In this document: piece after piece, positions 1 to 64,000 of the stretch
How the letters are laid out: every line of letters starts with the position of its first letter
How positions within the stretch are numbered: the first letter of the stretch is position 1
Notes under the pieces: model-generated
The model's input: the letters and a program-made list of their open reading frames with translations, nothing else
What the model was told of the DNA's origin: nothing
Database searches by the model: none
NCBI GenBank assembly: GCA_027064425.1
Contig: JAMOPO010000027.1
Location: forward strand, 62,001-126,000
Direction of reading: 5' to 3'
Length of the DNA stretch: 64,000 bases
DNA from: Methanobacteriota archaeon
GTDB taxonomy: Archaea > JAADCQ01 > Methanopyri > Methanopyrales > Methanopyraceae
Translations under genes and position numbers: made by a program

Positions 1-252
1 CACCAGGGCGAGGAGCGCCAGCGCCCCGTCGAGGTCCAGGTCTAGGAACGCGACCGTCTCCTCCTCCGCCACGCCGACCCTCACGTCCGCGGGCACGCGG
101 CCCGTATCCCGGCTCTTCAGGTCCAGCCGGCGCTCCCCGACGGACTTCACGTAGCCCACCCGGTAACCCTCCTCGGTCAGCTCCTCGGCCGCCTCCGCGC
201 AGAACTCGGTCTTGCCCGAACCCTTGGGTCCCACCACCTGAAGGACCCGCAC
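1..252 (-). CDS. MobB-like P-loop NTPase (N-terminal part; runs off the window)
   Basis: The GTG start at 252 follows a GGGGGA ribosome site, and 84 residues are visible before the edge. The protein opens with a short beta strand and the Walker A motif GPKGSGKT at about residues 8-15, followed by the segment GYVKSVGERRLDLKSRDTGR. That layout is typical of MobB, a GTPase that helps deliver molybdopterin guanine dinucleotide. Methanogen formylmethanofuran dehydrogenases need such molybdenum or tungsten pterins, which would be a reason to have it (inference). The C-terminal part is missing, so another small P-loop family is possible. It diverges from the hydrolase gene that starts at 312. Confidence 0.6.
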   Translation of the reverse strand, partial: MRVLQVVGPKGSGKTEFCAEAAEELTEEGYRVGYVKSVGERRLDLKSRDTGRVPADVRVGVAEEETVAFLDLDLDGALALLALV

Positions 253-311
253 GTTCGGTCCCCCTAACCTTATCAGGGACCGCGGGAGGGTCACGCGGTC
301 GGGGGCGCGGA

Positions 312-959
312 TTGTACAAGGTGACCGTGGTGGTCTCGGACGAGCCTCCGCTGGAGGAGGGTCTGAAGTCCGGACCCGGATTCGCGGCGCTGGTCGAGGG
401 AAGGAGAACGGTGCTCTTCGACACCGGTCCCAGCCCGGACCTGCTGGAGCATAACCTCAAGGAGCTGGGGTACGAGCCGGACGACATCGACTTCGTCGTG
501 GTGTCTCACAACCACTGGGACCACACGGGAGGGTTGGAGGCCGTCGCCTCCTCGGCCCTGAAAGTGGTCACCCCGGAGGAGCTGGGCGCGCCGAACGAGA
601 TGGTTCGGGAGGAGTGGCTCGGCATCGACGACATCGTGCTGACCGACGTGCTCGAGGGACCGCCCCGGGAGCGGGCGCTCTTCATCAGCGGCCTCCTGGT
701 GACCGGGTGCGCCCACCCCGGCATCGACAAGTTCGCGGAGTGGTGCGACCGGCGCGGGTTCAAGGTGACCGCCGTCCTCGGCGGGTTCCATCTGTCGGGC
801 GCGTCGAAGCGGGAGGTCGAGCGCATCGCCGATCGGTTGGAGGAGCTCGGGGTGGAGATCGCGGGACCGTGCCACTGCTCGGGCGAGGTCGCGAAGGAAG
901 TGTTCAAGGAGCGGTTCGAGTTCATCGACGTGGGCCCGGGACTCGAGGTGAAGATCTAG
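312..959 (+). CDS. Metallo-beta-lactamase-fold hydrolase, MJ0301 type
   Basis: The protein has 215 residues and a TTG start. It carries the metal-binding signature SHNHWDHTGG at residues 65-74 (HxHxDH), then GCAHPGID, GGFHLSG and GPCHCSG blocks that supply later ligands. This arrangement matches the archaeal family often annotated as a dihydropterin ribofuranosylaminobenzene phosphate synthase. That name is poorly supported biochemically, so only a metal-dependent hydrolase is claimed here. No signal peptide or membrane segment is visible, so it should be cytoplasmic. It faces argC, which ends at 1030; the 70 bases between hold an inverted repeat. Confidence 0.8.
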   Translation: MYKVTVVVSDEPPLEEGLKSGPGFAALVEGRRTVLFDTGPSPDLLEHNLKELGYEPDDIDFVVVSHNHWDHTGGLEAVASSALKVVTPEELGAPNEMVREEWLGIDDIVLTDVLEGPPRERALFISGLLVTGCAHPGIDKFAEWCDRRGFKVTAVLGGFHLSGASKREVERIADRLEELGVEIAGPCHCSGEVAKEVFKERFEFIDVGPGLEVKI

Positions 960-964
960 CCGCG

Positions 965-1029
965 CCCGGCGCCGCGACGCCCGGGGAGGCGCCCGGGATG
1001 GTGAGGGACGACCGGGGGCCGGCGCCGGG
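965..1029. terminator. Inverted repeat between convergent genes
   Basis: The 10-base arms CCCGGCGCCG (965-974) and CGGCGCCGGG (1020-1029) are perfectly complementary and enclose another GC-rich element containing two CCCGGG palindromes. The element fills the gap between the stop codons of the hydrolase (959) and argC (1030). It may terminate or insulate convergent transcripts. No T-run follows, as archaeal terminators usually have, so the role is uncertain. Confidence 0.35.
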
Positions 1030-2061
1030 TCACGGATGGTACCCGAACTCTTCCAGTCCCGCCGCTTCCTCGAACCCCATCCGGATGTTCATGTTCTGGA
1101 TAGCCTGACCGGAGGCTCCCTTGGTCAGGTTGTCGATGGCCGAGGCCACGACGATGCGGCCGTCACCCACGGCGAAGACGCCGATGTCGCAGTAGTTGGT
1201 GCCCCGCACCGCCCACAGCCGCGGCGCCTCACCGACCTCGCACAGGCGGATGAACGGCTCATCCTCGTAGTAATCCTCGTAGAGCTCCCGGAGCTCTTGG
1301 GGCTCGATCTCCGCGTCGCCGAGGCAGTGGGCGGTCGTCTCGATGCCGCGGACGAGCGGTGCCAGGTGCGGGGTGAAGTGCACCTCCGCGTCGCCCAGCT
1401 TGCTCAGCTCCTGCCGGATCTCGGGCAGGTGCCGGTGGTCCGTGGGGTTGTACGGGGTGAGGTCCTCCGCGCACTCCGGGTGGTGGGTCGTCTGGGAGGG
1501 CTTGACACCGGCGCCCGAGGTCCCGCTCTTGGAGTCGAAGATGATCACGTCGGCCAGGCCCTCCTCCACGATCGGGGCGGCGGCGAGGATCGCTCCGGTG
1601 GGGTAGCACCCGGGGTTGGCGATGAGATCGGCCTTCCGTATCTCGTCCCGGTGCAGCTCGGGCAGCCCGTACACGGCCTTGTCGTTGAGCTCCGGGGCCT
1701 TGTGTTCGACGCCGTACCAGCGCTCGTACTCCTCGACGTCGTCGAACCGGAAGTCGGCGCTGAGGTCGATCACGACGGCCCCACCGTCGAGCAGCTCGGG
1801 CACGATCTCCATGGCCGCGGTGTGTGGCACGGCCGTGAACACGACGTCGCACTCCTCACCGACCTCCGCCGGGTCTGGGTCCGTGAACCGGAGGTCGGGG
1901 TACTCGTCGCGGAGGTTAGGGTGCACCTTCCAGACGGGTTCTCCCTCCATCTTGCGGGAGGTCGCGTACCGGACCTCCTCAACCTCGGGGTGCCGGGCGA
2001 GGAGCCTTAGGAGCTCTCCGCCCGTGTAACCGGAGGCGCCGACCACGCCCACGACGACCAC
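1030..2061 (-). CDS. argC: N-acetyl-gamma-glutamyl-phosphate reductase (ArgC; possibly also LysY)
   Basis: This enzyme reduces the acyl-phosphate intermediate to the semialdehyde in arginine synthesis; some archaeal versions also serve the LysW lysine route. The 343-residue length is normal. The NADP-binding motif GASGYTGGEL lies at residues 8-17 and the catalytic cysteine is C152 in NPGCYPTG. A GTG start at 2061 leaves only 14 bases to the divergent mptE start. argF lies 5.5 kb away on the other strand, so the arginine genes are scattered rather than in one operon. Confidence 0.95.
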   Translation of the reverse strand: MVVVGVVGASGYTGGELLRLLARHPEVEEVRYATSRKMEGEPVWKVHPNLRDEYPDLRFTDPDPAEVGEECDVVFTAVPHTAAMEIVPELLDGGAVVIDLSADFRFDDVEEYERWYGVEHKAPELNDKAVYGLPELHRDEIRKADLIANPGCYPTGAILAAAPIVEEGLADVIIFDSKSGTSGAGVKPSQTTHHPECAEDLTPYNPTDHRHLPEIRQELSKLGDAEVHFTPHLAPLVRGIETTAHCLGDAEIEPQELRELYEDYYEDEPFIRLCEVGEAPRLWAVRGTNYCDIGVFAVGDGRIVVASAIDNLTKGASGQAIQNMNIRMGFEEAAGLEEFGYHP

Positions 2062-2075
2062 GGGGTGCCGCCCCC

Positions 2076-2777
2076 TTGGGCGACCCTTTGGTGGAGATCG
2101 TCGGGGAGATTCGCCGTGATCTGGGCTTTAAGGAGTCCGAGGATCGGCTGGCCGCGGCGCTGATGTGCGAGCTGTTGTCGGGTCGGGGACTGGATCTGAG
2201 GGACGTCCCGGTCGCCCGGGAGGTGGTCGTGGTCGGGGCCGGACCGTCCGTCCGCAGGCTGCCGGAGGTTCGAGAGGAGCTTGAGGACCGGGTCGTTTAC
2301 GCCGCGGACGGCGCGTGTGAGGCGCTGCTCCGGGCGGGCATCGTCCCGGACGTGGTGGTCACGGACCTAGACGGCCGGGTGGAGTTCCTGCTGATGGCCG
2401 TGCGGGCGGGCGCGGTACCCGTCGTGCACGCGCACGGGGACAACGTGGACCGGCTGGCGCGGTGGGTCCCGGTGCTGGCGGATGAGGGAGTGCTCGGGAC
2501 CTGCCAGGTGGACCCGCCGTGCCCGGAGCTCGTGAATCCGGGCGGGTTCACGGACGGGGATCGCGCGGTGGTGCTGGCGGCCAGGCGCGGGGCGCGCCGG
2601 GTTCTAACCGTGGGGATGGACTTCGGGGAGCTGACGACGGAGTTCTCCAGGCCGGGTGAGGGGCGCGGCGTGTTCCGGGCGGACCCCGTCAAGCGAAGGA
2701 AGCTGGAGTGGGGGGAGCGGATCGTGCGGATGGTCCGGGAGCACCTAGGGGTGGAGATCGTCCCGATGGTGGAGTAG
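2076..2777 (+). CDS. mptE: 6-hydroxymethyl-7,8-dihydropterin diphosphokinase, archaeal type (MptE)
   Basis: This DUF115-family protein transfers a diphosphate to hydroxymethyl-dihydropterin, a step toward tetrahydromethanopterin, the C1 carrier of methanogens. The 233 residues contain the family hallmarks VVGAGPSV, the AADGA block, VTDLDG and VHAHGDN, in the same order as in the characterised Methanocaldococcus enzyme. The start is TTG, next to the divergent argC. It is unrelated in sequence to bacterial FolK. Confidence 0.88.
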   Translation: MGDPLVEIVGEIRRDLGFKESEDRLAAALMCELLSGRGLDLRDVPVAREVVVVGAGPSVRRLPEVREELEDRVVYAADGACEALLRAGIVPDVVVTDLDGRVEFLLMAVRAGAVPVVHAHGDNVDRLARWVPVLADEGVLGTCQVDPPCPELVNPGGFTDGDRAVVLAARRGARRVLTVGMDFGELTTEFSRPGEGRGVFRADPVKRRKLEWGERIVRMVREHLGVEIVPMVE

Positions 2778-2824
2778 GGGCTCGGCCTCGTGCCGTGTCA
2801 TCACCGGTCAGCAGGGGCGCCGGG

Positions 2825-3580
2825 TCACCTCATCGCACGGATCTCTTCCCACAGCCTGCGCATCGCCGGCGCGGCGCGCTCGCGGATGCACACGTGCATG
2901 TGGTGGGACAGCTGGGTCTCGGAGGGGTTGATCTCGATCAGCCTGGCCCCGTGCTGCCGGGCGATCACGGGCAGGTCGGCGGCGGGCCGAACCTCCCCGG
3001 AGGTGCCGATCACGAGCATCACGTCGCAACCTCGAGCCAGCTCCTCAGCCTCGACGAGGGCGTCCGGTGGGAGGGGCTCGCCGAACCAGACGACCCCGGG
3101 CCGCAGCAGCTCGCCGCACTCGGGGCACCGGGGAGGGAGCTCGTCGTACTCGAGCCCCTCTCCACGTTCCGGGTCGTTCATCCGCTCGTAGTCGCAGTCG
3201 ATGCACTCATCGCGCCAGATGTTCCCGTGCAGCTCGATGACGCGCTCGGAGCCGGCGCGCTGGTGCAGCCCGTCAACGTTCTGGGTGATCACGGCCTCCA
3301 GAAGGCCTTCCTCTTCCATCCTAGCGAGGATCCGGTGCGCGTCATTGGGCTCCGCCTCGGCGATCTTCTTCCGGCGCCAGAGGTACCATTTCCAAACTTT
3401 CTCGGGATCCTTGGCGAACGCCTCCGGGGTGGCGAGCTCGCGGGGATCGTAGCGGTTCCAGAGCCCGTCCTTGCCGCGGAAGGTGGGGATGCCGGAGTCG
3501 GCGGAGGCCCCGGCTCCGGTCAGGGCGACGACGGTCTCGGCGTCCAGGATGAGCTCCGCGGCGCGCTCCAGCTCACTCAT
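2825..3580 (-). CDS. Sir2-family NAD-dependent protein deacylase
   Basis: Sirtuins remove acyl groups from lysine using NAD, for example from chromatin protein Alba in archaea. The 251 residues carry [15 protein letters not shown] (NAD pocket), TQNVDGLHQ, the catalytic histidine in ELHGN, and a four-cysteine zinc site made of CIDC and CPEC. All key residues are present. The ATG start overlaps the end of the upstream radical SAM gene by 8 bases, so the two are probably co-transcribed. Confidence 0.93.
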
Positions 3581-5096
3581 TTTGCTCCTTCCTCCGCTGC
3601 TTCTTCCACTCCTCCAGCGGGACGCCGAACTTCCGCTCGACCTCCTCCCGGTGGATGGTGTTGTAGGCGCAGAACGGGATGATCCGGCCGTCCGGGGTGG
3701 CGTAGTGGATCACGCAGCGCCGCACCCGGTCGACCTGGAAGTTGTACGGGTCCATGAAGTGCATGCAACCGAGTAGGAACGCGTTCCAGTGGTACTCGGA
3801 GAGGGCGTCGTACGTTCCCTTGGTGACCACGTCCACGACCAGACGCGCCAGGCGCTTCTTGCCGGTGATTCCCTTGAAGATCCGGCGGAGGTTCTTGGCG
3901 ATGATCCAGGTTGCCTTGGCCTTGTCCCGCGTCCGCTCCAGGCTGCCAATCTTCCTTGCGACCTTCTCGAGCGTGTCGAGGAAGGCGTCCGGGTCGACGT
4001 AGTCGGTGATCGGCCGGTACCAGTCGTCCTCCTCGATGAGGTAAGTGGCGACGCCGCAGATTGGGTGGGCGGAGAACTCGGGCTTGGGCTCACCGTGCAG
4101 GCGGCCGATCAGGTGCGCGATCTTGGCGGCGACGGGGACGGGGTAGAAGCTGTCGGCGGGGATCCTGCCATCGGTCTGCTCCTCGACGAGCTTGACGAAG
4201 TCTGGGATGGTGATCCGCATCCGCTCGCGCTCCTCTTTCGGCGTCCGGCCGGTGAAGGAGATGGGCTGAACGTTGATCCCGCGGATGACCTCGTACTCGC
4301 GGGCGAAGTCGAGCATGGGTCGGATCTGGTCGTCGTTCACGCCGCGGGCGAGGGTGGGGACGAGGACGGTGGAGAGCCCCACGCGCTCGAGAACCTTGAT
4401 CGCCTCCTTCTTGAGCTCCAGGACCTTCCGGCTGCCGCGCACCTCCTCGTAGATCTCGGGCTTGAGCCCGTCGAACTGCAGGTACACGACGTTGAGCCCG
4501 GCCTCGTGCAGGTCCTCGGCGAGCTCGGGGTTGCGCGCGAACTCGATCCCGTTGGTCGCGATCTGGACGTGGAAGCCGCGCTCGTCGGCCGCCGCGATGA
4601 TCTCGTGGATGTCGTCTCGAACGAGCGGCTCGCCGCCCGCAAACTGGACGGCCGGGGTCTTCACGGGGCGCTCGGAGCGGAGCAGGTCGAGCATCTCCTC
4701 GATCTGCTCGAGGCTGGGCTCGTAAACGTACCCCTTCGCCTCGGCGTTGGCGAAGCAGACCGGACAGTTCAGGTTGCAGCGGTTGGTCACGTCGATGATG
4801 CCGAGGGCGGTCGTGCTGAGGTGACGGTCGCAGAGGCCGCAGCTGCGGGGACAGCCCTCGGAGCACTCCGTCTGCGGGTTCTCGATCCCGGGCCCCTTAT
4901 GCTCGTACTTCATGGCGCGCTCGAACATCTCCACGTCGGACCACACCACCTCCCGGAACTCGCCGTGCTCGGGGCACTTCTTAACTATCTCAACCTCACC
5001 GTTCCCGGTGCGCACCAGCCGGGCCGGAACGATTTCAAGGCACTCCGGGCAGAGGCTCTCGGTCTCGTACAGCACCTCGTTATTCTCGGTGGTCAC
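3573..5096 (-). CDS. tes: Radical SAM enzyme, tetraether lipid synthase (Tes) family
   Basis: The GTG at 5096 is chosen as start because GGGGGTG precedes it and longer versions add a non-conserved Ser/Thr/Pro tail; this gives 507 residues. The radical SAM cluster CNLNCPVC is at residues 107-114. An N-terminal CPEC (16-19), CPEH (41-44) and the cluster C78-C82-C86-C89 supply further metal ligands, a layout known in MJ0619-type proteins. MJ0619 was first tied to methanopterin methylation and later shown to join archaeol chains into tetraether lipids. The divergent neighbour carS, also in ether lipid synthesis, favours the lipid role (inference). Confidence 0.82.
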
Positions 5097-5124
5097 CAGT
5101 GCACCCCCGGAAGGGGATGGTGGA

Positions 5125-5640
5125 ATGGACGTGGGTGTGACCGTAATCGAAGTCGCTCGAGGGGTGTGGTTCATACTGCCCGCCTACATCGCCAACCTTA
5201 GCGCTTGCCTGTTCGGGGGCGGTACCCCGCTGGATTTTGGTAAAAAGCTTTCCGACGGGCGACGCCTGCTGGGCGACGGCGTAACCGTTCGCGGGTTCTG
5301 CGTGGGGGTGCTGGCGGGGGCGCTGACGGGGCTTGCGGAGGGTATCGCCAGCGGGAACCCCTCCAGGTGGCTGGAGGGAGCCGTCCTGGGCTTCGGGGCG
5401 ATGGCGGGTGACGCGGCGGGAAGCTTCATCAAGCGGCGGCTCGGGCTCGAGCGGGGGGCACCGGCCCCGGTCCTGGACCAGCTGGACTTCTTCGCGGGCG
5501 CCCTCCTCGCTTACTACCTGGTCTACGGGCAGGCCCTCACCGCGAAGATGATCGCGGTGCTGGCGGGGCTAACGCTCTTCCTGCACTGGCTGACCAACGC
5601 CCTCGGCTACCTGTTGAAGCTGAAGGAGGTGCCGTGGTGA
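5125..5640 (+). CDS. carS: CDP-archaeol synthase (CarS)
   Basis: This membrane enzyme couples CTP to unsaturated archaetidic acid, making the activated lipid for polar head-group attachment. The 171 residues start with the family signature of a hydrophobic segment containing WFILPAYIAN, then GGGTPLDFGK and LLGDGVTVRGF, and contain about five membrane segments. The ATG at 5125 follows an AAGGGGATGG ribosome site. Only 28 bases separate this start from the start of the divergent tes gene. Its TGA stop overlaps the ATG of pyrE. Confidence 0.92.
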   Translation: MDVGVTVIEVARGVWFILPAYIANLSACLFGGGTPLDFGKKLSDGRRLLGDGVTVRGFCVGVLAGALTGLAEGIASGNPSRWLEGAVLGFGAMAGDAAGSFIKRRLGLERGAPAPVLDQLDFFAGALLAYYLVYGQALTAKMIAVLAGLTLFLHWLTNALGYLLKLKEVPW

Positions 5641-6185
5641 TGGAGCGGGAGCGGCTCGTAAGGATGCTCCTGGACGCTGGGGCGCTGAAGTTTGGGAACT
5701 TCGTTCTCTCCTCCGGGCGCCGCAGCGATTACTACGTCGACATCAAGGAGGCGTGCACGCACCCGGAGGTGCTGGACGCGCTGACGGACGCGCTGGCGGA
5801 GATCCTACCCGACGGCGAGGTGGTAGCGGGACCGGAGCTGGGTGCGGTACCGCTCGTCTCGGTCCTGGCGGTTAAGACGGGTCGGGAGATGGCCATCATC
5901 CGGAAGAGACGGAAGGAGTACGGCCGGGAGGAGAGGATCGTAGGCGACGTGGAGGGTCGGCGGGTGATCCTCGTGGACGACGTGGCAACGACGGGCGGGT
6001 CCCTGCTCGAGGCGGCGGAGGCTGTCGAGGAGGCGGGCGGCGAGGTGCGGGACGCGGTCGTCGTCGTGGACCGGCGCGAGGGGGCGGAGGAAGCGCTTAA
6101 AGAGCGTGGAATCAGGCTGAGGAGCGTGCTGACGGCCGACGAGCTGCGGGGGGCGGCGGAGCGTGAAGGTGATGATCGTGGGTAG
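5640..6185 (+). CDS. pyrE: Orotate phosphoribosyltransferase
   Basis: PyrE joins orotate to PRPP in pyrimidine synthesis. The 181 residues carry the PRPP-binding motif VILVDDVATTGGS and the early SSGRRSDYYVD substrate loop. Candidate starts are GTG 5634, GTG 5637 and ATG 5640; the ATG is preferred because AAGGAGGT ends at 5630, and it forms a TGATG overlap with the carS stop. It overlaps purD by 23 bases. Nucleotide synthesis genes (pyrE, purD, then pyrG and purA elsewhere) recur through the window. Confidence 0.93.
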   Translation: MERERLVRMLLDAGALKFGNFVLSSGRRSDYYVDIKEACTHPEVLDALTDALAEILPDGEVVAGPELGAVPLVSVLAVKTGREMAIIRKRRKEYGREERIVGDVEGRRVILVDDVATTGGSLLEAAEAVEEAGGEVRDAVVVVDRREGAEEALKERGIRLRSVLTADELRGAAEREGDDRG

Positions 6186-7514
6186 CGGGGCCCGGGAGCA
6201 CGCGATCGCGGAGGCGCTGTGCGGGGCCCCGGACGAGGACGTGGAGTTGTACGCGTTCATGGGGAACCGTAACCCTGGGCTGATCCGCCTCTCCGAGGAC
6301 TACGAGGTGGGTGACCCGACGGACGTCGACGCGGTGGCCAAGGCGGCGGCTAGGTGGGACGTCGACCTGGCGGTGGTCGGCCCCGAGGACCCGCTGGCCG
6401 AGGGCGTCGCCGACCGCCTGGAGGAGGAGGGCGTCCCGACGTTCGGTCCCAAGCGCGACCCGGCGCGGATCGAGTGGGACAAGGGTTTCGCGCGCCGGCT
6501 GATGAAGAAGTACGGGATCGAGGGTTACCCGGAGTTCGGGGTGTTTGAGGACCCGGACGAGGCCTGCGACTTCATCGACGAGCTGGGCAAGCCGGTGGCT
6601 GTGAAGCCGGCCGGCCTCACGGGCGGTAAGGGCGTCAAGGTGGTGGGTGATCAGCTGAAAAACCTGGAGGAGGCGAAGGAGTACGTCCGCGAGATCTTCG
6701 AGAAAGAGATCGGCGGCATCCCGAAGGTGGTGATCGAGGAGCGGTGCGTGGGCGAGGAGTACACCATCCAGGTGTACACGGACGGTCGGAAGGTGCTCCC
6801 GACGCCCGCCGTGCAGGACCATCCGCACGCCTACGAGGGGGATGAGGGGCCGATCACCGGAGGTATGGGCTCGTACTCCTGCCCGGATGGACTGTTACCG
6901 TTCCTGTCGAGGAAGGAGTACAAGGAGTCCATCCGCATCCTGGAGGAGGCCGTCGAGGCGATTCGGAAGGAGACGGGCGAGCCGTATCGGGGCGTCCTTT
7001 ACGGTCAGTTCATGCTGACGGCGGACGGGCCGGTGCTGATCGAGTTCAACTGCCGGTACGGAGACCCGGAGGCGATGAACATCCTGCCGATCGCGGAGGG
7101 CGACCTGGTCACCCTGCACGCCTCGATCGCGGAGGGCTCGATGGAGGGCGACGTCGAGTTCCTGGAGCGTGCCACGGTGTGCAAGTACGTGGTGCCGGAG
7201 GGCTACCCGGAGTCCTCGGAGGGTGAGGGCGAGCCGATCGAGGTGGACGAGGAGTGCATCCACCGGCTCGACGCCATCCCGTACTACGCGTCCGTGAACC
7301 TGGAGGAGGACGGCACGATCACGATGACCTCCTCGCGGGCGGTCGCGATCGTGGGTATCGGGGAGCGGCTGGAGGAGGCCGAGGAGGCCGCGGAGCGTGC
7401 GATCCGCGAGTGCGTGAGCGGTGAGAAGATCAGGCACCGGTCGGACATCGGCAAGCCCGAGACGGTAAGAGAGAAGGTCCGCCGGATGGAGCGGATCCGG
7501 GGGCGGGGCGGGTC

Positions 7515-7518
<4 letters not shown>
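6163..7518 (+). CDS. purD: Phosphoribosylamine-glycine ligase
   Basis: PurD makes glycinamide ribonucleotide from phosphoribosylamine, glycine and ATP, the second step of purine synthesis. The 451 residues show the N-terminal motif IVGSGAREHAIAE, an ATP-grasp region with KPAGLTGGKGV, and the metal-binding end EFNCRYGDPE. The GTG start lies inside the end of pyrE. Length and motifs are typical of the family. Confidence 0.96.
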
Positions 7519-9415
<1,897 letters not shown>

Positions 9416-9434
9416 GCGGCGAGGAGGTGTCCCG

Positions 9435-10832
9435 TTGAGCCGAGAGGAGCTGGTCGCCTACCTGACGGTGGCGCTCACGACCGCGTTCCTCATGTTCACC
9501 GCCCCCACGCTGATGAACTGGTACGACGTCCACTACTTCGAGCAGTGGTTTCGCGCCGCGGCGGCGCATGGGATCCTCAAGGTCTACTCGGTGTGCGAGA
9601 AGGTCCACTACCCGCCTCTGGCCGTGATATACTACGTCGCGGTGCGGGACCTCGTGCACGTCCTGCGCCTGGACACCGACCCCTGGACGTTCCAGTTCTC
9701 CATGAAGGTGCCTTTAGCTCTCTGCTACCTCTTCACCTCGCTGATAATCGTCTGGAGGTTCAAGTGGCCCGTCGCCCAGTGGGGAATCGTGTCGATACCC
9801 ATGGGACTGGTGATTTGGGGGTACCAGTTCGACACCATCATCGCGTTCCTGATGGCTCTATCCGCCGTAAGCGTCCTCGAGAGCAGGCCGGTCGCGGCGG
9901 GCGCGCTCCTGGCCCTGGCCACGAGCTTCAAGTACGTGCCCGCGGTGATGGCGGTCCCGATGGCCCTGGTACTGCGTGCCAGGGGCGGAAGTGTCCAGTC
10001 AACGAGGTTCCTCGCGGCCTTCGCTGGGCTGACCGCCGCCCTCTGGCTGCCGTTCTTCCTCGAGGATCCGGGGGCTTTCTGGCGGCAAGTGTTCCTGTTC
10101 CACATGCTCAGACTGCCGCAGGATCTGACTCCGTTCTACCTGCCATTGGTACTGTCCAGGTGGCACGTTCACCCATGGTTCTTCCTCCTTGGGAAGGTGT
10201 CCGGGGCGATCATGGTCGCGGGATTCGCCGTGATCGCCTGGTGGATGTGGAACAGGCGCGATGGGGTCATCAAAACGCTGATCGACAGGGTAGGGCCCAA
10301 GTTCGCCCTGTGGGGAACCTGCGCTCTGCTTGCCGCCTGGTTCGCCCTAACGACCAAGGTCGGCAACCCGTACTATCTGGCCTGGGTTTACCTCTGGGTG
10401 TTTCCGTTCGCTGGTTGGCTCATACCCGCGTGGCGGGTGGGGCTGATGAACTCGATACCGTTCCTGTTCACCGTTAACAGACTGCCTGCCCCCGTGCTCA
10501 ACGAGAAGGTGTTCGTGGTGGAGGACCTGCGGTGGTACCCCGCCCTCAGCCTGCTCGGGTTCTCGTCCCCCCACGTGCTCGAGAAGGCTCACCAGCTGCG
10601 GAAGGCAGCGCCCAAGCTCATGTGGGTCTGGTACAACCACATGCACCTGACCGAGGCGGCGCTGGTGGCCTGCTACACCATGGTGACCGCCTGGAACCTG
10701 ATCGACATTCTTAGGTGGGTGCGCGATCCGAGAGAGCCGAACGAGCGGCCCGACAACCGACCGATACACCCACTGCTGGTGGCCTTCACGCTGCCCGGGT
10801 TCGCGTTCGCCCTCTACCTGGCGTGGCCTTAG
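9435..10832 (+). CDS. Polytopic membrane protein, GT-C glycosyltransferase-like
   Basis: The 465-residue protein has roughly ten to eleven hydrophobic helices. The first extracytoplasmic loop contains WYDVHYFEQWF, an acidic and aromatic stretch placed as in GT-C mannosyltransferases (family 87 or DUF2029-like), and YPPLAVIYY follows. FKYVPAV and KVGNPYYLAW are also characteristic of that fold. It would use polyprenyl-phosphate sugars at the membrane (inference). Its last base pairs overlap the 3' end of the convergent methyltransferase by 4 bases. The exact substrate cannot be told. Confidence 0.6.
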   Translation: MSREELVAYLTVALTTAFLMFTAPTLMNWYDVHYFEQWFRAAAAHGILKVYSVCEKVHYPPLAVIYYVAVRDLVHVLRLDTDPWTFQFSMKVPLALCYLFTSLIIVWRFKWPVAQWGIVSIPMGLVIWGYQFDTIIAFLMALSAVSVLESRPVAAGALLALATSFKYVPAVMAVPMALVLRARGGSVQSTRFLAAFAGLTAALWLPFFLEDPGAFWRQVFLFHMLRLPQDLTPFYLPLVLSRWHVHPWFFLLGKVSGAIMVAGFAVIAWWMWNRRDGVIKTLIDRVGPKFALWGTCALLAAWFALTTKVGNPYYLAWVYLWVFPFAGWLIPAWRVGLMNSIPFLFTVNRLPAPVLNEKVFVVEDLRWYPALSLLGFSSPHVLEKAHQLRKAAPKLMWVWYNHMHLTEAALVACYTMVTAWNLIDILRWVRDPREPNERPDNRPIHPLLVAFTLPGFAFALYLAWP

Positions 10833-12073
10833 GCCCGCTCCACGGTGCAGAAGATGACCTTGAGATACTGGGTGTCCGGGTTGCCGGGGACGACGGGGTG
10901 GCACGGAGGCTGCCCGCGGATGGGCCCGAGCATCCGGAGCCGCAGCCCGCGGCGCCGGGCCGCCTCGGACACGACCCGGATGAAGTCGTCCGGCTCGAGG
11001 AAGTGGCTGCAGGAGCAGGTGACGAACAACCCGCCCTCCTTAACCAGCCCCAGGGCCTTGTAATTCACGTCGAAGTAGGCCCGCTTGCCCCGCTCGATGT
11101 GGTCCCGGGACGTGATGAAGGCGGGCGGGTCAAGGATCACCACGTCGAACTGCTCGTCGCGCCTCTCAAGCTTCTCGAGCAGGGAGAACGCGTCTCCTAC
11201 CAGGAACTTGACCCGGTCCCGGACGTCGTTCAGTGTGGCGTTCTCGTACGCGGCCTGCACGATCCGGTCGAACTTCTCGATCCCGACGACCTCCTCAGCG
11301 CCTCCCACGGCCGCGTGGATGGCGAAGCAGCCCACGTAGGAGAACACGTCCAGCACGCGGTCGCCCTCCTCTACGAGCCGCTGCACCTCGCCGCGGTTGT
11401 CCACCTGGTCGATGTAAAATCCGGTCTTCTGACCTCGCTCGGCGTCCACGTAGAACCGCACGTCGTACTCCGTAACGATCGTGCAGGACTTCTCCTCGCC
11501 GGCGACGGGCCGTTTTCGAACCTCCATCCCCAGCTGGCGGCGCTTCCGGGAGTCGTTTTTCTCGTACAGCGTTTCGACGTCCAGGATCTCCAGCAGCTCC
11601 TCGGCGTGCCGGAGGACGATCTTCTCCATTGCGGGACACGTCGTTTGGAACACGGCCATATCGTTGAACTTGTCGATGATCAGGCCGGGGAGGGCGTCCG
11701 CCTCCGAGAACACGACTCGCATGTGGTTCCGGTGCCGGTCCACGCGCCAGCGTTTCCGCTCCCGGTACCGCTCTCGGATCCGCTCCAGCACGATCTCTTC
11801 GGGGGAGCGGTCCGGGTACTCCCCCTCGGAGTCGAAGATCCGGGCGATGATGCCGGGAGAGCGGCCGCTGCGGATGTCCCGATCCGAGGCCTGGGCGAAG
11901 GCGTGGCCCAGAAACTCCCCGCTACCCGTCTCGATGCGGACGATGTCTCCAGCCTGAAACCTGCCCCTAATCCTTCGGACCGCCGGGGCGAAGACGGACA
12001 GGGCGCCCGACTTGATGGCCTCCCGGGCGCGCTTATCGACGACGATGGTGGGCAGCCGGCTCGTGCTCGTGAT
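10829..12073 (-). CDS. PUA-domain class I SAM-dependent RNA methyltransferase (RlmI/RlmK type), non-canonical start
   Basis: The catalytic part has VLDVFSYVGCFAIHA (SAM site), VGIEKFDR, VILDPPAF and VTCSCSHF, which match RlmI-type 23S rRNA cytosine-5 methyltransferases. Upstream of the first GTG (11791) the frame stays open for 98 more codons after a TGA at 12116-12118 and encodes a PUA-like domain (LPTIVVDKRAREAIKSG and GEFLGHAFA blocks), so the gene must begin there. No ATG, GTG or TTG exists in that stretch. An ATC at 12073, 9 bases after GGGGGA, is the best candidate, giving 414 residues. It follows queC. Confidence 0.8.
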   Translation of the reverse strand: MTSTSRLPTIVVDKRAREAIKSGALSVFAPAVRRIRGRFQAGDIVRIETGSGEFLGHAFAQASDRDIRSGRSPGIIARIFDSEGEYPDRSPEEIVLERIRERYRERKRWRVDRHRNHMRVVFSEADALPGLIIDKFNDMAVFQTTCPAMEKIVLRHAEELLEILDVETLYEKNDSRKRRQLGMEVRKRPVAGEEKSCTIVTEYDVRFYVDAERGQKTGFYIDQVDNRGEVQRLVEEGDRVLDVFSYVGCFAIHAAVGGAEEVVGIEKFDRIVQAAYENATLNDVRDRVKFLVGDAFSLLEKLERRDEQFDVVILDPPAFITSRDHIERGKRAYFDVNYKALGLVKEGGLFVTCSCSHFLEPDDFIRVVSEAARRRGLRLRMLGPIRGQPPCHPVVPGNPDTQYLKVIFCTVERA

Positions 12074-12089
12074 GGTCGCGAGTCCCCCG

Positions 12090-12779
12090 TTACCTGGCGT
12101 ACCTCGTTGGGTCCTTCACACCCGCCTCCCGGAAGGCGCGCCGTCGGTGGTAACAGGACTCGCACTCACCGCAGTGGACGGGCCGGCCATCCTCCCACTC
12201 CGGGTTGTAACAGCTCACGGAGTGTTCCATGGGGGCGTCGAGCTCGTCCCCGAGCTTAACGATACCGGGCTTGTCCAGGTCCGCGAGCGGGCTGTGGAGC
12301 TCGGGCTCTGAGGGGAGCCCGGCCTTCAGGGCCTCGGCCGCGGCCTCGGCGAACTCCTTCGCGTTGTCGGGGAACCGCTCCGCCTCCTCCGCGTTGATCC
12401 CCCAAACGATGTGGAACTCGTCGTCCTCACCCTCCAGGTAGAGCTGGTCGCACAGGGCCGCGGCCACTCCGAGTAGGTTCCAGTTCCTGGCGGGGAGCCA
12501 GTTGGCGGAGAGATCCTCCGGGCCGGCCTCCCGGGGTAGACCGCCGACGAAGAGGGGGTTGTCGGGGCAGAGGCGACGGAGCCAGAACGTTCCGAGCGCC
12601 CGGAACTCAGCGCCGACCGCGTCCGCGATCTTTTCGGCCGCGCGCCGCTCGATGGGGGCGTTCCGCTGGCCGTAGTCAACGAAGAGGCAGATCACCCGGC
12701 CGCTCAACTCCTCGACCGCCCACTTGGAGATGACGCTCGAGTCCAGACCCCCGCCGCAGAGGACGATCGCGGTGGCCAT
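12090..12779 (-). CDS. queC: 7-cyano-7-deazaguanine synthase (QueC)
   Basis: QueC makes preQ0, the base that archaeal TGT (tgtA near 63 kb) inserts into tRNA position 15 on the way to archaeosine. The 229 residues start with the PP-loop CGGGLDSSV, where the usual SGG is CGG, and end with the zinc site C-x7-CGECESC. Length is normal for the family. It lies 12 bases downstream of the free-standing glutamate synthase GXGXG gene and directly upstream of the methyltransferase, within a long minus-strand run. Confidence 0.92.
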   Translation of the reverse strand: MATAIVLCGGGLDSSVISKWAVEELSGRVICLFVDYGQRNAPIERRAAEKIADAVGAEFRALGTFWLRRLCPDNPLFVGGLPREAGPEDLSANWLPARNWNLLGVAAALCDQLYLEGEDDEFHIVWGINAEEAERFPDNAKEFAEAAAEALKAGLPSEPELHSPLADLDKPGIVKLGDELDAPMEHSVSCYNPEWEDGRPVHCGECESCYHRRRAFREAGVKDPTRYAR

Positions 12780-12791
12780 GCCGGCCCCCTC

Positions 12792-13463
12792 CTAGCCGTA
12801 GAAGGGCCGCTTCTCCTTGGGCACGATCTTGGTCAGGGAGCGAAGGTCGTCCTTGGTGACCTCGAAGTCGTACTTCTTTACGAGCTCGTAAACCTTCCCG
12901 ATGTCCTCCTCGTCCGGTTCCACGACCTTGGCGTTCTTGCCCAGGTCCTCCACCTCGCCCAGGACGTAGATCTCACCGCGGAGCATGCTCTCGCCGGTGT
13001 AGGAGCCGGCGTCTCCGAGCACCACGATCGTGCCACCCATCATGTACATCCCGGTCATGATCTCGACGTCTCCGCCGATGATTACGGTGCCGTTCTTCAT
13101 GATCTGACCGACGCGGGAGCCCGCGTCACCTCGCACGACTACGGTCCCGCCGTACATTCCCTGTCCCACGCCGTCCCCGGCGTGCCCCTCAATGACGATC
13201 TCTCCCTTGGTGACGTTGTCCCCCGGGTACCAGCCGGCGTTGCCCTTCACCAGGATCCGCGGGCCGTGGATCATCGTGCCGACGTAGTACCCGACGCTGC
13301 CCTCGATGATCACCTCCACCTCCTCGACCAGGCCTGCCGCGATGTAGTGCTTCGCGCCCGGGTTCTTCAGGATGATCCGGTCGTAGTCGGGGGCGTAGGT
13401 CTTCAGCGCGCTGTTGATGTCGCGCGGTTCCTTGCCCTTGCAGTCGATCACCTTCTCCTTCAC
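12792..13463 (-). CDS. Glutamate synthase GXGXG (alpha-3) domain protein
   Basis: The GTG at 13463, overlapping the previous stop as GTGA, gives 223 residues; longer readings lack similarity. The body is a right-handed beta-helix of repeated G-x-x-x-G units such as EGHAGDGVGQGMYGG and RGDAGSRVGQIM. This is the stand-alone version of the C-terminal structural domain of glutamate synthase large chain, as found in methanogens and in GlxC-type proteins. The amidotransferase partner lies just upstream, but the FMN synthase domain is not in this cluster. Confidence 0.88.
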   Translation of the reverse strand: MKEKVIDCKGKEPRDINSALKTYAPDYDRIILKNPGAKHYIAAGLVEEVEVIIEGSVGYYVGTMIHGPRILVKGNAGWYPGDNVTKGEIVIEGHAGDGVGQGMYGGTVVVRGDAGSRVGQIMKNGTVIIGGDVEIMTGMYMMGGTIVVLGDAGSYTGESMLRGEIYVLGEVEDLGKNAKVVEPDEEDIGKVYELVKKYDFEVTKDDLRSLTKIVPKEKRPFYG

Positions 13464-14404
13464 CGACGACCCCCCACCTCGAAGACCTCGTACTCCCCGG
13501 GCTCGATCTGGCTGATGCCCTCGATCTCCTCCCCGAAGATCCGGCGCAGGGCGACCTCCTCGGACGAGATGCCGATCGTGCCGTCCTTGCCGTACCCGAT
13601 GACGCCCGGTCTCAGGCCGAGCGGGTCCCGAGCGACGGCGATGGCGTCCGGGGTGCTGATGATGAAGCAGAACGGGCCGTCCAGCTCCCGGATGGCCTCC
13701 TCCATCGCCTCCTCGAGCGAGTAGCCGTTCATGAGCTTGTCCGCGATGTAAACCACGATGCACTCCGAATCGTTGTCAGTCTTGAACTTGTAGCCTTTCA
13801 TCTCCAGGAGCTCTCGAATGGAGTAGTAATTGGTGATCTGGCCGTTGTGCACCACGGCGATGTTCGGGACGAGGTAGCTCTGGAACGGGTGCGCGTGGTA
13901 CCGGTCGACCACGGACTCCGTGGAGAAGCGCACGTGCCCGATCCCGTGCGTGCCCGTGAGATCCTCCACCCCGTACTGCGACGAGACCTCCACCGCCTTG
14001 CCAACGTCCTTGAGGATCTCGAACCCCTGACCCGCGCTGAGCACGGTGATGCCGGCCTCGTCCTCGATCTTGCGGGTCACCTCGGCGAGCTCCCGCTGCC
14101 CCTCCTCGCCCGCCGGGATGCCCTTCACGAAGACGCGGTAGACGACGGTGCCGCCGTCCTCGGTCAGCCGCTCGACCTTGGTCACCTTGCGGTCCGGCCC
14201 GAGGCAGTGTTCCACGCTGGAGAGCAGGTCTCGCTCCTCATCGGCGGACAGCTCCAGCACCAGGATCGTGGAGTCCGTGTCCCGGTAAATACCGTAGCCG
14301 GCCGAGTCGGGCCCCCTGTGCTGCATTGCATCGAGCATCTCGGTCAGCAGGTGGCCCACCGAGCCCGGCTCGGGCAGGACTATCCCGGCGATCCCGCACG
14401 TCAA
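13460..14404 (-). CDS. Class II glutamine amidotransferase (GltB domain 1/GlxB type)
   Basis: The TTG start places the catalytic cysteine at residue 3 in MTCGIAG, so removal of two residues would expose it as the N-terminal nucleophile. The 314 residues contain HRGPDSAG, GIGHVRFST, HNGQITN and DNDSECIV, standard Ntn-amidotransferase motifs that bind glutamine and release ammonia. It is the split first domain of glutamate synthase, coupled to the GXGXG gene by a 4-base overlap. An insert of about 100 residues between HRGPDSAG and GIGHVRFST distinguishes it from PurF. Confidence 0.88.
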   Translation of the reverse strand: MTCGIAGIVLPEPGSVGHLLTEMLDAMQHRGPDSAGYGIYRDTDSTILVLELSADEERDLLSSVEHCLGPDRKVTKVERLTEDGGTVVYRVFVKGIPAGEEGQRELAEVTRKIEDEAGITVLSAGQGFEILKDVGKAVEVSSQYGVEDLTGTHGIGHVRFSTESVVDRYHAHPFQSYLVPNIAVVHNGQITNYYSIRELLEMKGYKFKTDNDSECIVVYIADKLMNGYSLEEAMEEAIRELDGPFCFIISTPDAIAVARDPLGLRPGVIGYGKDGTIGISSEEVALRRIFGEEIEGISQIEPGEYEVFEVGGRR

Positions 14405-14419
14405 CCCCGCTCACTCCCG

Positions 14420-15031
14420 TCACACCTTTTCCAGGAAGTAAGCGTGGAGGCGGTGATCGTCCGTCAGCTCCGGGTGGAACGCGGTGGCCAGCAGGTGGTC
14501 CTGCTCCACGGCGACGATGTAGTCACCGTACTCGGCCAGCACGTCCACGTCGTCGGACAGGACCTTGTCCACGGCGGGCGCGCGAATGAACACGGCCCGG
14601 AACTCGCCTCCCTCCAGCCCCTTGATCTCCAGGTCGACCTCGAAGGACTCCCGCTGCCGTCCGAACGCGTTCCTCACCACGCGGACGTCCATCAGGCCCA
14701 GCAGGGGCTGCTCGATGTCCACCTTAGTCCCGGGGTGCGCCTGCGGCACGACCTCCCGGGCCAGCAGCACCATGCCCGCGCACGTTCCCATGATCGGGAC
14801 CTCGGACTCCGCGAGCTCCAGCAGCGGCTTGACGAGCCCGTGCCGCTCCATCAGCTTGCCGATGGTCGTGCTCTCCCCACCCGGTAGTACGACCGCGTCC
14901 ACCCCCTCGAGGTCCTCAGGGTACCGGGCCCAGACCACCTCAACGTCCTCGCCCAGCTCCTCGCCCGCGCGCTCGAGCGCCCACTCATGCTCCTCCACGT
15001 CACCCTGCACGGCTATCACGGCCACCTTCAC
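14420..15031 (-). CDS. pdxT: Pyridoxal 5'-phosphate synthase, glutaminase subunit
   Basis: PdxT supplies ammonia to PdxS for vitamin B6 synthesis. The 203 residues contain LPGGESTTIGKL, the nucleophile cysteine in GTCAGMVLLA, and the His/Glu pair in AFHPELTDD. All catalytic residues are present. The partner pdxS is not in this window. The gene sits between the glutamate synthase amidotransferase and a hexapeptide-repeat protein, with 12 to 16 bases on each side. Confidence 0.95.
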   Translation of the reverse strand: MKVAVIAVQGDVEEHEWALERAGEELGEDVEVVWARYPEDLEGVDAVVLPGGESTTIGKLMERHGLVKPLLELAESEVPIMGTCAGMVLLAREVVPQAHPGTKVDIEQPLLGLMDVRVVRNAFGRQRESFEVDLEIKGLEGGEFRAVFIRAPAVDKVLSDDVDVLAEYGDYIVAVEQDHLLATAFHPELTDDHRLHAYFLEKV

Positions 15032-15043
15032 GGCGACACCCCC

Positions 15044-15994
15044 CTAGATCTCGCTCAACTTACCCCCCACTCGACGGTAGTACCGTGAGCCGCGAGCGCG
15101 CAGCGGCCCGGTCACGGCCTCGTCGCTCAACCTGCCGCTGCGGATCACCACGTCGCGACCGTAGCGCTTGGGACAGTCTAAAATGCACGCGACGACGCGC
15201 TCGTGCTCCTCCAGCAGGAGCTCCCGCACGCGATCCACCACCCGCTCGGGAGGGTTCTTTGAGGAGGCCGCGACCCCGTAGAATTTCACGTTTTCCACCT
15301 CGAACTCCCCCCACTCGACCTCGCCACGAAACCTCCCCAGCGCGCGCATGAGCCGCTCCATCAGGGAGCGGTCCCACGTGATCGCGCTGAGGTTGACGCC
15401 GCGGGACTCCACCGCCCCGACGGTCTCCCACCCGGTATCCTCGCCCCGCGTGACCGCCCGGACCTGCGCGATCGTTTCCTCCCCACCCACGAACGCGTTC
15501 CCGCTGATCCGCACCACCTCACCGGAGTACTCCGCGGGCCGACCCATCACCACGGTGTAATCGTCCACGTCCTCCTCCACCACCGAGCCCGCCCCCACGA
15601 CCGCGCCGTCGCCCACGCGCACGCCGCCGTAGATGACCACCCGCATGCCGATGAAGCAGTCGTACCCCAGGACCGCCCGCTCCCCGCCCACCACGCCGAC
15701 CAGCGACCCGTCCCCGATGAACGCGTCGTTCCCCACCTCCGCTCGCACCACCGAGAACGGGGAGATGCTGGCGCGCTCGCCCACGTCGGAGTCGAACACG
15801 CGGCAGAACCCGTAGATGGCGGCCTTCCGCCGGATGACCACGCCCGGCCCGATCTCCGCGTACGCGCCGATCTCCGCGGTCACGTCGGCCAGATTGTCGC
15901 CTATGATCCGGACGCCCTCGTCCAGGATCGCCGGGTGACGGTACTTGTCGTCCTCCCGCAGGGGCCGCAGTCGCTCCCGCTTATCCCTCCTCAT
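15044..15994 (-). CDS. Left-handed beta-helix (hexapeptide repeat) protein, gamma-carbonic-anhydrase-like, with extra C-terminal domain
   Basis: Residues 20 to about 155 form imperfect hexapeptide repeats, for example [15 protein letters not shown] and [13 protein letters not shown], ending in [11 protein letters not shown], a common closing segment of gamma-carbonic-anhydrase or acetyltransferase-like trimers. The three zinc histidines expected of a carbonic anhydrase are not visible in the repeats. A further 160 residues of unrecognised sequence follow, with [18 protein letters not shown] near the end. The start overlaps the Fap7-like kinase gene by 14 bases. Substrate unknown. Confidence 0.7.
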
Positions 15995-16577
15995 CCCCCT
16001 CTCCCTCCCGGTACTGCAGGTACCTCTCGATCACGCGCTGGGCCTCCTCGTCCTCCAGCCAGTCCACGTCGTCACCCTCCCGGGACTCCACGGCCTCGAG
16101 CACCCGCTCCGCCACCTCGTCCTCGTCCAGCCCCGTCACGTCCAGCTGGACCACATCCTTCGGCGGCCGCATGGGGTGCCCGCCGGACCTCACCTCCACC
16201 GCCTCCCCGTAGCAAACTCCCACGAACTCCGCCTCCAGGTTCTCCGCGATCTTGCGCGGGGAGTAGCCCTTCTTCTTCAGCCGCCGCTCGAGCTCCCGGG
16301 GGTGCAGCCGCAGCACGATCACCAGGTCCACCGGCATGAGGTGGGCGTAGTGCGACTCGACGAACGCCGGATCGGACTCCGGCTCCCACTCCTCCACGTA
16401 CCGCTCCAGCGCGTGCAGGTCCACCACGCGCGCCTGACGCTCCTCGTCCTCCTCCAGCAGCGCGTCGATCTCCCTCGCCACCCGGTTGAGATGCAGCACA
16501 TCGTACCCCCTGCGCCGCAGCACCTTGCCCACGGTCGTCTTGCCGACCCCGGGAGTTCCCGTGATCGCCACCTTCAC
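15981..16577 (-). CDS. Fap7/AK6-like adenylate kinase
   Basis: The 198 residues start with the Walker A motif [14 protein letters not shown] at residues 5-18, and contain [16 protein letters not shown], which is the lid region of Fap7/hCINAP-type kinases, then [14 protein letters not shown]. In archaea these proteins aid maturation of the small ribosomal subunit by acting on uS11; the same fold has adenylate kinase activity. The C-terminus is very acidic. It is followed with overlap by the hexapeptide protein and preceded by a radical SAM gene. Confidence 0.83.
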
Positions 16578-16601
16578 GGCGGGCTCGCCCCTTGCGCGGC
16601 T

Positions 16602-17567
16602 CTACCGGTACACCTCCACGCGAAGGCCCTCGTCCCGGAGGATCCGCCTAGCCCGCGCGAGCCCGCCTTCACCCACGGCCTCGGCCCGTCCCCTCGCGGG
16701 CGGTCTCGAAACCGTGTTCAGCTGCACCTCCCGAACCCCCAGCCCGGACAGTAAGCCCGCCAGCTCCCGCAGGTGGTCTGGGCCCGCGTTGGTAACGTCG
16801 CCCACCCGGCAGAGCAGCACCTCCACCGTGACGTCCTCCGAGACCGCCTCCAGCTGCTCCACCAGGTGGTCCAGGGACAGGTCGGGGTGCGGCCGGTTAA
16901 TCCGACGGTACAGATCCTCCCGGGCGCAATCCAAGCTGGCGATGATTCGGTCCAGCTCGGCGGGACACTCCGAGACCCAGGTGGAGTTGGTCAGGATGAC
17001 CAGCTCGGCGCCGGCCCGCTCCACCAGTGGGGCGATTTCCTCCACGACCTCCTCCAAGTTGGCGCACAGGGTCGGCTCCCCCACGCCCGCGAGCGTGACG
17101 GCGTCCGGCCGGCAGTCCCCGAGCGCGGTCCGCAACTCCTCAGCGAGCGTGGTCGGGTCGATCTCAAACCGCTCCTCCGGGGACACGCGCCGCGGGACGC
17201 CGACGCTGCAGTACTCGCAGTCCTGGGTGCACACGCCGCGGGGCAGATCGATGCCTAGGGACTGACCCAGCCGGCGTGAGGGTACGGGCCCGTACACCAG
17301 CGGGCGCCGGGGCGCGCTCTCCAGGGACTCCACCTCCACCTCGACGCCCAGCTTGCGGGCGAGCTTCACCAGGGTGCGGGCGGCGGAGTCCTCACCGCGC
17401 CCCGTGATCCGCAGCTCTCCGGAGTCTCGATCGACCTCGACCTGCTGTCCCGCGGGAGAAACCGCCACCATCCGAGACCCTTGCTCGCGGACCCTCCAGC
17501 CGAGCTCACGCAGCCCCCGCATGAGCCGATCCGGATCCCGGGTTCGACCCGTGAGCACGGTGCTCAC
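16602..17567 (-). CDS. Radical SAM protein of the COG0731 type with an N-terminal extension
   Basis: Residues 1-85 form an unrecognised small domain. The radical SAM core begins at YGPVPSRRLGQSLGID and carries the 4Fe-4S motif CTQDCEYC (CxxxCxxC), then LAGVGEPTL and ILTNSTWV. The PSRRLG signature groups it with uncharacterised archaeal and bacterial radical SAM proteins distantly related to wyosine enzymes. The 321-residue protein overlaps the start of the zinc-ribbon gene upstream by 4 bases. The reaction is not known. Confidence 0.75.
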   Translation of the reverse strand: MSTVLTGRTRDPDRLMRGLRELGWRVREQGSRMVAVSPAGQQVEVDRDSGELRITGRGEDSAARTLVKLARKLGVEVEVESLESAPRRPLVYGPVPSRRLGQSLGIDLPRGVCTQDCEYCSVGVPRRVSPEERFEIDPTTLAEELRTALGDCRPDAVTLAGVGEPTLCANLEEVVEEIAPLVERAGAELVILTNSTWVSECPAELDRIIASLDCAREDLYRRINRPHPDLSLDHLVEQLEAVSEDVTVEVLLCRVGDVTNAGPDHLRELAGLLSGLGVREVQLNTVSRPPARGRAEAVGEGGLARARRILRDEGLRVEVYR

Positions 17568-18256
17568 TCCCGAAGCGCCTCGATCAGGTCCTCAACCTCG
17601 CCCGACCCCAGGAACTCGAACGCGTCGGGATGCTCCCGGCCCAGCTCCCGGTAAACCGTGGCAAAGTCCTCGTTCCGGACGACGTCTTCGAGCACGATCA
17701 CGCGCCGGAGGTTGGGGACGTGCTTCCTGATCGTGTATTTAAACCGCTCCCGCGGGCGACCCCTCAGCTTACGGACCGGATTGTGGGCGACGATCAGGTA
17801 GTCCGGGTCCATGTGCGTGAATATCGAGGACATCTGCGCGCGGATCCCGAAGTCGATTCCCGCCTCCATCCCGCACCTGAGGTTGAAGTACGTGTCGTCG
17901 ACGGGCGTCCCCACGGCGACGAACCGCAGGTCCTCACGCAGCTCGTCGACCACGCGCTCCAGGCACTCTGCCGCCCGGTACAGGACCTCGTGGTTGCGGC
18001 GGTCGGTGAGAAAGCACACGGCCACGGCCACCTCAGGACGCCCCGCCGTCAGGTTCCCCCCGCGGCGGCAGCGATCGCAGTACGGGCCGGTGCCGTTCAC
18101 GTAGGGACCCTCCTCCAGCTCCTCTCCCCGGAGGTCGTTGCACCGGGTGCAGTTGCAGTGCGACAGCGGGATCCTGATCAACCGCCCGCAGCCGGCGCAC
18201 CTCCGGATCTTGAAGGAGCCCAAATCCCGAGGGTCGGGCGGGTTCCTGGCGGTCAC
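17564..18256 (-). CDS. Zinc-ribbon protein of unknown function
   Basis: With the GTG at 18256, about 11 bases after a G-rich ribosome site, the protein has 230 residues; a start at TTG 18265 is possible. It begins with two cysteine pairs (CAGC and CNCTRC), then a third knuckle CDRC, consistent with zinc ribbons. The rest includes GIDFGIRAQMSSIFTHMDPD and a basic stretch, with no family I recognise. It overlaps the downstream radical SAM gene by 4 bases, suggesting a shared pathway. Nucleic-acid binding is possible but unproven. Confidence 0.6.
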   Translation of the reverse strand: MTARNPPDPRDLGSFKIRRCAGCGRLIRIPLSHCNCTRCNDLRGEELEEGPYVNGTGPYCDRCRRGGNLTAGRPEVAVAVCFLTDRRNHEVLYRAAECLERVVDELREDLRFVAVGTPVDDTYFNLRCGMEAGIDFGIRAQMSSIFTHMDPDYLIVAHNPVRKLRGRPRERFKYTIRKHVPNLRRVIVLEDVVRNEDFATVYRELGREHPDAFEFLGSGEVEDLIEALRE

Positions 18257-18658
18257 CAGAGACAATTCCCGCCCCCCCCGGTTAGCCGGATCAAGGACGC
18301 CCGAGAGATGAGAACGCGCGGCTAGGGGGCGCCCAGCGGGCCCACCACGAGCCGTGATCGGGCGAGTGCTCGGGGCGAGGGGACGGGTCATTCAGGCTCC
18401 ACGCACGGGCTTCGGGAGATCAGCGGTCGCCGCGCCGCTCGCCGCTTCTCACCGAGCACGCGGCACGCGGAGCGTGGGATGAGCCGTCGACCCCCGGCGC
18501 GATCCACCGGCTCCGCCTCCGAGGCCCGCGCCACGCCTCGAGAGGAGTGATCGGGCGGGTGGAGCGGTCGGGCGCACGACCTTTTTCCGGCCCGAGAGCC
18601 GGCTCGGCAACGGCGGTCCCGATCATCCGCTCACCCTATCTACCGGTCGTCATCGCCC
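18257..18658. other. Gene-free stretch of 402 bases with several GC-rich stem-loops
   Basis: No convincing coding region lies between gatA (stop 18659) and the zinc-ribbon gene (start 18256), although both are on the minus strand and nearly every other gap in this window is under 120 bases. The sequence is very GC-rich, contains dyads such as AGCGGTCGCC around 18420, and includes a strong foldable element at 18547-18626. The part from 18257 to about 18400 could also be an extended N-terminus of the zinc-ribbon protein (frame open to 18391), but its low complexity argues against this. Confidence 0.6.
18547..18626. ncRNA. Candidate structured RNA, strand undetermined
   Basis: An outer 9-pair stem joins GTGATCGGG (18547-18555) to CCCGATCAT (18618-18626), with one G-U pair. 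Inside are two 5-pair hairpins: GGTCG/CGACC (18566-18570 with 18577-18581, 6-base loop) and CCGGC/GCCGG (18587-18591 with 18598-18602, 6-base loop), separated by TTTTT. This is a three-way-junction-like fold in a gap unusual for this genome. It could be a small RNA, or a leader or processing element in the gatA transcript if read on the minus strand. It does not match known RNA families I can recall. Confidence 0.35.
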
Positions 18659-20032
18659 TCACGGCTCGAACCGGGCGGCGTCCTCCAACGCCGCCATGGC
18701 GTTCAGGACGGTGAGGTCCTCCCAGGGCCGGCCTATCACCTGCACCCCGCACGGCACCTCGTCGCCGTCGACGCGGATGGTGTCGAACGGGACGGTGCCC
18801 GCCGGGCACCCGGCCAGGTTGGGGATGACCGTGAGCACATCGTACTCGTACATCTCCCGGACGGTGAGCTCCTCGCCCAGCCGGTGCGGCGGTTTGGGTA
18901 CCGTCGGGCCGATCAGCACGTCGTACTCCTCGAGCACCTCCAGCAGCTTCGACCGGATCCAGGACCGGGCGCGCAGGGCCCGCTCGTAGTACTTGCCGCG
19001 CGCCTCCTGCCGGCTGATCGCCGCTCCGGCAACGATCCGCCGCAGCACCTCCCTCCCGCACACGTGCTCGATCCGACGGCCGTACCGGCGACCGTCGAAG
19101 CGGCGCGTCGCGGAGAAGAACTCAACGTAGTTAATGATGTAGTACGTCGGCAGGGCCAGATCCACCAGCTTGCGTCCCACGCTCACGACCTCTACCTCGG
19201 CGCCCGCCGACTCCAGCGCCTTGGCCGCCTCCTTCGCCACCTCCGCGATCTCCGGCTCGGACACCTCCAGGAACTCCTCCACCAGCCCCACGCGCAGGTG
19301 CCTCACCTCGTCAGGGTCGAGCAGCTCCGAGTAGCGCGGGACCTCGGTGCGGCGCAGCGTGCCCTCCGCCTCCTCCGACGGGCCGGCGATCACCTCCAGC
19401 ACGAGGGCCGCGTCGCGCACCGTTCGGGCGATCGGGCCGATCTGATCGAAGCTCATCGCCAGGTCGATCAGGCCCTGCCGGGGCACGAGCCCGTACGTGG
19501 GCTTGAACCCGACGACCCCGCAGTGCGAGGCCGGGTTCCGGATCGAGCCGCCCGTGTCCGTGCCCAGGGCCGCGTCGCAGAAGCCGGCCGCGACCGCCGC
19601 CGCGCTCCCGGAGCTCGAGCCGCCCGGGATACGGCCCGGGCACCGGGGGTTGTCCGTGGGACCGTGGCACGAGGTCTCACCCGAAGAACCCGCCGCGAAC
19701 TCGTCCATGTTCGCCAGTCCCAGGATCGCCGCTCCCTCGCGCCGGAGACGCTTGACCACGGTCGCGTCGTACGGGGCCCGATACCCTTTTAGTGTGCGTG
19801 ACGCGCAGTCGCAGGGCATCCCCTCGACGTTGATGTTCGCCTTCACCAGGATCGCCGCGCCCGCCAAGCGCCCCTCGTCCGAGACCTCCTCGGGCGCGTC
19901 ATCGTTGACGTACGTCACCGCGTTAATGTCCTCGTCGCGCTCCTCGATCTCCTCCAGGTAACGGTGCACCCGCTCCTTCGGGTCCTCCCGACCCGATGAC
20001 ACCTTCTCCACCGCCTCCACCAGCATGCCCAT
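18659..20032 (-). CDS. gatA: Amidotransferase subunit A (GatA) for aspartyl/glutamyl-tRNA
   Basis: GatA releases ammonia that GatB uses to convert misacylated tRNA-bound Asp (in archaea mainly for Asn-tRNA) to the amide. The 457 residues carry the catalytic Lys in LVKANINV, GGSSSGSAAAVAAG with the cis-Ser, and GTDTGGSIRNPAS with the nucleophile Ser. All three catalytic residues of the Ser-cisSer-Lys triad are present. gatB and gatC are not nearby. It starts 20 bases from the divergent surface protein gene. Confidence 0.93.
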   Translation of the reverse strand: MGMLVEAVEKVSSGREDPKERVHRYLEEIEERDEDINAVTYVNDDAPEEVSDEGRLAGAAILVKANINVEGMPCDCASRTLKGYRAPYDATVVKRLRREGAAILGLANMDEFAAGSSGETSCHGPTDNPRCPGRIPGGSSSGSAAAVAAGFCDAALGTDTGGSIRNPASHCGVVGFKPTYGLVPRQGLIDLAMSFDQIGPIARTVRDAALVLEVIAGPSEEAEGTLRRTEVPRYSELLDPDEVRHLRVGLVEEFLEVSEPEIAEVAKEAAKALESAGAEVEVVSVGRKLVDLALPTYYIINYVEFFSATRRFDGRRYGRRIEHVCGREVLRRIVAGAAISRQEARGKYYERALRARSWIRSKLLEVLEEYDVLIGPTVPKPPHRLGEELTVREMYEYDVLTVIPNLAGCPAGTVPFDTIRVDGDEVPCGVQVIGRPWEDLTVLNAMAALEDAARFEP

Positions 20033-20052
20033 CGCCCCGGGGTGACCGCTCG

Positions 20053-22212
20053 GTGCCGGTCCCGCTCCTGGTCACGGTCATATCGTTAACCGTCGCGGCG
20101 CCGGCGGGCGCGCTCCCGCCGGTCCACCTCGATACGAGCTACTTCGTGTACATGGACATAGGGTCCGAGGATCCGAACGATCAGCTGTCCCCGGTCTCTC
20201 CACCGTTCGTGGGTCTCCCCGCCACGAGCCAGTTCACCGGGAGAACAACCTCCGGACCGGCCGGCCAGGCCCAGGGACAGCAGGCGCAGCGGACCGGCCA
20301 GCAGGCCACGACGCCAGCGCCGTCCACGGGCCAGCAGCGGGTGCAGCGGCCCAGCGAGATCGGCGACTGGATCAAGCCGAAGCAGGGGCCTCGCGGCGAG
20401 ACGTACGTGCTCGAGCAGGTGTCGAGCTCGTACCAGATCTCGGTGTACTGGCTGCCCTACTTCTCGCTGCTCTCGTACATGGACGCCCAGGGTCGAATCC
20501 ACGTGATCCCCGCCTCGGCCGACCCCTGGCTCAGGTACCCGGTGCTCAAGGCCGTCCGGCAGCGGTGCCCCGGCATCACGGTCGTCAGGCTGGGGCTGAG
20601 GAACGCCGGGGAGATGCCGGACGTCGTTGACTTCGCGGCCAAACTCGGTTACAGTCGCCTGATCACGATCCTCGCGGAGTACGACCCGCTGGCGCTGTCG
20701 GCGGCTCTCGCCCTCAAGTGGAGGCTGGTGGAGGAGTACTGCAGGGAGGCTGGAGTGGATCCCGCGACCGTGGGCGTGGTGGTTACGGCGGTGGCCCTGA
20801 CCATGGCGAGGGTGCGAGTCGAGAACCCGGCGGATGAGACCGTGGACAGGCGCTACGTGACCGTCCTCGCCCCACTGCTTCCGAACGCGGCCGTCATCGA
20901 CGTAACCGACCTTGACCCGCGGGAGTCGGCCGGTCCACAGTTTCTCGACAACTTCGACCGGCTCCTGGTGGGTGATCGCGAGGTCGACGTCGTCAAAGTC
21001 GTCGTCGTGTACTCAAGCGACCTGTTCCGGGGGTACCTGGAGCGCTACTTCGAGTGGCTACTCGGAAACGTCCCAGGGTTTAGGCGCGAGAAGATCGTGT
21101 TCGTGCGCGCCTCGGCGGACGTCATCCGGGGATCATTCGCGGTCGTGCTGAGCCCTCCGCAGATCCCGGGAGGAGAGGGGTCTCCGAGGGAGCGGGAGGT
21201 CGTGGAGCACTTCTTCCCGTGGCCGGCCACGATGTTCCTGGCCGCGGTGTACGGGATTCCGGTCCTGTGGATGACTCGCGACGTCCAGCCCGAGGGCGTG
21301 CGGTGGGAGGGCCTCATCCTGATCTGGGCGCCGAAGCCGTCGGGCGGTTGGTACTGGGACTTCGAAACTGAGTTCACGCTCACGCTGCCGAGCCTCCTTG
21401 CGGAGATGACGGGACAGGACACCGGGCGGGGTGGGCGAGCAGTCTCGCCCACCACCCTGCTGTCCTACGCGACTCTAATCGACCACCGGGGCAACGCCGT
21501 CCAGGTCGGGGCTCCGGCGTACCTGTTCTCACTACCCTGCCTGGGCCTTTACCCGTGGGACCTGAGCGCGATCGACCTGAACACGGCCGCCGTCGCGTTC
21601 CAGGATCTCGGAATCCTCGTGAATTATTTCCACATCCTCCGACAGGAGCCGGGTGGCGGACACGAGCTTCTGCTCACAGCCCTGTGCGGCCCTTATGGGA
21701 TCGTGGCGGAGGCGGATGCCGCTGGGACGCGCATCATGACGGCCATCAGCAGGCTCGTCCGCGGGCTCATAGATCGCGCAAGATCCAGCCCGGAGCTCCG
21801 GAGCCTGCTCCGCGACGTGCAGGCCGTGGGCGTGGGCCTAAACCTCGCGCTGACCCTGATTAAGGGCCATTACTTCGGCGACGTGCGCCGCGTCGTTGAG
21901 GCAGTCACCGGAGGTGAGGTACACTTCCGGTTCGGTGCCTTCTTCGGCTTAGCCCTGTCCAGGGGCGGGACGAGGACTGAGCCCGTGGTGATCGACTTCG
22001 ACGGTATCGACGAACGCTTCCGCGTCATCATCGGCCGGGGCCGAGCGCCGCGAGTCACGGGGCCGTGCCTGCAGGCCTGGGTGTGTGACATCTACACGGT
22101 CCTGGAGTGGAGTCACTCGCGGGGACGGAGGCACGTCCCGGGGGTCGTGTGGTGGTGGGTGTGCGCGCTGGCGTGGTGCTGCTGGCGCTGGTGGCCGCGG
22201 CGGTGCCGGTGA
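20053..22212 (+). CDS. Large secreted surface protein with Gln-rich linker (first of a tandem pair)
   Basis: The GTG at 20053 follows CGGGGTGA and gives 719 residues beginning with a signal peptide (about 1-20, ending APAGA). Residues 68-100 are Gln/Thr/Pro-rich, for example GQAQGQQAQRTGQQ, then a large mixed alpha/beta ectodomain follows with no family I recognise. The end, [17 protein letters not shown] followed by PRRCR, looks like a membrane anchor with a basic stop-transfer tail. That tail lies in the stretch that also encodes the signal peptide of the next gene (61-base overlap). Probably an exposed envelope protein, lineage-specific. Confidence 0.7.
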   Translation: MPVPLLVTVISLTVAAPAGALPPVHLDTSYFVYMDIGSEDPNDQLSPVSPPFVGLPATSQFTGRTTSGPAGQAQGQQAQRTGQQATTPAPSTGQQRVQRPSEIGDWIKPKQGPRGETYVLEQVSSSYQISVYWLPYFSLLSYMDAQGRIHVIPASADPWLRYPVLKAVRQRCPGITVVRLGLRNAGEMPDVVDFAAKLGYSRLITILAEYDPLALSAALALKWRLVEEYCREAGVDPATVGVVVTAVALTMARVRVENPADETVDRRYVTVLAPLLPNAAVIDVTDLDPRESAGPQFLDNFDRLLVGDREVDVVKVVVVYSSDLFRGYLERYFEWLLGNVPGFRREKIVFVRASADVIRGSFAVVLSPPQIPGGEGSPREREVVEHFFPWPATMFLAAVYGIPVLWMTRDVQPEGVRWEGLILIWAPKPSGGWYWDFETEFTLTLPSLLAEMTGQDTGRGGRAVSPTTLLSYATLIDHRGNAVQVGAPAYLFSLPCLGLYPWDLSAIDLNTAAVAFQDLGILVNYFHILRQEPGGGHELLLTALCGPYGIVAEADAAGTRIMTAISRLVRGLIDRARSSPELRSLLRDVQAVGVGLNLALTLIKGHYFGDVRRVVEAVTGGEVHFRFGAFFGLALSRGGTRTEPVVIDFDGIDERFRVIIGRGRAPRVTGPCLQAWVCDIYTVLEWSHSRGRRHVPGVVWWWVCALAWCCWRWWPRRCR

Positions 22213-24185
22213 GCGCGGAGCGGGTGTACGTCCTGGTGAACGTGCCCGGAACGTTCTCGCTGGAGGATGACTGGGCGAAGGTCTTCATCACGGCCGCGTC
22301 GCTGGCCCGATCCAACGGTCCGTCGGTCGTTCCGGTCCCGGTGCAGGGACCGTTGGGACCGCTGGAGCTCCGGCTGCTGAACGAGCCGTCCCGCGTGCTC
22401 ACGTACGGCGTCTCTACGGTCAGGCCCGGCTGGGAGCGGCTCCCGGACACCGTGGAGGAGGCCTGCGCCCGGGTGGTGAACGCGGCGAGGGAGGCGGGTG
22501 TGCGGGTGGACTTCCTCCTCTGCCTGGACCGGGCGAACGTGCTGCCGGCGTTGGAGCTGGCCCCGGTGGTGGCCAAGCAGTGTGGGGCGATCGTGTGGGG
22601 AGACCCGACGGTGTACCTCCGGAGCGTGCCGGGGGTACCGGTGCTGACGCTGGACGAGTACCTGCGGCGGTTCTCGGGGGCGAAGGTGTCCGTCCGCGCG
22701 GTCGCCGCGGCGACCCCACCTGGTCCGGGCAACCCGAACCCGATGACCCTGGCCGCGGTCCTGTTCGCGTGCCTGCGGCCCGCGGTCTTGGGGCTGGTGA
22801 GCCCCTCGAGCGACCCGAGCAAGGTGGTAGGTGAGGTCCGGGGCCGGCTGAGGTCCGTGTACGGGGTCGACGTCGACTCCCGGGACGTCAGGTACCTGGT
22901 CGTGTTCGGCGCGGAGTTCGCGGAGCTGAAGCCGCCGAGGGGCCTCGTCGTAGCGGCGTTCCCGTTCCGGGGCGTGCCCGGGTTCTTGGCGGCGTGCCGG
23001 ATGATCCTGGCGGGGCTGACCGACGGCGAGCCGTGCCCCGTGCTGCTTTACGACCCGAGGAGTCGGTGGGTGCGGTACGAGCCGCGGCTGAGGGAGTGCG
23101 TTCAGGTCTCGGTGCTCAGGGTGTCCGACGTGGCGGCGCTGAACGTGGGGCTGGCCTCGCACCCGTGCGCGGTCGTGGACGCGAGCGAGGTGGCGACCGC
23201 GCCCGCGGGTCAGGGGGCTCAGCCCTCCCAGGCTCAGCAGCAGGGTCAGCGGGGGAGGACGGGCGGGCAGGCGCAGTCGCAGCGGGCCCAGCAGACCGGT
23301 CAGCAGCAACCGGCCCAGCCGGGCGGGCAGGCTCCGGCTCCGGGCGCCCCCTCGGGTCCGACGTCCTGGCTGGGGGCGCTGGACTCTCAGGGGAGGTGCG
23401 CGCTGTTCCTGGCGGCGAGCCCGAACGTGATCCGGCAGGCCCAGTCGTTCGCGACCCCGAACGGGTACCCGAAGTTCTCGTCCGTGGCCGCGTTCGTGAG
23501 CCCGGTGGGCGCCCTGCTGGCCTACCTGTTCGCGGCGGCCGGGTACGAGCTGGGGGAGGCCGTCCAGTGGGCGTCGTGGGTGCTGGAGGTGCTCCGGGAG
23601 CGCGGGTGCGGGGAGGGTGGGTTGGCGAACCCGGCCTACGTGCTGATCGGTGACCCGTTCCGGCGGTTCCGGGCGGTGCTCGAGTACCCGCTGCCGGGCT
23701 TGAAACCGGGATCCGTCGTCGTGAGCGTCTCGCCGGCGTTTCTGGTGCCCTTCGGTCGGTACTGGCTGCTTCCATTGGTGCTGCCGGGGTTCGTCGTCGG
23801 GCTGTGGGAGATCCCGAGGGACAACGACTGGATGGTGGTGGCCGAGGGGCTGGACTTCGTGCGGTTCCGGCTGGGGTCTCGGGAGTTCTCGGTGAGCGCC
23901 ATCCTGGCGGCGCCGGCGGGCGTGCGATCGTCGTACGCGCTCCCGCTGAACGAATTCAATAAGTACCGCGTGACCGTCGTGGTCGGGCTCGTCCCGCGCT
24001 CGGAGCGGGCTCGTCCGGCCTGGGTGGGGGTTTCGGCTTGCGGGGTCGTGGTCGGGTTAGCATTGTTGCTGGCGGTCAGTGGGGCGACGAGGGGAAGGGT
24101 AAGATCGTCGCGTACCTGGCGGTGCAGGACGAGCCGAGCGTTGTGGCGCGGGCGGGTGTGGGGCCGAACGCGGGTCACACGGTGA
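22152..24185 (+). CDS. Large secreted surface protein with Gln-rich linker (second of the pair), C-terminal membrane anchor
   Basis: Several GTG codons (22149, 22152, 22155, 22161) could start it; 22152 is 7 bases after GGGGG. Residues 1-22 are a clear signal peptide ending PVSA, then [12 protein letters not shown] Gln/Pro/Gly linker of about 55 residues (about 352-405; [15 protein letters not shown]) divides two ectodomain halves. A helix [18 protein letters not shown] sits near the end, followed by a very Arg-rich tail. The last 49 codons overlap purA. The linker and layout match the preceding gene, so the pair is probably paralogous or functionally linked, of unknown role. Confidence 0.7.
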
Positions 24186-25078
24186 GGGTGGACGGGAAGG
24201 AGTACGGGCTGAGGCAGATCCCGTGCGGGTTCCCGTACGAGGACGCGCAGCTGGCGATAGGGCCCGGGGTGCTGGTGAACCCGGAGGTCCTGTTGGACGA
24301 GGTGGACCGGCTGTCCGAGTTTCGGGTGAAGGAGCGGCTGGTGGTGGACGAGCGGTGCGCGATCATCGAGGAGAAGCACATAGAGGCGGAGCTGAAGTCC
24401 AAGCACCTCTCGGACGAGATCGACACGACGAAGACGGGCTGCGGGCCGGCGAACGCGGACCGGGCGCTGCGCAAGGCGAAGCTGGCGAGGGACGTGGACG
24501 AGCTGGAGGAGTTCCTCGGCGACGTGCCCGGGCTGGTCAACGAGTGCGTGGACGAGGGTGAGGACGTGCTGGTGGAGGGGACGCAGGGCTTTGGGCTGTC
24601 TCTGTACCACGGGATCGAGTACCCGTACGTGACGAGCAAGGACACGACGGCGAGCGCCTTCGCGGCGGACGTGGGGATCGGTCCGACGCGGGTGGACGAG
24701 GTTTACGTGGTCTTCAAGGCGTACGCGACGCGGGTGGGTGAGGGCCCCTTCCCGACGGAGCTCAGCCGGGAGGAGGTGGTGGAGAAGTTCGGTGAGGAGC
24801 TGCTGGAGGTGGAGCGCGGTACGGTGACCGGGCGGCCGAGGCGGATCGGTGAGTTCGACTTCGAGATGGCCCGGCGGGCGTGCGTGATCAACGGGGCGAC
24901 CCAGGTCGCGATCACGTGCATCGACCGACGGTTCCCGGATGCGGCGGAGGCTGAGACGTGGGGTGAGCTGCCCCGGGAGGCGAAGAAGTTCGTGGAGAAG
25001 GTGGAGGAGGCGGTGGGCGTGCCGGTGACGCTGATCTCCACGGGGCCCGAGCTGGAGCACACGGTGGACCTCAGGTAG
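24038..25078 (+). CDS. purA: Adenylosuccinate synthetase, short archaeal form
   Basis: PurA joins aspartate to IMP with GTP on the way to AMP. The glycine loop [11 protein letters not shown] is at residues 12-22 and [16 protein letters not shown] and EGTQGFGL follow. The 346 residues match the shorter archaeal enzymes rather than the about 430-residue bacterial form. The TTG at 24038 with GGGGGT upstream is the only canonical start that keeps the N-terminal strand, so the first 148 bases overlap the surface protein gene in another frame. Confidence 0.94.
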
Positions 25079-25085
25079 CCTTTCC

Positions 25086-26384
25086 TTACTCAGACTCCAG
25101 CCTTTTCAGGACCTCGCGGGCCCGGTCCGTGACCGGCACCCGGACCACCTCGTACCGCTCCCTCTCCTCCACCGGCGCCGTCGCGTCGAAGATCGCCTTC
25201 GCCATGATCCCTTCCTCGCTGGACGGATCGAGCGTCGAGCCGAGCCCGCGCACGACGTGCAGGTCCCGGTCGGCCTGGAAGCGGGTGGACAGGGCGTACT
25301 CGACCTCCTCCGGGTCGTCCGGGTCGATGTCCTCGTCCACCACGATCACGTGCTTGAGGCTCGGGTGAGCGGCCAAGGCGGCGAGGCCCGCGTTCACGGC
25401 CTCCCCCTCCGTCCGCTTCCGGATCGAGATGACCGCCTGAAGCCACCGTCCACCGCCCGGGGTCAGCCGAACCTTCTTCACCTCGCACACCCGGGAGACG
25501 TGCGCCAGGATGGTCGCCTCCGCCGGTCCGCCCATCATGATCCGGTGCTCCTCGCCGCCGGGCAGGATCACGGTCGGCGTGAAGTCCTCGCGCGCGTACA
25601 CCTTCTCCACGACCAGGACCGGCTCCTTCCGGCGCTCGTCCAGGGTCCTCGTGACGTCGACGAACGGCCCCTCGGGCGCTCGCTCGTCCACGAGCCGGCC
25701 CACCATCACGACCTCGCTCTCGGCGGGCACGGGCAGGTCGTAGTCCACCTCGTGCACGCGGAAGTCGTCCCAGAAGGCGGCCGCGACCTCCAGCTCGTCC
25801 ACGTCGTAGGGCACCCGGGCGCAGCACGCGAACATGGTCCTCGGATCCACTCCCAGGCACACGGCCACGGGCAGGTCGCGGCCGGACCGCTCGTAGTACC
25901 GGTACAGGTGCCGGGGCACGATCCGCACGGCGAACCGGCCGTCGCCCAGGTACATCATCCGGTGGACCGAGGCGTTGGGCGTGCCCTTCTCGGGCTCGCG
26001 CGCGATGATCAGGGAGGTGGTCAGGTAGGGGCCGCCGTCCGTCTCGTAGAATCGGCACATGGGGAGCTCCTCGTCCAGGAACTCGGGGCCGTGCTCGGCC
26101 TCCAGGAAGGCGGGGGAGGGGTCCTTTCCGGGCCGCTCGGGGTTCTCCATGGCCTCGGCCAGGCGACGCAGGACGTCGTCCCAGGAGTCGACGCCGAGCG
26201 CCTCCGCCAGGTATCGGCGTCGGGCGCAGAGGTTGCCAAGGAGGGGAGCCTCGTACCCCCTCACCCGCTCGAAGAGCACCGGTCGGTCCAGCTCCTGCAG
26301 CACGGCGGGGATGTCGTACCTCGGCGAGAGCTCCTCTCGCACGGTCACCAGCTCGTCCTCGACAACCTTAAGGAAGTCCCGCAC
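25086..26384 (-). CDS. UbiD-family prenylated-FMN decarboxylase
   Basis: The 432 residues include the family segment TPNASVHRMMYLG and IVPRHLYRYYE (prFMN and metal contacts), then GGPAEATILAH and VDEDIDPDDPEEV near the C-terminus, which provides active-site acids. In archaea with the modified mevalonate route, a UbiD homologue decarboxylates anhydromevalonate phosphate to isopentenyl phosphate; that is a reasonable role here because all membrane lipids are isoprenoid (inference). It converges on purA with 7 bases between them. Confidence 0.85.
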   Translation of the reverse strand: MRDFLKVVEDELVTVREELSPRYDIPAVLQELDRPVLFERVRGYEAPLLGNLCARRRYLAEALGVDSWDDVLRRLAEAMENPERPGKDPSPAFLEAEHGPEFLDEELPMCRFYETDGGPYLTTSLIIAREPEKGTPNASVHRMMYLGDGRFAVRIVPRHLYRYYERSGRDLPVAVCLGVDPRTMFACCARVPYDVDELEVAAAFWDDFRVHEVDYDLPVPAESEVVMVGRLVDERAPEGPFVDVTRTLDERRKEPVLVVEKVYAREDFTPTVILPGGEEHRIMMGGPAEATILAHVSRVCEVKKVRLTPGGGRWLQAVISIRKRTEGEAVNAGLAALAAHPSLKHVIVVDEDIDPDDPEEVEYALSTRFQADRDLHVVRGLGSTLDPSSEEGIMAKAIFDATAPVEERERYEVVRVPVTDRAREVLKRLESE

Positions 26385-26453
26385 GCCCAGGCCCCCGGGA
26401 TGAAGAGGAAGTCCCGGACCGAGGGGTGAGGACCGGGACGCGGGCGGACCCGC

Positions 26454-27128
26454 CTACTCGAGTCCCGTGAATCGGATCCCGATGCTCTTCTCCCCGTACC
26501 GCTGGTTCAGGCTGATCAGCAGGGCGGTTATGGCCTCCACGATCCGGGCGTTGGCGAGCGGCCCACCGTCGATCGCCCGCACGCCGGGGATGTCCTCCGC
26601 GAGCTCCATCACCGTCTCCTTCGCGTCCTCGTCGTCGGAGCAGACGACCACGTCGCACTCGACCTCTCGGTCCAGGTCCTGGAGCAGCTCCGCCGAGACG
26701 TTCTCGAAGGCCGAGACGACGGGCTGGTCCAGCAGGGACTGAACGGTCTCCGCGGCCGAGCCCTCCCACGGGGTGACCAGCCGGGTCGGCCGGCCGCCGA
26801 TGGCGGTCTCCAGCGGCACGGTCACGTCCACGACGATCGCGTCCTCCGGGAGCGAGTCACGGAGCCCCTTGACCGTCTCGATCACCGCGAAGAAGGGGAC
26901 CGTCAGGAAGACCACGTCCGCGTCCGAGACGGCCTCCTCGTTCTCCCTCCCCTCCACGGTCGCGTCCCCGTACCCGTGCCCGGACAGGATCTCCCTCGCC
27001 TTCTCGGCGGCCTTGAGCGCCCGTTCCTCCTCCCGGGATCCGATCACGACCTCATGACCCGCGGCCGCGAACCTGAGGGCCAGGCCGAACCCCTGGTCGC
27101 CGGTGCCTCCGACGAGCGCGATGCGCAT
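26454..27128 (-). CDS. npdG: F420H2:NADP oxidoreductase
   Basis: This enzyme moves hydride between coenzyme F420 and NADP, supplying NADPH for biosynthesis in methanogens. The 224 residues begin with the dinucleotide motif LVGGTGDQGFGLALR, then IGSREEERA, which selects the NADP phosphate, and VDVTVPLE. Length and motifs match Fno of Methanothermobacter and Archaeoglobus. A 69-base gap separates it from the ubiD-like gene and 54 bases from the TatD-like gene. Confidence 0.92.
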   Translation of the reverse strand: MRIALVGGTGDQGFGLALRFAAAGHEVVIGSREEERALKAAEKAREILSGHGYGDATVEGRENEEAVSDADVVFLTVPFFAVIETVKGLRDSLPEDAIVVDVTVPLETAIGGRPTRLVTPWEGSAAETVQSLLDQPVVSAFENVSAELLQDLDREVECDVVVCSDDEDAKETVMELAEDIPGVRAIDGGPLANARIVEAITALLISLNQRYGEKSIGIRFTGLE

Positions 27129-27182
27129 CGTGCACCCCTCCGTCGGACCTCGAGGACGGGGTTTTAGGGGTGCCGGATCCGG

Positions 27183-27938
27183 TTAGAACAGCTGGAGGGC
27201 GTTGTCACGAACGACGGCCTCCACGTCGTCGAACCCCCTCCGCTCGAGCTCGAGGGCTACCTCGGCCACGGCGAGCACGTTGCTGGGCGCCCGGGACGCG
27301 TCGCTGTTGATCAGGATCCGGTCCGAGTCCTCCCGGTGCTCGAGGACCATCTCGACGGCCTCCTCGACGGTGGCCTTGCCCGGCTGAACGGTGATACCGG
27401 CGTTGAAGCCCTCACCGAGCACGGCGTCCAGGAACTTCTCGTCCAGGTGATCCACCACGACCAGCTCGGGGTCCGCGTCCGACTCCTTAACCGTCTCAAG
27501 GATCCGGGAGATGACCTTCGGGTCCCGGCTGCGCGGGGTGTGGACGACGACGGGCACGTCCTCGGTGGCGGCGAGGTCGAGCTGCTCTCGCAGGACCTCG
27601 ACCTCTTGATCCGTGGCCTTCTCCAGCCCGACCTCCCCGACGGCGTCGATGTCGTCGAGGCGGGACTCCAGGGCCCGCAGGGCCTCCTCGATCCCCTGCT
27701 CCGGGACGGCGCGCGGGTGAATCCCGAGCCCGATTCGGGCGTCGACCAGGTACTCCGAGGCGTCCTCGGCCGCGGACTGGACGGCCTCCCAGTGCCCCAT
27801 CAGGGCCTCGTGGTTTCGGAAGGGCATGGGGTCGTGGGCCAGGGTAAGCACGTAGCGGATCCCAGCGAGGCTCATGCGCCTGACGTCGTCCTCCGGCCGC
27901 ACGTCCAGGTGCACGTGCGAGTCGAACTTCGCGAGCAT
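27183..27938 (-). CDS. TatD-like metal-dependent hydrolase (COG1099 type)
   Basis: The 251-residue protein has DSHVHLD at residues 6-12, GIHPRAV, EVGLEKA, VVHTPR and a late NSDAS, which are the metal ligands of amidohydrolase-fold TatD relatives. It belongs to the archaeal branch whose substrate is not known; bacterial TatD enzymes are DNases. It diverges from the HTH regulator, and a symmetric TTTAAA lies 27 bases before its start. Confidence 0.8.
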   Translation of the reverse strand: MLAKFDSHVHLDVRPEDDVRRMSLAGIRYVLTLAHDPMPFRNHEALMGHWEAVQSAAEDASEYLVDARIGLGIHPRAVPEQGIEEALRALESRLDDIDAVGEVGLEKATDQEVEVLREQLDLAATEDVPVVVHTPRSRDPKVISRILETVKESDADPELVVVDHLDEKFLDAVLGEGFNAGITVQPGKATVEEAVEMVLEHREDSDRILINSDASRAPSNVLAVAEVALELERRGFDDVEAVVRDNALQLF

Positions 27939-27964
27939 GGCCGGCGGGCGCCCCTTTCCTAGAG

Positions 27965-27972
27965 TTTAAATA
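27965..27972 (+). promoter_or_regulatory. TATA box TTTAAATA
   Basis: This is a near-consensus archaeal TATA element 35-42 bases before the ATG of the HTH regulator (28007), with a GGGGGGTG ribosome site in between. The TTTAAA core is palindromic and also lies 27 bases from the start of the divergent TatD-like gene, so it may serve both directions. Confidence 0.6.
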
Positions 27973-28006
27973 CGCGGGAGCGGCCCTCGGCTGGGGGGTG
28001 CGCCCG

Positions 28007-28555
28007 ATGACCGAGCCGGTCGAGGAGGTTATCGACCTCTCGGAGATTCCATTCCAGCCGATGGACAAGCAGGAGATCCACCAGCTGGAGACCGTGCTGC
28101 TGGTCGCGACGCTCTTCCGGCCCAAGGTGCTGGAGATGATTCATGAGCAGAAGTTCCTGACCTGGGTGGACTCGCTGGCGGTCGCGGCGGCCGCGCTGGC
28201 CCGGCAGAAGGCCGGGTACACGGTCGCGGAGATCGCGGAGGAGCTGGGGCGCACGGAGACTACGATCCGGAAGCACCTGCAGGGTGAGACGAAGGCGGGC
28301 GAGCTGATCCAGGAGACTTACGACATGCTGAAGAGCGGAGAGCTCAAGATCGTGACCGGTAAGGAGGAGGTGGAGGAGAAGCTGAAGGCGGAGGAAGAGG
28401 AGCTGGAGCGGCTGCGCTCTAAGGTGAGCGACGTGGCCTCCTCGCTGAACCGGGTGGCGGAGAGCCTGCGCGAGTGCCGGTCCTCGATGGACGATGCGAT
28501 CGAGGAGCTGGAGGGCGTGGTGGACGAGCTGAGGGACCTCAGCGAGAGCGAGTAG
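28007..28555 (+). CDS. HTH regulator with C-terminal coiled coil
   Basis: The ATG at 28007 is preferred over GTG 27998 because GGGGGGTG ends 7 bases before it; this gives 182 residues. A helix-turn-helix is evident in YTVAEIAEELGRTETTIRKH (about residues 66-85), followed by a linker and a long charged coiled coil (EEVEEKLKAEEEELERLRSK onward) suited to dimerisation. It is a single-gene unit with a strong TATA box. It is probably a transcription factor of an archaeal family; the target is unknown. The end overlaps the convergent PP-loop gene by 17 bases. Confidence 0.75.
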   Translation: MTEPVEEVIDLSEIPFQPMDKQEIHQLETVLLVATLFRPKVLEMIHEQKFLTWVDSLAVAAAALARQKAGYTVAEIAEELGRTETTIRKHLQGETKAGELIQETYDMLKSGELKIVTGKEEVEEKLKAEEEELERLRSKVSDVASSLNRVAESLRECRSSMDDAIEELEGVVDELRDLSESE

Positions 28556-29171
28556 CCTCCCGGAGCCCGCGAAGCCGCTTACGCAGCCCCTCCAGGTACT
28601 CCTCCACCTTCTCCTCGTCCACGGGCTGTTTCCAGGAGCCCGCCAGCATGCACTTGGGCTCGGAGCCGCGCACGGACACGCGCCGTTCGATCAGCCCCTC
28701 GTACACCTCCTTCTTTTCCAGGTCCCAGACCGGGGCCAGGTACTCGACGCCGTACTCCTTGCACATCTCCTCCCAGAACTCCTTGGCGGCGGGCGTCTGC
28801 TCGGGGTAGTCTCGGGAGCGGCGGTCTCCGGTCACGATCACGTCCGGCTTCAGCTTCTCGAGCGCGTGGTACAGCATGCAAAACTTGCAGTCCAGGCACA
28901 CCGGGTTCCACCCGAACCTCAGGATCCTGCGCTCGAGCCCGCGCAGGCCCCAGCGGTGGAAGATCCCGTGCACGTCGAACACGCGCCACTCCAGCTCACA
29001 CTCCACCCGACGGCGGACCTGAGAGTAGTTGATCTTCGCCTTCTCGACGTTCAGCAGCACGCCGTTATCGTACGTGGCGAGGAGCATACGGTCCGGCTCC
29101 AGCTCCTCCCAGGCGAGCAGGGCGGCCAGGACGGAGTCAGGGCCACCGGAGAACAGGACGACGACGCGCAT
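28539..29171 (-). CDS. PP-loop ATP pyrophosphatase
   Basis: The 210 residues start with the PP-loop FSGGPDSVLAA at residues 7-17, the signature of enzymes that adenylate a substrate (tRNA thiolases, QueC, NAD synthetase). A CLDCKFC motif in the middle and a late cysteine could carry sulfur or metal. It sits 12 bases downstream of SepCysS, so a sulfur-transfer or tRNA-modification role is a fair guess (inference). It lacks the THUMP domain of ThiI. Confidence 0.75.
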   Translation of the reverse strand: MRVVVLFSGGPDSVLAALLAWEELEPDRMLLATYDNGVLLNVEKAKINYSQVRRRVECELEWRVFDVHGIFHRWGLRGLERRILRFGWNPVCLDCKFCMLYHALEKLKPDVIVTGDRRSRDYPEQTPAAKEFWEEMCKEYGVEYLAPVWDLEKKEVYEGLIERRVSVRGSEPKCMLAGSWKQPVDEEKVEEYLEGLRKRLRGLREATRSR

Positions 29172-29183
29172 TCCGGGACCCCT

Positions 29184-30362
29184 TCAGGACACCTCGAGCC
29201 CGTGCTCCTCGGCGATCTCGTGGAAGGCCTCGATCACCCGCTCCACCTGCTCCTCGGAGAGGCCGTACACGCTCAGCTTGATCGTCTTCGTCTGGCCGGG
29301 CTGGATCCCCGTGATCCCGCGCTCCTTGAGCTCCTCGTACAGGAAGTACCCCTTCCTCGGGTGCTCACGGGCGATCTTGTCGAACCCCGGGGTCTCAAAC
29401 TTCACGAGATCGTGCCGCTTGGGCCGCTCACCCAGCTGGCGGACGCCCTCGATCCGCTCGAGTTCCTCCACGAGCCAGCGCGTCTTCTCGACCTCCTCCT
29501 TCCACCTCTTGACGCGCTCGACCACGTGCGGGAAGCTGGCCATCATGGTGACGATCGGTGCGCCCATCACCGTGCAGCCGAGCAGCTCCACCTCCTTGTG
29601 CGGCCAGCTTCGCCCGGAGAAGTCGCCCTTCACTGAGGACCCGCGGAGCACCTCCTCCGCCCACTCCTCCCGCATCGCGAGGACGCCGCAGGGCGCACAG
29701 GCGGCCATGCCCTTGTGCCCGCTGCCGATCATGAAGTCCGGCTTGGGCTTGAGCTTGGAGAGGTCCATGCGTCCCATCGTGTAGGCGCAGTTGAGGACGC
29801 AGGGCACGCCCCGCTTTCGGCAGATCTTGATGAACTTCTCCGCGTCGGCCAGGTTCCCGTACTCGCTGTCCACGTGGGTGAGCAGCGCGAGCGCCGGCGG
29901 GTCCCCGGTCTCGTCCTCCACCTCGTCGAAGATCCGCTCGTACTCCTCCACCTTGACCCGGTACTCCGGGTGGCCCGTGTGCGGGACCTCCCGGACCTTC
30001 ACTCCCCATCGCTCCGCGGCGAGGAAGGTGGTGTAGTGGGCCAGGGCGTCGACGACCATGACGTCCCCCTCCTCGCACAGGGCCCCCACGACGGCCTCCT
30101 TCGAGTACCGGGCGCCGGCGGTCACGCGCGCGACGTCCATGCCCAGAAACTCGGCCAGATCCTCGTGGAACTGCTTGATCGGCGGCTTCTCGACCTCGTG
30201 AAGCAGGCCCTCGCAGAAGTCGCACACGCTGTACCCGTCGCCGAACTCGATGAGCGCCTTCTTGGCCTCGGGGGTGAGGACGCCGCCCCGCTGGATCGGG
30301 TTCACGTTGATGTATCGCCGCTCCGTGTCGCGGACGAGCCGGCGGTAGGCGTCCAGGTTCAC
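29184..30362 (-). CDS. pscS: O-phospho-L-seryl-tRNA:Cys-tRNA synthase (SepCysS)
   Basis: SepCysS is the PLP enzyme that turns Sep-tRNA(Cys) into Cys-tRNA(Cys), replacing or supplementing cysteinyl-tRNA synthetase in methanogens. The 392 residues begin with YINVNPIQRGGVLTPEAK, the family N-terminus, with the sulfur-carrying cysteines in CDFC, the PLP lysine in GSGHKGMA and APCG next to it. SepRS, which makes the substrate, is not in this window. The gene is flanked by archease and a PP-loop protein with 12-base gaps on both sides, indicating one operon. Confidence 0.94.
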   Translation of the reverse strand: MNLDAYRRLVRDTERRYINVNPIQRGGVLTPEAKKALIEFGDGYSVCDFCEGLLHEVEKPPIKQFHEDLAEFLGMDVARVTAGARYSKEAVVGALCEEGDVMVVDALAHYTTFLAAERWGVKVREVPHTGHPEYRVKVEEYERIFDEVEDETGDPPALALLTHVDSEYGNLADAEKFIKICRKRGVPCVLNCAYTMGRMDLSKLKPKPDFMIGSGHKGMAACAPCGVLAMREEWAEEVLRGSSVKGDFSGRSWPHKEVELLGCTVMGAPIVTMMASFPHVVERVKRWKEEVEKTRWLVEELERIEGVRQLGERPKRHDLVKFETPGFDKIAREHPRKGYFLYEELKERGITGIQPGQTKTIKLSVYGLSEEQVERVIEAFHEIAEEHGLEVS

Positions 30363-30374
30363 GGGGCCGCCCCC

Positions 30375-30803
30375 TCAGAGGTCGACCACGTACTCGGCGA
30401 CCCACCGGTCGTCCTCTCGCTCGACCCGCATGTTGTGGTACGTGATCGCCTTGACCTCGGTGTGGAACGGGTGCCGGTCCGGGTCGTAAGGCTCCCCCTT
30501 CGCCGTACCGACCAGCCGCCACCCCTCGTCCGTCTCCTCCAGCTCCTCGACCTCGAACTCGGAGAACAGGAGGCCCTCCACCTCGTGCTGGAAGTGGATC
30601 TCCTCGAGCCAGTCGTGCAGTAGCTCCACCTCGTCCTCCGCCTCGGTCACCTCGATCCTCACCTCCTCCCTCGGCTCGACCGCGTCGAGGTCCGTGATCA
30701 GGTCGAAGAGCGCCTTGGCCGCGTCGACGAGCAGCTCCTCCAGCGAGTCCGCCCACACGCGGAAGGCCGCGTCCGCGGTGTGCTCGATCTCCTCCCAGGG
30801 CAC
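30375..30803 (-). CDS. Archease
   Basis: Archease activates the RNA ligase RtcB, which seals spliced tRNA halves, by promoting its guanylylation. The GTG at 30803, after GGGGGC, gives 142 residues, the normal size. The protein starts with WEEIEHTADAAF and ends with TYHNMRVE and a short strand, both family hallmarks, including the conserved metal-binding Asp and Glu. rtcB is not in the window. It diverges from hypC. Confidence 0.9.
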   Translation of the reverse strand: MPWEEIEHTADAAFRVWADSLEELLVDAAKALFDLITDLDAVEPREEVRIEVTEAEDEVELLHDWLEEIHFQHEVEGLLFSEFEVEELEETDEGWRLVGTAKGEPYDPDRHPFHTEVKAITYHNMRVEREDDRWVAEYVVDL

Positions 30804-30828
30804 TTGGAGCGCCCCCGGCCCGCGGAGG

Positions 30829-30840
30829 GAAAATACGAAA
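30829..30840 (+). promoter_or_regulatory. A-rich element, probable TATA region for hypC
   Basis: GAAAATACGAAA is the only A/T-rich run in the 72 bases between divergent archease and hypC, and it lies 36-47 bases before the hypC ATG. GGGGGG follows as ribosome site. The match to a TATA consensus is moderate. Confidence 0.35.
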
Positions 30841-30875
30841 GAAATCCTTCGGTCGCCCGTGGGGGGCCGCCTCGC

Positions 30876-31130
30876 ATGTGTCTGGCCATTCCAGGGAAGA
30901 TCGTGGAGCTGCAGGGCGACCGAGCGATCGTGGACTTCGGAGGCGTGAAGCAGGAGGTGGACGTGAGCCTGCTGGAGGACGTGAAGGAGGGTGACTGGGT
31001 CATCGTGCACACGGGGTTCGCCATTCAGAAGCTCTCCGAGGAGGAGGCGAAGGCGTCCCTGGAGGTGTGGGAGGAGGTGCTCAAGCACGTGGAGGAGGAG
31101 CTGAAGCATGGAGAGGCGGAGGATGGTTGA
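30876..31130 (+). CDS. hypC: Hydrogenase maturation chaperone HypC
   Basis: HypC is a small carrier that works with HypD to build the Fe(CN)2CO group and deliver it to the large subunit of NiFe hydrogenases. The 84 residues start with MCLAIPGKI, whose Cys2 is the essential iron ligand, and have IVDFGGV and GDWVIVHTGFAI. The ATG at 30876 follows GGGGGG. It overlaps hypD by 23 bases. Confidence 0.95.
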   Translation: MCLAIPGKIVELQGDRAIVDFGGVKQEVDVSLLEDVKEGDWVIVHTGFAIQKLSEEEAKASLEVWEEVLKHVEEELKHGEAEDG

Positions 31131-32157
31131 GCGCATCGTCCGGCGCATCCACCGGGAGGCCGAGAAGCTCGACCGCGAGGTCTCCATCATGCACGTGTGC
31201 GGCTCGCACGAGCGGACAGTCGTAGAGCACGGTCTCCGGTCGCTCCTCCCGGAGAACGTGCGCCTCGTTTGCGGGCCGGGCTGCCCGGTCTGCGTGACTA
31301 CGGCCGGAGAGCTCGCGGCCGCCATCGAGGCGGCGGAGGACGGAATGGTCGTCTGCGCGTTCGGGGACGTGTACCGCGTCCCGACCCCGCGCGGCTCGCT
31401 CTCATCCTGCGACGGGGACGTCCGGGTGGTCCAGAGCGCGCGGCAGGCGGAGCAGATCGCCGAGTCGGAGGATCGGGACGTGCTCTACCTGGCGGTGGGG
31501 TTCGAGACCACGGCTCCGACGACCGCGGCCGTGCTGCTCGACGACCCGCCGTCGAACCTGTACGTGCTCTCGGCCCACCGGCTGATACCGCCCGTGATGG
31601 AGTGGCTGCTCGAGCAGGGCGAGTGCGAGATCGACGCGTTCATCTGCCCCGGGCACGTGTCCACGATCATCGGCGAGCGGCCCTACGAGCCGATCGCGGA
31701 GCGGGCGCCCTGCGTGATCGCGGGGTTCGAGCCCGAGGACGTGCTCATCGCGGTCCTCGCGTGCCTCAGGATGGTCCGGCGGGGCGAGACCGGCCTGGTT
31801 AACGAGTACACGCGGGCGGTGAGGCCGGAGGGGAACCGGGTGGCGCTGAGGGCCATGGAGCGGGCCTTCGAGCCGGAGGACCGGCCGTGGCGTGGATTCC
31901 CCACGATCCCGGAGTCCGGGCTGGCGCTGCGGGAGGAGCTCTCCGAACACGACGCAAGCGAGGCCGGGATCGAGCCGGACTTTAGCATCGGCGCGCACGA
32001 GAGGTGCATCTGCGACCGAATCCTGCGAGGCCTCGCCACGCCCGAGGACTGCCCACTCTTCGGCAGGGAGTGCACGCCGACCAACCCGGTGGGCCCGTGC
32101 ATGGTCTCTGAGGAGGGGCCCTGCTTCATCAAGTACCGGTTCGGCGGAGGTGCGTGA
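31108..32157 (+). CDS. hypD: Hydrogenase maturation factor HypD
   Basis: HypD is the 4Fe-4S scaffold on which the hydrogenase iron site is assembled. The 349 residues contain HVCGSHERT, CGPGCPVCVT, GFETTAPTTA, CPGHVSTIIG and four C-terminal cysteines that hold the cluster. The starts ATG 31108 and 31123 are both possible. The pair hypC-hypD serves the several NiFe hydrogenases of methanogens; hypA, B, E and F lie elsewhere. Confidence 0.96.
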   Translation: MERRRMVERIVRRIHREAEKLDREVSIMHVCGSHERTVVEHGLRSLLPENVRLVCGPGCPVCVTTAGELAAAIEAAEDGMVVCAFGDVYRVPTPRGSLSSCDGDVRVVQSARQAEQIAESEDRDVLYLAVGFETTAPTTAAVLLDDPPSNLYVLSAHRLIPPVMEWLLEQGECEIDAFICPGHVSTIIGERPYEPIAERAPCVIAGFEPEDVLIAVLACLRMVRRGETGLVNEYTRAVRPEGNRVALRAMERAFEPEDRPWRGFPTIPESGLALREELSEHDASEAGIEPDFSIGAHERCICDRILRGLATPEDCPLFGRECTPTNPVGPCMVSEEGPCFIKYRFGGGA

Positions 32158-32889
32158 ATGAGCGTTGATCATTGGCTGAGACGCCTGGAGAAGGCCCTGC
32201 GAGACGGCGAGAGGGATCGAATCCTGGACCCGGCCGCGGCCGTCGGCCTGGTGGTCTTCGCCCCCGTCGTCTCGACATCCGCCGTGGTGGTCACGGCGGC
32301 CGGATTCCTACGCGTCTCCGGTGCCTCCATCGGTCGGGCCGGGGACCTGGCGATACCGCTCGGGCTGCTGAACTTGGTGGTCTCCTTCGCGGTCGTGAAC
32401 GCCGTGCTCGCGTACCTGCTCGTGCGCGGGGTCAACTTCCATCTCGAGCGCTCGGAGCGGTTCTTCCGCGCGCTGGCTGAGGTGCTGTACGAGGCGGGGA
32501 TGATTTCGAGGCGGCGCTACCTCACCGTGACGCGCAAGCTGGGCGAGCTGGCGCGGGTCGAGAGGATGGACGAGATCCTGTGGGCGGTGGCGGGCCTGGT
32601 CACGCTCGGTCTCTCGTGCCTGTACGTCCTGTGCCGGGTGTACTGGCGCATGCACCGGCACGAGCGGAAAGAGGTCGCGATAGTGGAGTTGCTCGGGGAG
32701 CACCTCGAGGCGGGCCTGGAGATGCGACGGTGCGTGTCGTACGAGGGGGTGGGCTCGTACGCCCTGCTCTCCCTGCTCCTGCCACCGGTGTACCCGCTGC
32801 TCGTTTACCGCGTGTTCCGGGACCTGGACAGGCACCTCGCGGCCCACCGAGCGTTCGAGCGGGAGCTGGTCGAGCGGGTCTTCTCGTAG
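32158..32889 (+). CDS. Membrane protein of unknown function
   Basis: The 243-residue protein begins one base after the hypD stop. Two hydrophobic segments lie near residues 28-52 and 62-85, a third near 140-160, and a short one near 205-222, separated by basic loops such as RRRYLTVTRKLGE. The pattern loosely resembles DUF4234-type proteins, but I do not recognise the family with confidence. Position suggests co-transcription with hypCD; no functional link is visible. Confidence 0.6.
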   Translation: MSVDHWLRRLEKALRDGERDRILDPAAAVGLVVFAPVVSTSAVVVTAAGFLRVSGASIGRAGDLAIPLGLLNLVVSFAVVNAVLAYLLVRGVNFHLERSERFFRALAEVLYEAGMISRRRYLTVTRKLGELARVERMDEILWAVAGLVTLGLSCLYVLCRVYWRMHRHERKEVAIVELLGEHLEAGLEMRRCVSYEGVGSYALLSLLLPPVYPLLVYRVFRDLDRHLAAHRAFERELVERVFS

Positions 32890-32904
32890 CCCGTCGTCTC
32901 CGGC

Positions 32905-34014
32905 TCACTCGCAGGCCTCCCGCCAGCGCTCGTACACTTCCTCGCACTTCCTCACCATGTCCTCCGGGGTCACCTCCCCGCGCGTCTTGAGGGCGGCCGC
33001 CAGCTGAGCCCCGCCGGCCCCGACCCCCTCCTTCACGTACCCTTTCTCGTACAGGGTGAACCCCCGGTACTTGGACTCCGAAAACCCCGGGTCGGCGGAG
33101 AACAGGGCGAACTCTCCCACCTGACTCAGCAGGTCCTGGATGTCGGAGTCCTCGTCCTCGACCACGTACTTGGTGGTGCCCACGAACACGCGACCGGGGT
33201 CGTACTCTCCCTCCTCAGACAGGCACGCGAGGATGGGTGCCATCTGCGTCCCACCGGCCAGCAGGACCGGGACCTTGGACCCCTTGATGATCCCGATCAC
33301 CGCGGGCATCATCGGGTCGCCGAACCGGCGGATGGCCTCGTGCGGGTCCACGTCTCCCGGCTCCACGCCCTGCGCTTCGAGCCCCTCGCGCACGACCCTC
33401 TCCTTGATCTCGTGCGGGGTCTCGTGCGAGCTGCTCGCGAATCGGCCGCTGACCTCGTACCCGAGCGCGGCCATCACCGCCATCGCAGTGGTCGTGCCGC
33501 CCGGCACGCTCTCCCCCACGGTCAGGAAGCCCACGTCCCGGCTCAGCTCGCGACCCAGGAGCCTCCCCGCCTCGATCAGGTCCTCGTACGTGTTCTCGGA
33601 CAGCGCCGGACCCTTCCGGAAGTCCCGAGCCACCTCCCCGCCGAGGTCAATGCAGGGGCACGCGGGCTCCACGGCAACGCCGGCGTCGGCGGGAAGGAAG
33701 GGGATCGAGGCCAGCTCCATGGCCGCCCGGGTGATCACGGCGGGGGAGGGCGCTCCCGACGGGTTCTGCGGAACGTCCTCCGCGTTCACGATCCGGTCCA
33801 GGCAGATCAGCTCCACGTCCCCGGCGGGCGTGTGTAGCGTTAGCTCCGGCGTTCTCCCGGCCGCGGAGATCCCCGGAATCAGGCTGATCTCCGTGTTCCC
33901 GATCACGCATATCAGGACCGTGCGCTCCCCTAAGCACGCCCGAAGGGCGTCGCGAACGGCCCTCCGGCTCCCGTAGGCTCGTATTCCCGGGAGCACCTCC
34001 CCCAGGCCGGTCAA
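32905..34014 (-). CDS. cobT: Archaeal CobT-type nicotinate-nucleotide phosphoribosyltransferase
   Basis: The protein is a member of the archaeal CobT family that activates the lower base of cobamides, cofactors of methanogen methyltransferases. The TTG at 34014 forms a TTGA overlap with the upstream peptidase stop, giving 369 residues. Motifs include GGTTTAMAVMAALGY, SSSHETPHEIK, LLAGGTQMAP and the late GVGAGGAQLA. It shares only the central fold with bacterial CobT. The lower base used in this organism cannot be told. Confidence 0.87.
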   Translation of the reverse strand: MTGLGEVLPGIRAYGSRRAVRDALRACLGERTVLICVIGNTEISLIPGISAAGRTPELTLHTPAGDVELICLDRIVNAEDVPQNPSGAPSPAVITRAAMELASIPFLPADAGVAVEPACPCIDLGGEVARDFRKGPALSENTYEDLIEAGRLLGRELSRDVGFLTVGESVPGGTTTAMAVMAALGYEVSGRFASSSHETPHEIKERVVREGLEAQGVEPGDVDPHEAIRRFGDPMMPAVIGIIKGSKVPVLLAGGTQMAPILACLSEEGEYDPGRVFVGTTKYVVEDEDSDIQDLLSQVGEFALFSADPGFSESKYRGFTLYEKGYVKEGVGAGGAQLAAALKTRGEVTPEDMVRKCEEVYERWREACE

Positions 34015-34967
34015 ACGACCCACTCCCGAGGCAGGTTGGTGAGCACCTCGCACCCGTCCCTTCGAACGACCGCCATCTCCTCCACCCGAACCCCGAACCG
34101 CTCGGAGTACAGGGCCGGCTCGACGGTTATTACGGCCCCTTCCGGCAGCTCGCCGGTCAGCCTACCCTCGTGAACGGCTACCCCGACGTGGTGGCCGAGA
34201 CTGTGCGGGAACTCGAAGTCCTGGAACTCGTCCTCCATCTCCTTCCGGACACGCTCCTCGATCTCTTTGGGGTTCACCCCGGCCTTGAGCTCGTCCAGGG
34301 CTTCCTCCAGGGCCTCACAGACGGTCTCGAGCACCGGGACCGCGTCGCCGTCCCGCGCGCATACGGTCCGGGTGACGTCCGTGCAGTAAACGCACTTCAA
34401 GCCGAAATCGACTAGCATCACGTGGTCCCACTCCCTCCGGCGAGGGTCGGGGTGATGGTGGGGGACGCCGGCCCCCTCGTCGTAGCCGACGATGGGATCG
34501 AAGGCGGGCTTGGCGCCGATCTCAACGGAGGTCCTCGCAAGCTCGCCGGCCACCTCACTCTCGCTCCGGCCCTCCGCGGGTATGAGGGATCTCATGACGT
34601 CCTCGGTGATCCTCACCAGCTCCTGGATCACCTCCACCTCCTCTTTCGTTTTGGAGAGCTTAACGTTCTGGACCCGGTCCGACACCTTCAGCCGGTAGCA
34701 CGGCACGTGCTTGGGGGCCCGGTCGGAGTCGCTCACCCGCGCCGGCCTCAGGTCGCCGGCCCGGTCACGCTCGACTACCTCAACCTCCTCCGGCACGGGC
34801 CACTCACGGACGGCGCTGAGGTCCATTTTCGGGACGACGAGGACGTACTCTTCCGCCTCGAAGTCGGCGTAAAACGCCAGGCCGGGGAAGTGGGCCGCCC
34901 ACTCCACGCTGTCGCGCCGGACCAGCGCGCACCGCTCGCCGTTGCAGGCCTCCTCAAGCCTCCTCAT
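34011..34967 (-). CDS. M24-family metallopeptidase (Xaa-Pro dipeptidase-like)
   Basis: The five metal ligands are present: Asp in LVDFG, Asp in CTDVTRT, His in HSLGHHVG, Glu in ITVEPALY and Glu in VEEMAV. An N-terminal creatinase-like domain precedes them. I prefer ATG 34967, which gives 318 residues and a 14-base overlap with the TOPRIM gene. An upstream start at 35051 would add 28 mostly basic residues and a 98-base overlap. It probably cleaves Xaa-Pro dipeptides. Confidence 0.83.
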   Translation of the reverse strand: MRRLEEACNGERCALVRRDSVEWAAHFPGLAFYADFEAEEYVLVVPKMDLSAVREWPVPEEVEVVERDRAGDLRPARVSDSDRAPKHVPCYRLKVSDRVQNVKLSKTKEEVEVIQELVRITEDVMRSLIPAEGRSESEVAGELARTSVEIGAKPAFDPIVGYDEGAGVPHHHPDPRRREWDHVMLVDFGLKCVYCTDVTRTVCARDGDAVPVLETVCEALEEALDELKAGVNPKEIEERVRKEMEDEFQDFEFPHSLGHHVGVAVHEGRLTGELPEGAVITVEPALYSERFGVRVEEMAVVRRDGCEVLTNLPREWVV

Positions 34968-35904
34968 CTTCGCCCGGAATAATCTCCTCCGGCTCAGCCT
35001 CTCCTTCACCTTCTCCAACCTCTTCCTCAGCCTCCGCTTCCTCTCCTCCATCCTCCCCAGCGCCCTCGTCCCGCCTCGAGAGCTCCATCGTGGACTTGTA
35101 AATCCGAAGAACCTCGAGCGCGTCCTCTCGGGACGGGGCGGCCATCCTACGCTTTCCCACGACCACCTCGATGCCGATGGTCTCGCCGATCTCCTCCACC
35201 ACCTCCGGCTCCAGGTCGCCGGGGGACAGCCCGACCTCTCGGCAGAGGTCCTCGAGCTCCATTGGAACCAGCAGGTCCTCGCGGTCCTTGAGCTTCTCTC
35301 GGAGGCGCTCCACCTCGTCCCGCAGACGCTCGACCTCCTCCTCTAACCGCTCCTTCTCCTCCTCCAGCTCACGGCGCTCCTCCGACACCTCCTCGAGCTC
35401 TTCCCGGAGCTCCTCGAGCTCCTCCTCTTTCTCCTCCAGGCTCTCCTCCAGCTCCTCGAGCTCCTCCACGCGCTCGCGGAGCTCCTCCAGCTCCTCGCGC
35501 ATTTTCTTGAGCTTAACCAGGCCCTTGAGCCCGGCCCGGATGAGGGCGTTGCGGAGCTCCTTCTCCACGATGTCCAGGTTGACGTGCTCCACGTCGTGAC
35601 CGATTGGCATCTTCACCCGCTCGACGTGCCCGACGAGGTCCTTGAGCTCCTCCTTGAACTCGCTGGCCAGCTTCCTTCCCGGCTTGTCGGCGTCGGTGGC
35701 GATGAGGACCACGTCGGCGCCGTCGGCCGCGCGGCGGGCGATGTGAGGGTGCGTGGTGGGGATGATGGAGGTGATGGTGACGTTGAACTCGCCGCCGAGG
35801 GCCATGCGCTGGAGGACCTTGGAGACTACCTCCGCGTCGGCGGCCCCCTCGACGATCACTCGCACGTCGACGGGCGATCGCTTCCGCTCGCGCTTAGGTG
35901 GCAT
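34954..35904 (-). CDS. TOPRIM-domain protein with long coiled coil
   Basis: Residues 14-120 form a TOPRIM domain: VIVEGAADAEVV holds the catalytic Glu and ATDADKPGRK the DxD metal site. From about residue 125 to 215 the protein is a continuous heptad-rich coiled coil dominated by Glu and Leu, then a small domain and a very acidic tail. It lacks the DnaG N-terminal region, so it is not the archaeal DnaG of the exosome. Archaeal homologues are annotated only as TOPRIM proteins. Its neighbours L37e and LSm suggest an RNA-linked role (inference). Confidence 0.78.
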   Translation of the reverse strand: MPPKRERKRSPVDVRVIVEGAADAEVVSKVLQRMALGGEFNVTITSIIPTTHPHIARRAADGADVVLIATDADKPGRKLASEFKEELKDLVGHVERVKMPIGHDVEHVNLDIVEKELRNALIRAGLKGLVKLKKMREELEELRERVEELEELEESLEEKEEELEELREELEEVSEERRELEEEKERLEEEVERLRDEVERLREKLKDREDLLVPMELEDLCREVGLSPGDLEPEVVEEIGETIGIEVVVGKRRMAAPSREDALEVLRIYKSTMELSRRDEGAGEDGGEEAEAEEEVGEGEGEAEPEEIIPGEDEEA

Positions 35905-35916
35905 GCCGGGCCTCCC

Positions 35917-36105
35917 TTACCGTCGCCGCTGCCGGTTGACCTTCTTGTTCTGCCAGTTGTACTTCCGCATCCGCCGCGAGCGCCCGAACCCGCAGGCGGC
36001 GCAGTACCCCTTTCTCACGTGGTAAGCTCGGCGACCGCACCGGCGGCACCTAACGTGGGTCTTCGTCTTGTTACGCTTGCCAAACGAGGGCGTGCCCTTG
36101 GACAA
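35917..36105 (-). CDS. rpl37e: Large ribosomal subunit protein eL37
   Basis: This 62-residue basic zinc protein has CRRC and CAAC knuckles, an N-terminal [17 protein letters not shown] and an Arg-rich end. It matches the archaeal L37e family closely in length and sequence. It is followed by the TOPRIM gene after 12 bases and preceded by the LSm gene after 19 bases, an order seen in other archaea where LSm and L37e are linked. Confidence 0.97.
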
Positions 36106-36124
36106 GGGTTACCACCCCCTCCGC

Positions 36125-36346
36125 CTACCCGACCTCCGCGGGGGATATTAAGGTCACACTGTCACCACGGACGAGCACGCGTCCGAGCCGGACCTCGGAG
36201 TCGCCCGAGATCTCGACGCAGTCATCCAGAACGAGGTTCAAGTGCCCATCGAAGGATACGAGCCGACCGCGGAGCGTCTTCCCGGTCTTCAGCTCCACGA
36301 TCACGATGTCGTCCAAAAAATCCCGCAGGGCGTCGTGCGGCCTCAA
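36125..36346 (-). CDS. LSm/Sm-like archaeal protein
   Basis: The TTG at 36346 follows GGGGGT and gives 73 residues, the normal LSm size. The Sm1 motif TLRGRLVSFDGHLNLVLDD and the Sm2 end LGRVLVRGDSVTLIS are present. These proteins form heptameric rings that bind U-rich RNA. It heads the LSm-L37e-TOPRIM run and diverges from the PUA-domain gene 49 bases away. Confidence 0.93.
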   Translation of the reverse strand: MRPHDALRDFLDDIVIVELKTGKTLRGRLVSFDGHLNLVLDDCVEISGDSEVRLGRVLVRGDSVTLISPAEVG

Positions 36347-36394
36347 CGGGGCTACTACCCCCGTTCGGATCACGGGTGGGGGGAGAAGCGCGAC

Positions 36395-36901
36395 ATGAAG
36401 GTTTCTCGGAGGCATCCGGTGTCGGAGAAGGAGTTGATGAAGGTGTTGGACAGCGTTAGGGAGGCGGTTGGAGTCGATCTCGAGGGGCCGCTGGAGGGGG
36501 AGGACATCGTCGAGCTGGGGCACGTCAAGGAGTCGGACGTAGAGCGGATAATCATCGCGAAGGGTAAGGTAATGGCGTTCGAGATCGAGGGGCTGTGGCT
36601 GCCGACCCTCCACCCGCTCCTAGAGATGGAGCCCGAGGATGTCGGGCACGCGGTGCTTGTGGACATGGGGGCGGTGAAGCCGATCGCCTCGGGCGCGGAC
36701 GTCATGGTGCCCGGGATCGTGGAGGTTCGCGGGGAGTTCGAGGAAGGGGACGGCGTGGTCGTCATGGACGAGCGGAACCAGCGGCCGTTGGCGGTGGGCA
36801 TCGCCCGGTTCGGGGCGTCAGAAATCGAGGAGAGGGATCGAGGACGGGCGATCAAGAACGTGCATCACGTCGGGGACGATCTCTGGGAGGCGCGGTTCTA
36901 G
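36395..36901 (+). CDS. PUA-domain RNA-binding protein (MCT-1-like)
   Basis: The ATG at 36395 follows GGGGGGAGAAG; 168 residues result. The C-terminal half is a PUA domain with VDMGAVKPIASGADVMVPGI and PLAVGIARFG, and the N-terminal part matches the small pre-PUA domain of archaeal MCT-1 relatives. Eukaryotic MCT-1/DENR acts in translation re-initiation and recycling; archaeal function is unproven. Its stop lies 1 base from that of the convergent minD gene. Confidence 0.85.
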   Translation: MKVSRRHPVSEKELMKVLDSVREAVGVDLEGPLEGEDIVELGHVKESDVERIIIAKGKVMAFEIEGLWLPTLHPLLEMEPEDVGHAVLVDMGAVKPIASGADVMVPGIVEVRGEFEEGDGVVVMDERNQRPLAVGIARFGASEIEERDRGRAIKNVHHVGDDLWEARF

Positions 36902-36902
36902 C

Positions 36903-37706
36903 TCACCGCTTACCGAACAGTCCCTTGATGATCCTGGACAGGATGCCCTCCTTGTCCGGGACCTCGATCTCGTACTCGATGCCGAGCAGCTCCGCGGCCA
37001 GCTTCTTGAACGCCTGAGCGGCCGCCGACTTGGGGCTGCGCACCACCACCGGCTCGCCGAACGCCGCGGCGCGGCGCACCTCGGGGTCCTCGGGGATCTC
37101 GGCCAGGACCTTGGTCTCGAGGATCTTCTCGATCTCTTCTTTCGTGAGCTCGGTCTTGTCCTTGGTCACCCGGTTAACGGCGGTTCCGGTGACCTCCGTT
37201 CCGACCCGCTCGGCGACCGCCTTGACCTTGAGCGCGTCGGTGATCGAGGCGATCTCGGGGTTAACGACCAGCAGGCACTCGGTCGAGGCTGAGAGGGCTG
37301 TCAGGGCGTCGCGGCCCAGCCCCGCCGGACCGTCGATGAGCAGGAAGTCGGCCTGGTCGACGATCCACTCCACCACGTCCCGGAGCCGCTCCGGGTTGGC
37401 CTTCCGGATGCCCTCCAGCGAGATCCCGGCCGGAACAACTTTCACGCCTTTGGGACCCTCATACACGGCCTCCTCGACCTCGGCCTCGCCGGCCAGCACG
37501 TCGTGCAGGGTCACGGGCGCGTCCTCCATCTGAAGAATCAGACCCAGGTTGGCCATGGCGATGTCCGCGTCCAGGATGAACACCTCCCCATCCATATCCG
37601 CGAGCGCGGTGCCCAGGTTGGCGGTCACGGTCGTCTTGCCGGTTCCGCCCTTACCCGACGCGATGCAGATGACCCTGCAGCCCTCCCTTTCCTCGGACTC
37701 AGCCAA
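36903..37706 (-). CDS. minD: MinD/ParA-family ATPase with C-terminal membrane-targeting helix
   Basis: The deviant Walker A motif GKGGTGKTT (residues 19-27) with the signature lysine, the [10 protein letters not shown] switch and LLIDGPAGL mark it as MinD-type. The last 14 residues, [14 protein letters not shown], form an amphipathic helix like the membrane-targeting tail of bacterial MinD. The start lies 5 bases after the stop of a roadblock-type gene. No MinE or MinC is nearby. I infer a spatial ATPase that cycles on the membrane, with roadblock proteins as partners. Confidence 0.9.
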
Positions 37707-37711
37707 GCTCG

Positions 37712-38590
37712 CTACCCCTCCTCTGAGGGCTTAGCCTTGGACTTGGAAGCTGACGTCTCGGCGGTGAGGTCGATGAGACCCTCCAGGCTGGACGCGAGGG
37801 ACTTGGCAACTTTTTCACACTCTTCGTCAACCTCCTCCAAGTCTGACTCGACGACGAAGGCGACTAAGACATCCTTATAGGGTTTTACCGCCAGAGTTTC
37901 CCCGGAATCGGTCGTGAGCTTTACCCACTCCAGTTCCCCTACCAAGTGCTCGTCCAAGAAGTCCGCCAACCTGCTGACCTCAGCGGCGATTCGGTCCGGA
38001 TTGGATACTCCAGACGAGGCGACCACGAGTCCCTGCCTGTCGGTCACCACGTACGGGGTGTCCGTCTCCTCGGTCGAGGCCGGGAGACTCGCGGACTCTA
38101 TCACCATGCTGAGGTCGTTCCTTAACATGAATATGTCCGCATCCGAGGGCGTTGTCTTGGTCTCGCAGATCGCAATGCTGTCGTTGATCTTGACCGCTAG
38201 GTAATTCGGTCCCTCGCTCTCGGACGACACGATGATCGTGTCCGCGGTCTCAGCGGCCTCGAACACGCTCCTAAGCGCCTCGATGAGCTCGGTCTCGAAC
38301 GACCCACCACCGGACATCCCGATGGGCTTCCCGTCCCTGTCGATGACCACCATCCGCTCGAACCCGAAGTACTCCCTGAGCTCGCTGAGCGCCTTGGACA
38401 TGTCGCGCTTGGCCGTCTCCACCAGCTCGTCCGGCTCCAGCTGCTTAGACGCTATCTGGAGGGCGCGCTGGAGTGCCTCCTCCCTGACCTCCCGAGCCTC
38501 TTCCTCTGGGAGCCTCTCCTCAGTACCCTCCTCCCCTCTCCTGAAGAGCCGCTTGAACTTACCCACTATGCGAGCCACGATGTTCAGCAC
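37712..38590 (-). CDS. Protein with N-terminal amphipathic helix and probable tandem roadblock/LC7 domains
   Basis: The GTG at 38590 follows GGAGGAGG. Residues 1-19 ([17 protein letters not shown]) form a strong basic amphipathic helix, likely membrane-binding. Two following segments have the roadblock pattern: one with [18 protein letters not shown] and one with [15 protein letters not shown], each followed by a helix and a strand. The end is a Ser/Lys-rich tail. The 292-residue protein lies between a single-roadblock gene and minD, all on one strand, so I infer a shared membrane-associated complex. Confidence 0.65.
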
Positions 38591-38641
38591 CCTAAAACCT
38601 CCTCCGAGTCGTTTGAAGGGATTTGGAGGGAGGAGGAAAGG

Positions 38642-38989
38642 TTATAGCTGCTTGGCGATCTCCTCCGCCGCCTCCTGCGCCCTCAGCCGAATGAGACCCA
38701 GGTTGGCGTCGGGGTCGGTGATTAGGACCAGCGTCGCCTCGTCGCTGATCGCAATGATCATCACTTTACCCTCGGACGACTCGATGAGCATCTGCTCCAG
38801 CTCGCCGAGATCCATCTCGTCGACGACTCGCTCTCCCGAACCGTACACCGTGGTGGCGATGGCTCCCACTACCTCCGAGTCGATGTCCGGCGGCACCGCT
38901 TCGGCGATGATCAGACCGTCGCTCGAGACGACCAGCGAGCCGTGCACACCGTCCACGCGGTTCAGATCCGCCAGCACCTTCTCGATCAA
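38642..38989 (-). CDS. Roadblock/LC7 domain protein (MglB-like)
   Basis: The 115-residue protein is one roadblock domain: an N-terminal helix with LNRVDGVHGSLVVSSDG, the strand GLIIAEAVPPD, and ALLVLITDP-like strand TLVLITDPDANLGLIR. In bacteria MglB dimers act as GTPase-activating partners of MglA; in archaea roadblock proteins are abundant, often without a clear partner. A TTG start follows GGGGGT, which lies at the foot of a hairpin. It is the first gene of the run leading to minD. Confidence 0.87.
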   Translation of the reverse strand: MIEKVLADLNRVDGVHGSLVVSSDGLIIAEAVPPDIDSEVVGAIATTVYGSGERVVDEMDLGELEQMLIESSEGKVMIIAISDEATLVLITDPDANLGLIRLRAQEAAEEIAKQL

Positions 38990-39000
38990 GCCGGACGACC

Positions 39001-39019
39001 CCCGGCGCTGAGTGCCGGG
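39001..39019 (-). promoter_or_regulatory. Hairpin in the leader of the roadblock gene
   Basis: CCCGGC (39001-39006) pairs with GCCGGG (39014-39019) around a 7-base loop. On the minus strand it sits between the AT-rich promoter region (39021-39048) and the TTG start (38989), and its 3' arm runs into the GGGGGT ribosome site. It could limit translation of the roadblock gene; this is only inferred from the fold. Confidence 0.35.
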
Positions 39020-39026
39020 ACTTAAC

Positions 39027-39048
39027 GCTCAAATAAGGCTTAATTGCT
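39027..39048. promoter_or_regulatory. Shared AT-rich promoter region
   Basis: CTCAAATAAGGCTTAATTGC is the only AT-rich run between the divergent roadblock gene (start 38989) and membrane-protein gene (start 39068). Read on the minus strand, CTTATTTGAG lies about 40 bases before the roadblock start; on the plus strand, AAATAAG lies about 31 bases before the other start. Confidence 0.45.
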
Positions 39049-39067
39049 TTGGGCCGGGGGGACCGCC

Positions 39068-39916
39068 GTGGGCGCGCTGACGGTGACGATTTCGGCCCTC
39101 TCGACCCTACTGCTCGCGGCCCTCGCCTACACGGTCGGGACGGCGGGCCGAATGCTTGGGTCTCCGGCGGTCGCCATCGGCGGGTCCGCCGCCCTTGGGG
39201 TCGCGGCCGGGGCGTTCCTCATCGTTCCGGCGCTCACGGACCTGCCGGGGGTCGTGGCGGAGTTCTGGAGCGAGCAACCGCTGCTGGCCAAAGTGACCGC
39301 CACCCCCTCCGACCTCCCCTCGGCCCTAAAGGAGCTGCGGAGGCACGGGGCGAGACCGGTCGGGTCCGAAGTGACCGTGGAGCTCACGTTGGGGGAGCCG
39401 GTGGACCCGGAGCGGCAGCGCTGGATCGAGCGGAAAGTTCGGGTCGCGTTCCCCGGGATCGGCAGTGCCCGGTTCGCCTCACCGAGCAAGCTGGTGCTGA
39501 CGCTGGACACCAGGCGGGTTAAACTTGAGGACGTGCCTAAGCTGGTCGACAGGGTTTCGGGGTGGATCACCTACACGAGCGGGTACGTGGTGGTCGGTGC
39601 TTCAGCGACCGTGAAGGTTCGGGCGCGGCGGAGCGCGCTGTCCGACGTGCAGGAGAGGTTCCGTGGCCTGGTCAACGTGAGCGTCCTGTTCGACCCGTCG
39701 CGGGTGGTGAAGCAGAGGGTGGCCCGATGCATCCCGGCCCCGGCCACGGCCCTGGCGACGACGGTGGGCGCGTTCGTGCTGCTGGGGGTCGCCGGGTGGC
39801 ACGGCGCGGTCGGTCGGGTAGTGGGGATTATCAGAAGGAAGGTTAGGGAGCTCGAGATTGAGCGCCGGCGGAGGAGGGTAGTGAGGCTTGGTAAGGCTGG
39901 TGAGGTTCAGCGCTGA
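39068..39916 (+). CDS. Membrane protein of unknown function
   Basis: The GTG at 39068 follows GGGGGG and gives 282 residues. Two hydrophobic helices occupy residues 3-25 and 33-57, a soluble domain of about 165 residues follows (with LTLGEPVDPERQRWIERKV), and a third helix lies around 225-245 before an Arg-rich cytoplasmic end. No family is recognised. It overlaps the JAMM gene downstream by 29 bases, so the two are probably expressed together. Confidence 0.6.
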   Translation: MGALTVTISALSTLLLAALAYTVGTAGRMLGSPAVAIGGSAALGVAAGAFLIVPALTDLPGVVAEFWSEQPLLAKVTATPSDLPSALKELRRHGARPVGSEVTVELTLGEPVDPERQRWIERKVRVAFPGIGSARFASPSKLVLTLDTRRVKLEDVPKLVDRVSGWITYTSGYVVVGASATVKVRARRSALSDVQERFRGLVNVSVLFDPSRVVKQRVARCIPAPATALATTVGAFVLLGVAGWHGAVGRVVGIIRRKVRELEIERRRRRVVRLGKAGEVQR

Positions 39917-40280
39917 CCTTCTCGACTCGCTGCTGGAGGCGAGCCGGGAGAACCACCCGAACGAGTTTTTCACGGTCCTGGGCGGAGAGGTGGACGGGGA
40001 CGAGATCGTCGTGGACTCGGTCCTGGTTGTCCCGTTCGAGGCGTCGGACACGGGGGCCGTGTTCGACCTGATGTCCGTGCACCTGAAGGGGGCGGTGGGG
40101 ACGTTCCACTCCCACCCCTCCGGGGACCCGGCCCCCTCGGAGGACGACTTAATGCTGTTCAAGCGGCTGGGTGCCGTGCACGCGATTGCGGCGTACCCGT
40201 ACCGTCGTCGGGACGTTCGCTTCTACGACAAATCCGGCAGAAATATAACCGAGCTGGTGGCTCTGGCGGACGACCGATGA
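39888..40280 (+). CDS. JAMM/Mov34 metalloprotease
   Basis: The 130-residue protein has the complete JAMM motif: a Glu in NEFFTVLGG and HSHPSGDPAPSEDD (HxHPx6SxxD). Archaeal single-domain JAMM enzymes remove ubiquitin-like SAMP modifiers from targets or process SAMPs for sulfur transfer. TTG 39888 and GTG 39900 are both possible starts. It overlaps the upstream membrane-protein gene. Confidence 0.88.
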   Translation: MVRLVRFSADLLDSLLEASRENHPNEFFTVLGGEVDGDEIVVDSVLVVPFEASDTGAVFDLMSVHLKGAVGTFHSHPSGDPAPSEDDLMLFKRLGAVHAIAAYPYRRRDVRFYDKSGRNITELVALADDR

Positions 40281-40394
40281 CGAGGCGAACAACCGCGGAT
40301 TCACGCTCATGAAGACCCTGCGACCACGCCGAGGCGGGATGAAGAGATCGAGGTAGGCCGACCCCGGTCGGGTGAATGACGAGCCCTGGGGTAC
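40281..40394. other. 114-base spacer with no recognised gene
   Basis: No open frame of note, tRNA or clear TATA box is visible between the JAMM gene and the UPF0282 gene. Short ATGAAGA and ATGACGA strings loosely resemble C boxes of guide RNAs, but matching D boxes at proper spacing are not found. Confidence 0.4.
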
Positions 40395-41306
40395 TTGACC
40401 GTGGCGAGGACGCTCAGGTTCGGCGATATTAAGGTCCGGCCCCTGGGGTTCGAGAGCTTCGGAGTCAGATCCATGGCCACGCTGATTGAGACCCCCGACG
40501 TGACCGTGCTCGTGGACCCCGGCGTGTCCATACCCCCGAAGCGCTACGGCCTGCCCCCGGCCGACGAGGAGTGGGAGGCGCTGGAGGAGGTCCGGGAGGA
40601 GATACAGCGGGCGGCGGATCGGGCGGACGTGATCACGATCTCGCACTACCACTACGATCACCACACTCCCTTCCTGGAGCGGGAGTACGAGGCGTGCGAC
40701 GAGGAGACGGCCAAGGAGCTCTACTCGGATCGGCTGGTGCTCCTCAAGGACCCGGAGGAGAACATCAATCCGAACCAGATGCGGCGGGCGAAGGCGCTCA
40801 CGAGCCGGCTGGAGGAGGAGGGCGTCGAGTACGAGGTGGCCGACGAGCGCTCGTTCGAGTTCGGAGACACCCGACTCGAGTTCTCGCCCCCGTTCCCGCA
40901 CGGGCCAGAGGGGACCAGTCTGGGGTACGTGCTGTGCCTGCGCGTCCGGACGGAGAACGCGACGGTCCTGCACGCGTCGGACGTGCAGGGACCCGTCTAC
41001 AGGCCCGCCCTGGAGTGGATCGTCGAGGACCGGCCGGATCTTGTACTGATCAGTGGCCCTCCAACGTACCTCCTCGGCTTCCGGTTCTCCAAGGAGAACC
41101 TGGAGAAGGCCTCCGATCACCTCCTGGAGATGTCCGACCGGGTCGGTCAGGTGATCCTGGATCACCACCTACTCCGGGACAAGAAGTACCGGGACCGGCT
41201 CTCGGACGTGTACGAGTCGAGCAACGTGGTCACGGCCGCCGAGGCGGTCGGGGAGGAGGAGCGGCTGCTGGAGGCGCACCGCGACGAGCTGAGCGGGGAG
41301 GAATGA
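40395..41306 (+). CDS. Metallo-beta-lactamase-fold protein, UPF0282 type
   Basis: The 303 residues hold the ligand motif SHYHYDHHTPF (HxHxDH) at about residues 83-93, a later LHASDVQGPVY and a late ILDHHLLRD. The opening, LRFGDIKVRPLGFESFGVRSMA, is characteristic of the archaeal UPF0282 family. Its members are uncharacterised and often found near DNA- or RNA-handling genes. TTG 40395 or GTG 40401 may start it. Confidence 0.82.
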   Translation: MTVARTLRFGDIKVRPLGFESFGVRSMATLIETPDVTVLVDPGVSIPPKRYGLPPADEEWEALEEVREEIQRAADRADVITISHYHYDHHTPFLEREYEACDEETAKELYSDRLVLLKDPEENINPNQMRRAKALTSRLEEEGVEYEVADERSFEFGDTRLEFSPPFPHGPEGTSLGYVLCLRVRTENATVLHASDVQGPVYRPALEWIVEDRPDLVLISGPPTYLLGFRFSKENLEKASDHLLEMSDRVGQVILDHHLLRDKKYRDRLSDVYESSNVVTAAEAVGEEERLLEAHRDELSGEE

Positions 41307-41307
41307 G

Positions 41308-42192
41308 GTGCTTGAGCGCGTCGGTCGCGCGGTCTGGAAGTTCACGGCCATCGTCGGCTACATCGTGGTGAACCTGCCGTGGTTGATCGTTAAGGCGATT
41401 CGAGAGGGGCCGAAGAGGTCGGCGCAGATGGCGTCTCAGCTGGCCGACTCAGCCGAGCGGTCGATCGAGCTCTTCCACCGGCTGACCAGGACCGCGCAGG
41501 AGACGGTGGAGGCCGTCCGCGAGGGCAGGGTCCTTCTGCCCGAGCTCGAGGAGATCCCGTTCAAGGACATCGAGATCAGGGGTAAGAGGATCGCGGCCGC
41601 GCCGAGGATGCCGTGGGATATCCCGGCCCTGACCTTCCAGCTCTCTTTGCTCGCCACCGTTATCTTCGTGGTGCTGGAGGAGATCGTCGTGCCCCCGGTC
41701 TTCCTTTGGGAGTGGCTCTCCGTCCTCTCAACGTTCGTCGCTGCCTTCAGCCTGGGTTGGCTCCGGCGCGTTTCCCCGTTCGAGGAGCACTGGCAGCCGT
41801 ACCGGTACGCCGCTTTGATCATCCTGGGCTCCGTGATAATCTCCGCCGCGCTGACTAACCTGCCTCCACTGGTGGCGCTGATGTTGCCGCTGGAGCTGAC
41901 CCTGCCCGGTGTCGGAGCCTTCGGCATTCCGATCGCGGGCGTCGTTCTGGCGCTGGTGACGCTCCGGCGCAAGTTCACGCGCGACTGGACGCTCGGCGTC
42001 GTGCTCGAGAGGTCCGGTGAGAATCGAGTGGTGGTCATCGTCGGCAGCGACCTGGCCGCGAACACCCTGCCCGGGGAGTACGAGGTGGAGGGGGACGCCG
42101 AGCCGGGCACTCCGGTGATCGTGGAGGTGAGGAGGAGTAAATTCTCGCTGACGGGGGCCGTGCCGACTAGGATCATTAAGGAGGGGTGGTGA
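41308..42192 (+). CDS. Archaeal membrane protein (DUF2101-like)
   Basis: The 294-residue protein has an N-terminal hydrophobic helix (about 13-30), a charged linker, four more membrane segments between residues 105 and 220, and a soluble beta-rich C-terminal domain of about 70 residues ending VRRSKFSLTG. It resembles uncharacterised methanogen proteins of the DUF2101 type; this assignment is from memory and not firm. The GTG start lies 1 base after the UPF0282 stop. Confidence 0.6.
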   Translation: MLERVGRAVWKFTAIVGYIVVNLPWLIVKAIREGPKRSAQMASQLADSAERSIELFHRLTRTAQETVEAVREGRVLLPELEEIPFKDIEIRGKRIAAAPRMPWDIPALTFQLSLLATVIFVVLEEIVVPPVFLWEWLSVLSTFVAAFSLGWLRRVSPFEEHWQPYRYAALIILGSVIISAALTNLPPLVALMLPLELTLPGVGAFGIPIAGVVLALVTLRRKFTRDWTLGVVLERSGENRVVVIVGSDLAANTLPGEYEVEGDAEPGTPVIVEVRRSKFSLTGAVPTRIIKEGW

Positions 42193-42268
42193 CCCCTCGG
42201 CCAGCCATCCTCTCGTCACGGGGCCCGCCCGCTCGGCTAACAGCTCAGTCGTCATCGGGGGATCCGCG

Positions 42269-42952
42269 GTGACGAGGCGCGACCGGCTGGAAGAACTTTT
42301 TCGCCGGGCGGTCGCCTCGGGGCGCGGCCGGCTCAGGGTCCCGAGGGACCTGGATGAGGTCAAGCTGGACGTGGACGCCGTCCGGGACATCGTGCACGCG
42401 GCGCTGGAGCTGGACCACTACCTGACGCGCTCGGCCCCGGATCACGTGGTGAAGGGGCGCGAGGCTAGGCGGGTGGCCAAGCTCCTGAACGATATCCTCT
42501 CGGGTGTGGAGCGGATCGCCGGGCTGGAGGCCGAGGAAGAGGTCAGCGAGGAGCGGGTCCGCGAGGAGTTTCGGGACGCCGTGTTCATCGTGGTGAGGGG
42601 TAGGGAGCGGAAGATCCTGCGCGACCTCGTGGAGCGGCCGGTGGTGCAGACGGGTGGCCCGCTGATTCCCGAGGACTATCGGAAGGTGAACCCGAACCTG
42701 CCCGAGGAGCTGCCCGAGGGGATCATTAAAACGGTGAGGCGGGCCCGGCGAGAGGTCCGAGAGAGCGTGGAGAAGTCCGGCGCGGAGCGGCTGGTGCTGG
42801 TGCGGGAGCGAGGGGACAAGGTGGGTAAGATCCTGGAGGAGGAGCTGCCCGAGATCGCGGAAGAGCTGGGCGTCAAGCACGAGGTGATCGTGGTGGAAGA
42901 CTTCTCGGAGCTGAGTCCCGCGGAGCTCCTGTCGGGGTCCGCTCGGTCTTGA
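42269..42952 (+). CDS. Uncharacterised archaeal protein (DUF2100-like)
   Basis: The 227-residue acidic soluble protein starts at GTG 42269, after a 76-base spacer. It has an N-terminal helical half and a conserved-looking VQTGGPLIPEDYRKVNP segment in the middle, followed by VRRARREVRE and an alpha/beta end. It resembles DUF2100 of methanogens (tentative). It overlaps the ligase-like gene by 4 bases, so the two may work together. Confidence 0.55.
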   Translation: MTRRDRLEELFRRAVASGRGRLRVPRDLDEVKLDVDAVRDIVHAALELDHYLTRSAPDHVVKGREARRVAKLLNDILSGVERIAGLEAEEEVSEERVREEFRDAVFIVVRGRERKILRDLVERPVVQTGGPLIPEDYRKVNPNLPEELPEGIIKTVRRARREVRESVEKSGAERLVLVRERGDKVGKILEEELPEIAEELGVKHEVIVVEDFSELSPAELLSGSARS

Positions 42953-44187
42953 CCGAGACCGTTGAGACCCCCTCCGGGGAGCGCCCCAAGATTCCGGCGA
43001 AGGCCCGGGTGACGTTCTCCCGGACGATGCCGGCCGCCCTGCCCGAAACCGTGGAGCACACGGTACAGCTGTACAAGGCCGAGCTGGAGCACGTGGCCGA
43101 GGAGGAGGTGGGGCTGCGGATCGAGGAGAAGAAGGATGGGACGAACGTGCGCGTGGTCCTGGGGAAGGCGCTCGAGGACGTGGTGGGCGAGCCCATCATC
43201 GCGCACACGCGGAGCTGGGTTCGGGTGGAGGAGGTGGAGAAGTTCGTCGAGTCCGTGATCGATCCCTCCGAGCACTTCCTGACCGTGATCGAGGGGGAGT
43301 TCCTGCCGCTTTCCGCCTTCGGGACGTCGGTCTTCCAGCTGTGGGAGGAGACCCTGGACCACATTGATTACCACGTGCGGCTCATGTCCAAGTACACCCT
43401 GAACCCGCGGAGGAAGCGCGTCCCACGCTCGTGGATCGGGAAGCTCTTCGACCGGCTCTCCAAGCTGAGGAAGCACGTGCGGACGCTGGAGGCCGTGCAG
43501 CGCAGGCTTCCGGACGTGAAGCTGGCGGAGGACGACGAGTTTCAGCGGCTGAGGGACGAGATCGAGCGGCTGACGTCGATCGCCGTCGAGAAGGACTACG
43601 TGCCGGACGACGCGGTGGAGATGCTGAAGGAGGTGCTGAGGCGGATGGATGAGCTGGACGCGTACGAGCCGGAGGAGTCTGAGCCCGTATACTACGTCTT
43701 TGCGGTTGACCTGTTCGACGGCGAGGTGACGGTCCGGGAGCCCAAGACCCGGCAGTACGAGCTCCTCTCGGACTTCGTGGACGGGGAGAACATCAAGCCG
43801 GTCCCGACCACGCTGTGCGATCTGGGCGAGGCGGAGTCCGTGGCCCGGGAGATGATGGAAAGGGTGGAGGAGAACCGGCTGGAAGGCCTCGTGATCAAGC
43901 CGGAGCGGGAGGTCCCGGGCGTCCCGCACGCTCGTAAGGTGCGGGCGGAGTGGTACCTCCGCGGGATGAAGCTCACCTCCAGGCTGAACCTGGACGGGTT
44001 CACGGGCGCCGCCGAGCGGGCCGCAAGGAACGAGACCCGTCGCGCCCTGGCCGCCATCGAGACGGCCTACCTGTACCGGGCGCTGAGGGCGCTCTCCGAG
44101 GGTGACCTGGAGCGGGCCGCGCGCATCGTCTCGGAGGCCGAGAGAACCGTTGAAAGTATGTCGGAGTGGGACGACCCGACGGTTTGA
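42949..44187 (+). CDS. Divergent ATP-dependent polynucleotide ligase-like protein (nucleotidyltransferase superfamily)
   Basis: The 412-residue protein shows the ordered motifs of covalent nucleotidyltransferases. Motif I is KKDGTNVRV with K61 as probable AMP acceptor; a TRS at 88-90 fits motif Ia. EGEF (116-119) fits motif III, YYVFAVDLFDG (249-259) motif IIIa, LEGLVIKP (312-319) motif IV and KVR (331-333) motif V. The KxDGxNVR form recalls archaeal RNA ligases (Rnl3). An insert of about 105 mostly helical residues separates motifs III and IIIa. I infer RNA or DNA end joining, or another adenylation reaction; not proven. Confidence 0.7.
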   Translation: MTETVETPSGERPKIPAKARVTFSRTMPAALPETVEHTVQLYKAELEHVAEEEVGLRIEEKKDGTNVRVVLGKALEDVVGEPIIAHTRSWVRVEEVEKFVESVIDPSEHFLTVIEGEFLPLSAFGTSVFQLWEETLDHIDYHVRLMSKYTLNPRRKRVPRSWIGKLFDRLSKLRKHVRTLEAVQRRLPDVKLAEDDEFQRLRDEIERLTSIAVEKDYVPDDAVEMLKEVLRRMDELDAYEPEESEPVYYVFAVDLFDGEVTVREPKTRQYELLSDFVDGENIKPVPTTLCDLGEAESVAREMMERVEENRLEGLVIKPEREVPGVPHARKVRAEWYLRGMKLTSRLNLDGFTGAAERAARNETRRALAAIETAYLYRALRALSEGDLERAARIVSEAERTVESMSEWDDPTV

Positions 44188-44210
44188 CCGGTCGGGAGGG
44201 GGTGAGGAGA

Positions 44211-44384
44211 ATGGGCAAGAAGGTCCGTGAGGAGCGGGCCGAGCTGCCGCCCGTCCGGGCCGGTATCCTGAGCTTCTGGGACGAGGAGGCGCCCGGCCTG
44301 AGGGTCGATCCAGACCACGTGATCTACGCCTGCTTCATTATCGCCGCGATCCTGGCCATTCTCCACGTGATGATGGTGGTGTAA
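44211..44384 (+). CDS. secG: Preprotein translocase subunit Sec61beta
   Basis: The 57 residues have a basic N-terminus, the segment AGILSFWDEEAPGLRVDPDH and one C-terminal membrane helix (YACFIIAAILAILHVMM). This is the archaeal Sec61beta layout. The ATG at 44211 follows GGGGGTGAGGAG. It lies between the ligase-like gene and engB and supports SecYE in protein export. Confidence 0.93.
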   Translation: MGKKVREERAELPPVRAGILSFWDEEAPGLRVDPDHVIYACFIIAAILAILHVMMVV

Positions 44385-44391
44385 GGACCTC

Positions 44392-45047
44392 ATGGCCATT
44401 CACAGCTACGTCCCCGAGGACCCGCTGGAGGAGACGGAGCTGCCGGAGATCGTCTTCGTTGGGCGCTCCAACGTCGGCAAGTCCAGCCTGATCAAGGCCA
44501 TCACCAGGGGCGGCGCCGACGTCAGGGTCGGCAAGCGGCCCGGTGTGACCCGGTGGCCGGTTTTTCACGAGCTGGACGGCGAGCTCGTGCTCGTTGACAT
44601 GCCCGGGTTCGGGTTCATGAGCGGCGTCCCCAGGAGGCACCAAGAGCGCGTCAAGGATCTGATCGTGGAGTACCTGGAGACCAAGGACAACATCCTCTTC
44701 GCCGTCCACGTGGTCGACGCCAAGGCGCTGCCGGAGATCGCTGAGCGGTGGGAGAAGCGTGGCGAGATTCCCATCGATCGGGAGATGTTTCAGTTCCTCA
44801 ACGAGCAGGGCCTGGACCCGATCGTAGCGGCCAACAAGATCGACAAGATCAAGCCCGTCGAGTTCGAGGAGCACATGGACGCGGTCGTCGAGGCGCTCGG
44901 CCTGTTCCCGCCGTGGAGGCAGTGGCTGGACACCGTCTTTCCCGTCTCGGCGAAGACGGGAGAGGGGCTCGTGGAGTTCCTGGAGGCGATGCAGGAGAAG
45001 GTGAAGAAAGCCGGGCACCCGGAGTTCGCTCGGTTCTTCCGGACGCG

Positions 45048-45051
<4 letters not shown>
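44392..45051 (+). CDS. engB: GTP-binding protein EngB
   Basis: EngB is a small GTPase linked to ribosome assembly. The 219 residues show G1 GRSNVGKSS, G2 PGVTR, G3 DMPGFGFM, G4 ANKIDK and G5 SAKTGEG, all standard. The ATG at 44392 lies 7 bases after the Sec61beta stop. The stop overlaps the end of the convergent UPF0280 gene by 4 bases. Confidence 0.95.
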
Positions 45052-48469
<3,418 letters not shown>

Positions 48470-48471
48470 GA

Positions 48472-49164
48472 CTACACCTCCCGGAGCAGCTCCCGGAGGA
48501 ACTCGGCGACTCCCTCCCCGTCGTCGGCGTCCAGGACGACGTCGGCCGCCTTCTTAGCCTTCCGGCTGGCGTTCGCGGGCGCGACACCCAGCCCCGCCTC
48601 GCGGAGCATCGGCGCGTCGTTGTCCCCGTCACCCAGCGCTACCACGTCGTCCGGATCCACGTCCAGAAGCTCGCACGCCCGGAGCAGTCCCTTGCCCTTG
48701 TCCACCCCGCGGAGCTTCAGATGGTACGCGAAGCCCGTGTCCACGACCTCCACCTCCTCGTCGTAACCGTACTCCCGAAGGACCTCGCGGACGCGCTCCA
48801 CGGGGACGTCCCGGTAGATGGCGACCTCGGTGTGCCGGAGGCCGGGCGGTTCGGTCCGCCGCACCCCCAGCTCCTCGCGGAGCGTCTCGTACGCCTCGCG
48901 AACAACGCTCACCCGGTCCTCGTCCGCGAGGACCTCCTTGCGACCGTCCACCTCGATGACGCCGCCGTTCTCCGCGATGAGCGGTCCTTCCAGGCCCAGG
49001 AGGGTGGCGGCCGACCGGGTGTAGTACAGGGTGTTCCCCGTCGCGATGCCGACGGGGATTCCGCGCCGCTGGAGGGCCCGGAGGTACCTCACCGATTTTA
49101 GGTGGACGGAGCGGTCCCCTCCCGTGATCGTCCCGTCCAGGTCCGTGACCACCAACGAGACCAA
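48472..49164 (-). CDS. HAD-superfamily phosphatase, archaeal phosphoglycolate phosphatase type
   Basis: TTG 49164 gives 230 residues beginning MVSLVVTDLDGTIT, the catalytic DxDGT motif. A Cof-type C2 cap lies between ATGNTLYY and GVDKGKGLL, and ALGDGDNDAPML completes the acid cluster. Archaeal homologues (for example TA0175 of Thermoplasma) hydrolyse phosphoglycolate. The longer upstream frame lacks similarity and overlaps nep1, so it is not used. Confidence 0.85.
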   Translation of the reverse strand: MVSLVVTDLDGTITGGDRSVHLKSVRYLRALQRRGIPVGIATGNTLYYTRSAATLLGLEGPLIAENGGVIEVDGRKEVLADEDRVSVVREAYETLREELGVRRTEPPGLRHTEVAIYRDVPVERVREVLREYGYDEEVEVVDTGFAYHLKLRGVDKGKGLLRACELLDVDPDDVVALGDGDNDAPMLREAGLGVAPANASRKAKKAADVVLDADDGEGVAEFLRELLREV

Positions 49165-49177
49165 GGGGTAGCCCCCG

Positions 49178-49873
49178 ATGGCGCGGCTGTGCTTCGTGCT
49201 GGCCGAGTCGGAGCTGGAGCTGATCCCGCCGAAGCTTCGGAGCCACCCGCACGTTACCCGGTGGGCCAAGCGGCGTGGTAAGAAGCCCGGGGAGTGCCTG
49301 CTGATCGCGAGCAAGCATCACGTGGCGATGGAGGACAAGCGGCTGCCGGAGCGGGATCGGCGGGGTCGGCCGGACATCGTCCACGTGACGCTGCTCCACG
49401 TGCTCGACTCGCCGGCCTCGCGGGAGAACCTGATCGACGTCTACGTGCACACGCGGCACGACCAGGTGATCTGGTTCCGGAGCGACGTGCGGCTCCCGCG
49501 GGATCAGTACCGGTTCATCGGGTTGATGGAGCAGGTGCTCAAGGAGGGGCAGGCGCCGCCGGACTCCGACGAGCCGCTGATCGAGGTGCTCGACGTGGAC
49601 ATTTGGAAGATCCTGGACTCCAACGACGTGAACGTGCTGTTCTCCGAGAAGGGCGACCGGATCGAGCCGGTGGGGTACATCGCGGGCATCCTGGACGCCG
49701 GGGTGGACCGGGTGGGCGTGATCGTCGGCGGGTTCCCCAAGGGCGACTTCTCGGAGGAGTTCTACGACCGGGCGGACGACGTGGTGCGGCTCTACGACGA
49801 GCCGCTGGACACGTGGACGGTGGCGGCGCGCATCGTGACGGCGTTCGAGCTGGCGGCCGGAGTGCTCGGCTGA
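49178..49873 (+). CDS. nep1: 16S rRNA pseudouridine N1-methyltransferase Nep1
   Basis: Nep1 (Emg1) methylates a hypermodified pseudouridine in small-subunit rRNA and helps ribosome assembly. The 231-residue SPOUT protein has RSHPHVTRWAKRRGKKPGE, DIVHVTLLHVLDSPA and a glycine-rich C-terminal SAM knot (VIVGGFPKGDF). The ATG at 49178 lies 13 bases from the divergent HAD phosphatase start. Confidence 0.92.
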   Translation: MARLCFVLAESELELIPPKLRSHPHVTRWAKRRGKKPGECLLIASKHHVAMEDKRLPERDRRGRPDIVHVTLLHVLDSPASRENLIDVYVHTRHDQVIWFRSDVRLPRDQYRFIGLMEQVLKEGQAPPDSDEPLIEVLDVDIWKILDSNDVNVLFSEKGDRIEPVGYIAGILDAGVDRVGVIVGGFPKGDFSEEFYDRADDVVRLYDEPLDTWTVAARIVTAFELAAGVLG

Positions 49874-50122
49874 TCACTCCTTCACCTTGATGTTCTCGAT
49901 CATCTCCTTGGGTATCTCCACCTCATCGTTCTCCTCAATCTCGCCCTGGGATATCATCTGGGCGAGCCAGGTGTTGATCGCCGTGCAGATGTGGATGGGC
50001 TCAACGCCGGCCTCGAGCGACTTCTCCGCGATCGCCTCGGCGATCTCCTCCTTGTTTTTAATCTTGATATTGTACGTCCGCTCCATGATCGTCAGGTGCG
50101 CCAGGGCCTCAGACTTCGACAA
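49874..50122 (-). CDS. Small protein of unknown function
   Basis: TTG 50122, about 9 bases after GGGGGA, gives 82 residues; a shorter start at ATG 50086 is possible. The protein is a helical, acidic, soluble polypeptide with KNKEEIAEAIAEKSLEAG and the segment PIHICTAINTWLAQM. Codon use is less GC-rich than the neighbours. No family is recognised. It abuts the nep1 stop and diverges from hemA with 45 bases between starts. Confidence 0.65.
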   Translation of the reverse strand: MSKSEALAHLTIMERTYNIKIKNKEEIAEAIAEKSLEAGVEPIHICTAINTWLAQMISQGEIEENDEVEIPKEMIENIKVKE

Positions 50123-50167
50123 CCCGGCGCTTCCCCCAGCGGGCATCTGGCGTTCGGGGGCACCTGC

Positions 50168-51391
50168 ATGGAGGATTTTGTTTGCATCGGTCTCACGCAC
50201 AAGGAGGCGAAGGTCGAGCGGCTCGAGCGGGCCCGGCTGGAGGGACCCGAGGCTCTACCCGAGGTGAAGGAGGCCTTCGATCTCTCCGGGTGCGCCCTGC
50301 TGCAGACGTGTAACCGGGTGGAGCTGTACGCGTCCGGGGTCGAGGAGGGGAAGGTGGACCGGCTGCGAGAGCTGATCGACGAGGACGCCTGGGTGAAGCG
50401 CGGCCTGGAGGCCGTGGAGCACCTGTTCCGGGTGGCCTGCGGGCTGGAGTCGATGATGGTGGGGGAGCAGGAGATCCTGCGGCAGGTGAAGGAGGCGTAC
50501 GAGACCGCGGCCGAGCTGGGCACGCTGGACGACCGGCTGAAGCTCGTGTTCCGGAAGGCGATCTCGGTCGGGAAGCGGGCCCGGGAGGAGACGAGGATCA
50601 GCGAGGGTGCGGTGTCCATCGGGTCGGCCGCGGTGGAGCTCGCGGAGCGGGAGCTGGGGGGCCTAGAGGGGAAGACCGTCCTGGTGGTGGGCGCCGGTGA
50701 GATGGGTCAGACCGTGGCCAAGGCGCTCGTGGACCGAGGCGTGGACGCCGTGCTGGTGGCCAACCGGACGTACGAGCGGGCCGTCGAGCTGGCCGAAGAG
50801 CTGGGCGGGGAGGCCGTCCGGTTCGATCGGTTGGAGGAGTACCTGGCCGTCGCGGACGTGGTCGTCTCCGCCACGGCCGCCCCTCACCCCGTGATCACGG
50901 CCGATCACGTGAAGCGCGCCCTGAGGGATCGCGGGGATCGACCGCTGCTCATCATCGACATCGCGAACCCGAGGGATGTGGAGGAGGAGGTGGAGCGGCT
51001 CGAGGGCGTGGAGGTGCGGACGATCGATGACCTGCGCGAGATCGCCCGGGAGAACCTGGAGCGGCGCCGCTCCGAGATCCCGAAGGTGGAGCGGATCATC
51101 CGGGAGGAGCTGAAGTCCCTGTCCGCCGAGCTGGAGCGGCTGGAGCGCCGCCGGTCGGTGGCCAAGGTGGCCCGGTCGCTTAACGAGCTGAAGGAGCGGG
51201 AGCTGGAGCGGGCGCTGCGGCGGCTGGAGAGCTCGGACCCGGAGCGGGTGTTGAGGGACTTCGCGGAGGCGTACACCAAGCGGCTGATCAGCGCGGTCTC
51301 CTCCACGGTCCACCGGCTGCCGGGGGAGGACCGAGAGAAACTTTGCGAGGAGCTGGCGAGGGCCGTCCGGGAGCTGGCGAATCGGGGGTGA
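50168..51391 (+). CDS. hemA: Glutamyl-tRNA reductase
   Basis: HemA reduces Glu-tRNA to glutamate semialdehyde, the first step to tetrapyrroles (F430, cobamides). The 407 residues contain LLQTCNRVELYA with the catalytic cysteine, SMMVGEQEILRQVK, the NADPH site VVGAGEMGQTVAKAL, and a long C-terminal dimerisation helix (ELERLERRRSVAKVA). The Methanopyrus enzyme was the first of its family with a crystal structure (known), and this sequence fits it. ATG 50168 is the start; hemB follows after 4 bases. Confidence 0.97.
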   Translation: MEDFVCIGLTHKEAKVERLERARLEGPEALPEVKEAFDLSGCALLQTCNRVELYASGVEEGKVDRLRELIDEDAWVKRGLEAVEHLFRVACGLESMMVGEQEILRQVKEAYETAAELGTLDDRLKLVFRKAISVGKRAREETRISEGAVSIGSAAVELAERELGGLEGKTVLVVGAGEMGQTVAKALVDRGVDAVLVANRTYERAVELAEELGGEAVRFDRLEEYLAVADVVVSATAAPHPVITADHVKRALRDRGDRPLLIIDIANPRDVEEEVERLEGVEVRTIDDLREIARENLERRRSEIPKVERIIREELKSLSAELERLERRRSVAKVARSLNELKERELERALRRLESSDPERVLRDFAEAYTKRLISAVSSTVHRLPGEDREKLCEELARAVRELANRG

Positions 51392-51395
51392 GCGC

Positions 51396-52376
51396 GTGGC
51401 CGAGTACCCGCTGGTGCGGATGAGGAGGTACCGGAAGTCCGAGGCCGTCCGGGACCTCGTCGCGGAGACCGACCTGAGTCCGGACGACCTGATTTACCCG
51501 ATCTTCGTCCGGGAGGACGGCAAGACGGGCGAGATCCGGTCGATGCCGGGCCAGCGGTACCACTCCGTTGAGACCGCGGTCGAGCTCGTGGGCGAGCTGC
51601 TGGACAAGGGGCTCCGGGCGTTCATCCTCTTCGGGATCCCGCGGGAGAAGGACCCGGAGGGGCGCGTCGCGGCGGACCCGGACGGGGTCGTGCAGCGGAC
51701 GGTCCGGGCGCTGAAGGACGAGTACGGGGACGAGGTCGTGGTCATCACGGACGTGTGCCTGTGCCAGTACACGACGCACGGGCACTGCGGGGTGGTGGAC
51801 GAGGACACGGGCCGGATCCTGAACGACCCGACCGTGGAGCGGTTGACGGAGGTGGCCCTGTCCCACGCGGAGGCGGGGGCGGACGTGGTCGCTCCGTCGG
51901 ACATGATGGACGGGCGGGTGAAGGCGATCCGGGAGGCGCTGGAGAGTGAGGGGTTCGAGGACGTGCTGATCATGGCGTACTCGGCCAAGTACCACAGCGC
52001 GTTCTACGGCCCGTTCCGGGACGCGGCCGAGTCGGCGCCCAAGTTCGGCGACCGGAGCACGTACCAGATGGACCCGCGGTGCCTGCGGCAGGCGCTCCGA
52101 GAGCTGGAGCTGGACGTGAAGGAGGGCGCGGACATCCTGATGGTCAAGCCCGCGATGCCGTACCTGGACGTGGTCCGGGAGGCGCGCCGGCGGTTCGACC
52201 TGCCCATCGCCGCCTACCAGGTCAGCGGTGAGTACGCGATGATCAAGGCCGCGGCCGAGCAGGGGTACGTGGAGTACAAGGACGCCGTTCTCGAGTCGCT
52301 CGTGTGCATCAAGCGGGCCGGCGCCGACCTGATCCTGACCTACTTCGCCCCGGAGGTGGTGGAGTGGCTGGAATAA
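51396..52376 (+). CDS. hemB: Delta-aminolevulinate dehydratase (porphobilinogen synthase)
   Basis: HemB condenses two aminolevulinate molecules to porphobilinogen. The 326 residues include the zinc-binding cysteine cluster DVCLCQYTTHGHCG and the Schiff-base lysines in MAYSAKYHSAFYGPFRDA and MVKPAMPYLD. It is therefore a zinc-type rather than a magnesium-only enzyme. It follows hemA with 4 bases between, and overlaps the PAP2 gene by 13 bases. hemL is not in the window. Confidence 0.97.
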   Translation: MAEYPLVRMRRYRKSEAVRDLVAETDLSPDDLIYPIFVREDGKTGEIRSMPGQRYHSVETAVELVGELLDKGLRAFILFGIPREKDPEGRVAADPDGVVQRTVRALKDEYGDEVVVITDVCLCQYTTHGHCGVVDEDTGRILNDPTVERLTEVALSHAEAGADVVAPSDMMDGRVKAIREALESEGFEDVLIMAYSAKYHSAFYGPFRDAAESAPKFGDRSTYQMDPRCLRQALRELELDVKEGADILMVKPAMPYLDVVREARRRFDLPIAAYQVSGEYAMIKAAAEQGYVEYKDAVLESLVCIKRAGADLILTYFAPEVVEWLE

Positions 52377-52834
52377 TCGAGGCGCTCAAGCGGCTGGACG
52401 AGAGGGTGATAGAGCGCGTACCGCGGCGGCCTCGTCCCTGGGCGGAGGCGGTGAGCTTCGCGCTCAGCGGCTGGACGCTCTTCCCCACCGCTCTCCTCAT
52501 CTGCCTGCTCGTGAGCCACCGGATCGGGCTGAAGATGCTCGAGGCCCTCGTCCTTTCCATGGCGGCCAGCGAGGTGATCAAGCTGCTCGTGGGGAGGAAG
52601 CGGCCGGAGCGGCCCGGCCGGAAGCCCTGGGGGTACTCGTTCCCCAGCACCCACACGGCCCGTATGGCCTCGCTGATCCCCGTGGCCTTCGACGTCTCCC
52701 CGGGCGTTGGGCTGGCGGTCACCGGGCTCGCGGTCCTCGTCGGCGTCGCCCGCATCGCCTCGCGGGCGCACTACCCATCGGACGTGCTCGCCGGGTTCCT
52801 GCTCGGCTGCCTGATGGGGTGCCTGGTGGCATGA
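52364..52834 (+). CDS. PAP2-family membrane phosphatase
   Basis: The GTG at 52364 inside the hemB end gives 156 residues with about five membrane helices. The three catalytic motifs are complete: KLLVGRKRPERP, SFPSTHTA and ASRAHYPSDV. Such enzymes dephosphorylate lipid phosphates or polyprenyl diphosphates at the membrane. In this lipid-chemistry-rich archaeon, an isoprenoid diphosphate is a plausible substrate (inference). Confidence 0.87.
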   Translation: MAGIIEALKRLDERVIERVPRRPRPWAEAVSFALSGWTLFPTALLICLLVSHRIGLKMLEALVLSMAASEVIKLLVGRKRPERPGRKPWGYSFPSTHTARMASLIPVAFDVSPGVGLAVTGLAVLVGVARIASRAHYPSDVLAGFLLGCLMGCLVA

Positions 52835-53727
52835 ACGAGGCCGACGAGATCGCTGTCAGCCTGACGCTCGGCGCGCTGCTGGAGGTGTCCGGGTGGCCCA
52901 AGCCCGGGAACGTGCACCGGACGCGGGACCACGACGACACCCGGTTCGAGCACTTCCTGGCCAGCGCCGTGGCCGCCTACCCGGTGCTCAGGGAGCTGGC
53001 CGAGACGGCCGCGACGCGGGACCGAGTGCCGCTCGGCAGGTACCTTTACCGGGCCGTAAAGGCCTCCAGGTCCGCGCACACGGGCGGGAACACGAACCTC
53101 GGCATCCTCATCCTCGACACGCTGCTGGCGGCGGCACTGGCCCGCGCCTCGTTGCACCGGCGCGAGGTGCGGAGGGAGGCCCGCCGGCTGGCCCGGGCCA
53201 CCACGGAGGAGGACGCGTACTACCTCTACCGAGCGATCGCGCTCGCGGGGGCGGGCGGGCTGAAGCGGGTCCGGCGGGGTGACGCCCCGGACGTGAGCGA
53301 CCCGAGGCGCGTGCTGGAGGAAGGGATCACGATGTACGACGCGCTGAAGAGCTCCGCCGACCGGGACGCGGTGGCCGAGGACTGGGTGAACGGGCTGAAG
53401 CGGACCCTCCGGGTAGGCCTACGGGTGATGGACTTAATGGCCGAGTACGGGGACGTGAACGAGGCCGTCGTCCGGGCCTTCCTGGAGGAGCTGGCCCGCC
53501 GTCCCGACACGCTGATTTGGCGGAAGCACGGGCTGAGGACGGCGCTGGAGGTCTCGCGGCGGGCGCGGGAGGTGCTGGAAAGCGCGGGGGACGACCCCGT
53601 CACGCAGCGTCGGGAGCTGCGGCTGCTCGACGAGGAGCTGCACGCGCGTGGGATCAACCCTGGGTCCACTGCGGACATCCTCGCGGCGGGGCTGGGGTAC
53701 GCGTGCCGGTTGGGGATGAGGCCGTAG
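52831..53727 (+). CDS. CitG/MdcB-like triphosphoribosyl-dephospho-CoA synthase family protein
   Basis: ATG 52831 overlaps the PAP2 stop and gives 298 residues. The family pattern is seen in SGWPKPGNVHRTRDHDDTRF near the start, SRSAHTGGNTNLGILIL in the middle and LHARGINPGSTADILAAG at the end. Bacterial CitG makes the prosthetic group of citrate lyase, which methanogens lack, so the archaeal substrate is probably another nucleotide-linked cofactor. The overlap with the DUF447 gene downstream suggests a joint role. Confidence 0.82.
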   Translation: MNEADEIAVSLTLGALLEVSGWPKPGNVHRTRDHDDTRFEHFLASAVAAYPVLRELAETAATRDRVPLGRYLYRAVKASRSAHTGGNTNLGILILDTLLAAALARASLHRREVRREARRLARATTEEDAYYLYRAIALAGAGGLKRVRRGDAPDVSDPRRVLEEGITMYDALKSSADRDAVAEDWVNGLKRTLRVGLRVMDLMAEYGDVNEAVVRAFLEELARRPDTLIWRKHGLRTALEVSRRAREVLESAGDDPVTQRRELRLLDEELHARGINPGSTADILAAGLGYACRLGMRP

Positions 53728-54395
53728 TCCTCGCCCGGGTCCTCTCCTGCCCGGAGCTCTTCGACGTGGAGTCCGTGGAGGAGGCCGAAGAGGTGGCGCG
53801 GAAGCTAGTGGAGGGGGAGCTCGAGCCCCCGCTGGAGTTCTTCGGCCTGAGGTCGGAGGCCGTCAACGAGGTGCTCGCGGTCACCGAGGGGCCCGAGGGG
53901 CGGAACGTCGCCCCGCTCGGGCTGCGCGTGTTCAACGGGGAGCTTGGCGCGGTCCTGTACCCCGGATCGCGGACCCGAAGGAACTTCGAGGAAACGGGGC
54001 GGATGGTGGCCTGCGTGAACCCGAACCCGGTTGACTTCCTTCGCGCCCTTTTCGACGAGCTCCCGATCAGGGAGTGCGGCGGCGTGCCCGTGGCGGAGGG
54101 AACGCGCGCTTTCCTGGTCCTCGAACGGGTCCGGGAGTCAGGGGGAGGCGACGACCCCCTGCGGGTTGAGCTCGAGCCGGTCGACTGGGGGCTGCTGCAC
54201 CCGCGTCCCCGGGCTCTGGTGCGAGGTGAGGGGGCGCTGGTGGAGGCGCTCGTGGAGTTCACCCGCCTCCACCTCGGTGAGAGCCACGCGCGGAGGTGCC
54301 GGGAGGCGCTGGAGGTGGTCAAGAGGACGGTCGGAAGCCGGGAGTACAGGGAGGCGGTGAAGAGGTTGGAGGAGCGGCTGGGGGCCCGGTCTTGA
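53703..54395 (+). CDS. DUF447 family flavin-binding protein
   Basis: GTG 53703 lies inside the CitG-like gene and gives 230 residues. It has the split-barrel pattern NVAPLGLRVFNGELGAVLYPGSRT early on, then MVACVNPNPVDFLRAL, as in archaeal DUF447 proteins whose structures hold FMN. The reaction is unknown. The co-occurrence with CitG-like proteins in the same overlapping chain may point to a cofactor pathway. It overlaps the HD gene by 4 bases. Confidence 0.78.
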   Translation: MPVGDEAVVLARVLSCPELFDVESVEEAEEVARKLVEGELEPPLEFFGLRSEAVNEVLAVTEGPEGRNVAPLGLRVFNGELGAVLYPGSRTRRNFEETGRMVACVNPNPVDFLRALFDELPIRECGGVPVAEGTRAFLVLERVRESGGGDDPLRVELEPVDWGLLHPRPRALVRGEGALVEALVEFTRLHLGESHARRCREALEVVKRTVGSREYREAVKRLEERLGARS

Positions 54396-55672
54396 GGGTC
54401 ATCCGAATCCCCGTGCACGGGTTCGTGGAGGTCGACGGAGCCTGCGAGAAGGTGCTCGATTCCCCGGAGGTGCAGCGGCTGCGGCGGGTACGCCAGCTGG
54501 GCCTGGCCGAGCTGGTGTACCCGGGCGCGACGCACACCCGGCTGGAGCACAGCTTAGGGGTGAAGTGCCTCTGCGACCGGGTCCTGGAGATTCACTGGGA
54601 GCGGCTGAGGCGCGACGTCCCGGAGGTCGGCCGGTTCTCCCGCGATTACGTCGAAGAGGTGCTGGGCCTGGCGGGCCTTCTCCACGACGTCGGCCACCCG
54701 CCGTTCTCGCACGTGCCGGAGCCACTGCTGGAGGAGGAGCTGGGGGTCGATCACGAGGACATCGGCGCCGCGGTGGCGCGGGTGGTGCTGGAGCGGGTGG
54801 ACGTGATGGACCCGGAGGCGGTGGTGGAGATCGCGTTCGGGCCGGGTGAGGGTTGGACGCGGCTGCTTCACCAGGTCATCGCCGGGGACCTCGGCGTGGA
54901 CCGGCTGGACTACCTCGTCCGGGACTCGCTGCACGCCGGGGTGGAGTACGGTCGGATCGAGCTGGACCGGGTGCTTCACACGCTGGAGCTGGGCGAGCGG
55001 GTCACGGTGCACGGGAAGGGGGTGGAGGCGGCGGAGTCCGTGCTGGTCGCGCGGTACCACATGTACCGGACGGTGTACTTCCACAAGACCTGCCGGGCCG
55101 GGGACGCGATGCTCCTCCGGGCGATCCGGCTGGCGGCCGACGACGGGCACCTGGACCTGCGCGCCTTCGATCCGAAGCGGCTGCTGAGGAAGGAGGACGC
55201 GATGTCCGCGTTCCTGGAGATGGATGACTGCAAGCTCATGCACGAGCTGTTGGAGCACCCGGAGAGCCGGGAGCTGGTGGAGGGACTTCGCGCGCGTCGG
55301 CTGTACAAGTGCGTGGCCGAGTACAAGGCCTCCGAGGAGCCGGCGCACGGGGAGCTGATGCGGTGGGCGGAGGAGGTGTCGGAGGAGCACCTCGGGGACC
55401 CGAACGGCGTCCTGCTGGACTCGTCGAAGATCGTGCCGTACGATCCCTCCTCGGACGAGGTCATCGTGCGGACCGAGGACGGGGAGGTCCCGCTGTCCGA
55501 GGTGTCGGACCTCGTGCGGACGCTGAGGGAGCGGGCGGAGCGGGAGATCCCCACGCTCCGGGTGTACGTGAGGCCGGAGATTCGGGACGACGAGGAGGTC
55601 GTCCGGAGGATCGTGGAGGACGTGAAGTCCGCGGTCCCGCCGGCCGGGGAGGGTTCGTTACGAACCTCGTAA
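54392..55672 (+). CDS. HD-domain phosphohydrolase (COG1078, dNTPase-like)
   Basis: TTG 54392, overlapping the previous stop as TTGA, gives 426 residues. The opening IRIPVHGFVEV leads to the substrate-pocket QRLRRVRQLG, ATHTRLEHSLGV, then the catalytic LLHDVGHPPFSH and DLGVDRLDYLVRD. These are the marks of SAMHD1-like deoxynucleotide triphosphohydrolases found in archaea and bacteria. No allosteric detail can be read. The tRNA-Sec gene lies 11 bases beyond its stop on the opposite strand. Confidence 0.87.
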   Translation: MRVIRIPVHGFVEVDGACEKVLDSPEVQRLRRVRQLGLAELVYPGATHTRLEHSLGVKCLCDRVLEIHWERLRRDVPEVGRFSRDYVEEVLGLAGLLHDVGHPPFSHVPEPLLEEELGVDHEDIGAAVARVVLERVDVMDPEAVVEIAFGPGEGWTRLLHQVIAGDLGVDRLDYLVRDSLHAGVEYGRIELDRVLHTLELGERVTVHGKGVEAAESVLVARYHMYRTVYFHKTCRAGDAMLLRAIRLAADDGHLDLRAFDPKRLLRKEDAMSAFLEMDDCKLMHELLEHPESRELVEGLRARRLYKCVAEYKASEEPAHGELMRWAEEVSEEHLGDPNGVLLDSSKIVPYDPSSDEVIVRTEDGEVPLSEVSDLVRTLRERAEREIPTLRVYVRPEIRDDEEVVRRIVEDVKSAVPPAGEGSLRTS

Positions 55673-55683
55673 CAATTCGGGGG

Positions 55684-55773
55684 CGGCCGCCGCGGGGAAT
55701 TGAACCCCGCGCCCCGTATCGGGGCGCGCCGGATCTGAAGTCCGGCCCGGGGACCACCCCGGTGGCGGCGGCC
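55684..55773 (-). tRNA. tRNA-Sec (anticodon UCA), C at position 8
   Basis: The 90-base gene folds fully: acceptor GGCCGCCGC/GCGGCGGCC (9 pairs), D arm CCGGGG-TGGT-CCCCGG (6 pairs, 4-base loop), anticodon arm GCCGGA-CTTCAGA-TCCGGC, long variable arm GCGCCCC-GATAC-GGGGCGC and a 4-pair T arm GGGG-TTCAATT-CCCC. Discriminator is G; CCA is not encoded. The anticodon TCA is at 55736-55738. A 9/4 acceptor/T stem, long D stem and long variable arm are specific to archaeal/eukaryal tRNA-Sec. The linker is CA where UA is expected, so position 8 is C. Confidence 0.96.
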
Positions 55774-55799
55774 TGACGGGCGGGCCCGTCCGAACCCGG

Positions 55800-55818
55800 G
55801 ATAAGACCGGTATTAAGG
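55800..55818. promoter_or_regulatory. Divergent promoter elements for tRNA-Sec and endonuclease III
   Basis: ATAAG at 55801-55805 (CTTAT on the minus strand) is 28-32 bases before the tRNA-Sec 5' end, and TATTAAGG at 55811-55818 is 26-33 bases before the GTG of the endonuclease gene. These are the only AT-rich runs in the 70-base gap. Confidence 0.5.
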
Positions 55819-55843
55819 GGTTTCGCGGGCCGGGGGGAGAGCT

Positions 55844-56488
55844 GTGAACCCGGTGATGCGGATCGTGGAGCTTTACGAGGACCACCCGATCATGGAGCGG
55901 CTGGACCGACGTGAGGACCCGTTCCGCGTCCTCATCCGCACGATCATCTCCCAGCGGACCCGGGACACGGTGACCCGCCGCGTGTCTGAGCGCTTCTTCG
56001 AGCGCTTCGACGGGCCCGAGGACGTGATCGAGGCGGATCTCGAGGAGATCCAGGAGATCCTCCGGGGGGCCGGATTATACCGGCAGAAGGCCCGGTGGAT
56101 CAGGGCGTGCTGCGAGCGGATCGTGAGTGAGGGTATCGACCTTAGCGAGGTGGTCCGCCGCCCGGTCGAGGAGGCCAGGGAGACGCTGCTCGACCTGCCC
56201 GGCGTGGGTCCCAAGACCGCTGACGTGGTCCTGCTGTTCGCCGGTGGGCACGACATCTGCCCGGTGGACGTGCACGTGCGGCGGATCGTCGGGCGGCTGG
56301 GGCTGGTCGACTCCCGGGACTACGACGACGTGCAGCGGGCCGTGCATGAGGCGGTTCCGGAGGGGAAACGAGGAAAAGCTCACCTCGCCCTCATACAGTT
56401 CGGCCGTGAGATATGCAGGTCGGAGCCCAAGTGCGAAGCCTGCCCAGTCCGTCCCCTTTGCCCGACCGGAGGTGGTGAGCGCGGTTGA
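55844..56488 (+). CDS. nth: Endonuclease III-like DNA glycosylase/AP lyase
   Basis: The 214-residue HhH-GPD protein has LPGVGPKTADVVLLFAG, which contains the catalytic lysine, and DVHVRRIVGRLG with the catalytic aspartate. A 4Fe-4S site follows as C-x5-C-x2-C-x5-C near the end, one residue tighter in its first spacing than E. coli Nth. It removes oxidised or deaminated bases; some archaeal relatives act on T or U in G mismatches, which cannot be resolved here. The GTG start follows GGGGGGAGAG; it overlaps the AAA-VWA gene by 4 bases. Confidence 0.87.
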   Translation: MNPVMRIVELYEDHPIMERLDRREDPFRVLIRTIISQRTRDTVTRRVSERFFERFDGPEDVIEADLEEIQEILRGAGLYRQKARWIRACCERIVSEGIDLSEVVRRPVEEARETLLDLPGVGPKTADVVLLFAGGHDICPVDVHVRRIVGRLGLVDSRDYDDVQRAVHEAVPEGKRGKAHLALIQFGREICRSEPKCEACPVRPLCPTGGGERG

Positions 56489-58971
56489 GCGTGAAGGCCG
56501 TCTACGAGGAGCTCCGGGAGGTCGTGCTCGAGAAGCTGGACAAGGGAGAGGACCCAATACCGCAAATTCTCGGCCAGGACGAGGTCAAAATGCACGTTCT
56601 CTCCGCGCTGATTGCGGGCCGACACGTGCTCATCGAGGGTCCGCCCGGGGTGGGCAAGACCACGCTGGCCCGGGCCATCGCCGACCTGCTGCCGCCGGCC
56701 GAGGCGGTGAAGGGGTGCCCGTTTCACTGTCACCCGGAGGATCCCGTGTGCCCGCTCTGCAAGTCGAAGCCGAAGGACGAGCTCGAGACCGAGGTCATCC
56801 CGGGCCGGGAGCGGTTCGTGCGGATCCAGGGCAGCCCCGACCTAACGCCGGAGGACCTGCTGGGCGACATCGACCCCGTGGCCGCCCTCAAGTACGGGCC
56901 CACCGACCCCCGCGCGTTCACACCGGGCAAGCTGCTGCGAGGTAACCGCGGCGTCGTCTTCTTCGACGAGATCAACCGGTGCCCCGAGAAGCTGCAGAAC
57001 GCGCTCCTTCAGGTTCTGGAGGAGCAGCGGGCCACCATCGCGGGGTACGAGGTGGACTACCCGGCCAACTTCATCATGATCGCGACGATGAACCCGCACG
57101 AGTACGCGGGCACCGAGGAGCTCTCCGAGGTTCTGCTGGACCGCTTCGACACCGTTGAGATGACCTACCCGAAGTCCAAGGAGGTCGAGAAGCAGATCGT
57201 CGTCGAGCGCGGGAAGGACCTGGACGTGGAGGTCCCGGAGCACGTGCTCGAGTTCATCGTTGACCTCGTCAGGGCCACCCGGGAGCACGAGGAGATCGAG
57301 CGGCCGGCGAGCGTCCGGGCCACGATCGGGCTGTACGAGCGGGCCCAGGCCCACGCGGCCCTCGAGGGCCGGTCCGAGGTCGAGATCCAGGACGTCGTGC
57401 AGGTGGCCCCCTCCGTGCTGAAGAAGCGCATCAAGCTGAGCCCACGCGTCCAGCACGTCAAGTCGGAGGAGGAGGTGATCCTGGAGATCATCCGCGAGCT
57501 GCTGGAGGAGAACTACGACATCAAGCTCGAGCAGCTCGACGTCGATCTGGGCGAGGGGGAGGGAAAGGAGGAGGCGGGAAAAGGGAGCCGGGGAAAGGAG
57601 CCTGAGGAGCGGCGCGGGCAGCGGGTGAGGGCTCGCAAGGAGGAGAGTGGGGAGGAGAGTAGTGGGCGGAGCTCCCAGGGCCGATCGAGGGTCCGATCGC
57701 TCGGGTCAACGTCGGCGGCATCGTCCGAGGCCTCGGGCGCGGGCGGCGGGTCCGGGGTCGAGGCGGAAGCCGAGGAAGTCGCCGGGGAGGAGGGTCACCG
57801 TTCGAGCCGCGGCAGGCTGCGTTTCCAGCACCTGACGAAGCGGGATCAGCTGAGGTACGTCGAGGGCGACGAGCGGTACGTGTTCTCGGCCCGGGTGCTC
57901 CGCAGCCTCCTGAACCGGGGAATCGAGTACCTGCGTCCCCATCAGCTCGCGGAGTCGCTGGTCGTGAGCGCGGCTCACATCAAGAGCAAGTACGGGCGCG
58001 AGTTCATCGAGGATATCACCGGGTACGATTACGAGGTGATCGTGCAGCGCCAGCACGACTACTCGTTCATCGACGAGCTCGAGGAGCGCATCCGAGAGCG
58101 TCTCAAGATCCTGGAGGAGCTCGGGTTCATTCGACCCTCCTACCAGGGCGGCGTAAGCATCACGCTGAAGGGCAAGGAGCTGGCGGCCTTCTCCGCGTTG
58201 ATCGAGGAGCTCGAGGCGTTCGAGGGCGAGGAGTTCGGGCACCACGCGTCCAAGCGGCTGAGCGCGCACGGAACGGGGCACCGAGGACACGTCCGCGAGT
58301 ACCGGCGCGGCGATCCGTACAGCAGTATCGACGTGAGGAAGTCCATCCGGACGTCGGTCCGGCGGGGCCGGAAGAAGGTGCTCCCGGAGGACCTTCGAGC
58401 CTGCGATCGGGAGGAGGAGGTCGGTATCGACATCGTCTACGCGATCGACACGTCCGGCAGCATGGCGGGCGACCGGATCGACGCGGCCAAGCGGGCGGCG
58501 ATCGCCCTCACGCACTTCAGCCTCAGGCACCAGGACCGGGTGGGAATCGTTGAGTTCAACTCCAAGGCTCGAGTGGTCACCGACATCACGTCGGACATCG
58601 AGAAGATCATCACGGAGGTGATCTCTCTGAAGCCTGGCGGGGCCACCGACATCGGGGACGCCATCCGCGTGGGCGTGAAGCTGTTCGAGCGGTGCGGGGA
58701 GCGGGACCGGGACTGGCACATGATACTGCTCACGGACGGGGTTCCGACGAAGGGCGAGCCGGACCCGGAGAGCAAGGCCGTGTCCGAGGCGATCGCGGCT
58801 GCCCGGCGCGGCATCACCATCTCCACGATCGGGATCCGGCTGCCCCGGGAGGGCAGGCGCCTCATCGAGCAGATCGCCAGCATCACGGGCGGTCGGTCGT
58901 ACCACATAGCGAGCCCGGAAGAGCTGACGCTGGTCACGCTCAACGAGTACAGGCGGGCGAAGATCAGTTGA
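56485..58971 (+). CDS. Fused MoxR-type AAA+ ATPase and VWA domain protein (chelatase-like)
   Basis: The 828-residue protein joins an AAA+ module (Walker A GPPGVGKT 52-59, Walker B VVFFDEIN 157-164, sensor TMNPHEYAG) to a C-terminal VWA domain with complete MIDAS residues (D655, S657, S659, T721, D751). A cysteine cluster C78-C82-C89-C92 interrupts the AAA+ part. A low-complexity Gly/Ser/Glu/Arg linker of about 85 residues follows residue 350, then a helical region of about 200 residues. It recalls magnesium or cobalt chelatase I and D subunits in one chain. A chelatase for nickel or cobalt, or a MoxR-type chaperone, are both possible. Confidence 0.8.
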   Translation: MSVKAVYEELREVVLEKLDKGEDPIPQILGQDEVKMHVLSALIAGRHVLIEGPPGVGKTTLARAIADLLPPAEAVKGCPFHCHPEDPVCPLCKSKPKDELETEVIPGRERFVRIQGSPDLTPEDLLGDIDPVAALKYGPTDPRAFTPGKLLRGNRGVVFFDEINRCPEKLQNALLQVLEEQRATIAGYEVDYPANFIMIATMNPHEYAGTEELSEVLLDRFDTVEMTYPKSKEVEKQIVVERGKDLDVEVPEHVLEFIVDLVRATREHEEIERPASVRATIGLYERAQAHAALEGRSEVEIQDVVQVAPSVLKKRIKLSPRVQHVKSEEEVILEIIRELLEENYDIKLEQLDVDLGEGEGKEEAGKGSRGKEPEERRGQRVRARKEESGEESSGRSSQGRSRVRSLGSTSAASSEASGAGGGSGVEAEAEEVAGEEGHRSSRGRLRFQHLTKRDQLRYVEGDERYVFSARVLRSLLNRGIEYLRPHQLAESLVVSAAHIKSKYGREFIEDITGYDYEVIVQRQHDYSFIDELEERIRERLKILEELGFIRPSYQGGVSITLKGKELAAFSALIEELEAFEGEEFGHHASKRLSAHGTGHRGHVREYRRGDPYSSIDVRKSIRTSVRRGRKKVLPEDLRACDREEEVGIDIVYAIDTSGSMAGDRIDAAKRAAIALTHFSLRHQDRVGIVEFNSKARVVTDITSDIEKIITEVISLKPGGATDIGDAIRVGVKLFERCGERDRDWHMILLTDGVPTKGEPDPESKAVSEAIAAARRGITISTIGIRLPREGRRLIEQIASITGGRSYHIASPEELTLVTLNEYRRAKIS

Positions 58972-60032
58972 CGGTGGTAGGGGTCGTCGCGGCCTCTGAG
59001 CTGGCGGAGCGGGAGGTCCTGAGGGAGGCCGAGCGGCGACTGAGGGAGCTGGGGCTGGACGGTGTCGAGACCGTCACCGACCCGGAGGATGTGCCCGACG
59101 ATCCCGCGGTCGTCCTGGTCGCCACCGGTGGAACGGAGGACATCTTGGAGTCGATGATGGAGGAGTGTCCGGCCCTGCTCCCACTGTACTGGCCGTCCTA
59201 CAACTCGCTCGCCGCCGCGGTCGAGGTCGGCCTGTCGCCGGTGAGCGTGGAGGGTTGCGACGCCGTGGTCGAAGCCTTCCGGCGGCTCGTTGAGCGGAGA
59301 GTGCTCGTGCTGGAAGGCAAGTGCAGGTGGGTTCGGAGCGAGGAGCCGGATGAGTTGCCCTACCTGAACGTGGCCACCGTGAACGTGGACGACCTCGGTG
59401 AGGTCGAGCCCGCGATCCGGAAGGTTAAGCGCCTGCTTTCCTCGGCGGGCGTCGACCCGGGGAGCTTGGATGAGGAGTTCCTGGAGCTGGCGGGACGGTT
59501 GCACGCGCTGGCCGAACGTGAGGGCGCGGACGTGATCACGGGCGACTGCTTTGGCCTGTACGAGGAGTACGGCGCGGTGCCCTGTCTCTACTTCTCGGCT
59601 CGGACCGGGTACTGCTGCGAGGGGGACGCGACCGCGCTCCTTACCGTGCTGGCCTGTCGGGATCAGCCGTTCGTCGCCAACGTGGTGGAGCTCGCCGAGG
59701 ACCGGGTGCGGCTGGCTCACTGCGCCTGCCCGGTGGAGCTCGTGGACGACCCCCGGCCCTGCGATCACATGGAGACCGGGGCGCCCCACGCGGTCCGGGG
59801 CACCGTCCGTTCGGGCGAGCTCGGGCTGGTCAGGTTCCCGGACGTGTGGCGCGTCGAGGCCGTGGAGACGGAGTGGCGGGAGGATCAGTGCCGGGTCCAG
59901 GCGGAGGTGGTCGTCGGCGAGGGGTTCAGGCCCCGGGGGAACCACCACTGCCTGGTGCGGGTGAAGGAGGCTGAGGTCCTCGAGCGGCTGTTCTCGTCGG
60001 TGGTACTGTCGCGGTCGCCGTCAGCCGAGTGA
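58968..60032 (+). CDS. FucI/AraA C-terminal-domain-like isomerase family protein (COG2407 type)
   Basis: TTG 58968 forms a TTGA overlap with the AAA-VWA stop; 354 residues result. The pattern GDCFGLYEEYGAVPCLYFS, CEGDATALLTVLA, ANVVEL, LAHCACPVELVDDP and HMETG matches the C-terminal domain of L-fucose/L-arabinose isomerases, which binds metal and substrate. The N-terminal half is shorter than in true isomerases. Substrate unknown. It overlaps the convergent ppcA by 12 bases. Confidence 0.7.
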   Translation: MTVVGVVAASELAEREVLREAERRLRELGLDGVETVTDPEDVPDDPAVVLVATGGTEDILESMMEECPALLPLYWPSYNSLAAAVEVGLSPVSVEGCDAVVEAFRRLVERRVLVLEGKCRWVRSEEPDELPYLNVATVNVDDLGEVEPAIRKVKRLLSSAGVDPGSLDEEFLELAGRLHALAEREGADVITGDCFGLYEEYGAVPCLYFSARTGYCCEGDATALLTVLACRDQPFVANVVELAEDRVRLAHCACPVELVDDPRPCDHMETGAPHAVRGTVRSGELGLVRFPDVWRVEAVETEWREDQCRVQAEVVVGEGFRPRGNHHCLVRVKEAEVLERLFSSVVLSRSPSAE

Positions 60033-61643
60033 CCCTCGCATGCGACCCATCTCGAGCAGGAGGTCGCGGACGAAGGGGTTGACCTCCTCGACGCCGCCCT
60101 CCGCGACCACGTATCGCAGGTAGGGTTCCAGCGTATGGACCAGGTTCTGGTACTCGAAGTCGGACGGTGGCTCGAGGTCGAGGTACTCGACGCAGTACTC
60201 CAGGTCCGCGTTCACCATGGACACGCCGGAGGTGGGCAGGACGGACCCGGCCGTCTCCAGGAAGGTGTGCTGGACCGCGAACTGCAGGTCCTCGCGGAGC
60301 ATCGGGTACAGCCGGGAGATCACGGCGTCCAGGGCGTCCTCGCCCAGGCGCTCCTCCACCTCGGCGAGTCCCCGGCCGGTGCCGATGAGCTCGGGCGGCA
60401 TCCCAACGGTGTAACACGCGCCGGTGAACTTGATCGCTCGTGGCAGCTCCGGCAGCTTCTCGACGCGCATTCGCCGGAGCTCTCGGTAGAGCTCGCGCCC
60501 CACGTCGTCGTTCACCTGCTTGCAGAGCTTCCCGACCTTGTCCGGCTCGGGGATGTCCCGGGCGTAGCCGACGGGTCCCTTACGGGCGAGCCGGTCCCGG
60601 GTGTTGGGGATTAGGTCCGAGATGATGTTGAGCGTGCCGATGCACCGGTAGAAGACGCTCAAGTAGTGCTTCACGAAGATCCCGGTCGCGAGGATCAGGT
60701 ACTCGACCTCGTCGTCTGAGAGCTCGATCGGCTCGTTGGCGGCGAGGTCGTTGATTCGGCGGATGGACCGGATGACCTCGTCCTCGTCGTGGTCGTACCG
60801 GAACCCGGACTGGATGGTGTACGTGGCCGCGCCGGCGTACTCCTCGGTGAAGTCGTCCTCCGCGCCCGGCTTGATGTGTCCGCGGAAGGGCAGGCAGCCG
60901 CCGCCCAGGATGGGGGCCATCGGGATCCCGAGCTCGTCCGCGAGCTCGTAAACCTGGAAGATCGCGTACTTGCAGGCCAGCACGGCCGGGACGTGACCGT
61001 AGGACAGGGCCGGATCGGAGCGCCCGATAAAGACTCGGAGGTAGCTGACGTCCATCCCGATGTCGCGCATCCCGTTGATGTACCCTTTCAGGATGCTGCG
61101 GATGGTCAGGAGCTCGGGCACCTCCTCGATGAGCGGGATGATGCGCAGGTGGCCCGCGCTCAGCGGGATGTCCAGCTCGCGGGAGGCGAACCGCCGGGCG
61201 TAGGATATGCGGTCCGCGGTGTCCAGCAGCTCCTCCGGGGAGGAGGTCATCGGGTGGACGACCTCGAAGATTCCTCGAGCGTCGGGATCCTCCTTAAGCA
61301 GCTCCGAGTTGGCCTCCATCACGCCCAGCAGCGCCTGGATCTGGCGGAGGACGTTCTCCTTCGACGCGCTCGGCACGCGGACGATCACGAACTTATCCTC
61401 GCCGACCTCGACGCCCGCCTCGTGCAGCTCCATGAGCACCTGGATGGGCTGCAGGTAGGGCGTGAGCTTGCCCTCGAAGTCGATCATGTACTCCTCAGCG
61501 TCGTACTTCGTGAGACACTCGACGGCCTCCTCGGGCTCCTCCTGAACCCGCACGGACTTGGTCGCGTCCGGGTGTTGCGTCGCGAGCGTCCGCGCGATCC
61601 TCGCCTCGCGTACCCTCTCCACCTCTCTCACGACCTCGTTCAA
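60021..61643 (-). CDS. ppcA: Phosphoenolpyruvate carboxylase, archaeal type
   Basis: This enzyme adds bicarbonate to PEP to make oxaloacetate, an anaplerotic step in autotrophs. The 540 residues match the short archaeal form, about half the length of bacterial PEPC. Seen motifs are RTLATQHPDATK, FEVVHPMTSSPEELL, FIGRSDPALSYGHV, GGGCLPFRGH and SGFRYDHDEDEV. TTG start. It converges on the FucI-like gene. With malate dehydrogenase it would feed the reductive TCA branch. Confidence 0.94.
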   Translation of the reverse strand: MNEVVREVERVREARIARTLATQHPDATKSVRVQEEPEEAVECLTKYDAEEYMIDFEGKLTPYLQPIQVLMELHEAGVEVGEDKFVIVRVPSASKENVLRQIQALLGVMEANSELLKEDPDARGIFEVVHPMTSSPEELLDTADRISYARRFASRELDIPLSAGHLRIIPLIEEVPELLTIRSILKGYINGMRDIGMDVSYLRVFIGRSDPALSYGHVPAVLACKYAIFQVYELADELGIPMAPILGGGCLPFRGHIKPGAEDDFTEEYAGAATYTIQSGFRYDHDEDEVIRSIRRINDLAANEPIELSDDEVEYLILATGIFVKHYLSVFYRCIGTLNIISDLIPNTRDRLARKGPVGYARDIPEPDKVGKLCKQVNDDVGRELYRELRRMRVEKLPELPRAIKFTGACYTVGMPPELIGTGRGLAEVEERLGEDALDAVISRLYPMLREDLQFAVQHTFLETAGSVLPTSGVSMVNADLEYCVEYLDLEPPSDFEYQNLVHTLEPYLRYVVAEGGVEEVNPFVRDLLLEMGRMRGSLG

Positions 61644-61671
61644 GGCGCGAGGGCCCGATGGGGAGGGCGGG

Positions 61672-62571
61672 TCAGGCGCTCAAAATGTTACTCCCCAGCG
61701 CCTTCCTGACCTCCTCCACGTGCTCCGGATCCCAGTCTACGCGATCCAGCTCCCTCTCCATCTTGGACAGCGTGCGCTCGTCCGTCAGCGGGCCCGACCA
61801 GACGTAGCCCACCCCGGGCTCCCGGCGCAGGTTTTCGAGGGCCCGGTTCGCGTACGATTTACCCCGACGACACTCCAGACAGACCCGAACGCGCAGCCTC
61901 GGCTCCACGAGGCAGTACCGGGGGAACGCCCCCACGTCGACCGAGGCGGCCAGGCGCACGAGGGTGCCCACGATGGCGCGCGCCTCGAGCTCCGGGTCCC
62001 GCTCCTGGAGGGGCCCCTCGAGAAGGTACTTCCGCCGGGCGGCTGGGGTGTAGAGCGACTCCAGGTCCGTGGCCGTGAGGTGGACGTACCCGTCCCCCAC
62101 GCCTCGAAACGCGACCTGAGCGAACGGAACGGGGGACCCGTGCACGTCCAAGTCCACCGCGTCGAGGTCGAAGCTGGCCAGGACGATCGCCGCGTCGTGA
62201 CAGTAGACCTGCGCCTTGAGACCATGCCTTCGCACGTTCATCCGCGCGACGCGGCAGGCGAGCGGGTTCACGTCGGACAGCACGGACTCCTCGACGCCCG
62301 CCTCGAGGTGCAGGCGAACGGCCCGCGCCCCCACACCGCAGAACACGTCTCCGAACCGGGAGATCCGATTCACCCGGTGAAACAGCACCAGGATCGACCG
62401 GTTCACCGCGGCGTTCGGGGCGAAGGCGATCGGGGAGTCCTTGGAGGGGAGGCCGCCCTCGCAGTACCGGTTAGGGTCGGGGACGTAGAACTCCGACGAT
62501 CCCTCCCGGTAAAGGACGAGATCAGCGCCTGCGACCCTCTTCACCCCTCCGTCGGTCCTCACCCTCATCAT
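61672..62571 (-). CDS. trm1: Shortened Trm1-like tRNA guanine-26 N2-methyltransferase
   Basis: The N-terminal part aligns with Trm1: SSEFYVPDPNRY, FAPNAAVNRSILVLF, DVFCGVGARAVR (SAM site), LSDVNPLACR, and HGSPVPFAQVA then TATDLESLY. Trm1 usually has DPFGSP at the catalytic loop; here it reads DVHGSP, so the usual catalytic pair is changed. With 299 residues it lacks most of the C-terminal domain of a normal 370-380-residue enzyme. ATG 62571 overlaps tgtA by 50 bases; a later start is possible. It may methylate tRNA in a variant way or have lost activity. Confidence 0.72.
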   Translation of the reverse strand: MMRVRTDGGVKRVAGADLVLYREGSSEFYVPDPNRYCEGGLPSKDSPIAFAPNAAVNRSILVLFHRVNRISRFGDVFCGVGARAVRLHLEAGVEESVLSDVNPLACRVARMNVRRHGLKAQVYCHDAAIVLASFDLDAVDLDVHGSPVPFAQVAFRGVGDGYVHLTATDLESLYTPAARRKYLLEGPLQERDPELEARAIVGTLVRLAASVDVGAFPRYCLVEPRLRVRVCLECRRGKSYANRALENLRREPGVGYVWSGPLTDERTLSKMERELDRVDWDPEHVEEVRKALGSNILSA

Positions 62572-63898
62572 CCCCGGGTTCCACGAGCGAGTGGCACGGG
62601 TACGTCCACGAAAGTTCTCCGGGGACGATCCCCAGCCACTCGTCGGCGAAGGCCAGCTCCCAGGGCTCCAGCCACTCCACCAGCTCGGCGAAGGGTCTCC
62701 TGAGCCCCTTTACGAGCCTTCGCCCCTCGAGTGACCCGAACCGCTCGCGGAGACGGCGCCGGTACAGGTGCAGCTCCGGCCGGCCCTTGGACACGTCGTC
62801 AAACACGAAGACGCTGCGCTTCGTCCCGGGCACCCACCGCTCCAGCTCCTCGCCTCGGCGGGACAGCTCCTCCATCCCGCGCCACGCGGCCGGGTGCGTG
62901 CGGCAGACCGACTCAGCGAGCTCCCACAGCTCGCCGGAGGCGATCGCCTGCCGGACGGTGCGGACTATCCGGTGGAGCTCGTAGAGGTTGTGCCGGGCGA
63001 GGAGCTCCGTCCGCTCATCTTCGTCCATCTCCCGCAGCTCCTGCGGGTCGTGCTTGGTGCAGACCGGGCAGGAGCACGGGAACTCCCGCAGCTCCTCCAG
63101 CTTGATGGTCCCGAGCGCGGACAGGTACCGGCCGGTCCTCGCGTAGATCGCGTAGGAGGCGGAGTCGAACAGGTCGCACCCCATGCAGACGGCCAGCGGG
63201 ATCGCCAGCGGGTGACCGCAGCCGAAGAGGTGGACCGGTCGGTGGGGCGGTAGGGCGGACTTGGCGGCGAGGACGACCCGGACGACGTCGGCGAACCGGT
63301 AGTCCTCCAGCAGGGGCACCACGCCGCCGATGGGGTACACCGCGGCCGGGAGCTCGGAGAGCCGCTCGGCGCAGGACCGCCGCAGGTCCTCGTAGGTGGA
63401 CCCCTGCACGGTCAGCGCCAGTGGCGGGCGCTCCTCCAGCGAGACGGCCTCACGCGCCCGCTTAACGGTCGTTTCCACGTCCTTTTCAGCCCGTTCCCTG
63501 GGAGCGTCCGGCGGCGTCGGGATGTCAAGGATGGTTCCGACGTCCGATCCGATCCTGGACTGGAACTCCACGATCTCCCGGTTGGTCACGTCCACGTCGC
63601 CGTACTCCGCGAGCTGGAAGGAGCCGGAGTCGGTCATCACGAACCCATCGAACTCCAGCAGCCCGTGCACGCCGCGTTCCAGCGCCTTCTCCCGCAGGTG
63701 CTCGTGCTTCCTGATGATGTAGGAGTTGGTGATCACACCGTCGAAGCCCATCCGCTCGATCTCCTTGGGCGGGACCACCAGGTCGTTGGGGTTAATGACC
63801 GGGAGCAGGGCGGGGGTCTCGAGCCGGCGTCCGTTTACCTCGAACCGGGCGAGCCGGCCGGCGACGTCTCGATCCCTCACCTCGAACCGGACCTCCAA
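62522..63898 (-). CDS. tgtA: Archaeosine tRNA-guanine transglycosylase (TgtA)
   Basis: ArcTGT swaps guanine-15 of tRNA for preQ0, the base made by the QueC pathway. The 458 residues contain LLPVINPNDLVVPP, VMTDSGSFQLAEYG (catalytic Asp), TVQGSTYEDLR, the loop PIGGVVPLLEDYR, and the zinc site CSCPVC with a later His. The C-terminal PUA domain found in many archaeal homologues is missing, so the protein ends after the catalytic and C1 regions. TTG start. Confidence 0.93.
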   Translation of the reverse strand: MEVRFEVRDRDVAGRLARFEVNGRRLETPALLPVINPNDLVVPPKEIERMGFDGVITNSYIIRKHEHLREKALERGVHGLLEFDGFVMTDSGSFQLAEYGDVDVTNREIVEFQSRIGSDVGTILDIPTPPDAPRERAEKDVETTVKRAREAVSLEERPPLALTVQGSTYEDLRRSCAERLSELPAAVYPIGGVVPLLEDYRFADVVRVVLAAKSALPPHRPVHLFGCGHPLAIPLAVCMGCDLFDSASYAIYARTGRYLSALGTIKLEELREFPCSCPVCTKHDPQELREMDEDERTELLARHNLYELHRIVRTVRQAIASGELWELAESVCRTHPAAWRGMEELSRRGEELERWVPGTKRSVFVFDDVSKGRPELHLYRRRLRERFGSLEGRRLVKGLRRPFAELVEWLEPWELAFADEWLGIVPGELSWTYPCHSLVEPGDDEGEDRRRGEEGRRR

Positions 63899-63902
63899 CG
63901 GA

Positions 63903-64000
63903 TCACACCCTCACGAACACCGTGACGGCGACCTCTTCCTCCAGCACGCTCGCGAGCTCGTTCGGGTCGGGTCCGGACTCCTTCCCGTCCTTTCCCACGT
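63903..64000 (-). CDS. C-terminal end of an unidentified protein
   Basis: The frame enters from the right edge and ends at a TGA at 63903-63905, leaving 32 residues that finish EEEVAVTVFVRV. It contains VGKDGKESGPDPNELAS before that. It is too short to name. It ends 5 bases before tgtA starts, so the two are probably in one operon. Confidence 0.55.
   Translation of the reverse strand, partial: VGKDGKESGPDPNELASVLEEEVAVTVFVRV

Follow-up and report, generated by a model that had tools for sequence, protein, structure and literature searches.

In bacterial MinCDE, MinD, an ATPase of the same superfamily as the archaeal MinD considered here, works with a membrane-associated partner that is thought to tune it. 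In the MglA-MglB polarity module, a roadblock protein is paired with a P-loop NTPase that probably acts in spatial control, and MglB is coupled to most MglA genes of prokaryotes (PMC4316618). Among archaea, the Haloferax MinD4 and MinD2 systems act in motility and cell shape; HVO_0596 is an operon partner of MinD2, and deletion of the reported MinD2 partner had no phenotype (PMC11588486). The closest published hint that we found of a connection between MinD and roadblock proteins is their co-listing in archaeal pilus loci, where, according to excerpts of Makarova et al. 2016 (PMC4858521), MinD/FleN-like ATPases (arCOG00589) are pilus-linked regulators and an arCOG02603 roadblock protein occurs in many loci. 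Among the open-licence papers searched, we found no account of a MinD-roadblock combination, and none mentions DUF2226. Here we describe a Methanopyrus gene trio in a 64,000-nucleotide stretch of DNA (the window) that combines MinD with two roadblock proteins.

Results

A contiguous roadblock-MinD gene trio

The three genes lie on the minus strand, to which all trio coordinates refer, in the order Robl, dRobl, MinD. A preliminary description had proposed a roadblock protein, a protein with an N-terminal helix and two roadblock-like repeats, and a MinD ATPase encoded on one strand, and all three open reading frames were found as placed there. Robl (38642..38989), the first gene, has a TTG start and encodes a protein of 115 aa that matches PF03259 with an E-value of 3.5e-20 and 72 bits, above the Pfam cut-off of 23, and thus is indeed a single-domain roadblock/LC7 protein. 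It is 83-97% identical in four other Methanopyrus genomes, and relatives in other archaea are 44-52% identical; a second copy, 76% identical to the window Robl, occurs only in the 1.69 Mb Methanopyrus genome (G002:C1:1342985-1343329; L060 5986-6333). dRobl follows after 51 bp and MinD after a further 5 bp, both with GGAGG-type ribosome sites upstream.

MinD (36903..37706; 267 aa, TTG start) scores 400.1 bits (3e-120) against TIGR01969 (minD_arch), with a curated cut-off of 201.75, and matches the solved MinD structure 1hyq at 7e-88. Its deviant Walker A motif (KGGTGKT, residues 19-25; 37632..37652), including the signature lysine, is intact, as are A' and Walker B. The C-terminal 17 residues (36906..36956) resemble the MinD membrane motif and form a candidate membrane helix by analogy with other MinD proteins, the hydrophobic moment itself being ordinary (64th percentile, shuffle p 0.26). 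In a MinD tree, roadblock-linked proteins fall into five separate groups among unlinked ones, consistent with an old association with roadblock proteins that some groups gave up, or with one that was gained several times.

Several variants were seen around MinD genes elsewhere. Locus L111 carries two in tandem (3144-3953 and 4000-4779), the first of which reads KGGVGRTT at the expected Walker A lysine and is perhaps unable to hydrolyse ATP. In several euryarchaeal groups, a very small hydrophobic protein of 60-80 aa directly follows MinD (L052 6393-6575, L088 5149-5343, L092 3875-4057, L096 3040-3282, L126 5511-5708), and at L084 2457-6668 the gene directly before MinD encodes a fusion of DUF2226-like domains with HEAT repeats.

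In each of the five Methanopyrus genomes searched, the three genes lie side by side. As the entire surrounding region is syntenic in Methanopyrus, this adds little, and we set it aside as evidence. Within the genus, dRobl is the fastest-changing member (40-70% identity, versus 83-97% for Robl and 79-93% for MinD), a pace that might suit an adaptor specific to a cargo or a species. The neighbours examined in the window include no pilus gene and no GTPase, with none of the MglA type inside the four-gene distance from a roadblock gene that PMC4316618 uses. None of the adjacent proteins matches a MinC or MinE model. DUF2226 is absent from the trio locus, the two DUF2226 genes of the window genome being on other contigs. 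Beside Robl, a divergently transcribed gene (39044-39916) encodes a 290 aa protein with hydrophobic ends and no Pfam or NCBIfam match; it adjoins Robl in all five genomes, cut by the contig end in two.

dRobl has two predicted roadblock domains and a basic N-terminal helix

dRobl (37712..38590; 292 aa, GTG start) scores only 17.1 bits against Pfam Robl (cut-off 23), its sequence search finds relatives in Methanopyrus only, and a single-sequence PDB search returned nothing useful. In the AlphaFold model, an N-terminal helix and a linker are followed by domain 1 (residues 64-167; 38090..38401), with the order a-bb-a-bbb-a and a block pLDDT mostly of 73-86, and domain 2 (residues 178-281; 37748..38059), with the order bb-a-bbb-a and a block pLDDT of about 61-75. 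The model was built from a five-sequence alignment and is of moderate confidence, with a mean pLDDT of 62.7 and higher values in domain 1. Roadblock/longin proteins lead its Foldseek matches, with Mon1-Ccz1, LAMTOR2 and MglB (probability 1.00 for each of the three) and Asgard Roadblock3 among them, and domain 2 also gives a profile match to the Robl alignment (hhalign 65%). We consider the assignment of two predicted roadblock/longin domains sound, details of the model being unsure. The proposal had been staked on the middle protein folding as tandem roadblock domains, and it came through with both copies. Since the sequence search reaches no further than Methanopyrus, we judged wider spread from fold and gene context.

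The basic helix claimed for the N-terminus (residues 1-22; 38525..38590) is strongly amphipathic. In the window protein it has a hydrophobic moment of 0.75 (98.9th percentile), a net charge of +6 over 14 residues and a shuffle p of 0.004. Across all five orthologues the moment is 0.71-0.82, at the 97th-100th percentile of N-termini, with a composition-shuffle p of 0.001-0.004 in the four tested, so that the amphipathic character persists across the five species while the residues themselves vary. It is a candidate membrane anchor. Bacterial partners of ParA/MinD ATPases, however, act via charged N-termini (PMC10241942), and by analogy the helix may contact MinD besides, or instead of, the membrane.

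Roadblock-MinD neighbourhoods outside Methanopyrus

Relatives of Robl were found in 34 of the 101 genomes searched. MinD lies within 3.5 kb of Robl in four of the 11 families having both, where 0.33 would be expected (P about 1.5e-4); at this limit, one Methanobacteria genome falls narrowly outside, at 3.6 kb. MinD stands near Robl in Methanobacteria and in a single Archaeoglobaceae genome, whose genes run in the order hydrophobically anchored roadblock protein, coiled-coil protein, MinD, small hydrophobic protein, Robl and DUF2226. A separate contig scan, run with a narrower roadblock alignment as the broad one had no stretch conserved enough, turned up Methanomicrobiales in which Robl, a second roadblock protein and MinD lie close together. 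In Thermococcus, Robl adjoins DUF2226 and no MinD was seen nearby.

A roadblock gene with a candidate membrane anchor, dRobl, stands directly before MinD in Methanopyrus, and a similar arrangement occurs in small-genome archaea, where in seven families the gene between DUF2226 and MinD encodes a protein that is about 150 aa long and carries a helix at its N-terminus. Because these proteins were first picked by position, their own linkage to MinD is circular, but the fold result is independent of that: their model is a roadblock domain (pLDDT about 77-90) and matches LAMTOR2, MglB and Asgard roadblock structures. Early profile comparisons with dRobl were too weak to use and were discarded; a wider alignment gave moderate similarity to domain 1 (hhalign 51%, E 1.5e-4). 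A profile of the seven proteins and three relatives detected a single copy in each of 52 archaeal genomes out of 394. DUF2226 adjoins all 20 of the retrieved loci outside the training set and MinD adjoins 12 of them as well. Together with the Robl families, these loci provide the conserved neighbourhood on which the proposal had also been made to depend.

The small-genome proteins have weaker amphipathic moments (76th-94th percentile) than dRobl, and in the Methanocaldococcus-type protein, which also adjoins DUF2226, a hydrophobic N-terminal segment replaces the amphipathic helix. As the anchor type varies and the roadblock domain is constant, tethering itself seems to be conserved.

Small GTPases and the sepF locus

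The preliminary description had suggested that MinD takes the place of the small GTPase of MglA-MglB systems. This holds in so far as no GTPase adjoins the trio; the genome as a whole gives another picture. The notion that the window genome has no small GTPase at all had to be rejected, as one adjoins DUF1611 at the sepF locus, away from the trio. A second, Arf-like GTPase is present in four of the five Methanopyrus genomes, beside pdxS in the two loci read; in the window genome, it and a 304 aa neighbour are missing at the pdxS site (L173 versus L149), an unassembled copy being possible. In Methanocaldococcus and Methanothermococcus genomes, moreover, a small GTPase is encoded next to the related Robl, which means that one Robl type can have a GTPase or MinD as its neighbour.

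The Methanopyrus sepF locus (L174 3770-5499; L175 3918-6981) reads small GTPase, DUF1611, SepF and an AAA/3H kinase-like protein. Methanobacteria have a MinD-DUF2226-SepF-DUF1611 block with Robl divergent beside it, and the two loci share DUF1611, SepF and two downstream genes, which suggests from gene content that they derive from one ancestral cluster that has since split.

Discussion

We put the probability at about 0.5 that the three genes make up a positioning cassette of the MinD type with roadblock proteins as partners, in which interaction and ATPase control are inferred from folds, motifs and recurrent gene order. In such a cassette, ATP-bound MinD would dimerise and bind the membrane. 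dRobl, tethered by its N-terminal helix and perhaps paired with soluble Robl, would form a roadblock platform on the membrane surface, which would bind or recruit MinD, modulate its ATPase or its release from the membrane, and link it to the cargo that is to be positioned. In related archaea, the cargo side would probably be the division machinery, given the sepF linkage in Methanobacteria, or pili, given a pilus-type ATPase in Methanomicrobiales. The preliminary description had suggested an oscillator or polarity system; an adaptor or anchor role is indicated at least as much as an oscillator. Anchored roadblock proteins of the Methanocaldococcus type, next to DUF2226 with no MinD within 1.5 kb, and the Robl-GTPase pairs show that roadblock and MinD are separable. 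Also counting against the cassette are the lack at the trio locus of DUF2226, which elsewhere is the neighbour found most constantly, the moderate similarity of dRobl to the small-genome protein and the ordinary moment of the MinD C-terminal helix.

The Robl-GTPase pairs also speak for a different view, that the roadblock proteins regulate a Ras- or Arf-like GTPase whose gene lies elsewhere, in the way that MglB regulates MglA, and that MinD is a neighbour from the same pathway with which they make no direct contact. The general coupling of MglA genes to MglB would fit this view, and Methanopyrus has candidates in its sepF-linked GTPase and, mostly, the Arf-like one. Neither is encoded at the trio locus, however, and Robl and dRobl are intact in the window genome, where the Arf-like gene is missing from its usual site. 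In small-genome archaea, it is MinD and DUF2226 that recur beside the anchored roadblock protein, and no GTPase was detected in the 1.5 kb flanks. On balance, we find regulation of a distant GTPase rather unlikely.

Two further explanations concern the cargo and are compatible with a MinD-roadblock positioning cassette. MinD and the roadblock proteins could place or restrain the SepF/FtsZ ring, for which the Methanobacteria block, and the genes it shares with the Methanopyrus sepF locus, provide the evidence. Yet sepF lies elsewhere in the Methanopyrus genome and, in most of the archaea sampled, is not found close to MinD. To our knowledge, Haloferax MinDs are not required for division. The role of Haloferax MinD2 is in motility and the shape of the cell (PMC11588486), and we regard a division-site role of the trio as unlikely. 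Still less probable is that the set numbers or places archaeal type IV pilus machines, with MinD as the FleN-like component. This would be in keeping with the co-listing of both families in the excerpted pilus survey, and a secretion ATPase (PF00437, L126 9111-11366) lies next to the Robl-MinD block of some Methanomicrobiales; no pilus gene, however, is among the examined neighbours of the trio, and it is sepF that lies within the Methanobacteria block. That chance alone brought together three functionally unrelated genes in a gene-dense genome, a view to which the uninformative region-wide synteny of the genus lends itself, is highly improbable, as linkage in other families is far above expectation and MinD recurs at 12 of 20 held-out anchored loci.

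MinD-roadblock pairs in several distant archaeal lineages may represent a positioning system that is apparently undescribed. Roadblock proteins, usually membrane-anchored and accompanied by DUF2226, are a specific and recurrent candidate class of MinD partners in many archaea, some with cultivable relatives. If the cassette operates as proposed, roadblock regulation would extend from GTPases to a MinD ATPase, and in Methanobacteria MinD would be linked to SepF-based division. More speculatively, and with considerable doubt, tethered roadblock proteins could be the partner class of one archaeal MinD lineage with a MinE-like role, one toolkit could serve either a GTPase or a MinD switch, and the sepF-linked cluster of MinD, Robl, DUF2226, DUF1611 and a small GTPase could be what remains of an ancestral spatial-control system.

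Among described systems, MinCDE offers a parallel on the ATPase side, but the trio has no recognised adjacent MinC or MinE, and the roadblock fold of its putative partners has no relation to MinE. The Haloferax systems share an archaeal MinD, whereas roadblock proteins go unmentioned in the MinD2 paper (PMC11588486). Archaeal pilus loci contain both families, although the excerpts of PMC4858521 describe no MinD-roadblock pair, membrane-tethered roadblock protein or DUF2226 linkage. The best fold matches of dRobl include Ragulator/LAMTOR and Mon1-Ccz1, which are likewise membrane-linked roadblock/longin assemblies, but are eukaryotic, serve Rag or Rab GTPases and have a sequence identity of about 10%. 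MglA-MglB, finally, resembles the trio in pairing a roadblock protein with a P-loop NTPase, and differs from it in that the NTPase of the trio is a MinD ATPase rather than a Ras-like GTPase and that there are two roadblock genes, one of them encoding a tandem-domain protein with a membrane-type helix.

Follow-up and report, generated by a model that had tools for sequence, protein, structure and literature searches.

Background

Ligases of the Pnkp type are known as bacterial RNA-repair enzymes. Both the Pnkp ligase and CgiRnl, the ligase of the Capnocytophaga gingivalis Pnkp1-Rnl-Hen1 complex (PDB 4xrp/4xru), carry an insertion domain, and in the Pnkp system this domain obstructs the ligase site until Hen1 holds it open (PMC4411300). 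CgiRnl is a separate polypeptide of 394 aa (PMC4411300). It acts as part of a heterohexamer that also contains Pnkp1 and Hen1. From archaea, a putative Pnkp1-Rnl-Hen1 complex has been reported once, on Borg elements (PMC11208441). Another RNA ligase, Rnl3 (TIGR01209; P. abyssi PAB1020, MthRnl, P. pacificus Rnl), has been implicated in circularisation of C/D-box sRNAs in Thermococcus (PMC9014305). M. kandleri possesses 126 mostly circular C/D-box sRNAs, and the mechanism of their circularisation was termed unknown (PMC3695527).

Here we describe a ligase-like protein encoded in a stretch of 64,000 nucleotides from a member of Methanopyraceae (contig JAMOPO010000027.1; this whole stretch is referred to as the window). 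Its motifs and an insert between them had been noticed in a first-pass annotation made from the sequence alone. The new point is the proposed relationship to bacterial Pnkp/Rnl RNA-repair ligases.

Results and discussion

A conserved ligase-like gene of Methanopyri

The gene (42949..44187, plus strand, as all features of the window below) starts with TTG, and its open reading frame translates into 412 aa. We refer to this protein and its orthologues as group A and to a paralogous set, described further below, as group B. The motifs of covalent nucleotidyltransferases follow one another in the order given by the first-pass annotation: motif I as K61-K62-D63-G64 (KKDG, 43129..43140), motif III as EGEFLPLS in residues 115-122 (43291..43314; EGEF 115-118), motif IIIa as VYYVFAVD in residues 247-254 (43687..43710; YYVFAVD 248-254), motif IV as EGLVIKP in residues 312-318 (43882..43902; LEGLVIKP 311-318) and motif V as HARKVRAEWYL in residues 327-337 (43927..43959), which contains K330-V-R332. 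The lysine of motif I is invariant not only in groups A and B but also in Rnl3 and DNA ligase, and K61 is the predicted lysyl-AMP nucleophile. AHTR in residues 85-88 (43201..43212) provides a motif Ia-like arginine, R88, which is invariant across 22 aligned ligases.

Each of the five Methanopyri genomes contains an orthologue, with identity of 68-90%. Because of this identity, the kept synteny and dN/dS of 0.10-0.20 (pairs with unsaturated dS), which indicates purifying selection, we regard the reading frame as more than a chance one. Motifs I, III, IIIa, IV and V are kept in all five, and residues E59, K61, D63, G64, R88, E115, G116, E117, E312, G313, K317, K330 and R332 are identical in the five orthologues and five paralogues. 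The original description as a divergent ligase-type covalent nucleotidyltransferase stands.

Gene order is shared by the five genomes: a JAB/MPN gene, a gene for a metallo-beta-lactamase-fold protein, DUF2101, DUF2100 and the ligase, followed in four of the five by Sec61beta and EngB. In the window, the metallo-beta-lactamase-fold protein and the DUF2101 membrane protein of this conserved block occupy 40395-42192. The DUF2100 gene (PF09873, E 9.7e-47; 42269..42952, plus strand) overlaps the ligase start by four bases (TTGA), as had been pointed out from the sequence, and the same overlap is found in genome G002, as well as in G003 provided that translation there begins at TTG. Such an arrangement is as expected for translational coupling. 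Adjacency of DUF2100 and ligase was seen in Methanopyri alone; flanking genes read in other DUF2100-bearing archaea include no ligase, so that we do not consider DUF2100 a general ligase partner. On the other side, the Sec61beta reading frame (44166-44384) begins within the ligase gene if GTG at 44166 is its start, and a start near 44211 (MGKK...) looks likelier.

Paralogue, distribution and other ligases

Group B consists of proteins of 355 aa that are 30-33% identical to group A and encoded at a separate locus in each of the five genomes. Groups A and B align in hhalign with probability 99.6 across 310 columns, and group B differs by a shorter stretch between motifs III and IIIa. In the genome where its placement was read (G000), the group B gene (L062:5627-6694) directly follows a thiC-like gene, which we take to be thiC.

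Among 394 scanned archaeal genomes, the five Methanopyri alone have full-length matches to the A+B profile, and neither paralogue was found in the 389 others. Outside Methanopyri the profile gives short motif matches only, and those translated proved to be Rnl3. A scan of GTDB contigs likewise returned relatives from Methanopyri only, and none were found in viral contigs, phages or plasmids. Across the 394 archaeal genomes, no protein reaches the cut-off of PF16542, the family of the Pnkp ligase domain; PF16542 matches inspected in other archaea were rejected as Pnkp ligases, being ordinary DNA ligases and one unrelated protein.

All five Methanopyri genomes also harbor canonical Rnl3 as a separate gene (in the source genome at G000:C57:170373, with 355 bits to TIGR01209), RtcB and a Clp1-type 5'-OH RNA kinase, the last encoded elsewhere in the genome, and the source genome contains a separate full DNA ligase gene. 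The presence of DNA ligase and Rnl3 as genes of their own bears out the earlier view that the enzyme is distinct from both. It is not a stand-in for missing RtcB or Rnl3, as both occur in 5/5 genomes. The RtcB gene of G002 (G002:C1:1683577-1686396) shows profile coordinates split within one frame of 995 aa, as expected for an intein. Neither Pnkp nor Hen1 partners were detected, with no TIGR04074 or TIGR04075 match above cut-off in the five Methanopyri genomes. A Pnkp-like kinase match and a Hen1-like methyltransferase match near rtcB were dismissed as partners, since both look generic, one a P-loop kinase and the other a methyltransferase.

Layout of the protein

Between motifs III and IIIa lies a helical insert (residues 125-241, 43321..43671), supported by conservation and by AlphaFold2 confidence (pLDDT mostly >85). 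Its helices H125-150, H160-186, H196-214 and H220-237 were confident in both AlphaFold2 runs. The first-pass annotation was right about an insert of helical nature; at about 113 residues it comes close to the roughly 105 given there, and it forms a helical bundle, not a simple coiled coil. Within the insert, a basic stretch (residues 151-186) is 78% invariant, and this speaks for a conserved function. The C-terminal part (residues 343-412, 43975..44184) is a helical module of Pnkp-like length with two long helices in the model, the first of them 77% invariant.

Motif spacing and tail length of group A fit Pnkp best among the compared ligase classes. Between motifs I and IV, group A has 250-251 residues, group B 205-206 and Pnkp 210-235; Rnl3 has 132-133, T4 Rnl2-like ligases 165-169 and T4 Rnl1-like ligases 125-134. 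The tail, counted from motif IV to the end of the protein, measures 100-102 residues for A, B and Pnkp alike, compared with 156-157 for Rnl3, 130-131 for T4 Rnl2-like and 116-148 for T4 Rnl1-like proteins. Predicted model, Foldseek matches and lengths agree with a Pnkp-type layout, in which a nucleotidyltransferase core bears an insert after motif III and before IIIa, together with a helical module at the C-terminus. That the insert would make the layout unprecedented, as the first-pass annotation implied, is not supported: Pnkp and CgiRnl possess an insertion domain too (PMC4411300) and are the top structural matches, and Pnkp ligases have similar spacing and tail. Judged by its position between motifs III and IIIa, the insert is probably that of the Pnkp/Rnl class rather than a novelty. 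The N-terminal domain is indeed short, with 60 residues before motif I; this suits the Pnkp/Rnl ligase class.

Sequence and structural relationships

For the 412-aa protein there is no PF16542 match, and its best orthologue gives E 0.0067 and 15.1 bits against a gathering cut-off of 28.2. All Pfam and NCBIfam matches of the group A protein are under cut-off, among them PF01068 DNA_ligase_A_M (E 2.5e-5) and RNA_ligase (E 6.5e-5), both just so. The best PDB profile match for group A is CgiRnl, across motifs IV-V. When the A+B profile was aligned by hhalign with ten bacterial Pnkp ligase domains taken from plasmids, we obtained probability 95.6 over 293 collinear columns, and controls with column-shuffled and reversed profiles gave at most 1.4. 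The same procedure yielded 92.5 for Rnl3 but across 40 columns only, 29 for DNA ligase and 0.4 for each of Rnl2 and Rnl1. Taken by segment, the likeness to Pnkp is located in motifs IV-V (95.5-96.6 for A+B and A) and, more weakly, in motifs I-III; the N-terminal, insert and C-terminal segments, each alone, were not significant, and we have withdrawn C-terminal sequence homology to Pnkp as a significant one.

Short signatures may point in the same direction. Motif III of Pnkp ligases (DxELMPWS, corresponding to EGEFLPLS) and their motif V can be written as E(L/I)(L/M)PW and P.(A/G).K.R...YL, and all ten A+B members contain these patterns with substitutions (LPL or LPY; H for P). On this reading, group A would share with the Pnkp ligase domain EL(L/M)P in motif III and P.A.K.R...YL in motif V. 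None of the Rnl3, DNA ligase or T4 sets contains the signatures, under a pattern written after viewing both sets. Upstream of motif I, the element RTMPA (residues 25-29, 43021..43035) resembles TM(S/A)P of Pnkp ligases; a pattern of this type, also set post hoc, occurs in 10/10 members of groups A and B, 10/10 Pnkp, 0/13 Rnl3 and 0/7 DNA ligases. Motif I itself differs, being KKDGTN in group A and KHMGSR in Pnkp ligases.

Structure prediction had been named beforehand as a check of the fold. The first AlphaFold2 run, with an alignment of five orthologues, reached pLDDT 47.6 and was confident in the insert only. The core was left unmodelled, and we discarded Foldseek matches of that model as meaningless. 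The alignment for the second run combined groups A and B with six archaeal DNA ligase core fragments and contained no Pnkp sequence. Its best model had pLDDT 75.7 and pTM 0.64, the other four being at most 58.4. Foldseek ranks 1-13 of this one good model of five are all chains of Clostridium thermocellum Pnkp ligase (PDB 3ty5, 3ty8, 3ty9 among the best) or CgiRnl, with E-values from 1e-11 to 5e-9, followed by DNA ligases (2.4e-5, despite the DNA ligase fragments in the alignment) and Rnl3 (9e-5). TM-scores are moderate, about 0.5, so the domains are either oriented differently or of uncertain orientation. The three best matches in the viral library are giant-virus phosphoesterase proteins, presumably Pnkp-like.

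Probable explanation and alternatives

Taken together, we find it fairly likely, on the strength of sequence comparison and modelling, that group A represents a polynucleotide ligase of the Pnkp/Rnl type known from bacterial RNA repair, which stands alone, depends on ATP and would seal RNA with 5'-phosphate and 3'-OH ends. The same enzyme could be a highly diverged, lineage-specific derivative of Rnl3 that lost its C-terminal domain and gained an insert, its Pnkp-like features being convergent. Rnl3 has its ligase motifs in common with group A and is likest around motif I, where group B matches it locally (probability 95.3, 42 columns), and PF09414, an RNA ligase family, matches all ten A+B members. 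The core-sequence tree sets A+B weakly beside Rnl3 (86/70, unstarred, long branches flagged). A clade of A+B with Pnkp was not recovered in this tree, nor was it rejected by the AU test (p-AU 0.302, compared with 0.27 for A+B with DNA ligase), so that the tree does not resolve ancestry of A+B between Pnkp, Rnl3 and DNA ligase. Group A taken separately matches Rnl3 with just 37.5, confined to 69 columns, and its 9.8 bits are far from the TIGR01209 cut-off of 136.9. Moreover, motif spacing is different (132-133 in Rnl3, 205-251 in A and B), the C-terminal region of Rnl3 is longer, and in Foldseek the Rnl3 structures stand below every Pnkp and CgiRnl chain. Derivation from Rnl3 appears unlikely to us.

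Two further possibilities have considerably less in their favor. An enzyme that transfers AMP or GMP to RNA 5' ends (or another target), thereby adenylating or capping them and performing only steps 1-2 of ligation, would be compatible with the nucleotidyltransferase core, which capping enzymes share. Neither motif VI nor an OB domain of the capping-enzyme kind is apparent, ligases are the nearest structures, and ligase residues of motifs III, IIIa, IV and V are retained, which makes such a function quite improbable. About as improbable, or marginally more so, is a DNA ligase-like enzyme acting on DNA nicks, for example in repair, to which the PF01068 match and a weak match to human LIG1 in motifs IIIa-IV could be ascribed. 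The protein lacks an OB-fold domain, its approximately 75 residues after motif V being helical in the model, and the 60 residues preceding motif I comprise no DNA-binding domain; the genome encodes a full DNA ligase separately, and Foldseek E-values for DNA ligases are more than three orders of magnitude weaker than for Pnkp/CgiRnl.

Proposed mechanism and significance

Returning to the Pnkp/Rnl-type ligase, we claim that group A is built like such an enzyme, as judged from sequence and model, and it probably works like one. We claim no formal membership in the Pnkp class, since the PF16542 cut-off is not reached, no kinase-phosphatase is fused to it and no Hen1 partner was found, in which respects it differs from bacterial Pnkp; it resembles CgiRnl as a separate polypeptide with an insert. 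Adenylation, RNA preference, gating and pathway are what we infer for it. K61 would take AMP from ATP and pass it to a 5'-phosphate RNA end, and attack of 3'-OH on the adenylated 5' end would then seal the RNA. The insert and the C-terminal module of about 70 residues might control access to the active site and take part in binding RNA or a partner, as in Pnkp/Rnl. The 5'-phosphate ends could be made in trans by the Clp1-type kinase. As to the substrate, broken tRNA, C/D-box sRNA in the course of circularisation or some other RNA would be our guess.

A bolder scheme, which we put forward tentatively and consider possible rather than probable, is that the two Methanopyri paralogues constitute an archaeal RNA ligase family of their own, ancient and in structure akin to Pnkp/Rnl. 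Such a family would do without Hen1 and Pnkp, would rely on the Clp1 kinase in trans and on a partner of its own, perhaps DUF2100, and would represent, in this hyperthermophile, a second ATP-dependent route of RNA repair or circularisation besides Rnl3 and RtcB.

If our assumptions are true, a chromosomal, lineage-wide and partner-free archaeal version would mean that the Pnkp ligase architecture is not bound to Hen1-coupled repair. The enzyme would also be a candidate thermostable RNA ligase. For M. kandleri, the presence of extra RNA ligases in addition to Rnl3 turns circularisation of C/D-box sRNAs into a concrete, testable question.

Within the plasmid-borne comparison material, a Pnkp-type gene of a Paenibacillus plasmid (L101:5158-5868) lies near a Thg1-family gene and a gene for a class I SAM methyltransferase, possibly forming an RNA repair island.
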